Part shown: one piece after another, positions 1-42,259 of the stretch
Layout: each line of letters opens with the position of its first letter
Numbering within the stretch: the stretch's first letter is position 1
Source: a virus
Reading direction: 5' to 3' (one strand)
Length of the DNA: 42,259 nucleotides
Virus record (IMG/VR): IMGVR_UViG_3300023175_000085
Coordinates: 1-42,259 of that record
The notes under the pieces: generated by a model
What the model was told of the DNA's origin: nothing
The model's database searches: none
Seen by the model: the letters and a program-made list of their open reading frames with translations, nothing else
Position numbers and translations under genes: made by a program

Positions 1-92
1 GGGGTATGGCGCGTGTTAATAGTTTTGCTACTGGTGGTAAGACTCGAACAACAGCAGATGCTGATCTATGGGCAGATCATTCAGGCAAATAA
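1..92 (+). CDS. C-terminal end of an unidentified gene (partial)
   Basis: An open frame enters from the left edge and stops at TAA 90-92, immediately before the next ATG at 93. The readable tail (ending in ADHSGK) is polar and rich in Thr, Asp and Ala. The frame contains an ATG at 6, so a 28-residue peptide is formally possible, but tight packing with the downstream gene makes a truncated larger gene more likely. I do not recognise the family. Its position before capsid-type genes suggests a virion gene, by context only. Confidence 0.5.
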   Translation, partial: GMARVNSFATGGKTRTTADADLWADHSGK

Positions 93-1148
93 ATGAAAAA
101 GTTTTCGACATTCGTTGAATCGCAACTCGAAGAAGGCATTAACGATCCCGCGATCTTTAAGGCTGTTTTTCTTGCTGGTGGCCCAGGCTCCGGCAAGTCC
201 TTTGTAGTTGGTAAGACTTCTCTTCCTGCGTTGGGAATGAAGTTGATTAATTCTGACGACGCGTTTGAAGCTGCTTTGAGTAAAGCAGGAATGGAACCCA
301 CCTCAGATAATCTCATGTCGCCGGCTGGCCAAAAGCTTCGATCAAAAGCAAAAGCTCTTACGGGTATAAAAATGAAAAGAGCGATCGAAGGTCGCCTAGG
401 CTTGATTATTGATGGCACTGGTAAGGACTACGACAAAATTAAAACACAGGTCGATAGCTTGAGAACACTTGGCTATGAAGTCAAGATGATTTTTGTCAAT
501 ACAGATCTTGATACTGCGATTGCACGCAATCGTATGAGACCACGTCAATTGCCAGACGATACTGTTGCTGCTATGTGGAAAGAAGTACAAAAGAACATAG
601 GTAAATTCCAAGGACTATTTCGTAATCGTTTGATTGTAGTCGATAACTCTCAAGGCAATGATATTGATAGAACGACATTAAAAGTCTATAAGCAAATTAA
701 AAATTGGACAGAAACGCCTACTAATAACTCAATTGCAACTCAGTGGATTGCAAAGCAAAAAGAACTAAGAGGTATTAAAGAGGCAGAAGAGATGGACGAA
801 AGAGTCTTTGGTGATGATGATTCAATACTTAAGACTATAATGCCAGACCTTTATCGCTGGCTTGATAGGACGGTGAATAAGCCAATATATAAGAAAGCGA
901 TTAGAACATTCTTAGATCTTCGTAAGAAAGATCCACATAACGCTGAAAGAAATTTAGTCAAAACGGCAAAGATTCATGGCCTTGACGTAAGAGCGCTTGA
1001 TAAAGTATTCAAAGACATGGTTAAAGCTGGTAAGATGCCTAAGCATCTTTTAAATTTTAGAGGATTCAGTTCAGAAGAGTACGGTGCTGGATTCGAAGGT
1101 ACGCCAGAGGCTACAAAGAAACTAAAGAAGGATACACCAGGTGCTTAA
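93..1148 (+). CDS. P-loop (zeta-toxin/polynucleotide-kinase-like) kinase with a T4-like capsid-targeting N-terminus
   Basis: Residues 29-36 form a Walker A motif, GGPGSGKS. An IDGTG motif follows in the core, and an Arg-rich NRMRPR segment looks like the lid of zeta-toxin or polynucleotide kinase folds, so ATP-dependent phosphorylation of a small molecule or nucleic acid is likely. The substrate is unknown. Residues after about 215 form a separate helical, basic tail of unknown role. The N-terminus (MKKFSTFVE, then LEE|G at 12-15) resembles the capsid-targeting leader of T4 internal proteins (MKTYQEFIAE) with a gp21-type L/I-x-E cleavage site. The four short genes that follow have similar starts. 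This suggests a kinase packaged in the head, which is inference. The frame overlaps the next gene by 8 bp. Confidence 0.75.
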   Translation: MKKFSTFVESQLEEGINDPAIFKAVFLAGGPGSGKSFVVGKTSLPALGMKLINSDDAFEAALSKAGMEPTSDNLMSPAGQKLRSKAKALTGIKMKRAIEGRLGLIIDGTGKDYDKIKTQVDSLRTLGYEVKMIFVNTDLDTAIARNRMRPRQLPDDTVAAMWKEVQKNIGKFQGLFRNRLIVVDNSQGNDIDRTTLKVYKQIKNWTETPTNNSIATQWIAKQKELRGIKEAEEMDERVFGDDDSILKTIMPDLYRWLDRTVNKPIYKKAIRTFLDLRKKDPHNAERNLVKTAKIHGLDVRALDKVFKDMVKAGKMPKHLLNFRGFSSEEYGAGFEGTPEATKKLKKDTPGA

Positions 1149-1383
1149 GTTTAGTGATTTTCTTACAGAAGGTCCGGGCAAAAAAAGCGAAACTTGGGAA
1201 GACGGTTTCGAAAGACGGGTCGTAAAAACGACTAAGCCTGAGCATAAAGAAAAAGGTTATGAGTGGCGTATCAAAGGTAAAGAACGCGACGAGATTTCAA
1301 TTAAGTTATATAAAAACAAACCAGATTTTGCTGAATTCAAAAAACAAATGAAGCGTGTTGCAGGACACGAATTCGGAGGATAA
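1141..1383 (+). CDS. Small basic protein with capsid-targeting-like N-terminus
   Basis: An 80-residue, lysine-rich protein that starts at GTG 1141 inside the end of the kinase gene (8 bp overlap), so it is probably translationally coupled. It begins MLKFSDFLTEG. The spacing of aromatic residues and the L-T-E|G site match the T4 capsid-targeting leader and its protease site. The rest (WEDGFERRVVKT, then Lys/Glu-rich) has no motif I recognise. A role as a processed internal head protein is inferred from the leader and the neighbours. A trivial alternative is an ordinary small hypothetical protein. Confidence 0.7.
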   Translation: MLKFSDFLTEGPGKKSETWEDGFERRVVKTTKPEHKEKGYEWRIKGKERDEISIKLYKNKPDFAEFKKQMKRVAGHEFGG

Positions 1384-1388
1384 AACAA

Positions 1389-1682
1389 ATGAACACTTTT
1401 AAAGAATTTGTTGCTAAAAGCGCATTAGCAGAAATGACTGATGATGAGTTTAAATCTTTTCTAGAAAGTGCTAAGCTTAACGAACTATCTCCAGAACTAC
1501 TTACACGTTATCGAGATAAAGCAGTTAAGCAATTCAAGCAATCAAATAGAAAGCGTAACGACCCTGGTTATACTGATGCGAAACGTAAAGAGCATGATAA
1601 GCGCGCCACAAAAAGGTTTAAAGGATCTCAGTCCGCATCTCAAAAAATTAAAGATCGTGGTGGATACAGAGCAGTAGATTAA
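1389..1682 (+). CDS. Small basic protein, possible internal head protein
   Basis: 97 residues, starting MNTFKEFVAKSALAEM. This matches the M-x-x-F/Y-x-x-F/Y pattern of T4 internal-protein leaders, with a candidate cleavage after L-A-E at residues 13-15. The C-terminal half is strongly basic (KRKEHDKRATKRFKGSQ), compatible with packing against DNA in a capsid. The start follows the previous stop by 5 nt. The GGAGG-like purines at 1376-1380 lie within the end of the upstream gene and serve as a ribosome binding site. Function is unassigned. Confidence 0.75.
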   Translation: MNTFKEFVAKSALAEMTDDEFKSFLESAKLNELSPELLTRYRDKAVKQFKQSNRKRNDPGYTDAKRKEHDKRATKRFKGSQSASQKIKDRGGYRAVD

Positions 1683-1692
1683 AGGAACTATA

Positions 1693-1875
1693 ATGCAATC
1701 GTTTAAGCAATACATTCAAGAAGCCCAATTTATGATTACCGTTCCTAAGGGTGGGCCCGGTGGAAAAGATCTTAATGTAAAGGTAATGGGCAAAGATGCG
1801 AATGACGCTGTAAAGCAATGGCGCAAAGCAAACCGTAAATACAAAGACGATGAAGTTGAAGTAAAGGAATTGTAA
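1693..1875 (+). CDS. 60-residue protein with capsid-targeting-like N-terminus
   Basis: Starts MQSFKQYIQEAQF. In the short leader, YIQE|A is nearly identical in layout to the T4 leader ending FIAE|A. If cleaved, a peptide of about 50 residues remains (VTVPKGG-like start, then a compact alpha/beta-looking KVMGKDANDAVKQW segment). An AAAGGA ribosome binding site at 1681-1686 precedes the ATG at good spacing. The stop overlaps the next start (TAATG). No database family is recognised. Confidence 0.75.
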   Translation: MQSFKQYIQEAQFMITVPKGGPGGKDLNVKVMGKDANDAVKQWRKANRKYKDDEVEVKEL

Positions 1876-2258
1876 TGCAATCGTTTAGGGGATTCACGGG
1901 AGATAAGCCAGAGTTTGGCATCTATGAAGGTGTCACTGTTCCACTCGAGCGCCCTATGATAGAGTTCCAAGAAGAGAAAGATCCAGAGCTTAATTCTCCG
2001 AAAAGAAGCTCTGGTGATAAGAAATATGTAGTCTATGTCAGAGATCCAAAAACTGGAAACGTAAAAAAGATTGAGTTCGGCGACGAGAAAGGCGGACTAA
2101 CCAGTAAGATTAATGACAAGGACGCCGCAAGAAATTTTGCAGCACGCCACAATTGCGACATGAAAAAAGATAAAATGAAAGCCGGTTATTGGGCATGTCG
2201 TTTACCTAAATACGCAAGTGAATTAGGATTGAAGGGCGGTGGAAACTACTTTTGGTAA
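1875..2258 (+). CDS. DUF5872-like conserved phage protein with processed-type N-terminus
   Basis: 127 residues. The core from about residue 48 (KKYVVYVRDPKTGNVKK ... ARHNCDMKKDK ... GYWACRLPKY) resembles a conserved domain of marine T4-like phages that I associate with DUF5872. The assignment is from memory. Cys and aromatic residues in RHNC and YWACR are probably structural. The N-terminus MQSFRGF copies the first residues of the preceding gene (MQSFKQY), and a candidate prohead-protease site I-Y-E|G lies at residues 17-20. It overlaps the previous stop by one base. Function is unknown, with an internal virion protein inferred from context. Confidence 0.7.
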   Translation: MQSFRGFTGDKPEFGIYEGVTVPLERPMIEFQEEKDPELNSPKRSSGDKKYVVYVRDPKTGNVKKIEFGDEKGGLTSKINDKDAARNFAARHNCDMKKDKMKAGYWACRLPKYASELGLKGGGNYFW

Positions 2259-2511
2259 GCCATATATTGACGAAGGAGTAATTAGAACATTTAGTGTTCT
2301 AAAAGAAGACTCTCATTATGTTTGGCATAGAGATGGCGAAGACCGTTTAGTTGAAGTACTCGCCGGGAATGGTTGGCAATTCCAATGGGAAAATTGTTTA
2401 CCGTGGCTTTTGAAGCCGGGTATGGAATTTAAAATTGATGCTAACGAGTATCATAGAATAATTAAAGGTGTGGATGACCTTAAAATCAGAATCACCCCGA
2501 TAAATAAATAA
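2239..2511 (+). CDS. Small cupin-like protein
   Basis: 90 residues starting at GTG 2239, overlapping the previous gene by 20 bp, with GAAGGG just upstream as ribosome binding site. The pattern HYVWHRDGEDR, then WQFQWEN, then GMEFKIDANEYHRI, has the His/Asp and late His spacing of a minimal cupin barrel. It resembles small cupin-like proteins of T4-like phages. A metal site (H and D of WHRD, H of EYHR) is possible but unproven. An IDEG near the N-terminus fits the I-x-E cleavage pattern of its neighbours, though chance is likely in a short protein. Confidence 0.7.
   Translation: METTFGKPYIDEGVIRTFSVLKEDSHYVWHRDGEDRLVEVLAGNGWQFQWENCLPWLLKPGMEFKIDANEYHRIIKGVDDLKIRITPINK
2499..2506 (+). promoter_or_regulatory. 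Probable T4-type late promoter (GATAAATA)
   Basis: The box differs from the T4 late consensus TATAAATA at the first base and lies 34 nt before the ATG at 2541. That is the same distance as other late boxes in this window. It would start transcripts of the 2541 and 3283 genes. A second overlapping AAATAAATA repeat makes the exact register uncertain. Confidence 0.5.
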
Positions 2512-2540
2512 AACAAATAATTTTTTTACGGAGAATTAAA

Positions 2541-3272
2541 ATGTCTTTTAAAGATAAGGTAGATGATATTGTCAGAGATATTCTCGGACAAGAGCAACTC
2601 GATGAAGCACCTGGCAAGTATAAGCGCCGTGGTGATAAAGAAATGTATCAATGGGGTGATGTTAATCAAGCATTGATGGCCGTAGGCATGAGGCCTGCTC
2701 AAATCGCTGATGTTCTGACTAAGCTTTCAAAGAAAGAAGTAGGAATTAACGAAGAAAAGGTAAAGTGTCCTAAATGTGATGGTGAAGGCTGTGAGCATTG
2801 TGATGACAAAGGCTATCATATGACTGAAGCTAAAGTGAGTGGTTCTGATCTGATCCACAAAGTAGGCAAAGGTCCAGGCCAAATGGATATTACCAAATAC
2901 CTGAAAAAAGAGCTGGGTATTAAGTCTGGTGATATGAAAAACGCCATTTACTTCGATGACGCAGATCTTGTTCGTGGTGATAAGACGGTCGTTCGTTCTG
3001 CACTAGTGAATAAGAAAATGACAGTTGACGATTTGCTTGCTGCCCTCAAAAAAGACATGGGCATGAAAGAAGGAATGGATCCTGTCGGTAAAGAAGACGA
3101 TGATGTCGATAATGACGGTGATGTCGATGCTTCAGATAAGTATTTAAAGAAGCGCCGCAAGGCAATCTCTAAGGCTGTTAAAGGTCAAAAAGATGAAGGC
3201 TCTTGCGGTACTGTAAATGCTGGAAAGCTCAAGAAAATGGGCAAAGATATTCGAGCAAGTAAAAAGTACTAA
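2541..3272 (+). CDS. Virion-type protein with zinc-knuckle and EF-hand-like calcium loop
   Basis: 243 residues. The N-terminus (FKDKVDDIVRDILGQEQ, then LDE|A at 20-23) fits the processed head-protein pattern. Residues 76-87 hold a DnaJ-like zinc knuckle with CPKC and C-x-x-C spacing. Residues 188-199 match the canonical EF-hand loop D-x-D-x-D-G...D, followed by a basic KYLKKRRKAI helix. Such Ca-loop/basic-helix segments recur in virion proteins of marine T4-like phages (from memory). ATG 2541 is preceded by GGAG at 2531-2534 and by a late-type box. Likely a structural or scaffold-associated protein, with exact role unknown. Confidence 0.75.
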   Translation: MSFKDKVDDIVRDILGQEQLDEAPGKYKRRGDKEMYQWGDVNQALMAVGMRPAQIADVLTKLSKKEVGINEEKVKCPKCDGEGCEHCDDKGYHMTEAKVSGSDLIHKVGKGPGQMDITKYLKKELGIKSGDMKNAIYFDDADLVRGDKTVVRSALVNKKMTVDDLLAALKKDMGMKEGMDPVGKEDDDVDNDGDVDASDKYLKKRRKAISKAVKGQKDEGSCGTVNAGKLKKMGKDIRASKKY

Positions 3273-3282
3273 GGAGTTTATT

Positions 3283-3498
3283 ATGATTTTTAAGTGGTTA
3301 AAAGAATGGTGGCGTCTGAGTAAGGAGCCAATGATTGTTGAAAGAACACCTGAGCCCGAGCCAGAACCAGAACCTAAGCCGGCACCGAAAAAGCGGGCTC
3401 CAAAGAAAAAGGCAGCGCCTAAAAGTAAGGCAGCTCCGAAGGGAAAGGCACCAACTAAGAGTAAAGCAAAAGCTTCACCAAAAACAACTAAGAAGTAA
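3283..3498 (+). CDS. Histone-H1-tail-like Lys/Ala/Pro protein
   Basis: 71 residues. I chose ATG 3283 over an earlier in-frame ATG at 3217 because AAGGAG at 3271-3276 sits 6 nt upstream of it and the longer version lies entirely within the previous gene. The protein has three parts: an amphipathic, Trp-rich N-terminus (MIFKWLKEWWRL), a Pro-Glu repeat (EPEPEPEPKP), and a Lys/Ala/Pro-rich tail like the C-terminal tail of histone H1. The tail suggests binding to DNA or another polyanion. The Trp-rich head could touch membrane or a partner. No enzyme motif is seen. Confidence 0.8.
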   Translation: MIFKWLKEWWRLSKEPMIVERTPEPEPEPEPKPAPKKRAPKKKAAPKSKAAPKGKAPTKSKAKASPKTTKK

Positions 3499-3525
3499 AA
3501 CCCAAGTACTAAAAGGAGAATAACA

Positions 3526-3834
3526 ATGGCACTATGGGCAAAAACGGATAATCTTGCAGGCGCACCTAAGTGGCTGGAAGATGATGCCAATAACACTAAT
3601 AAGTCCAATGACATTGATAACGCCGTATTGGTCGACGTAACAGAAGCCCAAGTTGCATCTAACCGTGCAAAGGGTCTGAACACACCGGGATGGAATCTGT
3701 ATCACACTTATACAGACCAGAACGGCAACACTCGCCACAAGGCAGAGCCACTTTGTGTATTCAAAGTATCTGCATCTGATGCTGGTGACGTAGGTGTTGG
3801 TGGTGTTACGGATGATGCTGTTGTAGCAGACTAA
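3526..3834 (+). CDS. Conserved phage protein, probable virion component
   Basis: 102 residues with a strong ribosome binding site, AAAGGAG, 9 nt before the ATG. The motif GWNLYHTYTDQNGNTRHKAEPL is a pattern I know from short conserved proteins of T4-like marine phages found among virion genes. The tail is Gly/Val/Asp-rich and probably flexible. No catalytic motif is visible. The gene is followed by an AT-rich 15-bp palindrome and a T-run (3831-3850) that might weakly terminate transcription. Confidence 0.75.
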   Translation: MALWAKTDNLAGAPKWLEDDANNTNKSNDIDNAVLVDVTEAQVASNRAKGLNTPGWNLYHTYTDQNGNTRHKAEPLCVFKVSASDAGDVGVGGVTDDAVVAD

Positions 3835-3850
3835 TTTAAAATTAGTTTTT
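3831..3850 (+). terminator. Weak AT-rich terminator-like palindrome
   Basis: The 15-bp perfect palindrome CTAATTTAAAATTAG overlaps the stop codon of the 3526 gene and is followed by TTTTTC. The stem has very few G-C pairs, so termination would be inefficient. The next gene starts 8 nt downstream. Confidence 0.3.
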
Positions 3851-3857
3851 CTTCATT

Positions 3858-4232
3858 ATGAATTTGACAGAATCAACCTTTCTGCTATACGCTATGAAAC
3901 ACTATGATAATCCTCAGTGCACCGATATGGTGGAGTTTGAGGAAGATCTAAAAAGATTTCAGTATTTGCGTAAACTCTTTGGTCGCTATAGACACGAAGA
4001 TGAATTGAAAGAAAGGTTGATTCTGAATCACTTAATAGTACTATATAATGTTTTTGGACCGAGTGCTACGAACATGTTATTCATGAAGCTCAGAGAATTT
4101 CATGAATATCTCAAACCATTTGTCGTTTATCTTAACTATATGCCGACTGTGGTTATGTACGAAGACATTCAAATTGCTGCAGATAGTATAGTGTCTGATC
4201 AAAAGATTTTAGACACACTAATAAGGATCTAA
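3858..4232 (+). CDS. Conserved T4-like-phage hypothetical protein
   Basis: 124 residues, predicted all-helical, with many Leu, Tyr and Phe (MNLTESTFLLYAMKHY at the start, then MVEFEEDLKRFQYLRKLF). It resembles a family conserved next to the 4234-type protein in marine T4-like phages, from memory. No Shine-Dalgarno sequence is seen before ATG 3858: the upstream 20 nt are a T-rich tract, so translation may depend on coupling or on an unstructured leader. The next gene starts 1 nt after its stop, implying linked function. The biochemical role is unknown. Confidence 0.75.
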   Translation: MNLTESTFLLYAMKHYDNPQCTDMVEFEEDLKRFQYLRKLFGRYRHEDELKERLILNHLIVLYNVFGPSATNMLFMKLREFHEYLKPFVVYLNYMPTVVMYEDIQIAADSIVSDQKILDTLIRI

Positions 4233-4233
4233 C

Positions 4234-4761
4234 ATGGTTGTCGATTTATTTCTAGTCTTTCAGTTCATTCGAAAGCTGGTTACACCTTTTGAAAAGTGGC
4301 CTGCTTATAAAGAAGGAGTGATTGACGCCAAAGGAAATGTTTTGATCAAAAGAAAAGACCTTACGAAGAATGCTCAACGTAAGGCTTTCGGTGTTTTTGA
4401 TCAAATGATCCTTAACATTAAAAAGCTCCTAGCTAAAGTGCCGGGTGGTTCGTCTCGCCTTGGAACCTATGCAGCAGCTCTTTGGTTGATTAAAGAAGAG
4501 CATCGCTTTACTCATGATGCTATTCTACAAGAAGGCTTAATGGAAGATGACTATTTTGAGTTAGCTTCAGCAGAATTTTTAGAGTGGTATACGGATTATG
4601 TCACAGAAGCAGCAAAACTCGAAATGGAAGAAGAACCTACGAATAGTGTAGGTAGTGGTAATATTGCGGGCATGGATGGCGATCATATGTCAAAAGCCGC
4701 GCAAAAGAAACACAAGAAAAGGACTTTAAAAACATTTAAGGCGTTAAAGGAAAAAGAATGA
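4234..4761 (+). CDS. Conserved T4-like-phage hypothetical protein
   Basis: 175 residues. The segments FIRKLVTPFEKWPAYKEGVIDAKG and GGSSRLGTYAAALWLIKEE are of a type conserved among marine T4-like phages beside the preceding protein (recollection, no search). The middle is helical and acidic. The last 25 residues (MSKAAQKKHKKRTLKTFKAL) are very basic. AAGGAT at 4223-4228 precedes the ATG. The stop overlaps the lysozyme start (ATGA). The pairing with 3858 and position among late genes suggest a virion or assembly role. Confidence 0.75.
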   Translation: MVVDLFLVFQFIRKLVTPFEKWPAYKEGVIDAKGNVLIKRKDLTKNAQRKAFGVFDQMILNIKKLLAKVPGGSSRLGTYAAALWLIKEEHRFTHDAILQEGLMEDDYFELASAEFLEWYTDYVTEAAKLEMEEEPTNSVGSGNIAGMDGDHMSKAAQKKHKKRTLKTFKALKEKE

Positions 4762-5210
4762 ATCAACAAAATAGAGAAAACGTTTTTGAGCAACTTAAAG
4801 TAGATGAGGGCGTAGTGTATGAAATCTACAACGATCACCTTGGATATGCTACTTTCGGAGTGGGCCACTTGGTACTCGAATCCGACCCAGAACATGGACA
4901 AGATGTTGGAACTCCAGTCTCTGAAGAAAGAGTACGAGAATGCTTTGAACGTGACCTTGACACCTCAATTGATGAGTGTGTTACTCTATACGGAGAAGCA
5001 TGGCAAGGATTCCCCGGCGAAGTACAGGAAATTCTGGTCAACATGCTCTTCAACCTTGGACGACCTCGTCTAAGTAAATTTAAGAATTTTAATGCTAAAA
5101 TACTTGAGCACGACTGGAAAGGTGCAGCACCAGAAGGACGTGATAGTATTTGGTATCGTCAGGTTGGCCCACGGGCAGATCGCCTGATGCAAAGATTAGA
5201 AGCTTTATAA
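4758..5210 (+). CDS. T4-type lysozyme (endolysin, GH24)
   Basis: 150 residues, close to the 164 of T4 gene e lysozyme. The catalytic triad keeps exact spacing: E17 in VDEG, D26 in YNDHLGY, T32 in YATFGVGH, corresponding to T4 E11, D20 and T26. It should cut the beta-1,4 bond between MurNAc and GlcNAc in host peptidoglycan. No signal peptide is present, so a holin would be needed for release. Candidate membrane proteins are at 5512, 6838 and 39757, and a spanin pair follows at 5814-6729. The ATGA overlap couples it to the gene upstream. A tail-associated lysozyme is less likely because there is no extra domain. Confidence 0.93.
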   Translation: MNQQNRENVFEQLKVDEGVVYEIYNDHLGYATFGVGHLVLESDPEHGQDVGTPVSEERVRECFERDLDTSIDECVTLYGEAWQGFPGEVQEILVNMLFNLGRPRLSKFKNFNAKILEHDWKGAAPEGRDSIWYRQVGPRADRLMQRLEAL

Positions 5211-5213
5211 ATA
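5206..5213 (+). promoter_or_regulatory. T4-type late promoter (TATAAATA)
   Basis: An exact match to the T4 gp55-dependent late box. It overlaps the lysozyme stop codon and lies 31 nt upstream of the prohead-core-like gene at 5245. Confidence 0.75.
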
Positions 5214-5244
5214 ATTAGTTAGACTAAACCCAAAGGAGAAAATC

Positions 5245-5496
5245 ATGTCTATTGAAAAAATCGTTGCCGAAGCTGTTGCTGGCAATCCAGTACAAATGAA
5301 AGAAGCTTTTGAAGAAGAAATCTCTACTCGTGTTGCCATTGCTCTTGAAGAAAAAATGAAAGCAAAAATGAAGAAAGAGATGGACGACGAAGAAGAGGAA
5401 GATGAGGACGAGGAAGAAGCAGAAGCTGAAGACGAGTCTGATGACGACGAAGACGAAGACGAGAAAGAAGAGTCTAAGCACGCTAAAAAGAAGTAA
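5245..5496 (+). CDS. Prohead core protein (gp67/PIP-like)
   Basis: 83 residues. The N-terminal half is a short helical region (SIEKIVAEAVAGNPVQMKEAF, then EEKMKAKMKKEM). The C-terminal half is almost pure Asp/Glu with a few Ser and a basic end. Length, layout and the strongly acidic tail match T4 gp67, a prohead scaffold core peptide degraded by the head protease during maturation. It has a strong AAAGGAG ribosome binding site and its own late promoter box. Composition-based identification could mislead, but the genomic setting fits. Confidence 0.65.
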   Translation: MSIEKIVAEAVAGNPVQMKEAFEEEISTRVAIALEEKMKAKMKKEMDDEEEEDEDEEEAEAEDESDDDEDEDEKEESKHAKKK

Positions 5497-5511
5497 TTTC
5501 TCGTAATTGTT

Positions 5512-5814
5512 ATGTCGAAGTTGAAGCAGTGGACAAAAACCGGCCTTAAGGCCATTTGGACGGCGTTGGTGGCGATAGTCACCGCGCCGTTTAAAGCAAT
5601 TATGTGGCTGTGGAAATGGTGGACAACCAAGCCCACATTTAAAGTCACAGTCTCTTATGATTCCAAATTTGGCAACATGGATGACGTTGTTTATGAGAAC
5701 GTTCCCAAAATTGTCAAGTCCACTTGGAAAGAGTTGAGCTTTATCACTGCTGATAAAAAAACTGTTAGCGTTAAAGCAAGTGCTGGCTTGAATTATCGGA
5801 TTGAGGAAGAATAA
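5512..5814 (+). CDS. Small membrane-anchored protein (holin candidate or head-associated)
   Basis: 100 residues. Residues about 12-37 form a hydrophobic, Trp-rich helix (AIWTALVAIVTAPFKAIMWL) ending in WKWW. The remainder is a polar domain with beta character (FKVTVSYDSKFGNMDD ... SVKASAGLNYRI). One membrane pass and its place between lysozyme and spanin genes allow a holin or antiholin role, but the sizable soluble domain is unusual for a holin. No clear Shine-Dalgarno sequence is present before ATG 5512. The stop overlaps the next ATG by one base. Confidence 0.65.
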   Translation: MSKLKQWTKTGLKAIWTALVAIVTAPFKAIMWLWKWWTTKPTFKVTVSYDSKFGNMDDVVYENVPKIVKSTWKELSFITADKKTVSVKASAGLNYRIEEE

Positions 5815-6215
5815 TGTATCAAGTTTTCTTTGTAATTATAATTGCTTTAGGTGGTGCAGCAGGTTGGCTATATCAACAAAACCAAATTCTCGAAGCAAAT
5901 AACACCATCTTAAAAGGTAATGTTGTACAGCTCGAAGGAGCAGTCGAACAACAAAAAGAAGCTATGGCTGCTATGAAAGAATCTTTCGAAAAGCAAGCTG
6001 CAGCATTGAATAACCTACAACAACGTAACTCTGAGATTAATGCTGAAAAGGATCGCTACATGGCAATCTTTCAGCGCCACAATCTCGACAAGCTTGCGTT
6101 GATGAAGCCTGGTATGATTCAAACTCGAATGAATAAAGCAACAAAGAAAGTTTTTGAGGAGATTGAGAATGATAGCAAGGACATTGCTAGTCTTAACGAC
6201 GCTGACACTAATTAG
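5814..6215 (+). CDS. Inner-membrane spanin (i-spanin, Rz-like)
   Basis: 133 residues with an N-terminal membrane anchor (VFFVIIIALGGAAGWLY, residues 4-20). A long heptad-rich coiled coil follows at about 25-80, then a conserved-looking segment IFQRHNLDKLALMKPG. This is the standard i-spanin topology: cytoplasmic end, one membrane pass, periplasmic coiled coil. A lipoprotein gene begins inside its 3-prime end in another frame, which is the nested Rz/Rz1 arrangement. Together they would fuse inner and outer membranes at lysis, which implies a Gram-negative host. Confidence 0.7.
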   Translation: MYQVFFVIIIALGGAAGWLYQQNQILEANNTILKGNVVQLEGAVEQQKEAMAAMKESFEKQAAALNNLQQRNSEINAEKDRYMAIFQRHNLDKLALMKPGMIQTRMNKATKKVFEEIENDSKDIASLNDADTN

Positions 6216-6729
6216 TGGTTGTTCAGTACTTGGTAAATGGGGCTTTGGTGCTGAGCCAGAAAAGGTCATTCAAGTCGTAACTAAGCCTGTTGAGATTGAA
6301 ATCATTCAACCTCAAATGCCACGCCCTCTTCAATTACAAAGCCCAACGTGGTATGTTGTATCCGAAGCACCTGTTGCTAATCCTTGTAAGCAAGTTCCTC
6401 GACTCGACGAGAATGGTGAGCCGCTTTTGAAAGAAGATGGTGAGCCTCAACTCCGTCGACCGAAAGCTTGTGCACAAGAAGATAAAGAAAATCCTAACCA
6501 ACCCGAAGGCTATACTTACTTCGATAAATTTATCGATGACATTAAAGTCGCTACAGGTGGCGACGTCCTCTTTGTGGCCTCAACTGTAAAAGACTATGAG
6601 CTCATGTCTGGTAATGTTCAAGAGCTTCGTAGGTACATACGTGAACTTGGAGAAGTCATTGTGTACTACCGCGAAGTTACGACAAAGAAAAAGCCAGAAG
6701 AAGAAGCTCCTCCCGCCGAAGAAAAATAG
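6169..6729 (+). CDS. Outer-membrane lipoprotein, probable o-spanin (Rz1-like)
   Basis: I chose ATG 6169 over TTG 6154 because GAGGAG at 6156-6161 is 7 nt upstream. The signal sequence MIARTLLVLTTLTLISGC ends in a clear lipobox (LISGC), so the mature protein would start with a lipidated Cys18. Charged Pro/Glu-rich stretches and a Pro-rich end (EEEAPPAEE) fit a periplasm-spanning tether. At about 187 residues it is larger than classical Rz1, so a phage lipoprotein with another envelope role cannot be excluded. It overlaps the i-spanin gene by 47 bp in another frame. Confidence 0.65.
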   Translation: MIARTLLVLTTLTLISGCSVLGKWGFGAEPEKVIQVVTKPVEIEIIQPQMPRPLQLQSPTWYVVSEAPVANPCKQVPRLDENGEPLLKEDGEPQLRRPKACAQEDKENPNQPEGYTYFDKFIDDIKVATGGDVLFVASTVKDYELMSGNVQELRRYIRELGEVIVYYREVTTKKKPEEEAPPAEEK

Positions 6730-6759
6730 TTGACATTTACCTATAAACTGTTATATAAT
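6730..6759 (+). promoter_or_regulatory. Sigma70-type promoter
   Basis: TTGACA at 6730-6735 and TATAAT at 6754-6759 are perfect consensus hexamers with an 18-bp spacer. They begin right at the stop of the o-spanin gene. It drives the 6838 gene and possibly the primase operon. Confidence 0.75.
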
Positions 6760-6766
6760 GGCTGCT

Positions 6767-6774
6767 TATAAATA
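6767..6774 (+). promoter_or_regulatory. T4-type late promoter (TATAAATA)
   Basis: An exact late box 7 bp downstream of the sigma70 -10 element. A related GATAAATA lies at 6783-6790. The 6838 gene may therefore be transcribed both early and late. Confidence 0.65.
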
Positions 6775-6790
6775 AGGCTCCAGATAAATA

Positions 6791-6822
6791 GTTAGCATTA
6801 CGAATTAAAACGTGGTGCTAAC
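6791..6822 (+). promoter_or_regulatory. Leader hairpin just upstream of the ribosome binding site
   Basis: GTTAGCA (6791-6797) and TGCTAAC (6816-6822) are perfectly complementary, with an inner ACG/CGT helix at 6800-6802/6811-6813. The hairpin ends 4 nt before the AGAGGAG ribosome binding site of the 6838 gene. It could stabilise the mRNA 5-prime end or tune translation. Confidence 0.55.
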
Positions 6823-6837
6823 TTAGAGGAGCTAGAC

Positions 6838-7323
6838 ATGGCAGAGCCAGATATTAAAACTGACATTGCCCTCATTAAGAAAGACATCAAGCAAATTGAA
6901 AACTTTTTTTCGCGCGTCGAAAGCAGTATGGAAACACTGGTTGATGTTTCTAAAATGGCGGCCGTTCAAGAAGAAGTCCTTAAGATCGCTTCTGAAAAAT
7001 TAGAAGATCTTGAAGATAGAATCGAAGTTCATCGTAAAGAAGATGAAGCTCGCGTGCTCGAAATGAGTAAGAAGCTAGAGGAATATCGCGAATCCTCTCG
7101 CCAAGACCATAAGAGACTCGCTGAACACAATGCAAAGAATCGCCTTAAGCATGACGAAATAATTTTAGAAAAAATGGAAGCTTTAGCATTAGATCTTACT
7201 ACTCGATTAGATGACCACGGTCAAAGACTTCGATCACTCGAGCATTGGAAGTACTACCTAATGGGCCTGGGTGGTGCTGTGGCGTTCTTGGGCCTTGAGC
7301 ATTTTGCTAAAATTATCGGTTGA
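6838..7323 (+). CDS. Coiled-coil protein with C-terminal membrane anchor
   Basis: 161 residues. Residues 1-130 are charged and heptad-like (KKDIKQIENFFSRVESSM, then KLEDLEDRIEVHRK), indicating a long coiled coil. Residues about 138-155 (YYLMGLGGAVAFLGLEHF) are one membrane helix near the C-terminus. Similar tail-anchored coiled-coil proteins occur in T4-like marine phages, some annotated as holin-like or as hypothetical. No catalytic motif is seen. It has an AGAGGAG ribosome binding site, two promoter types and a leader hairpin, suggesting careful control. Confidence 0.75.
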   Translation: MAEPDIKTDIALIKKDIKQIENFFSRVESSMETLVDVSKMAAVQEEVLKIASEKLEDLEDRIEVHRKEDEARVLEMSKKLEEYRESSRQDHKRLAEHNAKNRLKHDEIILEKMEALALDLTTRLDDHGQRLRSLEHWKYYLMGLGGAVAFLGLEHFAKIIG

Positions 7324-7348
7324 CATTTCAACCCATCTGTGTTAGAAT
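7320..7348 (+). promoter_or_regulatory. Sigma70-type promoter of the primase operon
   Basis: TTGACA 7320-7325, 17-bp spacer, TAGAAT 7343-7348. The TAGAATGG -10 context is shared with promoters at 20371 and 21094. It lies 33 nt before the primase ATG and would drive primase, thyX, nrdA and following genes. Confidence 0.75.
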
Positions 7349-7381
7349 GGCATAACTTACAAACCTGAGCAACTTTATATT

Positions 7382-8407
7382 ATGTTAGATTTCGTTGACA
7401 TCCAGTATGCACAGCACCTCGCCGCGCGCCTAGAAAACTTCAAGATACGCTCGACTAATCCTTATAAAATCAACTTCCGTTGCCCTATCTGCGGTGACTC
7501 ACAAAAGTCTCGATCAAAAGCCCGTGGATGGCTTCTCGAAAAAGATAATGCACTCTTTTATTATTGCCATAACTGTGGTGCAAGTCAATCATTCTCGTAC
7601 TTCCTGAAAGGACAGGACCCTATGGCTTATAACCAATGGGTTGCTGAGAAGTTTATTAAGAAAGCGAATAGCGCTCCTACAGATACGAGAAGTATACTCG
7701 ACAAGACACGATTCGAAGCACCTAAGTTCACTAAGAAAAATAATCCTTTAAAATCGATTAAAAAAGTTAGTCAACTACAGTGGAATCACCCAGTTAAGAA
7801 ATATATACAAGATAGGCAGATTCCTCCGAATCAGCACTACAGACTTTACTACGTAAACAAGTTCAAAGGATGGATTAATACAATCATCCCAAATAAATTC
7901 GAGAACGTAGGTAAAGACGAACCACGATTGGTGATACCATTTTTTGACAAAGACAAGAATGTCTTTGGTGTATCTGCCCGAGGCTTTGATCCAAATGGGA
8001 TCCGCTACATCACTATTATGTTTGATGAGCGACCCAAGATCTTTGGCCTAGACACAGTTGATTTTAGTAGACAGTACTACGTGGTTGAAGGTGCTATCGA
8101 TAGCTTTTTCGTACGCAACGCCGTTGCAATGGCAGGGGCGGAGGGCAACACGAACGCCTTGCAAAACGCTAAAGAAAAGGCTGTCTTCGTTTTTGATGCA
8201 GAACCTCGTAATAAAGAGATTCATAAACGCATGGAAAAAGTCATTGAACAAGGTTATAAAATTTGTATTTGGCCTAGTGATGTGCCAGGCAAAGACATTA
8301 ATGAAATGGTACTGAATGGGTACAAAGATGTCGAAGGAACAATCAGGTCGAATACATATAGCGGGCTTGAAGCTAAACTCAAACTACAACAATGGAAAAG
8401 GACATAG
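7382..8407 (+). CDS. 61: DNA primase (T4 gp61-type, DnaG superfamily)
   Basis: 341 residues, the same size as T4 gp61 (342). An N-terminal zinc finger has C34-x2-C37 and C62-x2-C65 around a KARGW motif also found in T4 gp61. The TOPRIM domain has the catalytic EG pair (E236, in VVEGAIDS) and a D-x-E (D272, E274, in FDAEPRNKEI), which bind Mg and synthesise RNA primers on the lagging strand. It should act with a gp41-type helicase not in this window. It is the first gene after a sigma70 promoter and is followed 3 nt later by thyX, so priming and dTMP supply are co-transcribed. No clear Shine-Dalgarno sequence is visible. Confidence 0.93.
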   Translation: MLDFVDIQYAQHLAARLENFKIRSTNPYKINFRCPICGDSQKSRSKARGWLLEKDNALFYYCHNCGASQSFSYFLKGQDPMAYNQWVAEKFIKKANSAPTDTRSILDKTRFEAPKFTKKNNPLKSIKKVSQLQWNHPVKKYIQDRQIPPNQHYRLYYVNKFKGWINTIIPNKFENVGKDEPRLVIPFFDKDKNVFGVSARGFDPNGIRYITIMFDERPKIFGLDTVDFSRQYYVVEGAIDSFFVRNAVAMAGAEGNTNALQNAKEKAVFVFDAEPRNKEIHKRMEKVIEQGYKICIWPSDVPGKDINEMVLNGYKDVEGTIRSNTYSGLEAKLKLQQWKRT

Positions 8408-8410
8408 ATA

Positions 8411-9079
8411 ATGAAAGCAAGGTTGATTAGTTATTCACAGCCTACGATTGCTACTAAGCAAGAAGGGCTCGAAAATGTACAAGATTTAGTAGCATTTTGT
8501 GCACGGGTTTCTAACCCATCTAATCAGTATAATACTGAAACCAGCGAAAAGCTTTTGAAGTATTTGGCAAAACATAAACATTGGTCGCCATTTGAAATGG
8601 CTTCAGCATGTTTTGAAATTGAAACTACTCGTGATATTGCACGTCAACTATTACGCCATCGTAGTTTTAGTTTCCAAGAATTCAGTCAGAGATATGCAGA
8701 TCCAACTGAGGATCTGGAATTTGTAGTCCGTGAAAGTAGATTACAAGATTTGAAAAATAGACAAAACAGCATCGAGACAGACGATAAAGAGTTACGGAAA
8801 GATTGGCAACTCAAGCAAATGAGTATTATTCATGAAGCAAAGATTGCATATAAATGGGCAATCGAAAACGGAATTGCAAAAGAACAAGCACGAGCAGTTT
8901 TACCCGAAGGACTCACTGTGTCTCGTCTCTATGTAAACGGTACGATTCGTTCGTGGATTCATTACATCGAATTACGAAGTGGCAATGGTACACAAAAAGA
9001 ACACATGAATCTTGCAAGAGCTTGTGCAGACGCGATTTATCGTATCTTTCCTCTTGCAAAAGATTACGTAACAGAATAA
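8411..9079 (+). CDS. thyX: FAD-dependent thymidylate synthase ThyX
   Basis: 222 residues, normal for ThyX. The signature RHRX7S is intact (R82-H83-R84 to S92 in LRHRSFSFQEFSQRY). C-terminal residues with EGLTVSRLYVNGTIRSWIHY carry the conserved dUMP/FAD-contact Arg region. It makes dTMP from dUMP with methylene-tetrahydrofolate and NADPH via FAD, and unlike ThyA releases tetrahydrofolate rather than dihydrofolate. A folate-recycling SHMT is encoded at 15735, and nrdA follows 9 nt downstream, forming a dNTP operon. Confidence 0.96.
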   Translation: MKARLISYSQPTIATKQEGLENVQDLVAFCARVSNPSNQYNTETSEKLLKYLAKHKHWSPFEMASACFEIETTRDIARQLLRHRSFSFQEFSQRYADPTEDLEFVVRESRLQDLKNRQNSIETDDKELRKDWQLKQMSIIHEAKIAYKWAIENGIAKEQARAVLPEGLTVSRLYVNGTIRSWIHYIELRSGNGTQKEHMNLARACADAIYRIFPLAKDYVTE

Positions 9080-9088
9080 GGAGTAAAC

Positions 9089-10879
9089 ATGGATCACCTC
9101 GGTATCCGCATCGATAATAAAAGAAATAAATTACTGTCGGAACAATCGGCGAAGTTATTGAAAGATTATTATTGTCGTGATGATGAAAAGACTCCCCAAC
9201 AAGCATTTGCTCGTGCAGCTGTTGCTTATTCTTATGGTGATCTTGAACTTGCACAAAGAATTTATGATTACGTTTCGAAAGGCTGGTTTATGTACGCGTC
9301 ACCAGTCCTTTCTAATGCTCCTGTAGAAGGTGAACCCGTAAAGGCATTACCTATTTCATGTTTTCTCACCTACGTTCCAGATTCACTGGATGGCCTCATC
9401 GATCACTCAGCAGAACTTCGCTGGTTGTCTGTGAAAGGCGGTGGGGTTGGAGGGCATTGGTCCGATGTTAGAGCAGTCAGCAAAAAGGCGCCTGGACCAA
9501 TGCCTTTCTTACATACTGTCGATGCTGACATGGTAGCTTATCGACAAGGTAGAACTCGTAAAGGTTCTTACGCTGCTTATATTGACGTTGATCATCCCGA
9601 CATTGTTGAGTTTGTCAATATGCGTATTCCTACCGGTGACGTGAATCGTAAGAACTTGAACTTACACCATGCAGTTAACATCACTGATGACTTTATGGAA
9701 GCAGTAAAGGCTGGGGCTGACTGGGATTTAATTGATCCAGATGATAAGACTGTACGTGATACAATGAAAGCTCGTAAGCTTTGGGAGCATATTCTCGAGA
9801 CTCGTTATCGTACTGGTGAGCCGTACCTTAACTTTATTGATACTGCTAATCGTGCATTGCCACAATCTCAACAAGACATGGGCCTTAAGATTCGGGGATC
9901 GAATTTGTGTAACGAAATTCACCTCGTGACCAATGAAGATCGTACAGCAGTATGTTGTTTGTCGTCTGTTAACCTTGAGATGTATGACTTTTGGAAAGAC
10001 ACGACAATGATCGAGGATCTCACTGTTTTCCTTGATAACGTATTGCAATTCTTTATTGATCATGCCGGTGACGAGATTTCTCGAGCTCGTTATTCTGCTC
10101 AACAAGAAAGGTCATTAGGTCTTGGCGCAATGGGTCTCCATTCGTATTTCCAAAGACACAGTATCCCTTTCGGTAGTGAGCGTGCTATTGAAGCTAATGA
10201 AGAAATTTTCTCTATGATTAAAGAGCGGGCTGTGAAGGCAACTCTTGAAATGGGTAAAAAGCGTGGCGAAGCACCTGATATGAAAGGTACAGGTCGCCGT
10301 AATGCTCACATGCTCGCGATTGCTCCTAATGCTAACTCGTCAATGATTGTAGATACATCACCGAGTATCGAACCTTGGAAAGCAAATGCATTTACTTCTC
10401 GTACTCGTGTCGGTTCTCATCTCAATAAGAATCCGTACCTCGAAAAGGAGCTTAATGCCATTGGTCGAAACACCGATGAGATTTGGTCTTCTATTATTAC
10501 GAATGGTGGATCGGTACAACATTTAGATTTTTTAAGTGACCACGTAAAAGAAGTATTTAAGACTGCTATTGAGCTCGATCAGTTGTGGCTTGTGCGTTTG
10601 GCTGGTGATCGTCAAAGGCACCTTTGCCAAGGTCAATCACTTAATGTATTCTTCCCTGCCGGAGCAAGTAAAGCGTATCTTCATCAGGTGCACTATCAGG
10701 CTTGGGCGCAAGGCTGTAAGGGTCTATATTACTTGCGTACTGAAAGCTCTAACAAGGCTGAGAACGTTTCTGCTAAAGTTGAGAGGGAAAAGCTTGATAC
10801 TGTAGTAAATCTTGAAGCAATTAATTTTCAAAATGGTAAGGAAGAATCGCAGGACGAATGTGTAGCATGTCAAGGCTGA
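9089..10879 (+). CDS. nrdA: Ribonucleotide reductase class I, large subunit NrdA
   Basis: 596 residues, shorter than E. coli NrdA (761) and lacking the N-terminal ATP-cone, so overall dATP inhibition is probably lost, as in some phage enzymes. Active-site elements are intact: C91 in LPISCFLTY, the N272-x-C274-x-E276 catalytic triad in GSNLCNEIHL, and C289 in AVCCLSSVNL. The C-terminal CVACQG provides the redox-shuttle Cys pair served by glutaredoxin. AAGGAG precedes the ATG. The partner NrdB lies one gene downstream, with an alternative oxidase gene starting inside the nrdA 3-prime end. Confidence 0.97.
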   Translation: MDHLGIRIDNKRNKLLSEQSAKLLKDYYCRDDEKTPQQAFARAAVAYSYGDLELAQRIYDYVSKGWFMYASPVLSNAPVEGEPVKALPISCFLTYVPDSLDGLIDHSAELRWLSVKGGGVGGHWSDVRAVSKKAPGPMPFLHTVDADMVAYRQGRTRKGSYAAYIDVDHPDIVEFVNMRIPTGDVNRKNLNLHHAVNITDDFMEAVKAGADWDLIDPDDKTVRDTMKARKLWEHILETRYRTGEPYLNFIDTANRALPQSQQDMGLKIRGSNLCNEIHLVTNEDRTAVCCLSSVNLEMYDFWKDTTMIEDLTVFLDNVLQFFIDHAGDEISRARYSAQQERSLGLGAMGLHSYFQRHSIPFGSERAIEANEEIFSMIKERAVKATLEMGKKRGEAPDMKGTGRRNAHMLAIAPNANSSMIVDTSPSIEPWKANAFTSRTRVGSHLNKNPYLEKELNAIGRNTDEIWSSIITNGGSVQHLDFLSDHVKEVFKTAIELDQLWLVRLAGDRQRHLCQGQSLNVFFPAGASKAYLHQVHYQAWAQGCKGLYYLRTESSNKAENVSAKVEREKLDTVVNLEAINFQNGKEESQDECVACQG

Positions 10880-11439
10880 GCCATTATTTTGCCTATGGCC
10901 AGACAAAAATGTTTCGGTTCTTTGCCGATACATTCTTTGCAAAGCGCTATGGTCACCGCGCTGTCGTTCTTGAAACGATTGCCGGTGTACCAGGCATGGT
11001 CGCAGGTATGTGGATCCATCTTCGCAGTCTGCGTAAACTTAAAACAGGATATGGCCCACAAATACGTGAGCTCTTAGCCGAAGCTGAAAACGAGCGTATG
11101 CATCTCATGTTCTTTATTGAGATCGCGCAACCCAATTGGTTCGAGCGAGCCTTGATACTTGTCGCTCAATTTATTTTTTGGCATTACTATTTGATATTCT
11201 ATATCTTCTTTCCAAAGACTGCCCATTTGATGGTGCACTATTTTGAAGAAGAAGCAGTACGTAGTTATGAAAGCTATTTAACTATGATAGCTCACGGTGA
11301 TATACCTAATACTCCCGCACCGCAATTAGCGATTGATTACTATGATCTTAAACCTGATGCAAAACTTTATGATATGGTGTATAGGGTACAGCAAGACGAA
11401 AAACACCACTCTCAGACAAATCATAAATTATCTTTATAA
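10858..11439 (+). CDS. Alternative oxidase (di-iron ubiquinol oxidase, AOX/PTOX family)
   Basis: 193 residues. The family motifs are all present in order: LETIAGVPGM (E39), NERMHLM (E79, H82), FEEEAVRSYE (130-132) and DEKHH (E181, H184), so all six di-iron ligands are kept. The hydrophobic middle (ALILVAQFIFWHYYLIFYIF) matches the monotopic membrane region. The reaction is oxidation of ubiquinol with reduction of O2 to water, without proton pumping. The protein is compact, lacking the long N-terminus of mitochondrial forms. Start 10858 overlaps nrdA by 22 bp; ATG 10867 is an alternative. Placement between nrdA and nrdB is unusual. Confidence 0.92.
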   Translation: MCSMSRLSHYFAYGQTKMFRFFADTFFAKRYGHRAVVLETIAGVPGMVAGMWIHLRSLRKLKTGYGPQIRELLAEAENERMHLMFFIEIAQPNWFERALILVAQFIFWHYYLIFYIFFPKTAHLMVHYFEEEAVRSYESYLTMIAHGDIPNTPAPQLAIDYYDLKPDAKLYDMVYRVQQDEKHHSQTNHKLSL

Positions 11440-11448
11440 GAGGAATCC

Positions 11449-12651
11449 ATGAACGTATTAATTTACTCAAAATCGAACTGTCCATTTTGCGAAAAAGCAA
11501 AAGCTTGGTTCAGACAACATGACTATACATTTACTGAAATCAAGCTCGACGATGAAGAGCAACGTATGTCGTTTTATCAGAAGTATCCACAGGTAAGATC
11601 TGTACCTCAAATCTTTATTGATGACAAGCACATTGGTACATACAACGATCTCATGTCGATTGCAGATACACTCATTAAAAAATCTTCTGGTGGTCTGCTT
11701 GAATTTTCTGAAACTTATAAGCCTTTCCATTATCCTTGGGCGATTGAGATTACGACTCGACATGAAAAAGCACATTGGATCGAAGATGAACTTGACTTGT
11801 CAGAAGACGTGTCAGATTGGAAAGGTGGTAAGATTACACCAATCGAAAAAGAATACATCACTAACATTCTACGTCTGTTTACTCAATCAGATGTAGCTGT
11901 TGGCCAAAACTATTTTGACCAATTCATTCCAAAGTTTAAGAATAATGAAGTCCGTAATATGCTTTCCTCTTTTGCGGCACGTGAAGGAATTCACCAACGT
12001 GCTTATGCGCTTTTGAATGAGACGCTTGGATTACCTGCCGAAGAATATCACGCCTTTCTTGAGTATAAGGAAATGGCAGACAAGATTGAGTATATGATGG
12101 AAGCAGACGTTAACACTATGCGCGGTCTTGGCCTTGCTCTTGCTAAGTCAGTATTCAATGAAGGTGTTGCTTTGTTTGCCTCGTTTGTCATGTTGTTGAA
12201 CTTCCAGCGTTTTGGCAAGATGAAGGGAATGGGTAAGGTTGTTGAGTGGTCGATTCGTGATGAGTCAATGCATGTTGAAGGTAACTCAAAACTGTTTAAA
12301 GCGTTTTGTCAAGAACATCCTCGTATTGTAGATGACGAGTTTAAAGCTGAGATCTATGAGATGGCCCGCCAGGTCGTGAAGCTCGAAGATAAGTTTGTCG
12401 AGCTTGCATATAAAATGGGTGAGATTGAAGGCCTTGAAATGACAGAGGTCAAGCAGTACATTCGATACATCACAGATCGAAGACTCATCCAACTCGGAAT
12501 GAAGCCAAACTTTAAAGTAAAAGACAATCCATTGTCTTGGCTTGAGTGGGTATTGAATGGTGCAGACCACACTAACTTCTTTGAAAACCGCGTGACTGAA
12601 TATGAAGTTGCCGGACTTTCAGGATCGTGGGATGAAGCCTACGCTGCCTAG
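11449..12651 (+). CDS. nrdB: Glutaredoxin-NrdB fusion (ribonucleotide reductase small subunit)
   Basis: 400 residues in two domains. Residues 1-78 are a glutaredoxin with CPFC at 11-14 and the SVPQIFID cis-Pro motif. From about 85 onward is class I NrdB. Ligands visible are E179 and H182 (REGIHQRAY), E238 (FNEGVALF), and E272 and H275 (RDESMH). Y186 sits where the radical Tyr of E. coli NrdB (Y122) is expected, four after the His. The glutaredoxin can hand electrons directly to the NrdA tail. Such fusions are known in a few bacteria. AGAGGA at 11439-11444 is the ribosome binding site. Confidence 0.95.
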   Translation: MNVLIYSKSNCPFCEKAKAWFRQHDYTFTEIKLDDEEQRMSFYQKYPQVRSVPQIFIDDKHIGTYNDLMSIADTLIKKSSGGLLEFSETYKPFHYPWAIEITTRHEKAHWIEDELDLSEDVSDWKGGKITPIEKEYITNILRLFTQSDVAVGQNYFDQFIPKFKNNEVRNMLSSFAAREGIHQRAYALLNETLGLPAEEYHAFLEYKEMADKIEYMMEADVNTMRGLGLALAKSVFNEGVALFASFVMLLNFQRFGKMKGMGKVVEWSIRDESMHVEGNSKLFKAFCQEHPRIVDDEFKAEIYEMARQVVKLEDKFVELAYKMGEIEGLEMTEVKQYIRYITDRRLIQLGMKPNFKVKDNPLSWLEWVLNGADHTNFFENRVTEYEVAGLSGSWDEAYAA

Positions 12652-13006
12652 TCTTTTACCCTATGGCTCAAGTGTCAGTGCGCCGGCGATTACCTTGCCG
12701 GACACTGACCTTTTTAAGAGCGAGCGTGGTACTAACGCAAGTAAATACTTCGAGGAAAGACTCAATCAACTCAATCGAGAATACAAAGAGTTAGTTGAGT
12801 TGGCTCAGCAGACCGAAATGGTTTATCGGGCTCGATATAATTTCGTACCGAAGGTTGGCCATATATATTATCTGTACGAGACAGAAAATGAGTATCTTTT
12901 AAGTTTAATTGAGAACTGGACTCGTTATAAATGTATCGGTGCTTACCGATTTACGGCTGATAACGTATGGGATAAAGTTGATGATCAACAACAAAGTGTT
13001 TGCTGA
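12632..13006 (+). CDS. DUF2452-like small protein
   Basis: 124 residues from ATG 12632, which overlaps the nrdB end and has AGGA at 12621-12624. An upstream ATG at 12602 lies deeper in nrdB without a ribosome binding site. The C-terminal half ([22 protein letters not shown], then [14 protein letters not shown]) has the layout of the DUF2452 family, whose function is unknown. The N-terminal half is a charged helix ([23 protein letters not shown]). It overlaps the next gene by 26 bp, tying it to nrdB and the aminolevulinate synthase gene. Confidence 0.65.
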
Positions 13007-14183
13007 TGTAATCGAAACTCTTAAAACAGAAGGCAAATATCGTGTCTTTAATGACATCGTAAGAACGCGCGGTGAGTTTCCACAAGCTACGTGGTACGGT
13101 AAATACGCACCAAAGACAATTGTCAATTGGTGCTCAAATGATTATCTTTGCATGGGGCAAAATGAATATGTAATTGATGCCATGCAAACTGCGCTTGATA
13201 AAACAGGTGCAGGAAGTGGTGGCACACGTAATATCGGTGGTACCTCTCACTTCCATGTAACATTGGAAAAAGAACTAGCACAATTACATAAAAAAGAGTC
13301 GGCCTTACTTTTTACTTCAGCGTACGTAGCAAATGAGTGGTCACTCGTTGCGCTCAGTAAAATCATATCCAATATCTGTTTTATTTCAGATAGTAAAAAT
13401 CATGCGTCTATGATCATGGGTATTAATCATTCCCGAGCAGATAAAATGATTTGGGCTCATAATGACATGGCCGATCTTGAGCTTGCGTTACAGGTAGCTC
13501 AAAGCAATAACAAAACTCCATGCATTGTTTTTGAGTCTGTTTATAGCATGGATGGAGATGTTGCTCCGATTAAAGAAATATGTGATCTTGCTGATAAGTA
13601 TAACGCAATTACATACATTGACGAAGTACACGCTGTAGGATTGTACGGTAATACCGGAGCAGGATATTGCGAGAAAATAGGAGAAAAGAGGGTAGATATA
13701 ATCAATGGAACACTTGGAAAGGCGTTTGGTTGTCACGGTGGTTACATTGCTGGTGATAGTATTGTTCTTGATGCAATTCGATCAATTGCATCCGGCTTCA
13801 TCTTCACCACATCAACATCACCTGTCGTGTGTGCAGGAGCCATTGCATCAATACGCTACTTAAAAGATCATAACGAACTCAGAGTAAAGCACCAAGAAAG
13901 GGCTGCTACGTTAAAGAATATGATACTTGACGCGGGACTGGAAATACACCCCGCGGCTTGTACTCACATCATTCCCGTGATGGTAGGGGATGCAAAGAAA
14001 TGCAAGTCAATCAGTGATGACTTGTTGAATAAATATGGATTGTATATACAACCAATTAACTACCCAACGGTAGATGAAGGAACAGAACGATTAAGGATTA
14101 CACCAACGCCATTACACGATGACGGAATGATGCATGACTTAGTTACAGCAATGAGGAGAGTATTTGATGAACAACATACGTAA
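12981..14183 (+). CDS. hemA: 5-Aminolevulinate synthase (Shemin/C4 pathway)
   Basis: 400 residues, matching bacterial ALAS (about 400). The PLP lysine is K247 in [10 protein letters not shown]214 in [11 protein letters not shown] binds the pyridine nitrogen. [17 protein letters not shown] and [10 protein letters not shown] are ALAS-type signatures, and the C-terminal QPINYPTV and ERLRITPTP segments also agree. Within the alpha-oxoamine synthase family these distinguish it from BioF and Kbl. It condenses glycine and succinyl-CoA to 5-aminolevulinate, the first step to heme. Start ATG 12981 begins like known ALAS proteins; the longer upstream reading is antisense to nothing and lacks similarity. 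It overlaps its neighbours on both sides. Confidence 0.94.
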
Positions 14184-14613
14184 ATATTTGTGGCGATTAG
14201 CGGGTTTAATTTCTGTTGGCTGTGCCTATATTGGCGCAATTGTACCTGGCATTCCGACCACGGTATTCCTTGTCATTGCTCTCTGGTGTTTTAGTAAAAG
14301 TTCTCCTGCTCTTCAGAAATGGATTCTAGAGCATCCCACGTTTGGACCCTACGTTGTAAACTGGTCAGAAAAAAGAATATATCCAACGAAAGCAAAATGG
14401 ATTATGCTGGCTTGCTGTAGTTTAAGCTATGCATGGTTACTCTATATTCAACTTAAACCGATAGCACTCGTGAGTATTGCATTGTTTATGCTCTTTTGGC
14501 TTGTGTGGGCTTGGAGATATCCTGGTTCGGAAGAAGAGTATGATAGAAGAGTAGCTGCCGGCGAACGGATTGGCTGGTTAAAAGGAGATAGAAATGTCGG
14601 AACGGAAGGGTAA
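14167..14613 (+). CDS. DUF454 (YbaN-like) inner-membrane protein
   Basis: 148 residues from ATG 14167 (GAGGAGAG at 14153-14160). TTG 14164 is an alternative. The sequence [26 protein letters not shown], then [11 protein letters not shown], is the DUF454/YbaN signature. Three to four membrane helices are visible (17-40, 76-95, 97-118). The biochemical function of DUF454 is not established. It overlaps the ALAS gene end by 17 bp, so the phage probably expresses both together. A link to heme or respiration is inferred from context only. Confidence 0.88.
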
Positions 14614-14857
14614 GGAAAACCGTAATAGAGCGGACGAGTACAACGAATATAGTCTCGATGAGATTATGAAACACTTTGGTCCGCAAGCTTTAAATAGTAA
14701 AGAGTATATGAGAGCCATTTTAGATCTCTATAAACTTGAAGTTCTTACAAAGGAACTTGACGAATTAGATTTTATTGACATGCAAGTCGATAATATGGTG
14801 GAGTTTCCGGAAGCAGAATATATCTGGGAACAAATTAGAAGCAATGCAAATTATTAG
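14594..14857 (+). CDS. Hypothetical acidic helical protein
   Basis: 87 residues, overlapping the previous gene by 20 bp with AAAGGAG at 14580-14586. The N-terminus is charged and polar, followed by acidic helices (MRAILDLYKLEVLTKELDELDF). I recognise no domain. Compact size and operon position suggest an accessory early or middle protein. Confidence 0.7.
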   Translation: MSERKGKENRNRADEYNEYSLDEIMKHFGPQALNSKEYMRAILDLYKLEVLTKELDELDFIDMQVDNMVEFPEAEYIWEQIRSNANY

Positions 14858-14874
14858 CATGGAGGCAAGTAGTA

Positions 14875-15036
14875 ATGATTAGTGAACAAACCCCAAAGAT
14901 TTACGAAAGCCCAGATAAGGGTAAAACAGTTTATGTTCGTGACTTTGGATCAAATCCAATGACTAGGAAATTAGTTAAATCATATGACGGACCAAAACTA
15001 CCACCAACAAGAAGGAAGGTACAGAATTGTTCGTGA
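14875..15036 (+). CDS. 53-residue hypothetical protein
   Basis: A short frame with a strong GGAGG ribosome binding site (14861-14865), 9 nt before ATG 14875. The peptide (starting MISEQTPKIYESPDKGK) is basic and polar, ending KLPPTRRKVQNCS. No family is recognised. A second short gene begins inside it in another frame. The ribosome binding site is the main support. Confidence 0.5.
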   Translation: MISEQTPKIYESPDKGKTVYVRDFGSNPMTRKLVKSYDGPKLPPTRRKVQNCS

Positions 15037-15139
15037 CGAGCCAGTAACACTTGTTCCAACGAGCTTTACAAAAGACTTCGTCCTTGTATGCTCGATCGGA
15101 CTTAATATTGGTTTTTGTATAGGTTTATTGTTTTTATAA
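14984..15139 (+). CDS. 51-residue single-span membrane protein
   Basis: Starts at ATG 14984 inside the preceding short gene (53 bp overlap, different frame) and ends at TAA 15137-15139. It has a polar N-terminus (MTDQNYHQQEGRYRIV) and a C-terminal membrane helix (FVLVCSIGLNIGFCIGLLFL). Such short tail-anchored proteins are common in T4-like phages. The Shine-Dalgarno sequence is weak and distant, so translation may depend on coupling. Confidence 0.5.
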   Translation: MTDQNYHQQEGRYRIVRDEPVTLVPTSFTKDFVLVCSIGLNIGFCIGLLFL

Positions 15140-15158
15140 TTTGAAGTAGGAGTATATT

Positions 15159-15497
15159 ATGAAAAAAGAGTTGGAAGGCAAATACGCGATTGCGACAGTT
15201 ATCTCGTCGTTCAGGCAGAGATATGTTATTCCCACAGAAGAACTTCAAGAAATGAATGAGAAAGTCGACATCGACGAGACTCTCGCTAAGCAATGGCTCG
15301 AAGAGTCGGTCGGCTGTGAAGAAGTGAAAGAATTTTCTCAAAAGTTTCTCGGTGAGCAAGTCATCGACATTGAAGTAGTAGACGAAAACACAATTCTCGA
15401 TACTTTTGACAAAGATAATGATTATCTTGTCGATTGGCCCAAGGAAAAGAAACTCGATTTTATTCGCAAATGGAAAGACGAAATTAGCAAACCATGA
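15159..15497 (+). CDS. Hypothetical acidic phage protein
   Basis: 112 residues with GTAGGAG 8 nt before ATG 15159. Sections such as WLEESVGCEEVKEFSQKFLGE recall conserved small proteins of marine T4-like phages (from memory). The charge is strongly acidic. There is no catalytic or membrane signature. It overlaps the glutaredoxin gene start by 4 bp (ATGA). Confidence 0.7.
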   Translation: MKKELEGKYAIATVISSFRQRYVIPTEELQEMNEKVDIDETLAKQWLEESVGCEEVKEFSQKFLGEQVIDIEVVDENTILDTFDKDNDYLVDWPKEKKLDFIRKWKDEISKP

Positions 15498-15748
15498 TTA
15501 CCATTTATGGAACTAAGCAATGCGGATTTTGTAATAAAGCAGTAGAGCTTGCAAAAAAACATAAATTTAAACATGAGTACAAAGATGTAGGGTACTCAAA
15601 ACACTATCGTGAACTCCGTTCAAAAGATGTCGACATGCGTAGAATACCACACATTTGGTGGGACGATAAATACATTGGAAGTTACGGAGACTTTTATCAA
15701 GAAGTGAGAAGATATTTAATAATGGAGGAATATCGTGCTACATCCTGA
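15494..15748 (+). CDS. nrdC: Glutaredoxin (NrdC-like)
   Basis: 84 residues, typical glutaredoxin size. The dithiol active site CGFC is at residues 10-13. RRIPHIWWDDKYIGSYGDF carries the cis-Pro and glutathione-binding region. It is a free-standing electron donor for ribonucleotide reductase, although NrdB already has its own glutaredoxin domain. Overlaps on both sides (4 bp with 15159, 14 bp with the SHMT gene) imply coupled translation. Confidence 0.92.
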   Translation: MITIYGTKQCGFCNKAVELAKKHKFKHEYKDVGYSKHYRELRSKDVDMRRIPHIWWDDKYIGSYGDFYQEVRRYLIMEEYRATS

Positions 15749-16880
15749 GATTGATCTTATTTGGCGAAAGGAAATGAAGCGACAGCAGAAAACTGTTGAG
15801 CTTATTGCCAGTGAAAATTTTGCAAGTGACGAAGTAATGGCGCTATGTGGTTCAGTGTTTACAAACAAATACGCCGAAGGTTATCCTGGTCGTCGATATT
15901 ATAATGGCTGTGACCACATGGATGAGATCGAAACTTTTGCGATTGAGCAATTGAAATCTCTCTATGGGTGTAAGTATGCTAACGTTCAACCGCACTCTGG
16001 TGCTAACGCTAATGCTGCAGTCTTTCAGGCTTTCTTGAGACCTGGCGATCGTATCCTTGGTATGGATCTCGCGAGTGGAGGCCACCTTTCTCACGGTGCA
16101 CCAGTCAACATGTCAGGTAAGATATATGATGCTGTTTCTTATGGTGTCGATCATAATGGATATATTGATTATGATGAGGTGATGAAACTTGCTTATAATT
16201 ACAGACCTCGAATGATTATCGCCGGTGCTTCTGCTTACCCTCGTCAGATTGACTGGGAAACATTTAGATTTATTGCTGATCAGGTTGGTGCGCTTCTTAT
16301 GGTTGATATGGCACACTACTCTGGGCTGATCGCGGCAGGTGTCTACGATAACCCTCTTGAATTTGCAGACATTGTAACAAGCACGACTCATAAAACTTTA
16401 CGCGGTCCTCGTGGTGGAATCATCTTATGGAATGACTCACAATACACTAAGAAAATTAATAGTGCAGTCTTTCCTGGCACGCAGGGTGGACCACTCATGA
16501 ATATTATCGCCGCTAAAGCTCAGGCATTTGTCGAAGCTTCTACTCTCGACTTTGAAAAATACGGAGCTCAAGTAATTAAGAATGCCCAGGCGATGGCCGG
16601 TGTTTTTAAGGATGCCGGCTTTGATATTTTGACTGGTGGTACAGATAGTCATATCATTCTACTCGATCTTCGAAGGAGTAAATACTCAGGTAGAGAAGCT
16701 GCTGACAAGCTCGAAGCTCGAGGGATTACGGTAAACAAAAATGGAGTACCAAACGATCCACGACCATTTATGGAAACGTCTGGTATACGAATAGGCACTG
16801 CTGCCGAAACAACAAGAGGACACGATGAGATTTGGTTTGCACATTTAACTAAAAGAATCGTGAAACATTTAAGTGACTGA
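15735..16880 (+). CDS. glyA: Serine hydroxymethyltransferase
   Basis: 381 residues, about 35 shorter than E. coli GlyA but with the core intact. The PLP lysine is K220 in VTSTTHKTLRGPRGG. The N-terminal IASENFAS and NKYAEGYPGRRYY signatures and the DMAHYSGLIAAG motif are present. It converts serine and tetrahydrofolate to glycine and methylene-tetrahydrofolate. The products serve ThyX (8411) and 5-aminolevulinate synthase (12981) in the same gene cluster. It starts at GTG 15735 with GGAGG at 15724-15728. Shortening is mostly toward the C-terminal domain, and activity is likely but untested. Confidence 0.95.
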   Translation: MLHPEIDLIWRKEMKRQQKTVELIASENFASDEVMALCGSVFTNKYAEGYPGRRYYNGCDHMDEIETFAIEQLKSLYGCKYANVQPHSGANANAAVFQAFLRPGDRILGMDLASGGHLSHGAPVNMSGKIYDAVSYGVDHNGYIDYDEVMKLAYNYRPRMIIAGASAYPRQIDWETFRFIADQVGALLMVDMAHYSGLIAAGVYDNPLEFADIVTSTTHKTLRGPRGGIILWNDSQYTKKINSAVFPGTQGGPLMNIIAAKAQAFVEASTLDFEKYGAQVIKNAQAMAGVFKDAGFDILTGGTDSHIILLDLRRSKYSGREAADKLEARGITVNKNGVPNDPRPFMETSGIRIGTAAETTRGHDEIWFAHLTKRIVKHLSD

Positions 16881-17028
16881 AGAGCAAAAGAGATTAACCG
16901 ATCGCGCCAAATGGGAAGATAAGCACCATAGGCAGTTCGATTATAAAGAACAAAAGAAGCGTTGTATGGAGTGTGGCGAAACTGATGGTCGCCATACCTA
17001 TACTTGTGTTTACTATGATAGAAAATGA
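16873..17028 (+). CDS. 51-residue zinc-knuckle-like protein
   Basis: Starts at GTG 16873 inside the SHMT stop region (8 bp overlap) and ends at TGA 17026-17028. A CMECG ... H ... C spacing near residues 31-45 suggests a small zinc-binding knuckle, and the N-terminus is highly charged. It fills an otherwise empty gap. There is no clear ribosome binding site, so translation by coupling is assumed. Confidence 0.5.
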   Translation: MTEEQKRLTDRAKWEDKHHRQFDYKEQKKRCMECGETDGRHTYTCVYYDRK

Positions 17029-17040
17029 GGAATAAATACT

Positions 17041-17178
17041 ATGGCAGGGAAATCTATTATTAGCAAAATGATTGAGCAAAATCGAGTCAAAAAGAAGACT
17101 TCGATTGGCAACTCTCCGCGTTCTCGTTGTAACAAAAAAAATTCAACTAAAAAGAAATACAGGGGTCAAGGAAAATAA
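17041..17178 (+). CDS. 45-residue basic protein
   Basis: ATG 17041 follows GAGGAA at 17027-17032. The peptide is very basic, with Arg/Lys clusters and the ending KKKYRGQGK. A YRGQG(K/R) C-terminus is a feature I recall from tiny conserved proteins in T4-like phages. It probably binds nucleic acid or RNA polymerase, which is inference. The stop overlaps the thermonuclease ATG by one base. Confidence 0.7.
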   Translation: MAGKSIISKMIEQNRVKKKTSIGNSPRSRCNKKNSTKKKYRGQGK

Positions 17179-17663
17179 TGTACGAGTATAGAGCAAAGAT
17201 TAATCGCGTTGTTGATGGTGATACAGTTGATGTAGATATCGATCTAGGATTCGGAGTCGTCTTGTCAGACGAGCGAGTTCGTATCATGGGAATCGACACG
17301 CCAGAGTCACGAACGAGTGATAAGGTTGAAAAAGTATTTGGCCTTGCTGCTAAGGATAGACTCAAGTCTTTGCTCGGTAAGACGGCTGTATTAAAAACTC
17401 AAGTAGCTAAGGACGGCGAAGATATGAAAGGTAAGTTTGGTCGCATTCTCGGTGACTTTGAAGTCTATGACGCAAAGACCGATGCATGGAGACCGGCTAC
17501 CGACATTATGATCGAAGAGGGTCATTGTGTTGCATACTTCGGTGGAAGTAAAGAAGAAATTCAAGCAAAGCACATGGTCAATCGAGAAAAGCTTTTGAGA
17601 GAGGGGGTTGTATCTCAAGAAGCCTATGAGAAAGCCCAAGCGCTAATGGAGAAAAAGAAGTAA
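17178..17663 (+). CDS. Thermonuclease (staphylococcal-nuclease-like)
   Basis: 161 residues. The catalytic trio R35, E43 and R89 (RVRIMGIDTPE and GKFGRILG) matches Staphylococcus nuclease R35, E43 and R87. The OB-fold start VVDGDTVDVDIDLGFG, with Ca-ligand aspartates, is also clear. It should hydrolyse DNA or RNA with Ca. No signal peptide is present, so it acts inside the infected cell, perhaps in host DNA breakdown for dNTP salvage. It lies downstream of nucleotide-metabolism genes. Confidence 0.93.
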   Translation: MYEYRAKINRVVDGDTVDVDIDLGFGVVLSDERVRIMGIDTPESRTSDKVEKVFGLAAKDRLKSLLGKTAVLKTQVAKDGEDMKGKFGRILGDFEVYDAKTDAWRPATDIMIEEGHCVAYFGGSKEEIQAKHMVNREKLLREGVVSQEAYEKAQALMEKKK

Positions 17664-17747
17664 TTGGACTGGTGGGAAAACTTTATTATATGGCGTTACG
17701 TTAAAGGTTGTCATTGTAAAAGATGTCTCGCCCACGACAATAAATAA
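17664..17747 (+). CDS. 27-residue Trp- and Cys-rich micro-ORF
   Basis: Starts at TTG 17664 directly after the thermonuclease stop, with GGAG at 17648-17651, and ends at TAA 17745-17747. The peptide starts MDWWENFIIW and has a CHCKRC cluster that could bind metal. Very short and TTG-started, it is supported only by composition and placement. Confidence 0.35.
   Translation: MDWWENFIIWRYVKGCHCKRCLAHDNK
17739..17746 (+). promoter_or_regulatory. Possible late promoter (AATAAATA)
   Basis: One mismatch to TATAAATA, 34 nt upstream of the epimerase ATG 17781. That is the same spacing as better late boxes here. It may start the sugar-cassette transcript. Confidence 0.4.
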
Positions 17748-17780
17748 ATCTAATATTATGTTTTTGATGAAGGAGTTGAA

Positions 17781-18806
17781 ATGGCAAAGCGCATTCTCAT
17801 TACGGGTGGTGGAGGCTTTATTGCTCACCACCTGATCAATCAGGTACTCATACGAACAGACTGGGAGGTCGTTACACTTGATCGTTTAGATTATAGTGGC
17901 AACCTCAATCGTTTGCATGATCTGCTTCAGGAAAGATCTCCTGCAGAGCGAAAGCGAGTACGAACAATCTTTCATGATCTCAAGGCTGAGCTCAATCCTC
18001 AGATCGTCGCTGACATTGGTCCTGTCGAATATGTCGCTCACCTTGCAGCGGGCTCTCATGTAGATCGCTCAATTGAACGGCCCATGGAATTCGTAATGGA
18101 TAATGTCGTAGGTACATGTAACATCCTCGAGTTTGCGAGAAAGCAAAATAATCTTGAGCGATTCATCTACTTTTCGACAGACGAAGTCTTCGGTCCAGCT
18201 CCAAACATTTACAAGTTTGACGAGTACGATCGATATAATAGTACGAATCCATACAGTGCTTCGAAGGCTGGTGGTGAAGAACTTTGCGTTGCATTCCAAA
18301 ACACTTATAAGATGCCCATCTACATTACTCATACGATGAATGTATTTGGCCAAAGACAGCATCCCGAGAAGTTTATTCCTCTGTGTATTCGCAGAGCTCG
18401 TGATGGTGATGTAGTTACAATTCATGCCGACGAGACTAAAACTATTCCTGGCTCTCGTCACTATATCCACGCAGAAGATGTTGCAGATGCTACACTCTTC
18501 TTACTCAATCATTCACTTACTCTTAAAGCAGAAAACGAGCAAGGGATCAAATGCCCGAAATATAATATCTGTGGAGCAACTGAATTAAATAATCTCGAAC
18601 TTGCACAAATGATTGCAGCAGCCCAAGGAAAGGAGCTCAAATATGAATTTATGGATTTCCATAGCAGTAGGCCTGGTCACGATTTACGCTACGCACTCAG
18701 CGGAGATAGAATGGCATCCCTTGGTTGGACTCCACAGCCCGTCGAAGATCGAATTAACGAAGTCGTGCACTGGACTTTAGCAAATACTCGATGGCTTGAA
18801 ATATGA
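17781..18806 (+). CDS. NAD-dependent nucleotide-sugar epimerase/dehydratase (RfbB-like)
   Basis: 341 residues. The Rossmann motif ITGGGGFIAHHL (residues 7-18) binds NAD. The catalytic set is T133-D134-E135 (FSTDEVFG) and Y158-x3-K162 (YSASK), and the TDE tripeptide is that of dTDP-glucose 4,6-dehydratases. The likely substrate is a dTDP- or UDP-hexose. It has an AAGGAG ribosome binding site and a 4-bp overlap with the methyltransferase. With the next two genes it forms a sugar-modification cassette whose target (DNA, capsid or host surface) cannot be told from sequence. Confidence 0.9.
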   Translation: MAKRILITGGGGFIAHHLINQVLIRTDWEVVTLDRLDYSGNLNRLHDLLQERSPAERKRVRTIFHDLKAELNPQIVADIGPVEYVAHLAAGSHVDRSIERPMEFVMDNVVGTCNILEFARKQNNLERFIYFSTDEVFGPAPNIYKFDEYDRYNSTNPYSASKAGGEELCVAFQNTYKMPIYITHTMNVFGQRQHPEKFIPLCIRRARDGDVVTIHADETKTIPGSRHYIHAEDVADATLFLLNHSLTLKAENEQGIKCPKYNICGATELNNLELAQMIAAAQGKELKYEFMDFHSSRPGHDLRYALSGDRMASLGWTPQPVEDRINEVVHWTLANTRWLEI

Positions 18807-19375
18807 TTCAGGAAATGCTTGACAACGCTCTGTCGTGGGCTCGTAGTAAACCATCTGACATCAATGAGCATATCGATTTATTATTGGAGCTGGGTGAAGA
18901 GTGCTCACACATCACGGAAATGGGGGTCCGTACCGGTGTGAGCACTCGTGCTTTCATGCAAACCAACGCCACTCTTCGATGCTATGATCTCGTATTAAAT
19001 CCGCGATTAGTTGAAATGTTCGAAGTTCTTCAAAAGGATGGCCGAGATGTAGAATACATTAAAGCTGATGTGCTTGATCTTGACATCGTAGAAACTGACT
19101 TGCTCTTTATTGACACGTGGCACGCAGGTGTACAGCTTGAGCAAGAGCTTAAGATTCATGGAAATAAAGCTCGTAAATATATTGCGTTCCATGATACTCA
19201 TACGTTTGGAACAAGAGATGAGATTCTCGATGGTAGGCCATATCAACTCAGGCCTATCGCTGGCGAAGGATTACTACCTCAAGTGATTCAGTTCGTTATT
19301 GATAATCCTCACTGGCGTTTCAAAATCCATAGAACAAACAACAATGGGCTTACAGTACTCGAAAGATGCGGATAA
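18803..19375 (+). CDS. Class I SAM methyltransferase-like protein
   Basis: 190 residues. Motif I-like ITEMGVRTGVSTRAFM (about 37-52) is followed by an acidic strand-2 end (CYDLVLNP), then DLLFIDTWHAG and YIAFHDTHTFG. This is the pattern of small CmcI/TylF or Methyltransf_24-type enzymes, which use Mg and SAM. Placed between an epimerase and a glycosyltransferase with overlaps on both sides, it may methylate a sugar. The substrate is not determinable. Confidence 0.75.
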   Translation: MIQEMLDNALSWARSKPSDINEHIDLLLELGEECSHITEMGVRTGVSTRAFMQTNATLRCYDLVLNPRLVEMFEVLQKDGRDVEYIKADVLDLDIVETDLLFIDTWHAGVQLEQELKIHGNKARKYIAFHDTHTFGTRDEILDGRPYQLRPIAGEGLLPQVIQFVIDNPHWRFKIHRTNNNGLTVLERCG

Positions 19376-20325
19376 TTGATTCCTTTCCATTCTTTGCTCC
19401 GACGGGCAAAGAGCTGCTTAAACTACGTGTTGAACTCTATAAAGATATCGTAGATAAATTTATCATTGTTGAGTCAAACAAAACTCACAGTGGTAAGCCA
19501 GTTCCTTTTCGTTTCGAAGAAATTGCAACGGAACTTGAGCTACCACTCGAAAAAATTATCTACATTCCACATCACATACCCGATACGCCATATCTCGAAA
19601 TCCTTGATATTGATCGAGCAAACGCTGCACACAATAAAGATAATGAAGCGAGCGTGCAGGCGCGTGCCCGCGAGCGCCTGCAGAAAGATGCTGTTATGCA
19701 AGCACTTTACATGTTTAATGACAATGATGTAGTCATATATGGTGATGCCGACGAGATCATTGATCCAAAGCATATTCGATGGGTGTCTAATGTCGTCACT
19801 CGTGATACTCTAAAATATGATGTGCTTATGAGAATCCCACTTGTGTTTTTACAAGGAAGGGCCGATCTACGTACATGGGATATATCAAGAGATAATTGGT
19901 ATCCATGGAACAAGGCCATGTTTATTTCGACTAAAGCTCAGATTATGAAATACAAAATAAGCAATCTGAGATGTGGTAATTGCTATCCGCTCAAAACTAC
20001 TTGGCCGCACTCTCACGGTCAAGCGATTCCAGACATGGGTTGGCACTTTGCTTGGATGGGCTCCGGCGAAACCCGCAAAATCAAAGCACAATCTTTTGCT
20101 CATGCTCACGACAAGTTTAAAGAGATGAACTATGAGCAAGGACTCGAAGATAAGTCATATCAAACATGGCTAATGCAAGCGGTACCCGAAGCTGGGAAGC
20201 AGGCTCCAAGTGGCAACTCAAATCATTTCCTCAAAAATTATCCTCATGAAAACCTGCCAAGCCTCGTCTTTACAAATGAGATGATTTCGAACTTCTTGCT
20301 GCCCTACGAGCCTCCAACCCTTTAG
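19366..20325 (+). CDS. GT17-family glycosyltransferase
   Basis: 319 residues. DADEI (in VVIYGDADEIID) is the metal/nucleotide-sugar DxD region. IIVESNKTHSGKP near the N-terminus and MGWHFAWMGS in the C-terminal half are hallmarks of family 17 (beta-1,4-N-acetylglucosaminyltransferase type III-like). It probably transfers GlcNAc or a related sugar onto a glycan. It overlaps the methyltransferase by 10 bp and ends the sugar cassette. The stop codon merges into a perfect 16-bp dyad at 20325. Confidence 0.87.
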   Translation: MRIIDSFPFFAPTGKELLKLRVELYKDIVDKFIIVESNKTHSGKPVPFRFEEIATELELPLEKIIYIPHHIPDTPYLEILDIDRANAAHNKDNEASVQARARERLQKDAVMQALYMFNDNDVVIYGDADEIIDPKHIRWVSNVVTRDTLKYDVLMRIPLVFLQGRADLRTWDISRDNWYPWNKAMFISTKAQIMKYKISNLRCGNCYPLKTTWPHSHGQAIPDMGWHFAWMGSGETRKIKAQSFAHAHDKFKEMNYEQGLEDKSYQTWLMQAVPEAGKQAPSGNSNHFLKNYPHENLPSLVFTNEMISNFLLPYEPPTL

Positions 20326-20340
20326 TTATATCCATATAAC
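20325..20340. repeat. Perfect dyad upstream of an early promoter
   Basis: GTTATAT-CC-ATATAAC, 7-bp arms with 2-bp centre, starting at the GT17 stop codon. It is 31 bp upstream of the -35 at 20371. The short centre favours a protein-binding operator over an RNA hairpin. No T-run follows. Confidence 0.5.
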
Positions 20341-20370
20341 AAAATGATCTAAAAATGGTAATATTTACGG

Positions 20371-20399
20371 TTTACTTTTGCCAAAACCTGTGGTAGAAT
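20371..20399 (+). promoter_or_regulatory. Sigma70-type promoter
   Basis: TTTACT 20371-20376, 17-bp spacer, TAGAAT 20394-20399 in a TGGTAGAATGG context shared with the promoter at 21094. It is preceded by an AT-rich ATCTAAAAATGG stretch like that at other early promoters. It drives 20437 and 20771. Confidence 0.65.
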
Positions 20400-20436
20400 G
20401 GTCCTGTAAATTGGAAAAACCACTGAGGAAATGATT

Positions 20437-20754
20437 ATGCTGTCTTTTGAAACCCTTCGCAATGCTACTGAAGCCGCTCAGGCTGAAGCAATTGCTTACT
20501 TCAACGAGTATGGTGAACATCCCCTGAATTGTGGATTTGCTTGGGTTGAAGTGAAAGGTATTCGTGGCAATAAAGCCAAAATGCTTAAGGAAGCAGGTTT
20601 TAGTAAAAGACTTTCTGGTCCTGGCTTGTACACTTGGAATCCGGCTAATATCAACACTCAAGATATGAGTGTAAAAATGGCTGGTGCAGAAGCTTATGCC
20701 GAAGTCCTTCGGGATGCTGGTATCCCTGCCGAAGCTCATTGTCGATTGGATTAA
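20437..20754 (+). CDS. Conserved small phage protein
   Basis: 105 residues from ATG 20437. GAGGAA (20425-20430) is 6 nt upstream of it, whereas ATG 20431 is too close. The pattern EHPLNCGFAWVEVKG ... GPGLYTWNPA ... AGAEAYAEVLRDAGI belongs to a small family I recall from marine T4-like phages (CGFAWV motif). Function is unknown. Its own sigma70 promoter suggests early expression. Confidence 0.8.
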   Translation: MLSFETLRNATEAAQAEAIAYFNEYGEHPLNCGFAWVEVKGIRGNKAKMLKEAGFSKRLSGPGLYTWNPANINTQDMSVKMAGAEAYAEVLRDAGIPAEAHCRLD

Positions 20755-20770
20755 GAGAGAGATTAAAGCT

Positions 20771-21097
20771 ATGGAAAATACTTATTGGAATGGTACTGGA
20801 ACTTGGCAGGATCTGTCTGAGAAATTGGAAGAATTCGTGCCTGCAATGGGCGAGTGTGAGAACAAGAAAGTCGAGCGATTCCGCAAGGCTTCTAATGCTT
20901 ACTACGATATCTTCAACAACGGCGGTTGTAATCGTGGTCCATCGATCGGCAAGTTCTTTCCTGGCGTAATGGCAGAAATTAACGAGTCTTATCGCTATCG
21001 TAGCAATCCCAACTGGGATTACATCCATCGAATCGTTGAGCCAAAGATGGACGAGATCATTCTCGAGACTGCAAAAAAAGTTGGTCTTAGGGGTTGA
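20771..21097 (+). CDS. MENTYW-family small phage protein
   Basis: 108 residues from ATG 20771. The longer upstream frame lies inside the previous gene. The N-terminal half matches the gene at 41466: MENTYW-GTG, then a helix, then NAYYDIFNNGG versus GYDFYNNGM. These are paralogues within one genome. This copy lacks the C-terminal Cys-rich tail of the other. An AGAGAGA purine stretch precedes the start. Function is unknown, and the operon with 20437 is under an early-type promoter. Confidence 0.8.
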   Translation: MENTYWNGTGTWQDLSEKLEEFVPAMGECENKKVERFRKASNAYYDIFNNGGCNRGPSIGKFFPGVMAEINESYRYRSNPNWDYIHRIVEPKMDEIILETAKKVGLRG

Positions 21098-21122
21098 CAT
21101 ATGCACCCAGCTATGGTAGAAT
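21094..21122 (+). promoter_or_regulatory. Sigma70-type promoter of the non-coding region
   Basis: TTGACA 21094-21099, 17-bp spacer, TAGAAT 21117-21122. It overlaps the stop codon of the 20771 gene. A start site 7-8 bp beyond the -10 falls at 21129-21130, exactly where the first helix of the candidate RNA begins. Confidence 0.75.
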
Positions 21123-21129
21123 AGCTTTT

Positions 21130-21195
21130 GAACTGGTGGGAATAGGCCACGGCGCTCCGAGAGCATGACGGTAACGAACCACCAGTTCTCTTTTT
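21130..21195 (+). ncRNA. Candidate small structured RNA
   Basis: GAACTGGTGG (21130-21139) pairs perfectly over 10 bp with CCACCAGTTC (21179-21188), and TCTTTTTATT follows at once, as in an intrinsic terminator. The 5-prime arm coincides with the predicted start of the 21094 promoter. The product would be a self-contained RNA of about 60-65 nt closed by a terminal stem. Inside, GCTC/GAGC (21154-21157/21161-21164) makes a hairpin with a CGA loop. It is too short for a tRNA and matches no RNA family I know. No reading frame with a ribosome binding site is present. Confidence 0.6.
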
Positions 21196-21202
21196 ATTAT
21201 GA

Positions 21203-21357
21203 ATAGAGTCGGCGCTTTTTCAATAGCCGGCAAGGGGACGAGTGACACGGAGGTGAGCCTGCCGTACACCCCCGAAAAATGGAAAATTGAGAACCGTGTC
21301 ACTCACTAATATAGAACTCTATCACTGTTGACCTGCCCATCGACGGATGAGGGGGCA
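21203..21357 (+). ncRNA. Structured non-coding region, possible three-way-junction RNA or leader
   Basis: Several nested helices can be drawn. P1 is ATAGAGT (21203-21209) with ACTCTAT (21316-21322). P2 is GTCGGC (21208-21213) with GCCGGC (21226-21231), sharing two bases with P1. P3 is an 11-bp perfect stem GAGTGACACGG (21240-21250) with CCGTGTCACTC (21294-21304), with GGTG/CACC inside it. A further hairpin has TGCCC (21334-21338) and GGGCA (21353-21357), with CATC-GACG-GATG at its tip. P1 enclosing P2 and P3 is a three-way-junction layout, common in riboswitches and regulatory RNAs. The stretch 21098-21395 has no supported gene. It could be the 5-prime leader of 21396. Confidence 0.5.
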
Positions 21358-21395
21358 TCACTGCGCTGGGGTTCTTCCTAATTGGAGACTTTGCA

Positions 21396-21842
21396 ATGAC
21401 AATGCATTTATTGAAAGGCTACTCTTCTCTTAATACTCGTAAGCCAACAGTCAAACTTACAAAGGCAAAACTTGCTGAGCTTGAAATACAATGGCGAGCT
21501 CATAACAAACTTATGCGCCAAAAGCATCTTCACGATAGCCAGTATAAAACACTGGAAGAATATATAGACTATGCCTTTGGGAAAGTTAAACTTAAAAAGG
21601 AATTTAAACCCTATGAGACGACAAATAAGGCGTACACGCGCGCAACACCAAACTACCCTTCGGCAGACAGCGCGCAGAAGAGAGGCCTTACGTCTCAGCA
21701 AACAACAAATCCAACGCCCCGCAGAGAGCCCCAAAAGTATACAGGCACTCTAGTGAAAGGTATTAGCACCATGCATAAATCAAACGCGGTGCCTATCATT
21801 GACGAAAAAGAAGCAAAAGATCATGCTAGCATGAGGCGTTAA
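21396..21842 (+). CDS. Conserved T4-like-phage hypothetical protein
   Basis: 148 residues with GGAGA at 21384-21388. Sections KLTKAKLAELEIQWRAHNK near the N-terminus and GISTMHKSNAVPI with a final SMRR match a family I recall from marine T4-like phages. The middle is basic and low-complexity (TTNPTPRREPQ). Function is unknown. The protein follows the long structured leader, so its expression may be RNA-controlled. Confidence 0.85.
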   Translation: MTMHLLKGYSSLNTRKPTVKLTKAKLAELEIQWRAHNKLMRQKHLHDSQYKTLEEYIDYAFGKVKLKKEFKPYETTNKAYTRATPNYPSADSAQKRGLTSQQTTNPTPRREPQKYTGTLVKGISTMHKSNAVPIIDEKEAKDHASMRR

Positions 21843-21859
21843 GTCTAAGAGGATTTCAC

Positions 21860-22813
21860 TTGAAGTACTTAACACTTGCTACATCGATAGCTATAGCATC
21901 CGTCGCCGCATATTTTAGTATCGTAGGTTTAGCTACTATATTCTCAGGCGCATTCCTGTCGGTTGTAATCATGGCTGGCATTCTCGAGGTTGGTAAACTC
22001 GTATCTGCTGCCTGGTTACATTATGAATGGAATCGTGTCAATTATCTCGTCCGCACTTATTTTAGCTTTACTATTTTCGTACTCATGTTTATTACGAGCA
22101 TGGGTATTTTTGGTTATTTGTCAAAAGCTCACATTGAGCAATCCGTGAAGGTTGGAGGTAATAATGAATTACAAATCACTAACTTGGAGCGACAGATTGG
22201 AAGGCAGCAATCAATCATTACTGATGCAGAAACGGTACTCTCGCAATTGGATTCGCAAGTCGCCACCCTCATCGAATACGACAGGATTCGTGGTCCTTCA
22301 GGTTCGATTGCAGTTCGCCAAAGTCAATCGGAAGAGAGGAGTCTTCTCAACCAAACGATTGATGATGCGTACGTTCGCATTGATGGACTCCAAGAAAGTC
22401 TCACGCCGCTCAAGCAAGAGCAACTGGCTCTCGAAGTCGAGGTTGGTCCTTTAAAATACATTGCTGAGTTAGTCTACGGAGATGAAGCTCGAACATATTT
22501 TGATGAAGCTGTACGTGGTGTTATCATTCTTATCATTTTTGTATTTGATCCACTTGCAATCATGCTTCTTATCGTATCGACAGGTATGTTTAAACGAGAT
22601 CGTGAACAAATGAATCCACTCGTAGATGAAGAACAAATTATGCGAATGGATGCAAAAGAAGAACCCATCGATTGGGACCGAGCACCACCCAGACCGAAGA
22701 AGTCAGAACCAATGAAACGGTGGTTCGACGAATCGTCAACTAAAGAAGACTCCAATAATAATGAAAAGAAAAAGCGAGGACTAACTACTGTACTAAAACG
22801 AAGACCTATTTGA
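21860..22813 (+). CDS. Conserved multi-span membrane protein with central coiled coil
   Basis: 317 residues from TTG 21860 (AGAGGA at 21847-21852). Three hydrophobic helices lie near the N-terminus (about 4-22, 24-48, 68-90), including ILEVGKLVSAAWLHY. A periplasmic or cytoplasmic coiled coil follows at about 105-205. A fourth helix (VIILIIFVFDPLAIMLLIV) lies at about 222-242, followed by a polar, basic tail. The EVGKL and FDPLA segments are conserved in marine T4-like phage proteins of unknown function (recollection). It may remodel the host inner membrane. Confidence 0.85.
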   Translation: MKYLTLATSIAIASVAAYFSIVGLATIFSGAFLSVVIMAGILEVGKLVSAAWLHYEWNRVNYLVRTYFSFTIFVLMFITSMGIFGYLSKAHIEQSVKVGGNNELQITNLERQIGRQQSIITDAETVLSQLDSQVATLIEYDRIRGPSGSIAVRQSQSEERSLLNQTIDDAYVRIDGLQESLTPLKQEQLALEVEVGPLKYIAELVYGDEARTYFDEAVRGVIILIIFVFDPLAIMLLIVSTGMFKRDREQMNPLVDEEQIMRMDAKEEPIDWDRAPPRPKKSEPMKRWFDESSTKEDSNNNEKKKRGLTTVLKRRPI

Positions 22814-22814
22814 T

Positions 22815-23318
22815 ATGAAATACTTGATCTCTTTTATTTTAGCAGCGACGGCGTATCTAGCATTCGCCGATAACTCACTCAATCTGACGGAAGAAGAATA
22901 TTGTCTTGCGCTCAATATCTACCACGAGGCCCGATCAGAAAATCTGGCTGGAATGTATGCTGTATCAGATGTTGTGTTGAATAGGGTTGATGATAATAGA
23001 TACCCGAACACGGTTTGCGATGTAGTATATCAAGCTGTTTATTCAAAGTGGTGGTTAGAAGAAAGAGGCAGGAAAGTGCCGATACGAAATAGGTGCCAAT
23101 TCAGTTGGTATTGTGACGGTAAATCAGATGATCCTGCTGATGAAGATGCCTGGTATCAGTCTCAGTTAGTGGCTTCTCATATTTTGAATAAAAACATTTA
23201 TCGGGGGATTACCGAAGGGGCAACACATTATCATGCCACTTACGTTGATCCATCTTGGAGACATAGGTTTGCTTCTACTGGAAGAATAGGGTCGCATATT
23301 TTCTATCGGGCAGATTGA
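22815..23318 (+). CDS. SleB-like cell-wall hydrolase with signal peptide
   Basis: 167 residues. Residues 1-18 (MKYLISFILAATAYLAFA) are a Sec signal. The mature part matches the Hydrolase_2/SleB family: NIYHEARSENLAGMYAVSDVVLNRV, CQFSWYCDG and THYHATYVDPSW. The Glu of YHEARSE is the expected catalytic acid of this lytic-transglycosylase-like fold. A secreted muralytic enzyme differs from the unsecreted T4-type lysozyme at 4758 and could act from the periplasm. It starts 1 nt after the membrane-protein stop. Confidence 0.9.
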   Translation: MKYLISFILAATAYLAFADNSLNLTEEEYCLALNIYHEARSENLAGMYAVSDVVLNRVDDNRYPNTVCDVVYQAVYSKWWLEERGRKVPIRNRCQFSWYCDGKSDDPADEDAWYQSQLVASHILNKNIYRGITEGATHYHATYVDPSWRHRFASTGRIGSHIFYRAD

Positions 23319-23324
23319 TAAATA
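23317..23324 (+). promoter_or_regulatory. Possible late promoter (GATAAATA)
   Basis: One mismatch to TATAAATA, overlapping the SleB stop and 24 nt upstream of the 23349 start. Confidence 0.4.
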
Positions 23325-23348
23325 TCTCTATTGTAATGATGGAGAAAA

Positions 23349-23915
23349 ATGATGGTAATAGCTGGTGTGGACTACAGCCTAACAAGTCCGGCAATATGCG
23401 TACACCATGGTGATGAATGGAAATATGAAAACTGTCAATTCCACTTCTTCAGAAAGAAAAAGCAAACCGATGGTGGCGAATTCGTTGGATATGACTACCC
23501 AGAATGGGTCAATGATCAAGACAGATACGAAAAACTCTCAGCCTGGTCACTCGACGTTATGTTCTTTAATGACGTATCGAAGGCATATATTGAGGGATAT
23601 GCATTTGGCGCTGTTGGGCGTGTATTTAATATAGCTGAGAATGGTGGTTACCTAAAACAGCGATTATGGTTATGTGGTATTCCATTTGAGGTTCCTGCCC
23701 CAACCGTAATCAAGAAATTCGGCAGTGGTAAAGGTAATGCCAGTAAAGAATTGATGTATGAATCATTTATTGCTGAAACAGGGGTTGACATTCGAGCTAG
23801 ACTTGATATAATATCAACTAAAAATTGGAACCCCATCAGTGACATCATTGATGCTTATTACATAGCTAAATACGGCTTTTTTGAGGAAAAAACAGATAAT
23901 GATACTAATCTTTAA
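23349..23915 (+). CDS. RuvC-like Holliday-junction resolvase
   Basis: 188 residues (ATG 23352 is an alternative start; GGAG is at 23340-23343). The RNase H-fold acidic set is visible: D8 in GVDYSLTSPA, E82 in YIEGYAFG, D165 and D168 in SDIIDAYYIAKYG. This is the pattern of phage RuvC-type endonucleases, which would cleave branched DNA before packaging or resolve recombination intermediates. It overlaps the following kinase gene by 17 bp. T4 itself uses the unrelated gp49 for this step. Confidence 0.82.
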   Translation: MMVIAGVDYSLTSPAICVHHGDEWKYENCQFHFFRKKKQTDGGEFVGYDYPEWVNDQDRYEKLSAWSLDVMFFNDVSKAYIEGYAFGAVGRVFNIAENGGYLKQRLWLCGIPFEVPAPTVIKKFGSGKGNASKELMYESFIAETGVDIRARLDIISTKNWNPISDIIDAYYIAKYGFFEEKTDNDTNL

Positions 23916-24585
23916 TGGACCACCTGGCACTGGTAAAGATGAAGCGGCAAATTTCTTCTGCGATAGATTCGATTTCGAACATTTAAGTTTTAAGAAACAG
24001 CTCTTCAAAGAGACCATCAAATATTTTGGTGTGAAAGAAGATTGGTTTATGGACGGTTATAATGACCGTACCAAAAAAGAAGTAAGAGAACTGGCTCTTA
24101 AAAATCATTCTCGTCGAACAGCAATGATTCATACCTCCGAAGAAATAATTAAACCCACAAAGGGCAAAGATTATTTCGGTAAGATGGTAGCAGAAGAGAT
24201 CGACACGAATCGCAACTATGTAATCAGTGATGGTGGATTTGTAGAAGAGCTACAACCCATCATCGATAAGGTCGGTGCAGAAAATATGGCAATTGTTCAG
24301 CTGACCAGACAGGGTTGCAGTTTTCAGAATGATTCTCGTAGATACTTTAATGGCAAATTCTTCGGTGAGACCAACGAGATTGTCATTAATTATGAAACTG
24401 AAATCGAAGATGATTTCGTCCTAGAAATGCCTGCATCAATTTTGACCTATCGTATACATAATAATGGGACAATAAGAGACTTCTTTCAAAGCCTCATTAG
24501 TATTGAGTACAGACTTAACTGGGTTGATAGGTTGAATAAGGCACTTATTAATCACCCCATACGTGGAGAAAAGGTAACATTATGA
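23899..24585 (+). CDS. P-loop deoxynucleoside-monophosphate kinase-like protein
   Basis: 228 residues from ATG 23899; a TTG at 23881 would extend it by 6 residues. Walker A is GPPGTGKD at residues 7-14. ISDGGFVEELQPI and later Arg-rich LTRQGCSF with NDSRRY resemble phage dNMP kinases (T4 gp1 class). It would phosphorylate dNMPs for replication, consistent with other nucleotide genes here. Another adenylate-kinase-like role is possible. The 4-bp overlap (ATGA-like) leads into the next gene. Confidence 0.72.
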   Translation: MILIFNGPPGTGKDEAANFFCDRFDFEHLSFKKQLFKETIKYFGVKEDWFMDGYNDRTKKEVRELALKNHSRRTAMIHTSEEIIKPTKGKDYFGKMVAEEIDTNRNYVISDGGFVEELQPIIDKVGAENMAIVQLTRQGCSFQNDSRRYFNGKFFGETNEIVINYETEIEDDFVLEMPASILTYRIHNNGTIRDFFQSLISIEYRLNWVDRLNKALINHPIRGEKVTL

Positions 24586-24842
24586 ATTATGATGATTTGA
24601 AAGGAACACTGCTTGAAAATGTTTGTATCGTTGATTTCACCAAAGTAAATGGTGAGAACCGATTGATGAAATGTACCCTTAAGCCAGATCAAATCCCCGA
24701 AACGACTACTACAGCAACCACTACTGGAGGTTTTTCTCCGGCACCGGTGAATGAGAGCGTCATGGCTGTTTGGGATTTGGAAGCAAATGGCTGGAGGTCT
24801 TTTCGAGTAGAGAATATGAATTCGATTAAAATTGTGGAGTAA
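24582..24842 (+). CDS. SH3-like small phage protein (DUF2693-like)
   Basis: 86 residues. VCIVDFTKVNGENRLMKCTLKPDQIP is the hallmark of a short phage beta-barrel family related to DUF2693. VWDLEANGWRSFRVENM closes the barrel. A Thr-rich loop (TTTTATTTGG) lies between. Function is unknown, and related proteins in T4-like phages often sit beside replication genes. It overlaps the kinase gene by 4 bp. Confidence 0.75.
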   Translation: MNYDDLKGTLLENVCIVDFTKVNGENRLMKCTLKPDQIPETTTTATTTGGFSPAPVNESVMAVWDLEANGWRSFRVENMNSIKIVE

Positions 24843-24845
24843 AAT

Positions 24846-25817
24846 ATGAGCGTTGTATACAAAGGTGAAGTGATTAACACCGAACTTTCTAAAAATTCTA
24901 ACGGTGGTACCGAAATGATGAGACAGCGTCTCGTCGATAATGTCAATCCTGACTATCTAGGTAAGGTTGCCATTCACCTTTCACGCACCCGAGAAATGTA
25001 TGATGATGTACCTAATATTTTATGGTGCCATGATCTTGCAGAAGACCCAGAAAACCGTGTATTGGTCGACGGTGGTTGGCAAAAATTTGACCGACTGATT
25101 TTCGTATCTGCTTGGCAACGAGACCAATATATCATTCGATATGGTATCCCATATTCTCGCTGTGTGGTGATTCACAACGCCGTAGAAAAGGAATATGCTC
25201 CTCGTGAGAAAGATCAGGAGACGATTCGCTTCGTTTATCATACAACACCCCATAGAGGTCTAGAGCTTCTCGTACCCGTATTCGAAGCGTTGGCTAAAGA
25301 ATTCACCAACATACACCTAGATGTATATTCGTCGTTTGGTATTTACGGTTGGGAATCTCGTGACGAACCCTACAGGGAACTATTTGATAAGATCGAATCT
25401 CACCCACAGATGACCTATCACGGTGCGGTAGACAACGCCACAGTCTTGGAGGCACTTGATAAGGCACATATCTTCTTATATCCTAATATTTGGAAAGAGA
25501 CCTCTTGCATTGCGTTGATTGAAGCAATTAAGAGTCAGGTAATTTGTATCCACCCGAATTATGGTGCTCTAGCAGAGACCTGTGCTAATGCAACAATCAC
25601 TTATGATTTCAAAGAAAATAATAACGAGCATGCGAACTATGCTTATTCTGTAGCAAAGCAATTGGTACAGGTCATGAACAATGACGAGAATTACTTCACG
25701 AGATTTACCTATTCAGATAGGTTTAATCTTGCCCGTAACAGCATCGCCTCTTTTAAGACAATTTGGGATGCAACACTAGCAAATGTAATTGCTGAATACG
25801 AGAAAAATGTCGGATAA
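24846..25817 (+). CDS. GT4-like glycosyltransferase (GT-B fold)
   Basis: 323 residues. The N-terminal SNGGTEMMRQRLV is the Gly-rich start of GT-B enzymes. VSAWQRDQYIIRYGIP and VIHNAVEKEYAP precede the linker. IRFVYHTTPHRGLELLVPVFEAL and FLYPNIWKETSCIALIEAI carry the donor-binding E-x7-E motif. It should move a sugar from a nucleotide donor, retaining configuration. It is separate from the sugar cassette at 17781-20325, so a second glycosylation activity exists. Acceptor unknown. Confidence 0.88.
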   Translation: MSVVYKGEVINTELSKNSNGGTEMMRQRLVDNVNPDYLGKVAIHLSRTREMYDDVPNILWCHDLAEDPENRVLVDGGWQKFDRLIFVSAWQRDQYIIRYGIPYSRCVVIHNAVEKEYAPREKDQETIRFVYHTTPHRGLELLVPVFEALAKEFTNIHLDVYSSFGIYGWESRDEPYRELFDKIESHPQMTYHGAVDNATVLEALDKAHIFLYPNIWKETSCIALIEAIKSQVICIHPNYGALAETCANATITYDFKENNNEHANYAYSVAKQLVQVMNNDENYFTRFTYSDRFNLARNSIASFKTIWDATLANVIAEYEKNVG

Positions 25818-26154
25818 AAATGTAATTCCATTCCCCAAGATTAAGCTTGATGCTCCACCCCAATCGGCTGAAGAGGTTCAAGCTCAGATCAGACAATACA
25901 AAGAAAGTTATGCTACCGAAGTGGCAGATATTCTTTGGCAAAGTGTAATCAATGAGTTGGGTCGAGCAGGATGTGACTTTGAAAAAGATATGGATGCCTT
26001 TTACCCTTCCATGATCCTCATTTTAGAATCTATTCGATCGCTGCATTTACAGGCAAGTGGGATTGAACATCCACTTCAAACATTTGCAACTGAAAATATT
26101 ACCGTCGAAGAAATCACAGAAAAAATGGTTGACATTGATGACGAAATAGATTAA
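25807..26154 (+). CDS. Conserved phage hypothetical protein
   Basis: 115 residues from ATG 25807, overlapping the glycosyltransferase stop by 11 bp. The N-terminus MSDKNVIPFPKIKLDAPP is followed by an all-helical region with SIRSLHLQASGIEHPLQTF, a pattern I recall from short conserved T4-like marine phage proteins. The C-terminus is acidic. No function is recognised. Confidence 0.78.
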   Translation: MSDKNVIPFPKIKLDAPPQSAEEVQAQIRQYKESYATEVADILWQSVINELGRAGCDFEKDMDAFYPSMILILESIRSLHLQASGIEHPLQTFATENITVEEITEKMVDIDDEID

Positions 26155-26189
26155 AATAAGAGATTCAAATTAAACTATGGTATTAAATT

Positions 26190-27047
26190 ATGGCTATTCT
26201 TGTAGACTACAATCAGGTGATGCTAGCCTCTCTATTTGCTAGTATTGGTAATCACCACAACATCGACCTCGATGAAAATCTCATTCGACACATGTTTCTT
26301 AATTCTTTGCGAATGAATCGTAAGAAGTTCTCAGAGGAATATGGCGAGATCATTATCTGCGCAGACAATAAGAATGTCTGGCGTCGAGATTATTTTCCCT
26401 ATTACAAGGCAAATCGTAGAAAGAACCGAGATGAGTCCGACCTAGATTGGAACGCTCTTTTCGAATGTCTTCATAAGATCAAGGCAGAACTAGACGAGTT
26501 CTTTCCCTATAAAGTCATTGATATTGAACGATGTGAGGCTGATGATATCATTGGTACCATCATTCACGAAGAAGGTACCGAACTCAATACTGGTTCAGAA
26601 AAGTTTCTTATTCTATCTGGTGACAAAGACTATATCCAGCTTCAGAGATATGCAAATGTCGACCAATACAACCCAGTAATGAAAAAGTGGGTGAGACATG
26701 ATAATCCAGATAAATATCTTAGTGAACACGTTCTGAAGGGTGATGCCGGTGACGGTGTTCCGAATGTGTTGATGAATGATAACTGTTTGGTTGTCGGTGA
26801 TAGGCAAAGACCTATGACTAAGAAAAAACTGGCTGATTATTCGAACCCAGATAATATGCCGGAAGAAGTATTGAGGAATTATGAGCGCAATCGATTGATG
26901 ATTGATCTCGGTCAAATCCCTCAAGAGTACAAAGATCAAATTATAGATGAATACCGTAAAGATAAAAATGTCGGTAGAGAACAATTATTTAATTATTTTA
27001 TTAAACAGAAATTGAAGAATCTACTCACAGATATACAGGACTTTTAA
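26190..27047 (+). CDS. rnh: RNase H / 5-prime-3-prime exonuclease (T4 Rnh-type, FEN family)
   Basis: 285 residues versus 305 in T4. Strong pattern agreement: ILVDYNQVMLA (first metal Asp), ICADNKNVWRRDYFPYYKANR, IERCEADDIIG (Glu-Ala-Asp-Asp metal site), ILSGDKDYIQLQRY, and LKGDAGDGVPNV (helix-hairpin Asp region). It removes RNA primers and flaps during lagging-strand synthesis and would complement the gp61-type primase. It follows a 35-bp gap without an obvious promoter. Confidence 0.95.
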   Translation: MAILVDYNQVMLASLFASIGNHHNIDLDENLIRHMFLNSLRMNRKKFSEEYGEIIICADNKNVWRRDYFPYYKANRRKNRDESDLDWNALFECLHKIKAELDEFFPYKVIDIERCEADDIIGTIIHEEGTELNTGSEKFLILSGDKDYIQLQRYANVDQYNPVMKKWVRHDNPDKYLSEHVLKGDAGDGVPNVLMNDNCLVVGDRQRPMTKKKLADYSNPDNMPEEVLRNYERNRLMIDLGQIPQEYKDQIIDEYRKDKNVGREQLFNYFIKQKLKNLLTDIQDF

Positions 27048-27049
27048 TT

Positions 27050-27490
27050 ATGGCTGTACGATTATCAATCTCAGAAATCCTAAACAAGGTTTCGGAGATA
27101 AAAACAAAGAGTGAAAAGATCAAATGGCTACAGTCGTATGATTGTATACCACTACGCTCAATTTTGCGACTAACGTATGACAAAGAAAACGTTAAATTTT
27201 TGCTCCCTGATTCACCCCCTCCGTGGAAGAAAAATAATATGGAGGAAGGTACAGAGGGTTTGCTGTACAAAGAAACAAGACGACTTCGCATTTTTGTGAA
27301 GGGTGGTGGCTATGATGATTTGAATCAGGTAAAACGAGAATCACTATTCATCAGTCTTTTGGAAGATCTCAATGACGACGATGCAGATCTTTTGGCAAAC
27401 CACGTTATATCTCAGAAACCGATTAAAGGGTTAACCGAAAAGACTCTGGTAGAGGCTTTTCCTGATATTTACAGGAGCAAGATAGGATAA
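27050..27490 (+). CDS. DUF6433-like conserved phage protein
   Basis: 146 residues, starting 2 nt after the rnh stop. WLQSYDCIPLRSILRLTYD and FLLPDSPPPWKKN are distinctive and match a family conserved beside replication genes in T4-like phages, which I associate with DUF6433 (from memory). It is probably a helical protein linked to replication or recombination. No active-site motif is evident. Confidence 0.8.
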   Translation: MAVRLSISEILNKVSEIKTKSEKIKWLQSYDCIPLRSILRLTYDKENVKFLLPDSPPPWKKNNMEEGTEGLLYKETRRLRIFVKGGGYDDLNQVKRESLFISLLEDLNDDDADLLANHVISQKPIKGLTEKTLVEAFPDIYRSKIG

Positions 27491-27494
27491 TAAA

Positions 27495-27659
27495 ATGGCT
27501 AAGCGGTTCAAAAACTTCCGTGAAGGATACGACAATGAATGGGGTGATCAGCACGAAGATCGCCGTCGTGAAAAGCGTAAGAATCACGATAAGAAAATGA
27601 AACGTCGAAGACGCAGAGACGAGAAAGTTTTCAATTTTAAAGAATTTAATGACCAATAA
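27495..27659 (+). CDS. 54-residue highly basic protein
   Basis: Starts at ATG 27495 (ATAGGATAA just upstream) and ends at TAA 27657-27659. It starts MAKRFKNFREGYDNEW and then is dense in Arg/Lys, including five consecutive Arg. RNA or DNA binding is likely from charge alone. The RFKNFREGYD start recalls small proteins of T4-like phages near RNase H. Confidence 0.75.
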   Translation: MAKRFKNFREGYDNEWGDQHEDRRREKRKNHDKKMKRRRRRDEKVFNFKEFNDQ

Positions 27660-27662
27660 GTG

Positions 27663-27691
27663 TTGACAACTGCTCATTTCTGTATTATAAT
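27663..27691 (+). promoter_or_regulatory. Sigma70-type promoter
   Basis: TTGACA 27663-27668, 17-bp spacer, TATAAT 27686-27691: perfect consensus, 31 nt before the HAD gene ATG 27723. Confidence 0.8.
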
Positions 27692-27722
27692 TACAGAGTT
27701 AAATTGATTTTTTGGAGATGTT

Positions 27723-28307
27723 ATGAGCAATATTGCCGACAAGGTTATTCTTGTTGACTGCGATGGTGTTCTGCTAGACTGGGAATATGCTTTTGACCAG
27801 TGGATGAAGCGACACGGATACCACAAAGAATTCGATTCAGTCTACGATATGGCTGTTTCATATAGCATGAAGAGAAAGGATGTAAAGCGCCTAATCCGAA
27901 TGTTCAATGAATCAGCCACAATTCGAAGACTCCCACCCCTCAGAGATGCTATCAAATACGTCAAAAAGATGCATGAAGAACGAGGTTATGTATTCCATGC
28001 AATTACCTCTCTGAGTAATGATGAGTATGCTCAACACCTTCGAACTAAGAATCTGTGTGAATTATTCGGCCCTACTGTATTTGAAAAGTATATCTACCTA
28101 GATACAGGTGCAGATAAAGATAAGGCACTAGAAGAATACAAAGATTCTGGCTGTCTCTGGGTTGAAGATAAGATTGCAAATGCCGAAGTCGGACGTGATC
28201 TAGGTCTAAGATCTGTCCTAATGAAACACGGCTTTAATGAAGATTATGTGTCAGACGACATACCTCTAGTTGAAAATTGGGCGGATCTCTATTACAACTT
28301 TATATAA
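27723..28307 (+). CDS. HAD-superfamily phosphatase
   Basis: 194 residues. D12 and D14 in LVDCDGVLLDW are the catalytic nucleophile and acid/base. T in HAITSLS is motif II, and WVEDKIANAEVGRDLG supplies the motif IV acidic residues after a Lys in KDKA. It is probably a nucleotidase or small phosphatase of the kind carried by many T4-like phages. It has its own strong sigma70 promoter and a GGAG ribosome binding site. Confidence 0.85.
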   Translation: MSNIADKVILVDCDGVLLDWEYAFDQWMKRHGYHKEFDSVYDMAVSYSMKRKDVKRLIRMFNESATIRRLPPLRDAIKYVKKMHEERGYVFHAITSLSNDEYAQHLRTKNLCELFGPTVFEKYIYLDTGADKDKALEEYKDSGCLWVEDKIANAEVGRDLGLRSVLMKHGFNEDYVSDDIPLVENWADLYYNFI

Positions 28308-28310
28308 ATA
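28303..28310 (+). promoter_or_regulatory. T4-type late promoter (TATAAATA)
   Basis: Exact box overlapping the HAD gene end, 20 nt before ATG 28331. It separates late expression of the downstream gene set from the early-type HAD gene. Confidence 0.7.
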
Positions 28311-28330
28311 AATCCATATATGGAGAAATG

Positions 28331-28582
28331 ATGCCAATCTATACTTTTAGAGACAAAGAAACTCTAGAGTCCTTCGATAAGATAATGTCTTATTCGGAGA
28401 AGCTCACCTTCCTTGAAGAAAACCCCCACCTCGAATCCATTATTACTTCTGCGCCGGGAATCGGTGACCCGGTCCGTCTGGGGCTTCGTAAGCCGTCAGA
28501 TAGTTTTCGTGATGTCCTCAAAAACATTAAATCCCACCACCCGGGATCAAGAAACGTAAAAAGTACAATAAATGACTTCTAA
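28331..28582 (+). CDS. FmdB-like small phage protein lacking zinc cysteines
   Basis: 83 residues (ATG 28331; 28328 also possible; GGAG at 28322-28325). The start MPIYTFRDKETLESFDKIMS has the layout of FmdB-type zinc-ribbon starts, but no Cys is present. The C-terminus FRDVLKNIKSHHPGS ... STINDF matches a recurrent T4-like phage family. Function is unknown, and the late promoter box suggests virion or assembly. Confidence 0.75.
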   Translation: MPIYTFRDKETLESFDKIMSYSEKLTFLEENPHLESIITSAPGIGDPVRLGLRKPSDSFRDVLKNIKSHHPGSRNVKSTINDF

Positions 28583-28591
28583 GGAGGTTTC

Positions 28592-29344
28592 ATGGCCAAA
28601 CAAGCTCGCCGTATGTCCAGAAAGGAAAAGCGGAGACAGGACAGGGAATTTAACCACGTTGTAAATAATAAATTTTCAATGAGGAAAATTGAGCCAATCA
28701 CCACTACACAGGAGGAAATGTTTGACAGTTATCGAAATGACAGAAACATAGCAGCAATTGGTACAGCAGGAACAGGAAAAACCATGTGCGCAATGTACCT
28801 TGGTTTGACCGACGTTCTTACTCAACCAGAATATGAAAAACTTATAGTTATTCGATCAGCTGTACAAACCCGCGAACAAGGTTTCATGCCTGGTTCCAAG
28901 GCTCAAAAAGAAGCAGTATTCACAGTTCCCTACGCCGATATTACAAATGACCTATTTCAAAGAGGAGATGCTTGGGAAATACTAAAACAAAAACGTATGG
29001 TAGAATTCATGACCTCATCCTTCGTAAGAGGATTGACGTTTGATAATTCTATTATCGTTGTTGATGAGTGCCAATCTATGACCTATCACGAGCTTGATAG
29101 TATCATTACACGAGTTGGTGAATCATCGAAAATCATCTTCTGCGGAGATACATTTCAGGATGATTTGGCCGGTTCACGAAACCGAAACGATATAACCGGA
29201 TTGCCTGAGTTTATCAAGGTACTGAATAGAATCGACTCGTTCGATATCGTCAATTTCGGTGTTGAAGATATTGTAAGATCAGGTTTGGTTAAGGAATATA
29301 TACTAGCAAAGGAGAGTTGTAGCACCTATCTTAGGGCAGCATAG
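28592..29344 (+). CDS. phoH: PhoH-like P-loop ATPase
   Basis: 250 residues. Walker A GTAGTGKT is at 57-64, VRSAVQTREQGFMPGS is the PhoH-family signature, and Walker B is IIVVDECQSMT. The Lys/Arg-rich N-terminus (RRMSRKEKRRQDRE) may bind nucleic acid. Phage PhoH proteins are widespread in marine phages. Their exact role is unsettled, with suggestions of RNA helicase or nuclease-related activity. AAGGAGG precedes the ATG. Confidence 0.93.
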   Translation: MAKQARRMSRKEKRRQDREFNHVVNNKFSMRKIEPITTTQEEMFDSYRNDRNIAAIGTAGTGKTMCAMYLGLTDVLTQPEYEKLIVIRSAVQTREQGFMPGSKAQKEAVFTVPYADITNDLFQRGDAWEILKQKRMVEFMTSSFVRGLTFDNSIIVVDECQSMTYHELDSIITRVGESSKIIFCGDTFQDDLAGSRNRNDITGLPEFIKVLNRIDSFDIVNFGVEDIVRSGLVKEYILAKESCSTYLRAA

Positions 29345-29363
29345 AGCATAGACGAATGAAATC

Positions 29364-31187
29364 ATGGCGAACGCAAACGCAATTATAGAATATGAGCTTA
29401 CTTCCAGCAACGATAAGTACATTGAGAGAGACACGTTCCCACACGAATCTCACAATGAGTTTCCTGCTGTTTATGGTAATGAGGATTTCATTTTTGAACT
29501 AACCTTTAATGGGAGAGTTCTGCTCGCAAATACGGCTGGTGGTACCCCGGTTGAACCATTTACTTTTAATGTTTTGACTGGGGAACCACTAGACCCTTCT
29601 CAAACAATTCGAATTGATCTAAGTCCAACTCCAGGTGGTGGTTATGAAACTGTAACCACTGACGTTGTGGCATATTGGGATGATTTCACAAATACAGATT
29701 TCGTTAATGGTGTTGCGAATACCTTCCCGGGTGCATCCGGATTTTACGGTAACATCACAGTCTATAATCACAAGATTCGATGGGAAAATGTGCAGTGGGC
29801 AAATTGGACTCAGCCATTTGATCTAGGATTTTTTAATTCTGCTACCAGTAATTTCTGGGATACATATAACGCAAATAACTACCCAGAGCAGATAGTAATT
29901 TACGCAGATTATAACGGTAACGCAAACCTCAATATCAGTTACACTACCACGGAACCGAATACTGCACCTTATTTCATACCTCCCACCTCTGATACTACAG
30001 TCGGTGGTGCTAACTCTTATGATATACCTACTGGGAAAATAACTAGAATAGAGGTGTTGAATCCCTATCCAGTTCCACCAGAAGAACAGCCTTCCGATTT
30101 TTATGGTGTGCCGTATTTGGAAAATGACCACCCTGCAGCTCTAAGAGCAGAAGCAATAGATAATTTATTTCCCAATCCAGCAACTTACGACGTTGATCCA
30201 GAAACTGGAATTGCTAATTATAATCGATATTTCAATAAACCACCTGCACCAGCATGGATTGCTGCACCGAATACACCCACATTTACATTTACCCAAGTCG
30301 ATGGGCCCAGAAGGGATGATCAGAATAATCTGGTAACTGGTGTTGATATGCTAGCATCAGTAAGGATATGGCGATATAGCGAATATGGTGATGGTTCACC
30401 TATAAACCCTCCTGTTGGTTCGCAGCACGATGATGGAAATTATTATGAATGGTTTGGTGCAAAACTCAATCTTTTAGACGGTGGAAAAAATTACGCCATA
30501 GGCGATACCTTTGAAATGACGATGAATAATCCTAATACAAGTTTGATTACTTCTGATATACCACTAAGGTGGGTTGTCAGAGATATCGAAGCTCCATTTG
30601 AAACAGCAAATGTAAACTATATTAGCATTGTTTCCAAACCAAATTATGTGGATGTAACAGTCGATGGAGCTCAACAAGGTGCTAACAGTGTTGTAAGATT
30701 TGTAAAGAACACCACGAAAATCTGGCCCGAAGAGAAGTACATATTCCAGACATATGCAAATTCGGTATTCGAAGCATCTGCTACCACCTCAGCAAATGTT
30801 GAATACGATAACGCAAACACTTTTTATAATACTGCTGATCCCGCCGATACTGCAGTATTGAGAGAATGGGTTTCACCAGATGACGAAAGACAGAATCGTA
30901 CTTCAGCAGAAGATTGGTACTACATATTTGAAATGAATGTTGGTGATGGTGTAAACACTCTAGTCGAAGACCATATCGTCACATTTCTACAGCGACATTA
31001 TTGGTCTACCAAACCTGGTAAGGGCATTTTCGAAAATGTAATTGACGACACACCCCAAGCAAATGGAACATTTGAAGACTTGTATGCCCCAACGATATCG
31101 CAGGTACAGCAAGACTATTATTTGTTTGCGAATACATATAATGAAATGATTCGAAACGCAGAAGACCTTTTTGGAGAGCAAGAATGA
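29364..31187 (+). CDS. Large virion structural protein (unassigned)
   Basis: 607 residues, rich in Asn, Thr, Tyr and Pro with beta-strand patterning and no membrane or enzyme motifs, typical of tail or baseplate/fibre components. It overlaps the PAAR gene by 4 bp, so a tail-tip or baseplate position is plausible. A short C-terminal helix (YLFANTYNEMIRNAEDLF) ends it. I do not recognise the family. Confidence 0.7.
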   Translation: MANANAIIEYELTSSNDKYIERDTFPHESHNEFPAVYGNEDFIFELTFNGRVLLANTAGGTPVEPFTFNVLTGEPLDPSQTIRIDLSPTPGGGYETVTTDVVAYWDDFTNTDFVNGVANTFPGASGFYGNITVYNHKIRWENVQWANWTQPFDLGFFNSATSNFWDTYNANNYPEQIVIYADYNGNANLNISYTTTEPNTAPYFIPPTSDTTVGGANSYDIPTGKITRIEVLNPYPVPPEEQPSDFYGVPYLENDHPAALRAEAIDNLFPNPATYDVDPETGIANYNRYFNKPPAPAWIAAPNTPTFTFTQVDGPRRDDQNNLVTGVDMLASVRIWRYSEYGDGSPINPPVGSQHDDGNYYEWFGAKLNLLDGGKNYAIGDTFEMTMNNPNTSLITSDIPLRWVVRDIEAPFETANVNYISIVSKPNYVDVTVDGAQQGANSVVRFVKNTTKIWPEEKYIFQTYANSVFEASATTSANVEYDNANTFYNTADPADTAVLREWVSPDDERQNRTSAEDWYYIFEMNVGDGVNTLVEDHIVTFLQRHYWSTKPGKGIFENVIDDTPQANGTFEDLYAPTISQVQQDYYLFANTYNEMIRNAEDLFGEQE

Positions 31188-31498
31188 CCCCAGCGGCAAG
31201 ATTTGGAGATCAAGTGGCAACGGGAACACCTGCAACACACGGTTGTTCTTTAACATCTACGATCGCCACAAATGTAATACCTACCGTATTGATTGAAGGT
31301 TCCGCGGCTGCAATTGTGGGATCTGTTACTGCCATACATGGTATTAAGGTGGGTAGTAGTTGTGTACCTCATACTGGTACCGTAAATGCTGGATCTTCTA
31401 AGGTCTTCATTGCTGGATTTCCTGCTGCAAGAGTTGGCGATCTGGTTGAGACTGATGGTGCTATTATTACTGGTGCGGCAAAGGTACTGATGGGATGA
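31184..31498 (+). CDS. PAAR-repeat tail-spike tip protein (T4 gp5.4-like)
   Basis: 104 residues. Starts TPAARFGD (PAAR motif), then repeats of GS/HG-rich beta hairpins (VGSVTAIHGIKVGSSC), and FPAARVGDLVETDG, a second PAAR-type turn. PAAR proteins cap the membrane-piercing spike of contractile tails and T6SS with a metal-bound tip. The His and Cys of THGC, IHG and VPH could be zinc ligands. T4 gp5.4 is 97 residues. Confidence 0.92.
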   Translation: MTPAARFGDQVATGTPATHGCSLTSTIATNVIPTVLIEGSAAAIVGSVTAIHGIKVGSSCVPHTGTVNAGSSKVFIAGFPAARVGDLVETDGAIITGAAKVLMG

Positions 31499-31740
31499 CA
31501 CCTCAGCAAATTTCGGATTATAAAATGAGATGGATGCGAGAAACAGCAGTAGAAGTACCCATTCACTCAGACCTCGAATCGGTTTGTAAAAACTGGTGTA
31601 AAGAAAACCTCAATCAGTGGCAATGGAAGCTTACTGAATGGACTAATGTTTATGAACACACGATTTACTTTGAAAATGAGCTCTTTGCTAGAGAGTTCAA
31701 TAAATGGGTAGCGTGGTATTATTTGGAGAATGAACTATGA
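31495..31740 (+). CDS. Conserved T4-like-phage small protein
   Basis: 81 residues. The start TPQQISDYKMRWM, and later WCKENLNQWQWKLTEWT and YEHTIYFENELFAREF, match a short family known to me from marine T4-like phages. It is Trp-rich (eight). It overlaps both neighbours by 4 bp. Function unknown. Confidence 0.78.
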   Translation: MTPQQISDYKMRWMRETAVEVPIHSDLESVCKNWCKENLNQWQWKLTEWTNVYEHTIYFENELFAREFNKWVAWYYLENEL

Positions 31741-32006
31741 TTGATGTAATTACTTTGAAATTGAATTCTGGTGAAGAGGTAATCGGCCGATACGAAGGCA
31801 AGACACCAGAACAAAATATCATCTTAAAGAAACCTGTCTGTCTGGCTCCCGGGCAAGAAGGTTTTGGAATGATCCCTTGGATTATGAGTGCTGATGCTGA
31901 TCAGGTAGAAATTAACCGTAATTCAGTTATCGGCCAGGCGGATACGATTGAAGAGATTGCTAAGAAATATCTTGAGGTTACCTCAGGTATTGCTCTCGCC
32001 TCTTGA
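31737..32006 (+). CDS. Sm-like (LSm-fold) small phage protein
   Basis: 89 residues. VITLKLNSGEEVIGRYEG is the beta1-beta2 signature of Sm-like folds, and LKKPVCLAPGQEGFGMIPWIMSA continues the barrel. Phage Sm-like proteins of this size occur in T4-like marine phages. RNA binding is possible but not demonstrated. The stop codon overlaps the -35 of the next promoter. Confidence 0.65.
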   Translation: MIDVITLKLNSGEEVIGRYEGKTPEQNIILKKPVCLAPGQEGFGMIPWIMSADADQVEINRNSVIGQADTIEEIAKKYLEVTSGIALAS

Positions 32007-32036
32007 CACCCACCCAGTGACATGATATAATGTCAC
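32003..32036 (+). promoter_or_regulatory. Sigma70-type promoter with operator-like dyad over the -10
   Basis: TTGACA 32003-32008, 17-bp spacer, TATAAT 32026-32031. GTGACAT (32017-32023) and ATGTCAC (32030-32036) are a perfect 7-bp inverted repeat centred on the -10 box. The layout fits a repressor site rather than an RNA hairpin, since most of it lies upstream of the start site. It drives the exonuclease gene at 32056. Confidence 0.7.
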
Positions 32037-32055
32037 ATTGAATTAAGGTTATATT

Positions 32056-32745
32056 ATGTTTACACATCACGACCATGGCGTTGTTCTACCGACTCTGACT
32101 CGAAAAACGACCGAAGAAGGTAGAAGATATTTCACCCCAGATGGATCTGCTTATCCGTCAGTAACGACGGTTCTCGGTATCCTGAGCAAACAAGCTATCA
32201 TAGAATGGAGAAAGAGGGTAGGGGAAGAAGAGGCGAATCGAATCTCCCGACAAGCATCTGGTCGTGGTACTGCTGTACACAAGCTTTGTGAAGACTACCT
32301 CAATAATGAAGAAGATTGGAAAGGCAAACATCAGCCTGCAAATCTCTTCATGTTCAATACGCTGAAGCCCGTGTTAGACGAAAAAATAAATAATATATGG
32401 TTTCAGGAAGTTTATCTTTATAGTGATAAATTGAAGACTGCTGGCCAGGTTGATTGCATTGCAGAGTTCGAAGGTGAACTCTCAGTAATTGACTTTAAAA
32501 CATCGAGACGCGTAAAGAAAGAGGATGGAATCCTCGGTTATTTTCTTCAGGTCTCTTTTTATGCCGCAGCCTTTTATGAGATGACAGGCATCCCGATCCG
32601 TCAGGGTGTCATTCTTATTGCTGTAGATGACTCTGAGCCTCAGGTATTTAAGTTTAACACTTATGATTACCTTGAACATTTTGTACAGGTAAGAAAAAAA
32701 TATAGGGCTCTTTATGAAGACAAAACCGCGGTACATAATAATTGA
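32056..32745 (+). CDS. PD-(D/E)XK exonuclease (Cas4/MGME1-like)
   Basis: 229 residues. The nuclease core has H75 in GTAVHKLCEDYL, E118 in FQEVYLY, D133 in AGQVDCIAEF, and D146-x-K148 in VIDFKTS, followed by a QVSFYAAAFYE motif typical of RecB/Cas4-like folds. It most likely degrades single-stranded DNA ends in recombination or host-DNA breakdown. Its promoter carries an operator-like dyad. It overlaps the next gene by 32 bp. Confidence 0.9.
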   Translation: MFTHHDHGVVLPTLTRKTTEEGRRYFTPDGSAYPSVTTVLGILSKQAIIEWRKRVGEEEANRISRQASGRGTAVHKLCEDYLNNEEDWKGKHQPANLFMFNTLKPVLDEKINNIWFQEVYLYSDKLKTAGQVDCIAEFEGELSVIDFKTSRRVKKEDGILGYFLQVSFYAAAFYEMTGIPIRQGVILIAVDDSEPQVFKFNTYDYLEHFVQVRKKYRALYEDKTAVHNN

Positions 32746-33070
32746 TTATAATAGAGGCGTATTTTTAGGAACCTATTCCGATGAAGATGTAGGGACCGAT
32801 AGTGATCCAGATAAGCGATATGCCCTATTTGCCAATAATAACCCTTTCTATATCACCAGAGCATGTTCTTTTAGATCAGCCAATATGGCTAGAGCTTACA
32901 TAGAAGATGTCTTCCCGCAACCCAGGTGGCACGATCTAGCAGCGATGCCCGTGGACTCAGATGATGAGTATCCAGATGTGATTGATATCATCAAATCTGG
33001 CTATGGCGATCATGTATACGATATGCTAGACGGCTTGTTCGACACACCGGACAATCCCACCATCCACTGA
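32714..33070 (+). CDS. Hypothetical phage protein
   Basis: 118 residues, starting inside the exonuclease gene (32 bp overlap). PRYIIIDYNRGVFLGTYSDEDV begins an alpha/beta fold. The rest is acidic, ending VYDMLDGLFDTPD. No family is recognised. No separate promoter is seen, so it is expressed with the exonuclease. Confidence 0.72.
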   Translation: MKTKPRYIIIDYNRGVFLGTYSDEDVGTDSDPDKRYALFANNNPFYITRACSFRSANMARAYIEDVFPQPRWHDLAAMPVDSDDEYPDVIDIIKSGYGDHVYDMLDGLFDTPDNPTIH

Positions 33071-33095
33071 TTCTTATAACAAAAAGTTCTAAGAA
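33071..33095. repeat. Interrupted dyad between stop codon and early promoter
   Basis: TTCTTA (33071-33076) and TAAGAA (33090-33095), separated by 13 nt, immediately follow the stop of the 32714 gene. They precede the conserved AT-rich element of the 33132 promoter. Comparable dyads occur at 20325 and 40643. Confidence 0.35.
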
Positions 33096-33160
33096 TATTC
33101 CAAAATAATCTAAAAATACCCGAAAAAGGTGTTGACTCTGGAAGCATAGCCCCTTATAAT
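33095..33160 (+). promoter_or_regulatory. Early promoter with conserved upstream element (copy 1)
   Basis: TTGACT 33132-33137, 17-bp spacer ending AGCATAGCCCCT, TATAAT 33155-33160. Upstream, a 22-bp AT-rich element (33095-33116, core TTCCAAAATA) recurs at 40666 with one mismatch. The spacer is also shared with that copy, so the two promoters are duplicates or are under common selection. Confidence 0.8.
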
Positions 33161-33185
33161 GGTCTCAGAAATTAGAAATGAGACC
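33161..33185. promoter_or_regulatory. Operator-like palindrome at the transcription start
   Basis: GGTCTCA (33161-33167) and TGAGACC (33179-33185) are perfect 7-bp arms around 11 nt, directly after the -10 box and 5 nt before ATG 33191. The 5-prime arm lies mostly upstream of the expected start site, favouring a protein operator. A leader hairpin hiding the start is the alternative. No Shine-Dalgarno sequence is seen for 33191. Confidence 0.5.
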
Positions 33186-33190
33186 AAATT

Positions 33191-33487
33191 ATGCTGAAAT
33201 ATGAAAACACTGCTGAGATCGGAGACGTCATCAAGGCTTATGATTTCGAGCCTGTTGAAGGTCGTCCCGATGCTTATCTTGTGGGTCGGGTCATTCGTAA
33301 AGGACCTGTCTACGTTGAGATTGAACCGGGCCGTAAGGCCTACGTCTGTGACGGTTACACCGTTTGCGTGACAGATTCTGTGTCTGGTTCTGATAAGCTT
33401 GACAAGAATCGAATCGGTAGAGAAATGTATGTCCCCTATGAAACAGCCATTTGGGATTATGATGGACGAGTGGAGGTAGTAGCCTAA
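33191..33487 (+). CDS. Hypothetical small early protein
   Basis: 98 residues, beta-rich (IGDVIKAYDFEPVEGR, then YLVGRVIRKGPVYVEIEPG), compatible with a small barrel. It is the first gene after a strong promoter flanked by a palindrome. Its stop overlaps the next ATG by one base. No family is recognised with confidence. Confidence 0.78.
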   Translation: MLKYENTAEIGDVIKAYDFEPVEGRPDAYLVGRVIRKGPVYVEIEPGRKAYVCDGYTVCVTDSVSGSDKLDKNRIGREMYVPYETAIWDYDGRVEVVA

Positions 33488-33663
33488 TGAGAAAATATAC
33501 AGTTAAAGTTTGGGAAGATGGTTGTGGTTCGTTTACCTTTAAAGGAATCGAGGCTTCAAATAAGAATGAAGCCTGCCAAGAAGGTATCGAAGTCTACAAG
33601 ATCTTTGCTGAAGACCTTGAAATCAAAACCCTTAACGCTACTGCAACTTTGGAGAGAGTATAA
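33487..33663 (+). CDS. 58-residue hypothetical protein
   Basis: ATG 33487 overlaps the previous stop (TAATG), and the stop TAA 33661-33663 abuts the next ATG. The peptide has alternating strand and helix (KYTVKVWEDGCGSFTFKG, then EASNKNEACQEGI), resembling short domains that add to a larger sheet. Such proteins are frequent in early regions of T4-like phages. Function unknown. Confidence 0.7.
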   Translation: MRKYTVKVWEDGCGSFTFKGIEASNKNEACQEGIEVYKIFAEDLEIKTLNATATLERV

Positions 33664-33900
33664 ATGTCAATGTACGATTGGCTTCAGGATCGAATTGATA
33701 CCACGGGTGTCAAGCTGTACGACTTTCGTAACAAAGCTATTCAGACTATCACCCTTCAATCTGGTACTGATTTACCGACTAGGAGTCAAATGTTTTGTCG
33801 GTTGCAAAAGACTGTTGAGCTTCGTAATGAACTGAACGAGGTAATTGAAAACCTCGAAAAACTCTTAGATGGAGAATATAATGGTAATCGAAAAAGCTAA
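33664..33900 (+). CDS. 78-residue helical protein
   Basis: GGAGAGAG at 33650-33657 is a good ribosome binding site for ATG 33664. The sequence is helical with a C-terminal coiled-coil-like part (LRNELNEVIENLEKLLDGE). It overlaps the next gene by 20 bp. No family recognised. Confidence 0.72.
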   Translation: MSMYDWLQDRIDTTGVKLYDFRNKAIQTITLQSGTDLPTRSQMFCRLQKTVELRNELNEVIENLEKLLDGEYNGNRKS

Positions 33901-34060
33901 AGAGAAGATGGATGCAATCCGCATTGCTGAGAGCTGCATGAATTCGGTTTTGACCGTCAACCCAAATGCCTTTGAAATGAAGGTGTTTGCAACCCTTGCT
34001 GAGTTAAAGATGGATCTGCTTGACGCCCTCGACGAAGAATTTGAAAAAAGTTTCAAATAA
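33881..34060 (+). CDS. 59-residue helical protein
   Basis: I chose ATG 33881 over 33869 because GGAGAA at 33871-33876 suits it. The peptide is an amphipathic helix pair (MVIEKAKEKMDAIRIAES, then ATLAELKMDLLDALDEEFEK). It ends just before the 34074 promoter. Function unknown. Confidence 0.7.
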   Translation: MVIEKAKEKMDAIRIAESCMNSVLTVNPNAFEMKVFATLAELKMDLLDALDEEFEKSFK

Positions 34061-34073
34061 ATTGAAAAAAGTG

Positions 34074-34102
34074 TTGACAAAGTTGTTTTCATTTGATATA
34101 AT
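34074..34102 (+). promoter_or_regulatory. Early sigma70 promoter (twin of 41407)
   Basis: TTGACA 34074-34079, 17-bp spacer, TATAAT 34097-34102. The region from -35 to +20 (TTGACAAAGT ... ATTTGATATAATTA ... TGTAATTTG) nearly repeats that at 41407. It drives the 34139 gene set. Confidence 0.85.
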
Positions 34103-34138
34103 TACTCTGTAATTTGATGATTGAGAAGGAAATTTGAT

Positions 34139-34522
34139 ATGGCATACGTTAGTCAAGAAATGAAAAAGAAGTTGGCCCCTGGCATCAAGGCCGTCCTGAA
34201 AAAATACGGAATGAAAGGGACCGTTGCTGTCAAGAATCATATGAGTCTGGTCTGTAACGTAAAGAGCGGACCCCTTGATATTTTGGGTGCCCTTCCTGTC
34301 AGTGAATATGGTCCCCGTGACTATGTTCAAGTCAACCCCTACTGGATCGAAGAAAACTATGATGATCCTAAGGTTGTCTCTTTCTTAACTGAACTAAAGG
34401 ATGCCCTTGAAGGTCCTGATTTCTTCTGCAATGACGATATCATGACTGACTATTTCCACCGAAGCCACTACATCGACATCAACGTCGGACAGTTTGGCAA
34501 ACCCTATGTTTTGGAGGCTTAA
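34139..34522 (+). CDS. Conserved phage protein (KELAPGIK-type)
   Basis: 127 residues from ATG 34139 (GAGAAGGA upstream at 34123-34130; the longer start at 34121 lacks a ribosome binding site). MAYVSQEMKKKLAPGIKAVLKKYGMKGTVAVKNHMSLV is a pattern recurring in many phage early regions in my memory. Function is unproven. It is first in an early operon behind a consensus promoter. Confidence 0.82.
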   Translation: MAYVSQEMKKKLAPGIKAVLKKYGMKGTVAVKNHMSLVCNVKSGPLDILGALPVSEYGPRDYVQVNPYWIEENYDDPKVVSFLTELKDALEGPDFFCNDDIMTDYFHRSHYIDINVGQFGKPYVLEA

Positions 34523-34523
34523 G

Positions 34524-34736
34524 ATGACCGACTTCTATACCTTGGCTCAAGACCTTCAAGAGTGCAAGAACGACAAACAGCTCTTGAAGGTTGTTCAAGA
34601 TATTATGAAAAACAAGGCCAAGTATGGCTTGGACGAAGACCAACTTAACAAGCTTGAACAAATCGGTATTCGACGATATGATCAGCTTGAACGTGAACGT
34701 CAATTCATGTTTCGAAATAAGAAGTGGGGTAATTAA
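34524..34736 (+). CDS. 70-residue helical protein
   Basis: ATG 34524 has GGAGG at 34513-34517. A charged helical protein (MTDFYTLAQDLQECKNDKQ, then DEDQLNKLEQIGIRRYDQLE) with no recognisable family. It probably belongs to the early operon that starts at 34139. Confidence 0.7.
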   Translation: MTDFYTLAQDLQECKNDKQLLKVVQDIMKNKAKYGLDEDQLNKLEQIGIRRYDQLERERQFMFRNKKWGN

Positions 34737-34737
34737 T

Positions 34738-34884
34738 ATGGAAAACCTGGACGGCCTCTACAATGACCTTATTTGCCTCTGCGAGATTCGTGGAGAGTTG
34801 TCCCCCGAAGATAATGCAAAGGTAGAGGCTCGCATTTCTGAACTGCGCAAGCAAATCGCAAAAATTGAAGAAACTTTAAATTAA
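34738..34884 (+). CDS. 48-residue coiled-coil peptide
   Basis: ATG 34738, one base after the previous stop codon, to TAA 34882-34884. The longer frame upstream is within the previous gene. The C-terminal half is a coiled coil (NAKVEARISELRKQIAKIEE). No family recognised. Confidence 0.6.
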   Translation: MENLDGLYNDLICLCEIRGELSPEDNAKVEARISELRKQIAKIEETLN

Positions 34885-34898
34885 GAGGAAATTTAGTT

Positions 34899-35855
34899 AT
34901 GGCACATAATCTTGAAATCGTTAATGGTGAGGCTCAAATGGCCTATCGTCTTTCTTCTGGTGTACCCTGGCACGGAATGGGTGTACCTGTGAATGATGAC
35001 ATGACTCCACGAGAAATGATGGTCGCTGCTGGTCTTGACTGGGAAGTCGAAAAGGTAGACACCTTTATTCGCTATCGTGGCGACAACCAGAAGACCGGAC
35101 AACAGGCTCTGGTACGAAGCACCGATGGCAAAATCTTGACCATGGTTGGCGAAGGTTGGAATCCTTGCCAGAACGAAGAGGCGTTTGAGTTCTTTTCTGA
35201 ATTCGTCTCTAATGGTGATATGGTAATGGATACTGCTGGATCCCTACAGGACGGTCGACTTGTTTGGGCTGCAGCCGATGTAAAAGATGGATTCGAGCTA
35301 TTCGGTGGTGATGAGGTCAAGGGTTATCTCTTGTTCTCAAATCCGCATCAATACGGTAAGAGCATCGACGTCAAATTTGTCATGACCCGAGTCGTTTGTA
35401 ATAATACTCTGACTATGGCTCTCACCGAGAAAGGGATGCCTGCTGTCCGACTCTCTCACCGTACAGAATTTGATGCTGAGAAGGTCAAGACGCTTCTGGG
35501 TATTTCACACACTCGTGTTGAACAGTTCAAACAGGCAGCTGAATTCCTTGGTTCCAAGCGCTACACCAACGATTCGTTCCAGAAGTTCCTTGCAAAGGTC
35601 TTTGGTGAATCTACTAAGGAAAACAAAACACTCAGTCGTACTGCTGAACGTGCACTTGAGATCGTCGATACTCAACCAGGAGCAGAGTTCCGACCAGGCA
35701 CTTGGTGGAATGCATACAATGCAGTTACCTATCTGACCGATCACGAACTGGGTCGAAACGCTGACAACCGTACTGCATCTGCATGGTTCGGTGCAAACGC
35801 AAAACGTAAATTGGATGCATTGAACACGGCTGTAGAAATGGCAGAGGTTGCTTAA
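34899..35855 (+). CDS. DUF932 phage/plasmid-type protein
   Basis: 318 residues with AGAGGA at 34885-34890. The start GVPWHGMGVPVNDDMTP, LVRSTDGKILTMVGEGWNPCQNEE, FSNPHQYGKS, and VVCNNTLTMALTEKG are DUF932 hallmarks (phage/plasmid-like TIGR03299 group). The family is widespread on mobile elements, but its biochemical role is not established. It belongs to the same early operon, is followed by a small gene, and precedes a strong terminator at 36224. Confidence 0.93.
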   Translation: MAHNLEIVNGEAQMAYRLSSGVPWHGMGVPVNDDMTPREMMVAAGLDWEVEKVDTFIRYRGDNQKTGQQALVRSTDGKILTMVGEGWNPCQNEEAFEFFSEFVSNGDMVMDTAGSLQDGRLVWAAADVKDGFELFGGDEVKGYLLFSNPHQYGKSIDVKFVMTRVVCNNTLTMALTEKGMPAVRLSHRTEFDAEKVKTLLGISHTRVEQFKQAAEFLGSKRYTNDSFQKFLAKVFGESTKENKTLSRTAERALEIVDTQPGAEFRPGTWWNAYNAVTYLTDHELGRNADNRTASAWFGANAKRKLDALNTAVEMAEVA

Positions 35856-35893
35856 GCAACCTCTCTACCTCACACACACCATAGGAGTAGATT

Positions 35894-36202
35894 ATGAAAT
35901 TTTTTAAAAGAACCGATGCTTATGTTGGCACATTCGACGTTGAAAGTGTCGACGATATGATTGAAATTGAAAAGATTCGTCGGGTTGTTCGTAATCTAAA
36001 CAAGACGCTGAAAGAGTCTGGTGCTGTTGACTCCTCTGGTGATCCTATTCGTTATCGTCTTTGCCTGAAAGGAAGAAAGCCTAGAATTCCCATGTACAAC
36101 AAAAAGACTAAGCGAATGGTAAAATATACGGCCTTTGGTGATATCCCAGGTGGTATTGCTAATGCACAATCAATTGACGCATATTTACATCGCAGATATT
36201 AA
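35894..36202 (+). CDS. Hypothetical basic phage protein
   Basis: 102 residues with ATAGGAG at 35881-35887. The last gene before the terminator. The basic middle LCLKGRKPRIPMYNKKTKRMVKY may bind nucleic acid. IPGGIANAQSIDAYLHRRY ends it. It resembles short marine-phage proteins found near DUF932 genes, from memory. Confidence 0.78.
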   Translation: MKFFKRTDAYVGTFDVESVDDMIEIEKIRRVVRNLNKTLKESGAVDSSGDPIRYRLCLKGRKPRIPMYNKKTKRMVKYTAFGDIPGGIANAQSIDAYLHRRY

Positions 36203-36223
36203 CCGTCAAAAAATTTACATTCT

Positions 36224-36245
36224 GGGGCCTTTAGGGCCCCTTTTT
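36224..36245 (+). terminator. Intrinsic terminator
   Basis: GGGGCC (36224-36229) pairs with GGCCCC (36235-36240) across a 5-nt loop, followed by TTTTT (36241-36245). It closes the early operon 21 nt after the 35894 stop and separates it from the late block. Confidence 0.93.
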
Positions 36246-36339
36246 AGTATGAATAATGATAGGTGTGTCAAATAGTTGACATATTTTCATTGACTAACGA
36301 GGGCAAACGAGGGTTTATTCATGGGTGGATATGCTCTGT

Positions 36340-36347
36340 TATAAATA
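36340..36347 (+). promoter_or_regulatory. T4-type late promoter (TATAAATA)
   Basis: Exact box, 33 nt upstream of ATG 36381 and downstream of the terminator. It is the expected promoter of the secreted-protein block. The rest of 36246-36339 contains a TTGACA (36274-36279) without a matching -10. Confidence 0.75.
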
Positions 36348-36380
36348 GCCTTGAGATTTGTATATTGATTAAGGTATAAT

Positions 36381-36968
36381 ATGAAAACTAATATTTTGCT
36401 TTTTGTTATTTTGCTCCTAGGCTTTTCTTCTAGTCCATATGCACAAGAAGAAACACCAGATCCGATAGATGATGTGATCAGATCAGAGGCGACGACCACC
36501 AGTACAGTGACAACGAATGGTAATACAACTACTACTCTAAAATCACCTCCTGCTAGTGCAATATCCCCAACGATCAACACATCGAATTCCGACCTCTGTA
36601 CATTTGGAGTTGCTGGGGCAATACAAACACAGATTCTTGGTGTATCTACGGGAACACAATTTACTGATGAGAACTGTGAAAGATTAAAGAACGCTAAGAC
36701 TCTTTATGATATGGGAATGAAGGTCGCTGCCGTTTCTTTGATGTGTCAAGACAAGAGAGTCTTTGATGCGATGATGAATGCAGGAACTCCCTGCCCATAT
36801 GATGGTTTAATCGGCCAAGAGGCAAAAGCAGCTTGGAAGGTAAATGCTCAAGACGAACCTCTTGCTGAGGGCGAAAAGGGTAAAAAGGAGGAACTGGACG
36901 TTGATCAAAAGACACTCATGGCCGCTGGTGGGGTTGCTGGTTTGCTTCTTCTGCTTGTCTTACTCTGA
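36381..36968 (+). CDS. Exported protein with signal peptide and C-terminal membrane anchor
   Basis: 195 residues. The signal peptide is about 1-21 (LLFVILLLGFSSSPYAQ, cleavage after AYAQ-type site). A Thr/Asn-rich linker (TTTSTVTTNGNTTTTL) follows. A Cys-containing domain (LCTFGVAGAIQTQILGVSTG ... ENCERLKNAKTLYDMGMKVAAVSLMCQ) resembles a conserved protein of marine T4-like phages. The last about 20 residues (AAGGVAGLLLLLVLL) form a membrane helix. The gene lies under a late promoter box and overlaps the next gene in another frame. Confidence 0.8.
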   Translation: MKTNILLFVILLLGFSSSPYAQEETPDPIDDVIRSEATTTSTVTTNGNTTTTLKSPPASAISPTINTSNSDLCTFGVAGAIQTQILGVSTGTQFTDENCERLKNAKTLYDMGMKVAAVSLMCQDKRVFDAMMNAGTPCPYDGLIGQEAKAAWKVNAQDEPLAEGEKGKKEELDVDQKTLMAAGGVAGLLLLLVLL

Positions 36969-37803
36969 GAGCACTAGGGCACAATCAACTCAAACTGTCT
37001 ACGGCATCACTCAAAACGCTGCCAATCCTGGTTTGAATTGGGTGATGACGAATGTTCTACCTCAGCAAGCTGGACTGACTGTAGGTAATGTAATCTATCA
37101 GTATACCACCGTAAAGAACACCGAAGATGATATGGTGGTCTACGTCCAAAACGAAGATGCACAAAATGAAGGACAATACATTTTCCGCGAGGCAGATGAT
37201 TGGTCTGGATTACCATCTAACTCTATTCGAAAAGTTGTATCCGTAGGTGGTATCCCAATTGATCGCTGGGGTGATGGTTCGATTGAAGTAGAGGGTAAAG
37301 GTTCGGTTACAGACCCCTCAGTCCTTTACACCTACCAATATGATCCATGTTTTGACCCACAGACCAGCCCCGACTGTCCAGGCTATAAACAGCCCTTTGT
37401 TGCGATTGAAGAACCAGATCCTTACAATGCGCTTGATGAAGACTACGTGCAGGACGAGATCGATAGAAAGGCTGTAATGAAAGATGAAGATCAGGAAGAC
37501 AGAGATCGTCGAAGGGTCGAGGCAAAAGAAGAGATTAAAGAAAATTTAGAAAAGATTTTGGGCACCGGCAATAATACTGATATTGCTGCAGCCTCAAATC
37601 TACTTCATTCACAGCTAACAATGCTTGATTTCATGCCAACGAGTTATTATGAAACAATACCCGGAGGTGAGTACGTCGAGACTGTAGAATTAAAAGATTC
37701 GGATTTGCCAGATAATACTTCTGGTAGAAGAGCACAATTTGCGCAAGAATTACTTCATGAGGAATTAGTGAATTTACAGTATGAGAATAAAACAGAAAAA
37801 TAA
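36901..37803 (+). CDS. Secreted protein, TTG start inside the upstream gene
   Basis: 300 residues. I chose TTG 36901 because AAGGAGGA (36885-36892) is 8 nt upstream and the resulting N-terminus is a good signal peptide (KRHSWPLVGLLVCFFCLSYS, cleavage near STRAQS). The ATG at 36844 would put about 19 basic residues before it. The mature part is acidic and beta-rich first (TVYGITQNAANPGLNWVMTN), then a helical segment (DEDQEDRDRRRVEAKEEIKENL). No family is recognised. Secretion and late timing are the firm points. Confidence 0.72.
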   Translation: MIKRHSWPLVGLLVCFFCLSYSESTRAQSTQTVYGITQNAANPGLNWVMTNVLPQQAGLTVGNVIYQYTTVKNTEDDMVVYVQNEDAQNEGQYIFREADDWSGLPSNSIRKVVSVGGIPIDRWGDGSIEVEGKGSVTDPSVLYTYQYDPCFDPQTSPDCPGYKQPFVAIEEPDPYNALDEDYVQDEIDRKAVMKDEDQEDRDRRRVEAKEEIKENLEKILGTGNNTDIAAASNLLHSQLTMLDFMPTSYYETIPGGEYVETVELKDSDLPDNTSGRRAQFAQELLHEELVNLQYENKTEK

Positions 37804-37819
37804 AAATAAGGAGAACTGT

Positions 37820-38317
37820 ATGTTCAAACAAATCGGCATTGCTATTCTGGCCGCTTTTTCAACTGTTGCAATTGCAGAGGACGTCAACATTACTGGTACG
37901 GTAGAATCAAAATGTCTTGTTGTGACTGATACAGTTGGTATCTACGGAAACCCCACACCCAACCTGTTGACTACAGATGGTACAAATGGTGGTGTTAAAC
38001 CAATCGTTCGATATGATGTAATCATTGCTGACTACTACAAAGCAAGAATTACTCATCCCATTTCGTTTTCCGAAAGCCCTACATTGAGTGATGTTGTTAC
38101 CTGGACTGGTAGTACCTCGGTTGCAGAAGTATCTGATGCGGGCATGTCTGCGTATGACACTGATAAGATCACATTCGATAACGTAACTGAAGTTGATCTT
38201 TCTATTGCAGGAAGCACTTGGTTTCAGGTAGAATCAGAAGCTGACTACGGATATGACAAGGCTTTTCCAGCTGGAACGTATCGAACAATCGTTACTGCTG
38301 AGTGTATCGCTATCTGA
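37820..38317 (+). CDS. Secreted beta-rich protein
   Basis: 165 residues from ATG 37820 (AAGGAGAA at 37807-37814; an earlier ATG at 37781 lies inside the previous gene). The signal peptide MFKQIGIAILAAFSTVAIA is cleaved before EDVN. The mature protein starts VNITGTVESKC and ends TIVTAECIAI. Two Cys and an immunoglobulin/pilin-like beta pattern suggest a disulfide-bonded barrel, similar in outline to spore-coat-U or pilus-subunit folds. It is conserved in marine T4-like phages in my memory, with unknown role. Confidence 0.82.
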   Translation: MFKQIGIAILAAFSTVAIAEDVNITGTVESKCLVVTDTVGIYGNPTPNLLTTDGTNGGVKPIVRYDVIIADYYKARITHPISFSESPTLSDVVTWTGSTSVAEVSDAGMSAYDTDKITFDNVTEVDLSIAGSTWFQVESEADYGYDKAFPAGTYRTIVTAECIAI

Positions 38318-38319
38318 TA

Positions 38320-38327
38320 TATAAATA
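38320..38327 (+). promoter_or_regulatory. Late-promoter box (TATAAATA) very close to a start codon
   Basis: Exact box, only 4 nt before ATG 38332. A T4-type start site 6 bp after the box would fall at about 38333, giving no leader for that gene. It may serve 38706 instead or be fortuitous. Confidence 0.4.
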
Positions 38328-38331
38328 AAAG

Positions 38332-38709
38332 ATGAAGAAGTTCTTTGTTATTACATTGTTGGTTTGGATTTGTGGGCCTGTGATGGCCCACGAGTTTACT
38401 CCGACATATCCGAAATTGAAACCATCTTTCGTATCAGGTGTTCTGGTTGCTGAGATGAAACTATTTAATGCTAGGAAAGACGTTGAATATTTCGGTTTGG
38501 GTGTATATGACAGTGAATGGAACTCGATACCCTTTGCCACTGAAAGCGATGTTATCAAACTAAAATATTTGGCAAGGAAAAATGTGAACATATATATCCG
38601 CGAAAAGGATAAGAACCGAGCGGTGTATATTTGTTCTGAATCGAAATTGTTAGGAGCAGGAAGCTCTCTGACAATGGTGAAATCTAAAATATGTTCTAAG
38701 ATAAAATGA
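38332..38709 (+). CDS. Secreted small protein
   Basis: 125 residues with signal peptide MKKFFVITLLVWICGPVMA, cleaved before HEFTPTYP. The mature part (SGVLVAEMKLFNARKDVEYFGLGVYDSEWN, then YLARKNVNIYIREKDKNRAVYICSES) has the strand rhythm of a chaperone/pilus-type Ig domain. Two late Cys are present. No Shine-Dalgarno sequence is visible. It overlaps the next gene by 4 bp. It may work with the neighbouring secreted proteins. Confidence 0.78.
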   Translation: MKKFFVITLLVWICGPVMAHEFTPTYPKLKPSFVSGVLVAEMKLFNARKDVEYFGLGVYDSEWNSIPFATESDVIKLKYLARKNVNIYIREKDKNRAVYICSESKLLGAGSSLTMVKSKICSKIK

Positions 38710-39158
38710 CGCGCACAAAATTTATATTATTCATTACAGTATATTTCGTTATAGGTTTTTGGGCTGGTGCTGCTTATGGTCAATCGAGTTCGATTAATAT
38801 GGCCATTCCACAGACATCACCTAACTTCCAAACTGATAGGATTCGAGCAGGTGATTTGGAATGTTCGATGGCAATCGGTTCCTCTACTAACGTAGAATTT
38901 GGTGTTGTGGGAATTATGAATCAGAATGATCCTATGTTCAATTTGACACAGCAGGATCCTTCTTTTCGTTATAACAATGATCAATTTATACGGGATGTGG
39001 GTGTATATGGAAGAATCACTATTCCTCTAGGTGCACCAAAAGAAAGGCTCAATTGTAATGTTCTATATCAATTGGAGTTGGAGAAAAAGAGATTGGAAGT
39101 TATGAGACTTCAAGCCGAGATTCAAAATTTGAGGGCATTGAAGTTCGAGGAAAACTGA
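38706..39158 (+). CDS. Secreted protein with C-terminal coiled coil
   Basis: 150 residues. The signal peptide (ILFITVYFVIGFWAGAAYG, cleavage before QSSS) is followed by a beta-rich part with paired Cys (DLECSMAIGSSTNVEFGVVG, then RLNCNVLYQ) and a C-terminal helix (LEKKRLEVMRLQAEIQNLRAL) that is a clear coiled coil. The surface-assembly look (IPQTSPNFQTDRIRAGDL) resembles exported phage proteins with unknown role. It is the third secreted protein in a row. Confidence 0.8.
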   Translation: MTRTKFILFITVYFVIGFWAGAAYGQSSSINMAIPQTSPNFQTDRIRAGDLECSMAIGSSTNVEFGVVGIMNQNDPMFNLTQQDPSFRYNNDQFIRDVGVYGRITIPLGAPKERLNCNVLYQLELEKKRLEVMRLQAEIQNLRALKFEEN

Positions 39159-39173
39159 CGAGGGAATAAAATC

Positions 39174-39644
39174 ATGGTTGAGATTGCAGCCGCATTAAGC
39201 ATGGCTGGATCTGCATACAACATGATAAAGAATGGTATTGAGAAGGGACAGGAGATTAACGATCTCTACCAAGGATTTTCGAAATTTTTTGATGCGAAGG
39301 AAGAATTAGCAGAAGCAGCAATTGCGAACAACAACCCGTCATTAACACAAAAGTTATTTTCGGGTAAGAGTGTCGAGGCACAGGCCTTAGAGGTTACAGC
39401 TGCCAGACACAAGATGGTGGCTCTTGAAAAAGAGTTGCGCGAATTTCTGATCTACACTGGTCAGATAAATTTCTATGAGGATATGATGCGAGAGCGTAGA
39501 AAGATACGCCAGCAACGCCTCGAGCTAGCAAAACGAAAAGCAGAGTCAAGACGATTTTGGACTGACGTGGCTCTGGTATTCGGAGCGCTAGTGGTCTGTA
39601 CAGTTATTATCGTTGGCATGATTGCCATAATAACAAGCGCATGA
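39174..39644 (+). CDS. Tail-anchored helical membrane protein
   Basis: 156 residues. It starts with a hydrophobic-leaning helix (EIAAALSMAGSAYNMIKNGIE), then charged helical segments (RHKMVALEKELREFLI; RKIRQQRLELAKRKAESRRF), and ends in a membrane helix (VALVFGALVVCTVIIVGMIAII). A homologous layout exists in marine T4-like phages beside the holin-like protein that follows (from memory). Its weak ribosome binding site is GAGGGA. The stop overlaps the next small gene start. Confidence 0.78.
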   Translation: MVEIAAALSMAGSAYNMIKNGIEKGQEINDLYQGFSKFFDAKEELAEAAIANNNPSLTQKLFSGKSVEAQALEVTAARHKMVALEKELREFLIYTGQINFYEDMMRERRKIRQQRLELAKRKAESRRFWTDVALVFGALVVCTVIIVGMIAIITSA

Positions 39645-39772
39645 AAATGAAAATGGAAATCAACTCACTGGGTGAGAGATTATATACAGTTTACAATGAA
39701 CGAGGGAATATTATTATAAGAACAACCAGCCTTAAGGCTGCAAAGGAAGCACAACAATGGCAAAAGACTTAG
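39641..39772 (+). CDS. 43-residue bridging micro-gene
   Basis: ATG 39641 overlaps the previous stop (ATGA), and its end overlaps the next gene by 16 bp. The peptide MKMKMEINSLGERLYTVYNE has a beta-alpha look and ends in KAAKEAQQWQKT. It closes an otherwise empty gap between two membrane-protein genes. Overlaps are the main support. Confidence 0.55.
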   Translation: MKMKMEINSLGERLYTVYNERGNIIIRTTSLKAAKEAQQWQKT

Positions 39773-40299
39773 GTGAAATGACAGAAAACTTCGAAGATGA
39801 AGTTGAAAATCTGAAGAACACTAAAATGAAATTGTTTGGCATTACCATGACCCCGACTACAATAGCTGGGGCTTTCGCAGTATTGAGTTCTATTCTTGCT
39901 GCACTATATGGTGGATTTGAAACGTACAAAGCTTTTCAAGAAATGAGTGAAAAGTTAGAAGTGATGGATATCGAAGCCGTCGAGGCTCGTAATGTGGCAA
40001 TCGAAACCAAATTGAATGACGCAATCGATTATACCCGAGATATCAAAAATAGTCTACGAGACGATATCATTCGTGTAGAACGAGTTGCTGAAAATGCCAG
40101 TAATAGAGTCAAGACTGTACAGGATGATATAGACCAAAGAATGAGAGAACTGTCTGACTTAAGTAGGGAATCGGAAAAGGATGTCCGTGACACGATGCGA
40201 GAAACAGAGGATCGTATCGATGGTAAAATGGAGAAGTTAGATGAAGACCTCAGAGAAACGCTACAGAAAGCATTGGATAATCCATTGGGCGGTAATTAA
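39757..40299 (+). CDS. Membrane protein with long coiled coil (holin-like candidate)
   Basis: 180 residues. A single membrane segment (TPTTIAGAFAVLSSILAALYGGF, about 32-54) is followed by a charged coiled coil (about 60-175) with repeated R/E/D heptads (NSLRDDIIRVERVAENASNR). AAGGAAG at 39744-39750 is the ribosome binding site. The layout resembles marine T4-like phage proteins that are sometimes called holin-like. A structural or membrane-tether role is equally possible. Confidence 0.72.
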   Translation: MAKDLGEMTENFEDEVENLKNTKMKLFGITMTPTTIAGAFAVLSSILAALYGGFETYKAFQEMSEKLEVMDIEAVEARNVAIETKLNDAIDYTRDIKNSLRDDIIRVERVAENASNRVKTVQDDIDQRMRELSDLSRESEKDVRDTMRETEDRIDGKMEKLDEDLRETLQKALDNPLGGN

Positions 40300-40648
40300 T
40301 CTACTACTTTTTTCTTCACATGCATCTGCTGAATTCAGACACTTCAGCGAATGGACAAAGAAAGAACAATCGCTCTTTCTTGCATACCACACCGTTGCCT
40401 ACATCGACCACCGGCAAACACGAGTAGGCCTCAGAAACGGATACAGAGAAAAAAATCCTATCTACGGCCAGGCCCACCGAGATAAATCAATCCTTATCAA
40501 TGGTATCGTGGCTGCCGGTGCATACTACCTCATAGGTAAGAACGAACCAAACCATTTCAATCTCACACTGGCAATAGGTACAGCAGGTCGTGCTGTAGCC
40601 GTGTATCATAACGACTCGATAGGGGTGAGCTGGAAAGTCGCCTTTTAG
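40241..40648 (+). CDS. Secreted or membrane protein overlapping the coiled-coil gene
   Basis: 135 residues from ATG 40241 (GGAGAAG at 40230-40236). It overlaps the previous gene by 59 bp in another frame. A basic stretch (KTSEKRYRKHW) and a hydrophobic run (WAVINLLLFSSHASA) form a signal peptide cleaved before EFRHFSEW. The mature part has VAYIDHRQTRVGLRNGYREKNPIYG and a hydrophobic helix (INGIVAAGAYYLIG), a pattern recalled from marine T4-like phages. Function unknown. Confidence 0.78.
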   Translation: MKTSEKRYRKHWIIHWAVINLLLFSSHASAEFRHFSEWTKKEQSLFLAYHTVAYIDHRQTRVGLRNGYREKNPIYGQAHRDKSILINGIVAAGAYYLIGKNEPNHFNLTLAIGTAGRAVAVYHNDSIGVSWKVAF

Positions 40649-40656
40649 ATCTAAAA
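40643..40656. repeat. Perfect palindrome at stop codon
   Basis: TTTTAGATCTAAAA is a 14-bp perfect palindrome containing the stop of the 40241 gene and preceding the duplicated early promoter. It is an operator or weak terminator candidate; compare 20325 and 33071. Confidence 0.45.
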
Positions 40657-40665
40657 GTTATATCG

Positions 40666-40721
40666 ATATTCCAAAATATTCTAAAAAAAGTGTTGACTTT
40701 GTCAGCATAGCCCCTTATAAT
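40666..40721 (+). promoter_or_regulatory. Early promoter with conserved upstream element (copy 2)
   Basis: TTGACT 40693-40698, 17-bp spacer ending AGCATAGCCCCT, TATAAT 40716-40721. The 22-bp AT-rich element (40666-40687) repeats the one at 33095 with one mismatch but sits 10 bp closer to the -35. Confidence 0.8.
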
Positions 40722-40756
40722 GTCTTTGAAATATGAAATTAAACGGAAATATTGAT

Positions 40757-41068
40757 ATGACCAAATTTGAAAAAGACCAGTTTACTTGGGACGGAATGTA
40801 CCTCATGTATCGAGGCCGTCATACCCAATCCGTGAATATGGAAGATCACAACCCTAATTGTCATCCTTCTTGGATTGGTAAGCCGAGACCTGATTTCATT
40901 GCTCGATTCAAATATGGTGGAAAGCCTTGGAAATCTTGGGTGAACTGCCTGGTCGACAATTACACTGTCGAAGAATATCTTGCTGAGAGTCGAAAGACCT
41001 CACCCCTTCAGGCAGTTCAAAAGGTTGGTTATTCTGGTCGTGGACGATACTTTAAGAGGGCTGTGTAA
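40757..41068 (+). CDS. Hypothetical small early protein
   Basis: 103 residues from ATG 40757 (CGGAAA upstream; ATG 40733 is an alternative without a ribosome binding site). Trp-rich (about five) with MYRGRHTQSVNMEDHNPNC, HPSWIGKPRPDFIARFKYGGKPW and a basic end. No family is recognised. It follows a duplicated early promoter, as gene 33191 does, but the proteins are not alike. The stop overlaps the next start (TAATG). Confidence 0.72.
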   Translation: MTKFEKDQFTWDGMYLMYRGRHTQSVNMEDHNPNCHPSWIGKPRPDFIARFKYGGKPWKSWVNCLVDNYTVEEYLAESRKTSPLQAVQKVGYSGRGRYFKRAV

Positions 41069-41403
41069 TGGGTTTGATTGCTAATATTTTTCGGAGCGAC
41101 ATGGACGATTGTTCGAACGGTGGCATTTCTGCGAAACACAATCGTGTCTGTATAGTCAACTGTGAAGGCCCCTTCGAAGCGACCGATGAGCTTCCTGCTG
41201 TTTTGATGGTTATGGGTAATCTGCCTGGGACAGTGAAGATTGTACCCTTAGACTTACAAGAGTCAAAAAGGTGGACCATGTTTGGTGGAACCTATATAGG
41301 CACCTCTGATGCTCGATTTGGTAAAAAGGTCGAGCAAATCATCGGCAATATCCGTGGCAGGGCAACTAGTATTGTGGCCTTTCACGATAGGGTCGAAAAT
41401 TAG
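41068..41403 (+). CDS. Conserved small phage protein
   Basis: 111 residues. FRSDMDDCSNGGISAKHNRVCIVNCEGPFEATDELP and RWTMFGGTYIGTSDARF recall a conserved early protein of marine phages (motifs DC-NGG and MFGG-Y-SD-RF). The fold is probably alpha/beta. It is coupled by one-base overlap to 40757. Function unknown. Confidence 0.8.
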   Translation: MGLIANIFRSDMDDCSNGGISAKHNRVCIVNCEGPFEATDELPAVLMVMGNLPGTVKIVPLDLQESKRWTMFGGTYIGTSDARFGKKVEQIIGNIRGRATSIVAFHDRVEN

Positions 41404-41406
41404 TTG

Positions 41407-41435
41407 TTGACAAAGTCGGTTTGATTTGATATAAT
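41407..41435 (+). promoter_or_regulatory. Early sigma70 promoter (twin of 34074)
   Basis: TTGACA 41407-41412, 17-bp spacer, TATAAT 41430-41435, starting 4 nt after the previous stop. The sequence through the leader nearly repeats that of 34074. Confidence 0.85.
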
Positions 41436-41465
41436 TATTTTGTAATTTGGTGAAAAGGTAGAGAC

Positions 41466-41963
41466 ATGGAAAACACATATTGGAGTGGTACTGGAAAATA
41501 TCAAGCTGCTTACGAAGAATTGGTTGCGGCAATGCCGAGGATGGGCAAGTGTGATACTGTTGCTGGAGAAATGATTCGGGCCGCAAGTCGTATAGGTTAT
41601 GATTTCTATAATAACGGTATGGGTAATAACACTTCTGGTTCTTTGAATTACCTTCGTGAACAATCAGCCATCGATGACGATATCTATGACGCCATTTATG
41701 GGTATACTCGTGGTCGAATTTATAACGGCCATTACGAGGGTGATTCTCTTCAGGTAGCCATTGAGAGCATGGTAGACCAGACTGTTGGAATGATCGTTCA
41801 CAACCCAGTCCTCATGACGATTGAGAACAAAGAAGATATGTTCGACTATCAAGAGGAAGAGCAGTCTTTCTGCGAGACGTGTGGATGCGAGATGGATGAT
41901 AACCGCGGCTGGTACTGTGAGGACTGTGAATATTGGATGGAAGAGGAAGAAGAATATGTTTAA
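41466..41963 (+). CDS. MENTYW-family protein with C-terminal zinc ribbon
   Basis: 165 residues. The N-terminal half is a paralogue of gene 20771 (MENTYWSGTG, MIRAASRIGYDFYNNGMGNN). A middle helical region (DAIYGYTRGRIYNGHYEGD) and an acidic tail with two CxxC pairs (FCETCGCEMDD, WYCEDCEYW) make a zinc ribbon not present in the other copy. GGTAGAGAC at 41457-41465 is a poor ribosome binding site. Its 3-prime end overlaps the next gene by 8 bp. Function unknown. Confidence 0.8.
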   Translation: MENTYWSGTGKYQAAYEELVAAMPRMGKCDTVAGEMIRAASRIGYDFYNNGMGNNTSGSLNYLREQSAIDDDIYDAIYGYTRGRIYNGHYEGDSLQVAIESMVDQTVGMIVHNPVLMTIENKEDMFDYQEEEQSFCETCGCEMDDNRGWYCEDCEYWMEEEEEYV

Positions 41964-42099
41964 GGATTGGATTCAGGTAGGAATTTATGCCACAGCTTTG
42001 GCAACTATTGTTTTCATGGTTGGGTGGTATATCTACTTTGTCTGGAGCGATTGCCTTGGTGATCACTCATTTCTCACATGCGCAAGAATGTTAACGTAA
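41956..42099 (+). CDS. 47-residue single-span membrane protein
   Basis: ATG 41956 lies within the previous gene end, behind a GAAGAGGAAGA purine run. The peptide has one membrane helix (VGIYATALATIVFMVGWYIYFV) and a short Cys-containing tail (DCLGDHSFLTCARMLT). The longer frame upstream is a shadow of the 41466 gene. Typical of tiny phage membrane proteins. Confidence 0.65.
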   Translation: MFKDWIQVGIYATALATIVFMVGWYIYFVWSDCLGDHSFLTCARMLT

Positions 42100-42259
42100 A
42101 TGAAATCACGTGATAGATTTGCTACTATTCAAACAATACCCACTAAAAATGAGAAGGGTGAGTGGTGGTTTGAAGGTCGGCAAGTTTATCTTATATCACA
42201 TCCAGAGTGGAAAAAAGAATTTTTAGAGCGGCACAAAGGTAATCGGCATGAACGGATTT
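42100..42259 (+). CDS. Hypothetical gene, cut by the window end
   Basis: ATG 42100 abuts the previous stop with no strong ribosome binding site and stays open to the last base (53 codons). The visible part (MKSRDRFATIQTIPTKNEKG, then VYLISHPEWKKEFLERHKG) is basic and hydrophilic. The family cannot be assigned from this piece. Confidence 0.6.
   Translation, partial: MKSRDRFATIQTIPTKNEKGEWWFEGRQVYLISHPEWKKEFLERHKGNRHERI

Follow-up and report, generated by a model that had tools for sequence, protein, structure and literature searches.

A probable phage 5-aminolevulinate synthase gene in a T4-like virus and its conserved gene order with a DUF454 gene

Genes surrounding the ALAS locus

The analyzed stretch of DNA, referred to here as the window, is a whole linear IMG/VR virus record of 42,259 bases. 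Its primase is most similar to those of T4-like Sinorhizobium phages (47%), and its large relatives, 137–170 kb in length, have a Gp23 capsid protein of the T4 type; together, these proteins indicate that the window virus is T4-like. Among its other genes are a PhoH-like gene, an endolysin, a dNMP kinase, and an exonuclease. The main genes discussed below lie on the plus strand, in a region that contains both subunits of a ribonucleotide reductase (RNR): the large subunit NrdA (9089–10879; phrog_84, E 1.5e-165) and a glutaredoxin–NrdB fusion, which is the class I small subunit (11449–12651; NF009398, 688.1 bits against a cut-off of 649). This fusion gene is the anchor of an accessory-gene region. 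Further downstream lies a serine hydroxymethyltransferase (15735–16880; NF000586, 561.7 bits; PF00464, E 2.7e-146), an enzyme that yields glycine and methylene-THF. Its presence fits with dTMP synthesis together with a gene at 8411–9079, which by its sequence reads as ThyX-like, and it may supply glycine to the 5-aminolevulinate synthase (ALAS) as well.

The 400-residue ALAS is encoded at 12981–14183, between two short genes that overlap it. The upstream gene (12602–13006) ends inside the start of the ALAS gene, with an overlap of 26 bp, and encodes a DUF2452-like protein; this assignment is real but weak (33.9 bits to PF10504, for which the cut-off is 25 bits). The downstream gene (14167–14613) encodes a small membrane protein of the YbaN-type DUF454 family (PF04304, E 1.8e-30, 105.8 bits against a cut-off of 35.1). 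We take the ATG at 14167 as its start, one codon past the TTG of the listed frame (14164), so that the two genes share 17 bp up to the ALAS stop; an AGGAG a few bases upstream of this ATG provides a ribosome-binding sequence. Both overlaps recur in close relatives. The earlier note described the three genes as translationally coupled; the overlaps would permit such coupling, and the immediate ALAS–DUF454 link is conserved.

The DUF454 protein was modeled as a helical structure (pLDDT 79), for which a Foldseek search of the PDB returned no significant match. It scores above the Pfam cut-off of the family that includes Escherichia coli YbaN, but its 63.1 bits do not reach the cut-off of 163 set for YbaN equivalogs, and in a phylogenetic tree phage DUF454 proteins form a clade of their own, distinct from those of Alphaproteobacteria. 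We found no convincing DUF454 in GenBank phages and no literature linking DUF454 to heme or to phages.

Between nrdA and nrdB, the window encodes an alternative oxidase (AOX), a heme-free di-iron quinol oxidase (10858–11439; PF01786, E 1.5e-65, 221.3 bits against a cut-off of 22.7). Alignment with the structure of a mitochondrial AOX (9kun) recovers the di-iron ligand motifs LET, NERMHL, EEEA, and DExxH. It belongs to the same wider oxidase family as the cyanophage plastoquinol terminal oxidase (phrog_4235), but matches the latter only at E 7e-4. Canonical AOX is widespread in marine virus sequences, with relatives on 473 IMG/VR contigs, yet it is present in only one of 50,697 GenBank phage records, and our literature search found nothing on AOX in non-cyanobacterial phages. 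The AOX gene is separated from ALAS by nrdB and the DUF2452 gene. Within the ALAS clade, it lies either between nrdA and nrdB or directly after ALAS, and is missing in sister loci; it is thus optional and mobile among the relatives. AOX was rejected as a specific partner of ALAS because, of the 80 best phage loci with AOX, just 5 have an ALAS gene close by. Outside the window clade, the DUF2452 gene is confined to a few loci (L017–L020, L042, and L044). The suggestion in the earlier note that AOX and DUF2452 belong specifically with ALAS was therefore not upheld: the former is widespread in phages that lack ALAS, and the latter is limited to few lineages.

Identity and ancestry of the viral ALAS

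Profile comparisons assign the window protein to ALAS within the alpha-oxoamine synthases. It scores 566.6 bits against the NCBIfam model TIGR01821, 228 bits over the cut-off of 338.55, and stays below the cut-offs of the bioF model (317 vs 426 bits), the glycine C-acetyltransferase (Kbl) models (270–318 vs 460–493 bits), and the serine palmitoyltransferase models. The nearest solved structures (7x98, 2bwn, and 5qqq) are all ALAS. Alignment with the Rhodobacter capsulatus enzyme (2bwn) revealed full-length homology and shared active-site residues. The PLP lysine K247 (codon at 13719–13721) corresponds to R. capsulatus K248, and the catalytic residues D214, H217, H141, S189, T244, and R372 are likewise conserved. 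T82 and N84 correspond to R. capsulatus T83 and N85, which contact the succinyl group. These two residues of the succinyl-CoA-selective T-R-N motif are present in all viral ALAS, whereas the outgroup has S and L; together with K247, they are invariant among 78 viral and 61 bacterial ALAS. The ALAS signature set recognized in the earlier note, including the PLP lysine, is thus confirmed by both the model score and the catalytic residues. Furthermore, dN/dS values of 0.08–0.10 against three close relatives point to purifying selection, so the open reading frame is not due to chance.

To place the protein among its homologs, a FastTree phylogeny of 146 ALAS was rooted on two BioF/Kbl-like sequences. 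Virus-type ALAS form one clade of 82 leaves (support 0.93), whose sister group consists of a Pelagibacteraceae pair and one viral contig (L385; support 0.99). The joint clade is nested within alphaproteobacterial ALAS (support 0.994), so that the window ALAS lies next to Pelagibacteraceae ALAS and apart from the BioF/Kbl-like outgroup. Given this position and the model scores, the reading of the gene as a phage ALAS, and not as BioF or Kbl, stands. A BioF/Kbl-type enzyme acting on another substrate would explain the common fold and the strong similarity to BioF/Kbl models (E about 1e-94), but we regard it as highly improbable, since the protein falls below every BioF/Kbl cut-off, carries T82 and N84 of the ALAS type, and is separated from these enzymes in the tree. 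The window gene almost certainly encodes a working enzyme, as judged from its sequence, and very probably represents a functional auxiliary metabolic gene by which a T4-like virus encodes 5-aminolevulinate synthase.

Several sequences from bacterial genome bins fall within the viral clade. ALAS loci from Rhodobacteraceae, Marinimicrobia, and Flavobacteriales bins (L047, L048, L050, L051, and L110) resemble phage contigs that were wrongly assigned to MAGs, and of these, L047, L050, L051, and L110 are the viral-looking sequences found inside the clade. The other bacterial member of the 82 leaves, L049 (6001–7188), is located on a Neisseriaceae chromosome (PsAf), where its neighbors resemble pdxA, surA, and lptD. 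In the tree it falls among the freshwater viral ALAS (support 0.98), and it has no DUF454; its position may reflect a phage-to-bacterium transfer. The viral contig L385 is related to the others through nrdB and carries a differing ALAS (59%) that groups with Pelagibacteraceae, without DUF454 on the contig. This gene is probably a separate acquisition.

Phage ALAS genes (valaS) have been described from aquatic metagenomes, where they occur alone or alongside hemO and pcyA/X, and the activity of one such enzyme was demonstrated by experiment (Wegner et al, 2024, Nat Commun 15:8783; PMC11480375). A homologous phage ALAS works in a complementation test. The window gene thus joins a known kind, and the remark in the earlier note that phage Shemin-pathway genes occur in aquatic metagenomes is borne out. 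As in the published account of valaS, the phage clade found here is separate from bacterial ALAS and nearest to Pelagibacteraceae, and the window protein keeps the catalytic residues and lacks the heme-feedback residues: R. capsulatus H342 is replaced by K340, and the C-terminal Cys is absent. The same paper proposes that the absence of heme-inhibition residues releases the viral enzyme from feedback. This proposal needs care, because the heme-inhibition His was present in only 7 of the 61 bacterial ALAS examined; for the same reason, its loss was rejected as a hallmark of phage ALAS. The window differs from the valaS loci as presented in the main text of that paper in its conserved DUF2452 and DUF454 overlaps and in its nrdAB region with AOX. 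ALAS relatives are common in viruses, being encoded on at least 589 IMG/VR contigs. In GenBank phages, we found no true ALAS; the matches there were Kbl/BioF-like, with 28–36% identity, and many were apparently host DNA.

ALAS, DUF454, and tetrapyrrole genes in related viruses

Counts of co-occurrence across viral loci revealed a close link between ALAS and DUF454. In 71 of 80 viral loci, ALAS is followed by a DUF454 gene of the same orientation, and the remaining nine contigs stop within 1.4 kb; in the marine clade, every contig that extends more than 1.4 kb past ALAS has DUF454 there. When contigs were anchored on NrdB, 30 had both genes, one had ALAS only, two had DUF454 only, and six had neither (Fisher p 6e-5). 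The pair is also kept at seven loci without nrd or primase genes nearby (L176, L183, L187, L192, L194, L195, and L199). In many relatives, a conserved membrane protein of 274–359 residues (MKWLTLFTS...; for example, L008 2325–3149) is encoded between ALAS and DUF454, sometimes accompanied by Clp-protease-like and GroES-like genes.

The arrangement varies in freshwater viruses. Here, ALAS is found near a DUF454 gene on the opposite strand, and DUF454 also occupies a separate site behind nrdB. The contigs L375 and L381, both of which lack ALAS, have DUF454 52–55 bp after nrdB. At 62 of 80 freshwater DUF454 loci there is no ALAS nearby; several of these phages have it elsewhere on the contig, and one 163-kb contig lacks it entirely. 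A hidden heme gene in the 1.3-kb gap between nrdB and DUF454 of freshwater phages was considered and rejected, as the open reading frames in this gap read as glutaredoxin, PAAR-like, and peptidase-like. In the cellular-genome collection, DUF454 was present at only 5 of 74 ALAS-family loci, and these five resemble phage contigs in bins; no clearly cellular ALAS locus examined had DUF454 within 6 kb. Among 30 alphaproteobacterial DUF454 genes, the surroundings of 28 showed no recurring heme gene.

In a set of 50 contigs with ALAS, which includes many short ones, 13 contained a heme oxygenase gene, with bilin reductase beside it. In G001 and G007, the nearest of the large relatives, the two genes are adjacent to each other about 29 kb upstream of ALAS in contig coordinates, a position that falls outside the window, which spans only 13 kb upstream of ALAS. 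The bilin branch is not universal, since neither gene was found in two long relatives of 137 and 156 kb. Three contigs of 60–163 kb that have DUF454 and lack ALAS contain heme oxygenase, one 39-kb contig with DUF454 has neither, and 13 AOX-anchored contigs have none of ALAS, DUF454, and heme oxygenase. This pattern hints that DUF454 follows tetrapyrrole genes, and anchor choice and shared ancestry could also produce it. The heme- or tetrapyrrole-related module envisaged in the earlier note is thus partly supported, by the heme oxygenase and bilin reductase genes of the relatives, whereas AOX and DUF2452 lend it no support.

Functional pair or inherited gene order

A functional tie between ALAS and DUF454 is possible: the membrane protein could handle a tetrapyrrole or otherwise support the pathway, and phages would retain both genes. 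The same-strand order in nearly all viral loci, the NrdB-anchored counts, the persistence of the pair away from nrd and primase genes, the heme oxygenase on the DUF454-positive contigs without ALAS, and the joint absence of all three genes from the AOX-anchored contigs argue for such a pair. We nevertheless consider it unlikely. The DUF454 tree is strongly clade-structured, so that few independent events underlie the association, and the compared contigs were chosen by differing anchors. In addition, L385 has ALAS without DUF454, the 39-kb contig has DUF454 without ALAS or heme oxygenase, DUF454 occupies a separate place behind nrdB in freshwater phages, and neither the clearly cellular ALAS loci examined nor the alphaproteobacterial DUF454 neighborhoods repeat the link.

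We prefer the reading that the arrangement reflects inherited gene order, which we think likely. Here, ALAS, AOX, SHMT, and DUF2452 would be separate accessory genes in an nrdAB hotspot, and DUF454 a resident of the region, with ALAS inserted between nrdB and DUF454. The DUF454 genes directly behind nrdB in L375 and L381, the two positions and patchy presence of AOX among sister loci, and the rarity of ALAS near AOX are all consistent with inherited gene order. It accounts less well for the ALAS–DUF454 adjacency where no nrd genes lie in the vicinity and for the freshwater viruses with ALAS near an opposite-strand DUF454. As for novelty, the main text of Wegner et al (2024) makes no mention of DUF454, DUF2452, or AOX. 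Of the coupling that the earlier note took to be new, the conserved ALAS–DUF454 order looks new; phage ALAS itself is known, and AOX and DUF2452 are unspecific.

In the infected cell, the window ALAS would most likely convert glycine and succinyl-CoA to 5-aminolevulinate, as suggested by its family and by the published phage enzyme, and host enzymes would carry this product on to heme. For the nearest of the large relatives, part of the heme may then be turned into a bilin, with release of iron, by the phage-encoded heme oxygenase and ferredoxin-dependent bilin reductase. The ALAS gene lies in the accessory-gene region next to nrdAB, and DUF454, a small membrane protein that is conserved and inherited together with ALAS, would be translated from a ribosome-binding site that overlaps the ALAS gene. 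That phage DUF454 acts as a dedicated membrane partner of a tetrapyrrole programme comprising ALAS, heme oxygenase, and bilin reductase, for example by holding or moving tetrapyrroles, is a speculative proposal that we consider very doubtful.

A phage ALAS would offer a one-step supply of heme precursor in the infected cell, whatever route the host uses. Through gene order, it is tied to DUF454, a widespread bacterial family without known function. If this tie were functional, phages would point to a role for DUF454, and a partnership in a tetrapyrrole programme, if true, would give the family a function.

Follow-up and report, generated by a model that had tools for sequence, protein, structure and literature searches.

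A stem and U-tract at the predicted start of a phage transcript

The question raised by this locus is whether a strong phage promoter in front of a long non-coding gap drives a small RNA of its own or only the structured leader of the next gene. The window, meaning the whole stretch of DNA that was analysed, is the 42.3-kb IMG/VR record IMGVR_UViG_3300023175_000085. On its plus strand, a sigma70-type promoter (TTGACA-17-TAGAAT, 11/12 match) was identified at 21094-21122, where it overlaps the stop codon of the upstream gene. Its -10 box TAGAAT, ending at 21122, is preceded by TG, and no better promoter match was found within 19-23.5 kb. Transcription is predicted to start at 21129/21130, in agreement with the original prediction of a consensus promoter with this start. 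The gap comprises 298 non-coding nt between the end of the upstream ORF at 21097 and the start of the next ORF at 21396 (21396-21842, plus strand), which encodes 148 aa and is assigned to phrog_27048 (unknown function).

Promoters matching at least 11/12 positions occur 12 times on the plus strand and once on the minus strand of the window, compared to 1.15 expected for both strands, and this strand bias indicates that the promoter type is used by the phage. Most of the other strong promoters have an ORF within 5-30 nt and an unstructured leader, whereas the leader starting at 21129 is 267 nt long, with an MFE of -53.7 in its first 150 nt. Three promoters are exceptional. The one at 23785 lies inside an ORF, and that at 36351 has a nominal 457-nt leader that is an artefact of the coarse ORF list, as an ORF start at 36381 precedes the predicted transcription start. 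The third, at 6730, is a 12/12 match with a structured 72-nt leader (6730-6838 for promoter and leader; GTTAGCA...TGCTAAC within GGCTCC...GGAGCT, MFE -25.9), for which no Rfam match was obtained.

Directly at the predicted start lies element A, a putative RNA of 59 nt (21130-21188, plus strand) consisting of a 10-bp closing stem, an internal loop and a small inner hairpin. The closing stem is formed by GAACTGGTGG (21130-21139) and CCACCAGTTC (21179-21188), which are exactly complementary and separated by 39 nt; the inner hairpin, GCUC-CGA-GAGC (21154-21157/21161-21164), has only 4 bp. The U-tract TCTTTTTATT (21189-21198) follows directly 3' of A and is likely a partial or weak terminator. Both the 10-bp pairing from the predicted start and the U-run behind it were recovered as originally described. 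For 21128-21197 the MFE was -26.3 kcal/mol, compared to -15.7 ± 2.8 for shuffled sequences (z -3.73), and none of 200 shuffles folded as well.

The chance of such an arrangement was estimated by searching for a perfect 10-bp stem that encloses 25-60 nt and is followed by a tail window of 8 bases with 6 or more T. One such site is present in the real window, compared to 0.05 expected per dinucleotide-shuffled window (both strands), and a stem and tail in register with an 11/12 promoter were found in 0 of 100 shuffled windows, which bears out the claim that a chance coincidence is unlikely.

The d'Aubenton-Carafa-type terminator score of A was -15.8 (nT 3.3), where a positive score is the usual call; the value is negative owing to the 39-nt interior enclosed by the stem, and termination at A would be expected to be partial, not complete. 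The original proposal of a self-terminating small RNA of ~60 nt is therefore retained only in part. Promoter, stem and U-tract go far beyond chance and the gap is non-coding, but self-termination is made less certain by the score and by the 267-nt leader, in which A is followed by two further elements, B and C, and then by an ORF.

A possible 13-codon ORF, MTVTNHQFSFYYE (21165-21206, plus strand), spans the 3' arm and the U-tract. A could be a regulated attenuator, in which translation of this ORF, or a ligand, sets whether the polymerase stops or continues into B, C and the genes that follow. In favor of this, the overlap of the ORF with the 3' arm is exact, and the inner hairpin takes up part of the ORF's start region; moreover, the related phage Melnitz carries a glutamine riboswitch at its tmRNA, which lies just 3' of an early promoter (PMC9004378). 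However, the ORF has no clear Shine-Dalgarno sequence, the MFE folds contain no alternative antiterminator stem and no riboswitch family was matched, which makes an attenuator unlikely. Base-pairing targets of A were also searched near gene starts within the window, and none was convincing, with 46 of 200 shuffles scoring as good.

Relatives of the phage and copies of A

Among phage records, the ribonucleotide reductase of the window is closest to that of Methylophilales phage Melnitz (73% identical), a T4-like marine myovirus for which a glutamine riboswitch and a tmRNA in two pieces have been published (PMC9004378); both were confirmed in the Melnitz sequence. Judged from this similarity, the source of the window is most likely a Melnitz-like marine T4-type phage. 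A permuted tmRNA of the alphaproteobacterial type was identified in the related contigs L088-L090 and L094 (by ARAGORN in all four and by Rfam in L088); in L088 it is located at 6944-7215 and has the tag ANDDNYYGDVALAA.

The original prediction of a new RNA was consistent with the Infernal search of Rfam (4227 models), in which no match in the window reached the gathering score. With permissive filters and E up to 10, only chance-level matches were obtained in 20900-21500, and no family fits A, B or C. Under the same limit the glutamine riboswitch RF01739 was not matched in this region, while the Melnitz copy was detected by the same search engine. Among 50,697 phage records, blastn found no match to 20900-21500, and its matches to B and C were at chance level.

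Scanning viral contigs with three patterns identified genuine copies of A in L002 and L003 only. Fourteen further matches to the relaxed pattern were rejected, as they lack the closing stem and resemble coding DNA. In scans of genome contigs neither A nor C was found. A covariance model of A (R1) was searched against 77 sources and 12 whole viral records and returned the known copies only; a 15.7-bit match in L090/L094 was judged to be chance (E 2.6). The outer stem, which holds most of the pairing information, is right in this model, but the inner hairpin is misplaced by two columns, so a weakly similar A could be missed.

Over 8.5 kb, L002 and the window share 99.95% identity, and L003 is a related strain in which the neighboring genes are ~68 to 99% identical. 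The proposed covariation check in related phage contigs thus yielded copies, but A is identical in all of them (window, L002 and L003) and its stem shows no variation. Across the 298-nt gap, L003 differs from the window at a single site, 21318 (T to C), where a U-G pair in the stem of C becomes C-G and the pairing is kept. The rate at third codon positions in the two genes on either side (8 changes in 258) predicts ~9 changes for the gap (Poisson about 0.001 for the one seen). Recent recombination of the block, instead of selection, could explain this low number. For A alone, 0 changes versus ~1.8 expected is not significant, the test having no power at this size.

B and C are structured neighbors of A

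Element B (21234-21304, plus strand) has an 11-bp stem (21240-21250/21294-21304) and a possible H-type pseudoknot, predicted between GGGG at 21234-21237 and CCCCC at 21269-21273. Its counterpart in the sister phage L047 is located at 4120-4200; the 11-bp stem is kept exactly in the sister phages, with changes and a 2-nt indel in the loop. A coding reading of B was rejected, as the frame 21199-21309 is shifted by the 2-nt indel relative to L047 with the stem intact. By eye, A and B resemble each other in CACGG ... GUAAC, from which no relationship is claimed.

Element C (21313-21375, plus strand) consists of a 9-bp closing stem around a 46-nt core, with counterparts at 4371-4433 in L047 and 7009-7071 in L088. 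The core is identical in the gap of the window, beside the tRNA-Tyr of L047 and in L088, L089, L090 and L094, where it lies within the intervening segment of the permuted tmRNA. In the tmRNA group, 5 of the 9 pairs of the closing stem are changed on both sides and all still pair (three distinct sequences), although the outer C stem of L088 may partly belong to the tmRNA precursor, as Melnitz has its own closing stem there. C is therefore well supported, by sequence comparison, as a structured RNA module. With B and C on its 3' side, A belongs to a locus devoted to structured RNA.

This sharing of the gap with two other structured elements, together with the joint coincidence in 0 of 100 shuffled windows, speaks against A being a chance palindrome without function. 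That A lacks a diverged homolog and is absent from the sister phages would fit such a palindrome, which is nevertheless considered quite improbable.

In the sister phages L047 and L048 the order is promoter, B, a 52-aa ORF, C and tRNA-Tyr, followed by the same downstream ORF, and A is absent, which implies that A is dispensable. B directly behind the promoter in these phages means that a leader role of A is possible as well. The main rival to a small RNA is accordingly that A is purely a 5' leader, which would tune elongation or shield the early mRNA against decay that depends on the 5' end (RppH/RNase E), with no separate small RNA and with an incidental U-run. The stem of A begins at the predicted +1, its terminator score is negative, an ORF follows in cis 267 nt downstream, and B holds the same post-promoter place in L047/L048 with no U-tract behind it. 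Against a pure leader speaks that a T-rich tail right after a perfect stem is rare (the 1 site against 0.05 expected), and this rival is regarded as a serious but clearly less than even possibility.

A predicted early RNA with partial read-through

Judged from the promoter, stem and U-tract present in the sequence, A looks like a real structured phage RNA, whose transcription we infer. The preferred reading, held with roughly even confidence, is that A is the structured beginning of an early transcript and a small RNA with partial read-through. Host RNA polymerase, starting at 21129/21130 from the strong early promoter, would first produce 59 nt that fold at once into the 10-bp stem closing a bulged inner hairpin. 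At the U-tract (21189-21198) some polymerases would release a compact RNA of ~60-70 nt with a blunt or paired, decay-resistant 5' end, and the remaining ones would continue across B and C to reach the gene at 21396. In this way A would be an abundant small RNA and, at the same time, restrain the operon that follows.

This small-RNA reading is favored by the register of promoter, stem and U-run, by the fold (z -3.73) and by the contrast between the 267-nt structured leader and the mostly unstructured 5-30 nt leaders elsewhere. Further arguments are the low divergence of the gap in L003 (1 of 298 sites versus ~9 expected, with the change keeping a C pair) and the structured neighbors B and C, which have homologs elsewhere. 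Against it count the negative canonical terminator score, the lack of A in the sister phages, the lack of a convincing target in the window and the lack of diverged homologs, owing to which there is no covariation for A.

Phage-encoded small RNAs, including OOP, have been reviewed (PMC12197685). Those with their own promoter, such as OOP and CfrI of cyanophage S-PM2, are likewise short and located in phage intergenic regions; for A, the promoter and the U-rich end are predicted. In contrast to them, A has no antisense target beneath it or known partner, and it is known from its sequence, compared through Rfam only.

The glutamine riboswitch (RF01739) and the permuted tmRNA (RF04321/RF01849) of Melnitz come from the same broad phage group by protein similarity. 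The parallel lies in the placement of structured RNAs close to an early promoter and to tRNA or tmRNA genes, with C in the tmRNA intervening segment of L088-L090 and L094. The difference is that no Rfam family, whether of riboswitches or of other RNAs, matches A, B or C. The wcaG, manA, glnA and abiF RNAs are small structured RNAs of T4-like cyanophages (PMC9964418), and A, B and C remained unmatched to them at E up to 10 with permissive filters.

Like A, the put RNA of HK022 is a nascent structured RNA right after an early promoter, and A might act on RNA polymerase in the same manner, suppressing later pausing and termination. The general parallel to put (PMC9378689) concerns position and nascent structure. 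While put suppresses termination, A ends in a U-tract, which put does not need, and many other promoters of the phage have no such leader, which renders this mode of action very unlikely. By analogy, A may work like phage small RNAs, riboswitches or put-like RNAs, all of which are known kinds.

Most of what is known of structured RNAs in marine T4-like phages comes from Rfam matches, and orphan elements like A are therefore overlooked. Transcription of A, if it occurs, would add a small early RNA to a phage group in which a glutamine riboswitch and a tmRNA are already known from the isolate Melnitz. Any wider novelty would rest with module C and with the exchange of modules between loci. C, with its three settings (the gap, before tRNA-Tyr and the permuted tmRNA precursor), offers an example on which the transfer of an RNA domain from one stable-RNA locus to another can be tested. 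More tentatively still, and with considerable doubt, A, B and C may be exchangeable structured-RNA cassettes that marine T4-like phages position downstream of early promoters and next to or within tRNA and tmRNA genes. On this view C would be a mobile RNA domain that has a ligand or protein of its own and was inserted into both the tmRNA precursor and the tRNA-Tyr leader, and A would be a newly acquired member of the same system.

Two separate observations concern the surroundings of promoters. The small gene upstream of A (20771-21097) and a second one at 41466-41963 are paralogous, with ~49% identity over 51 aa and a strong promoter beside each. A 31-nt stretch of the window (40667-40697) is nearly identical to L047 3576-3606, both being located upstream of promoters at differing genome positions.
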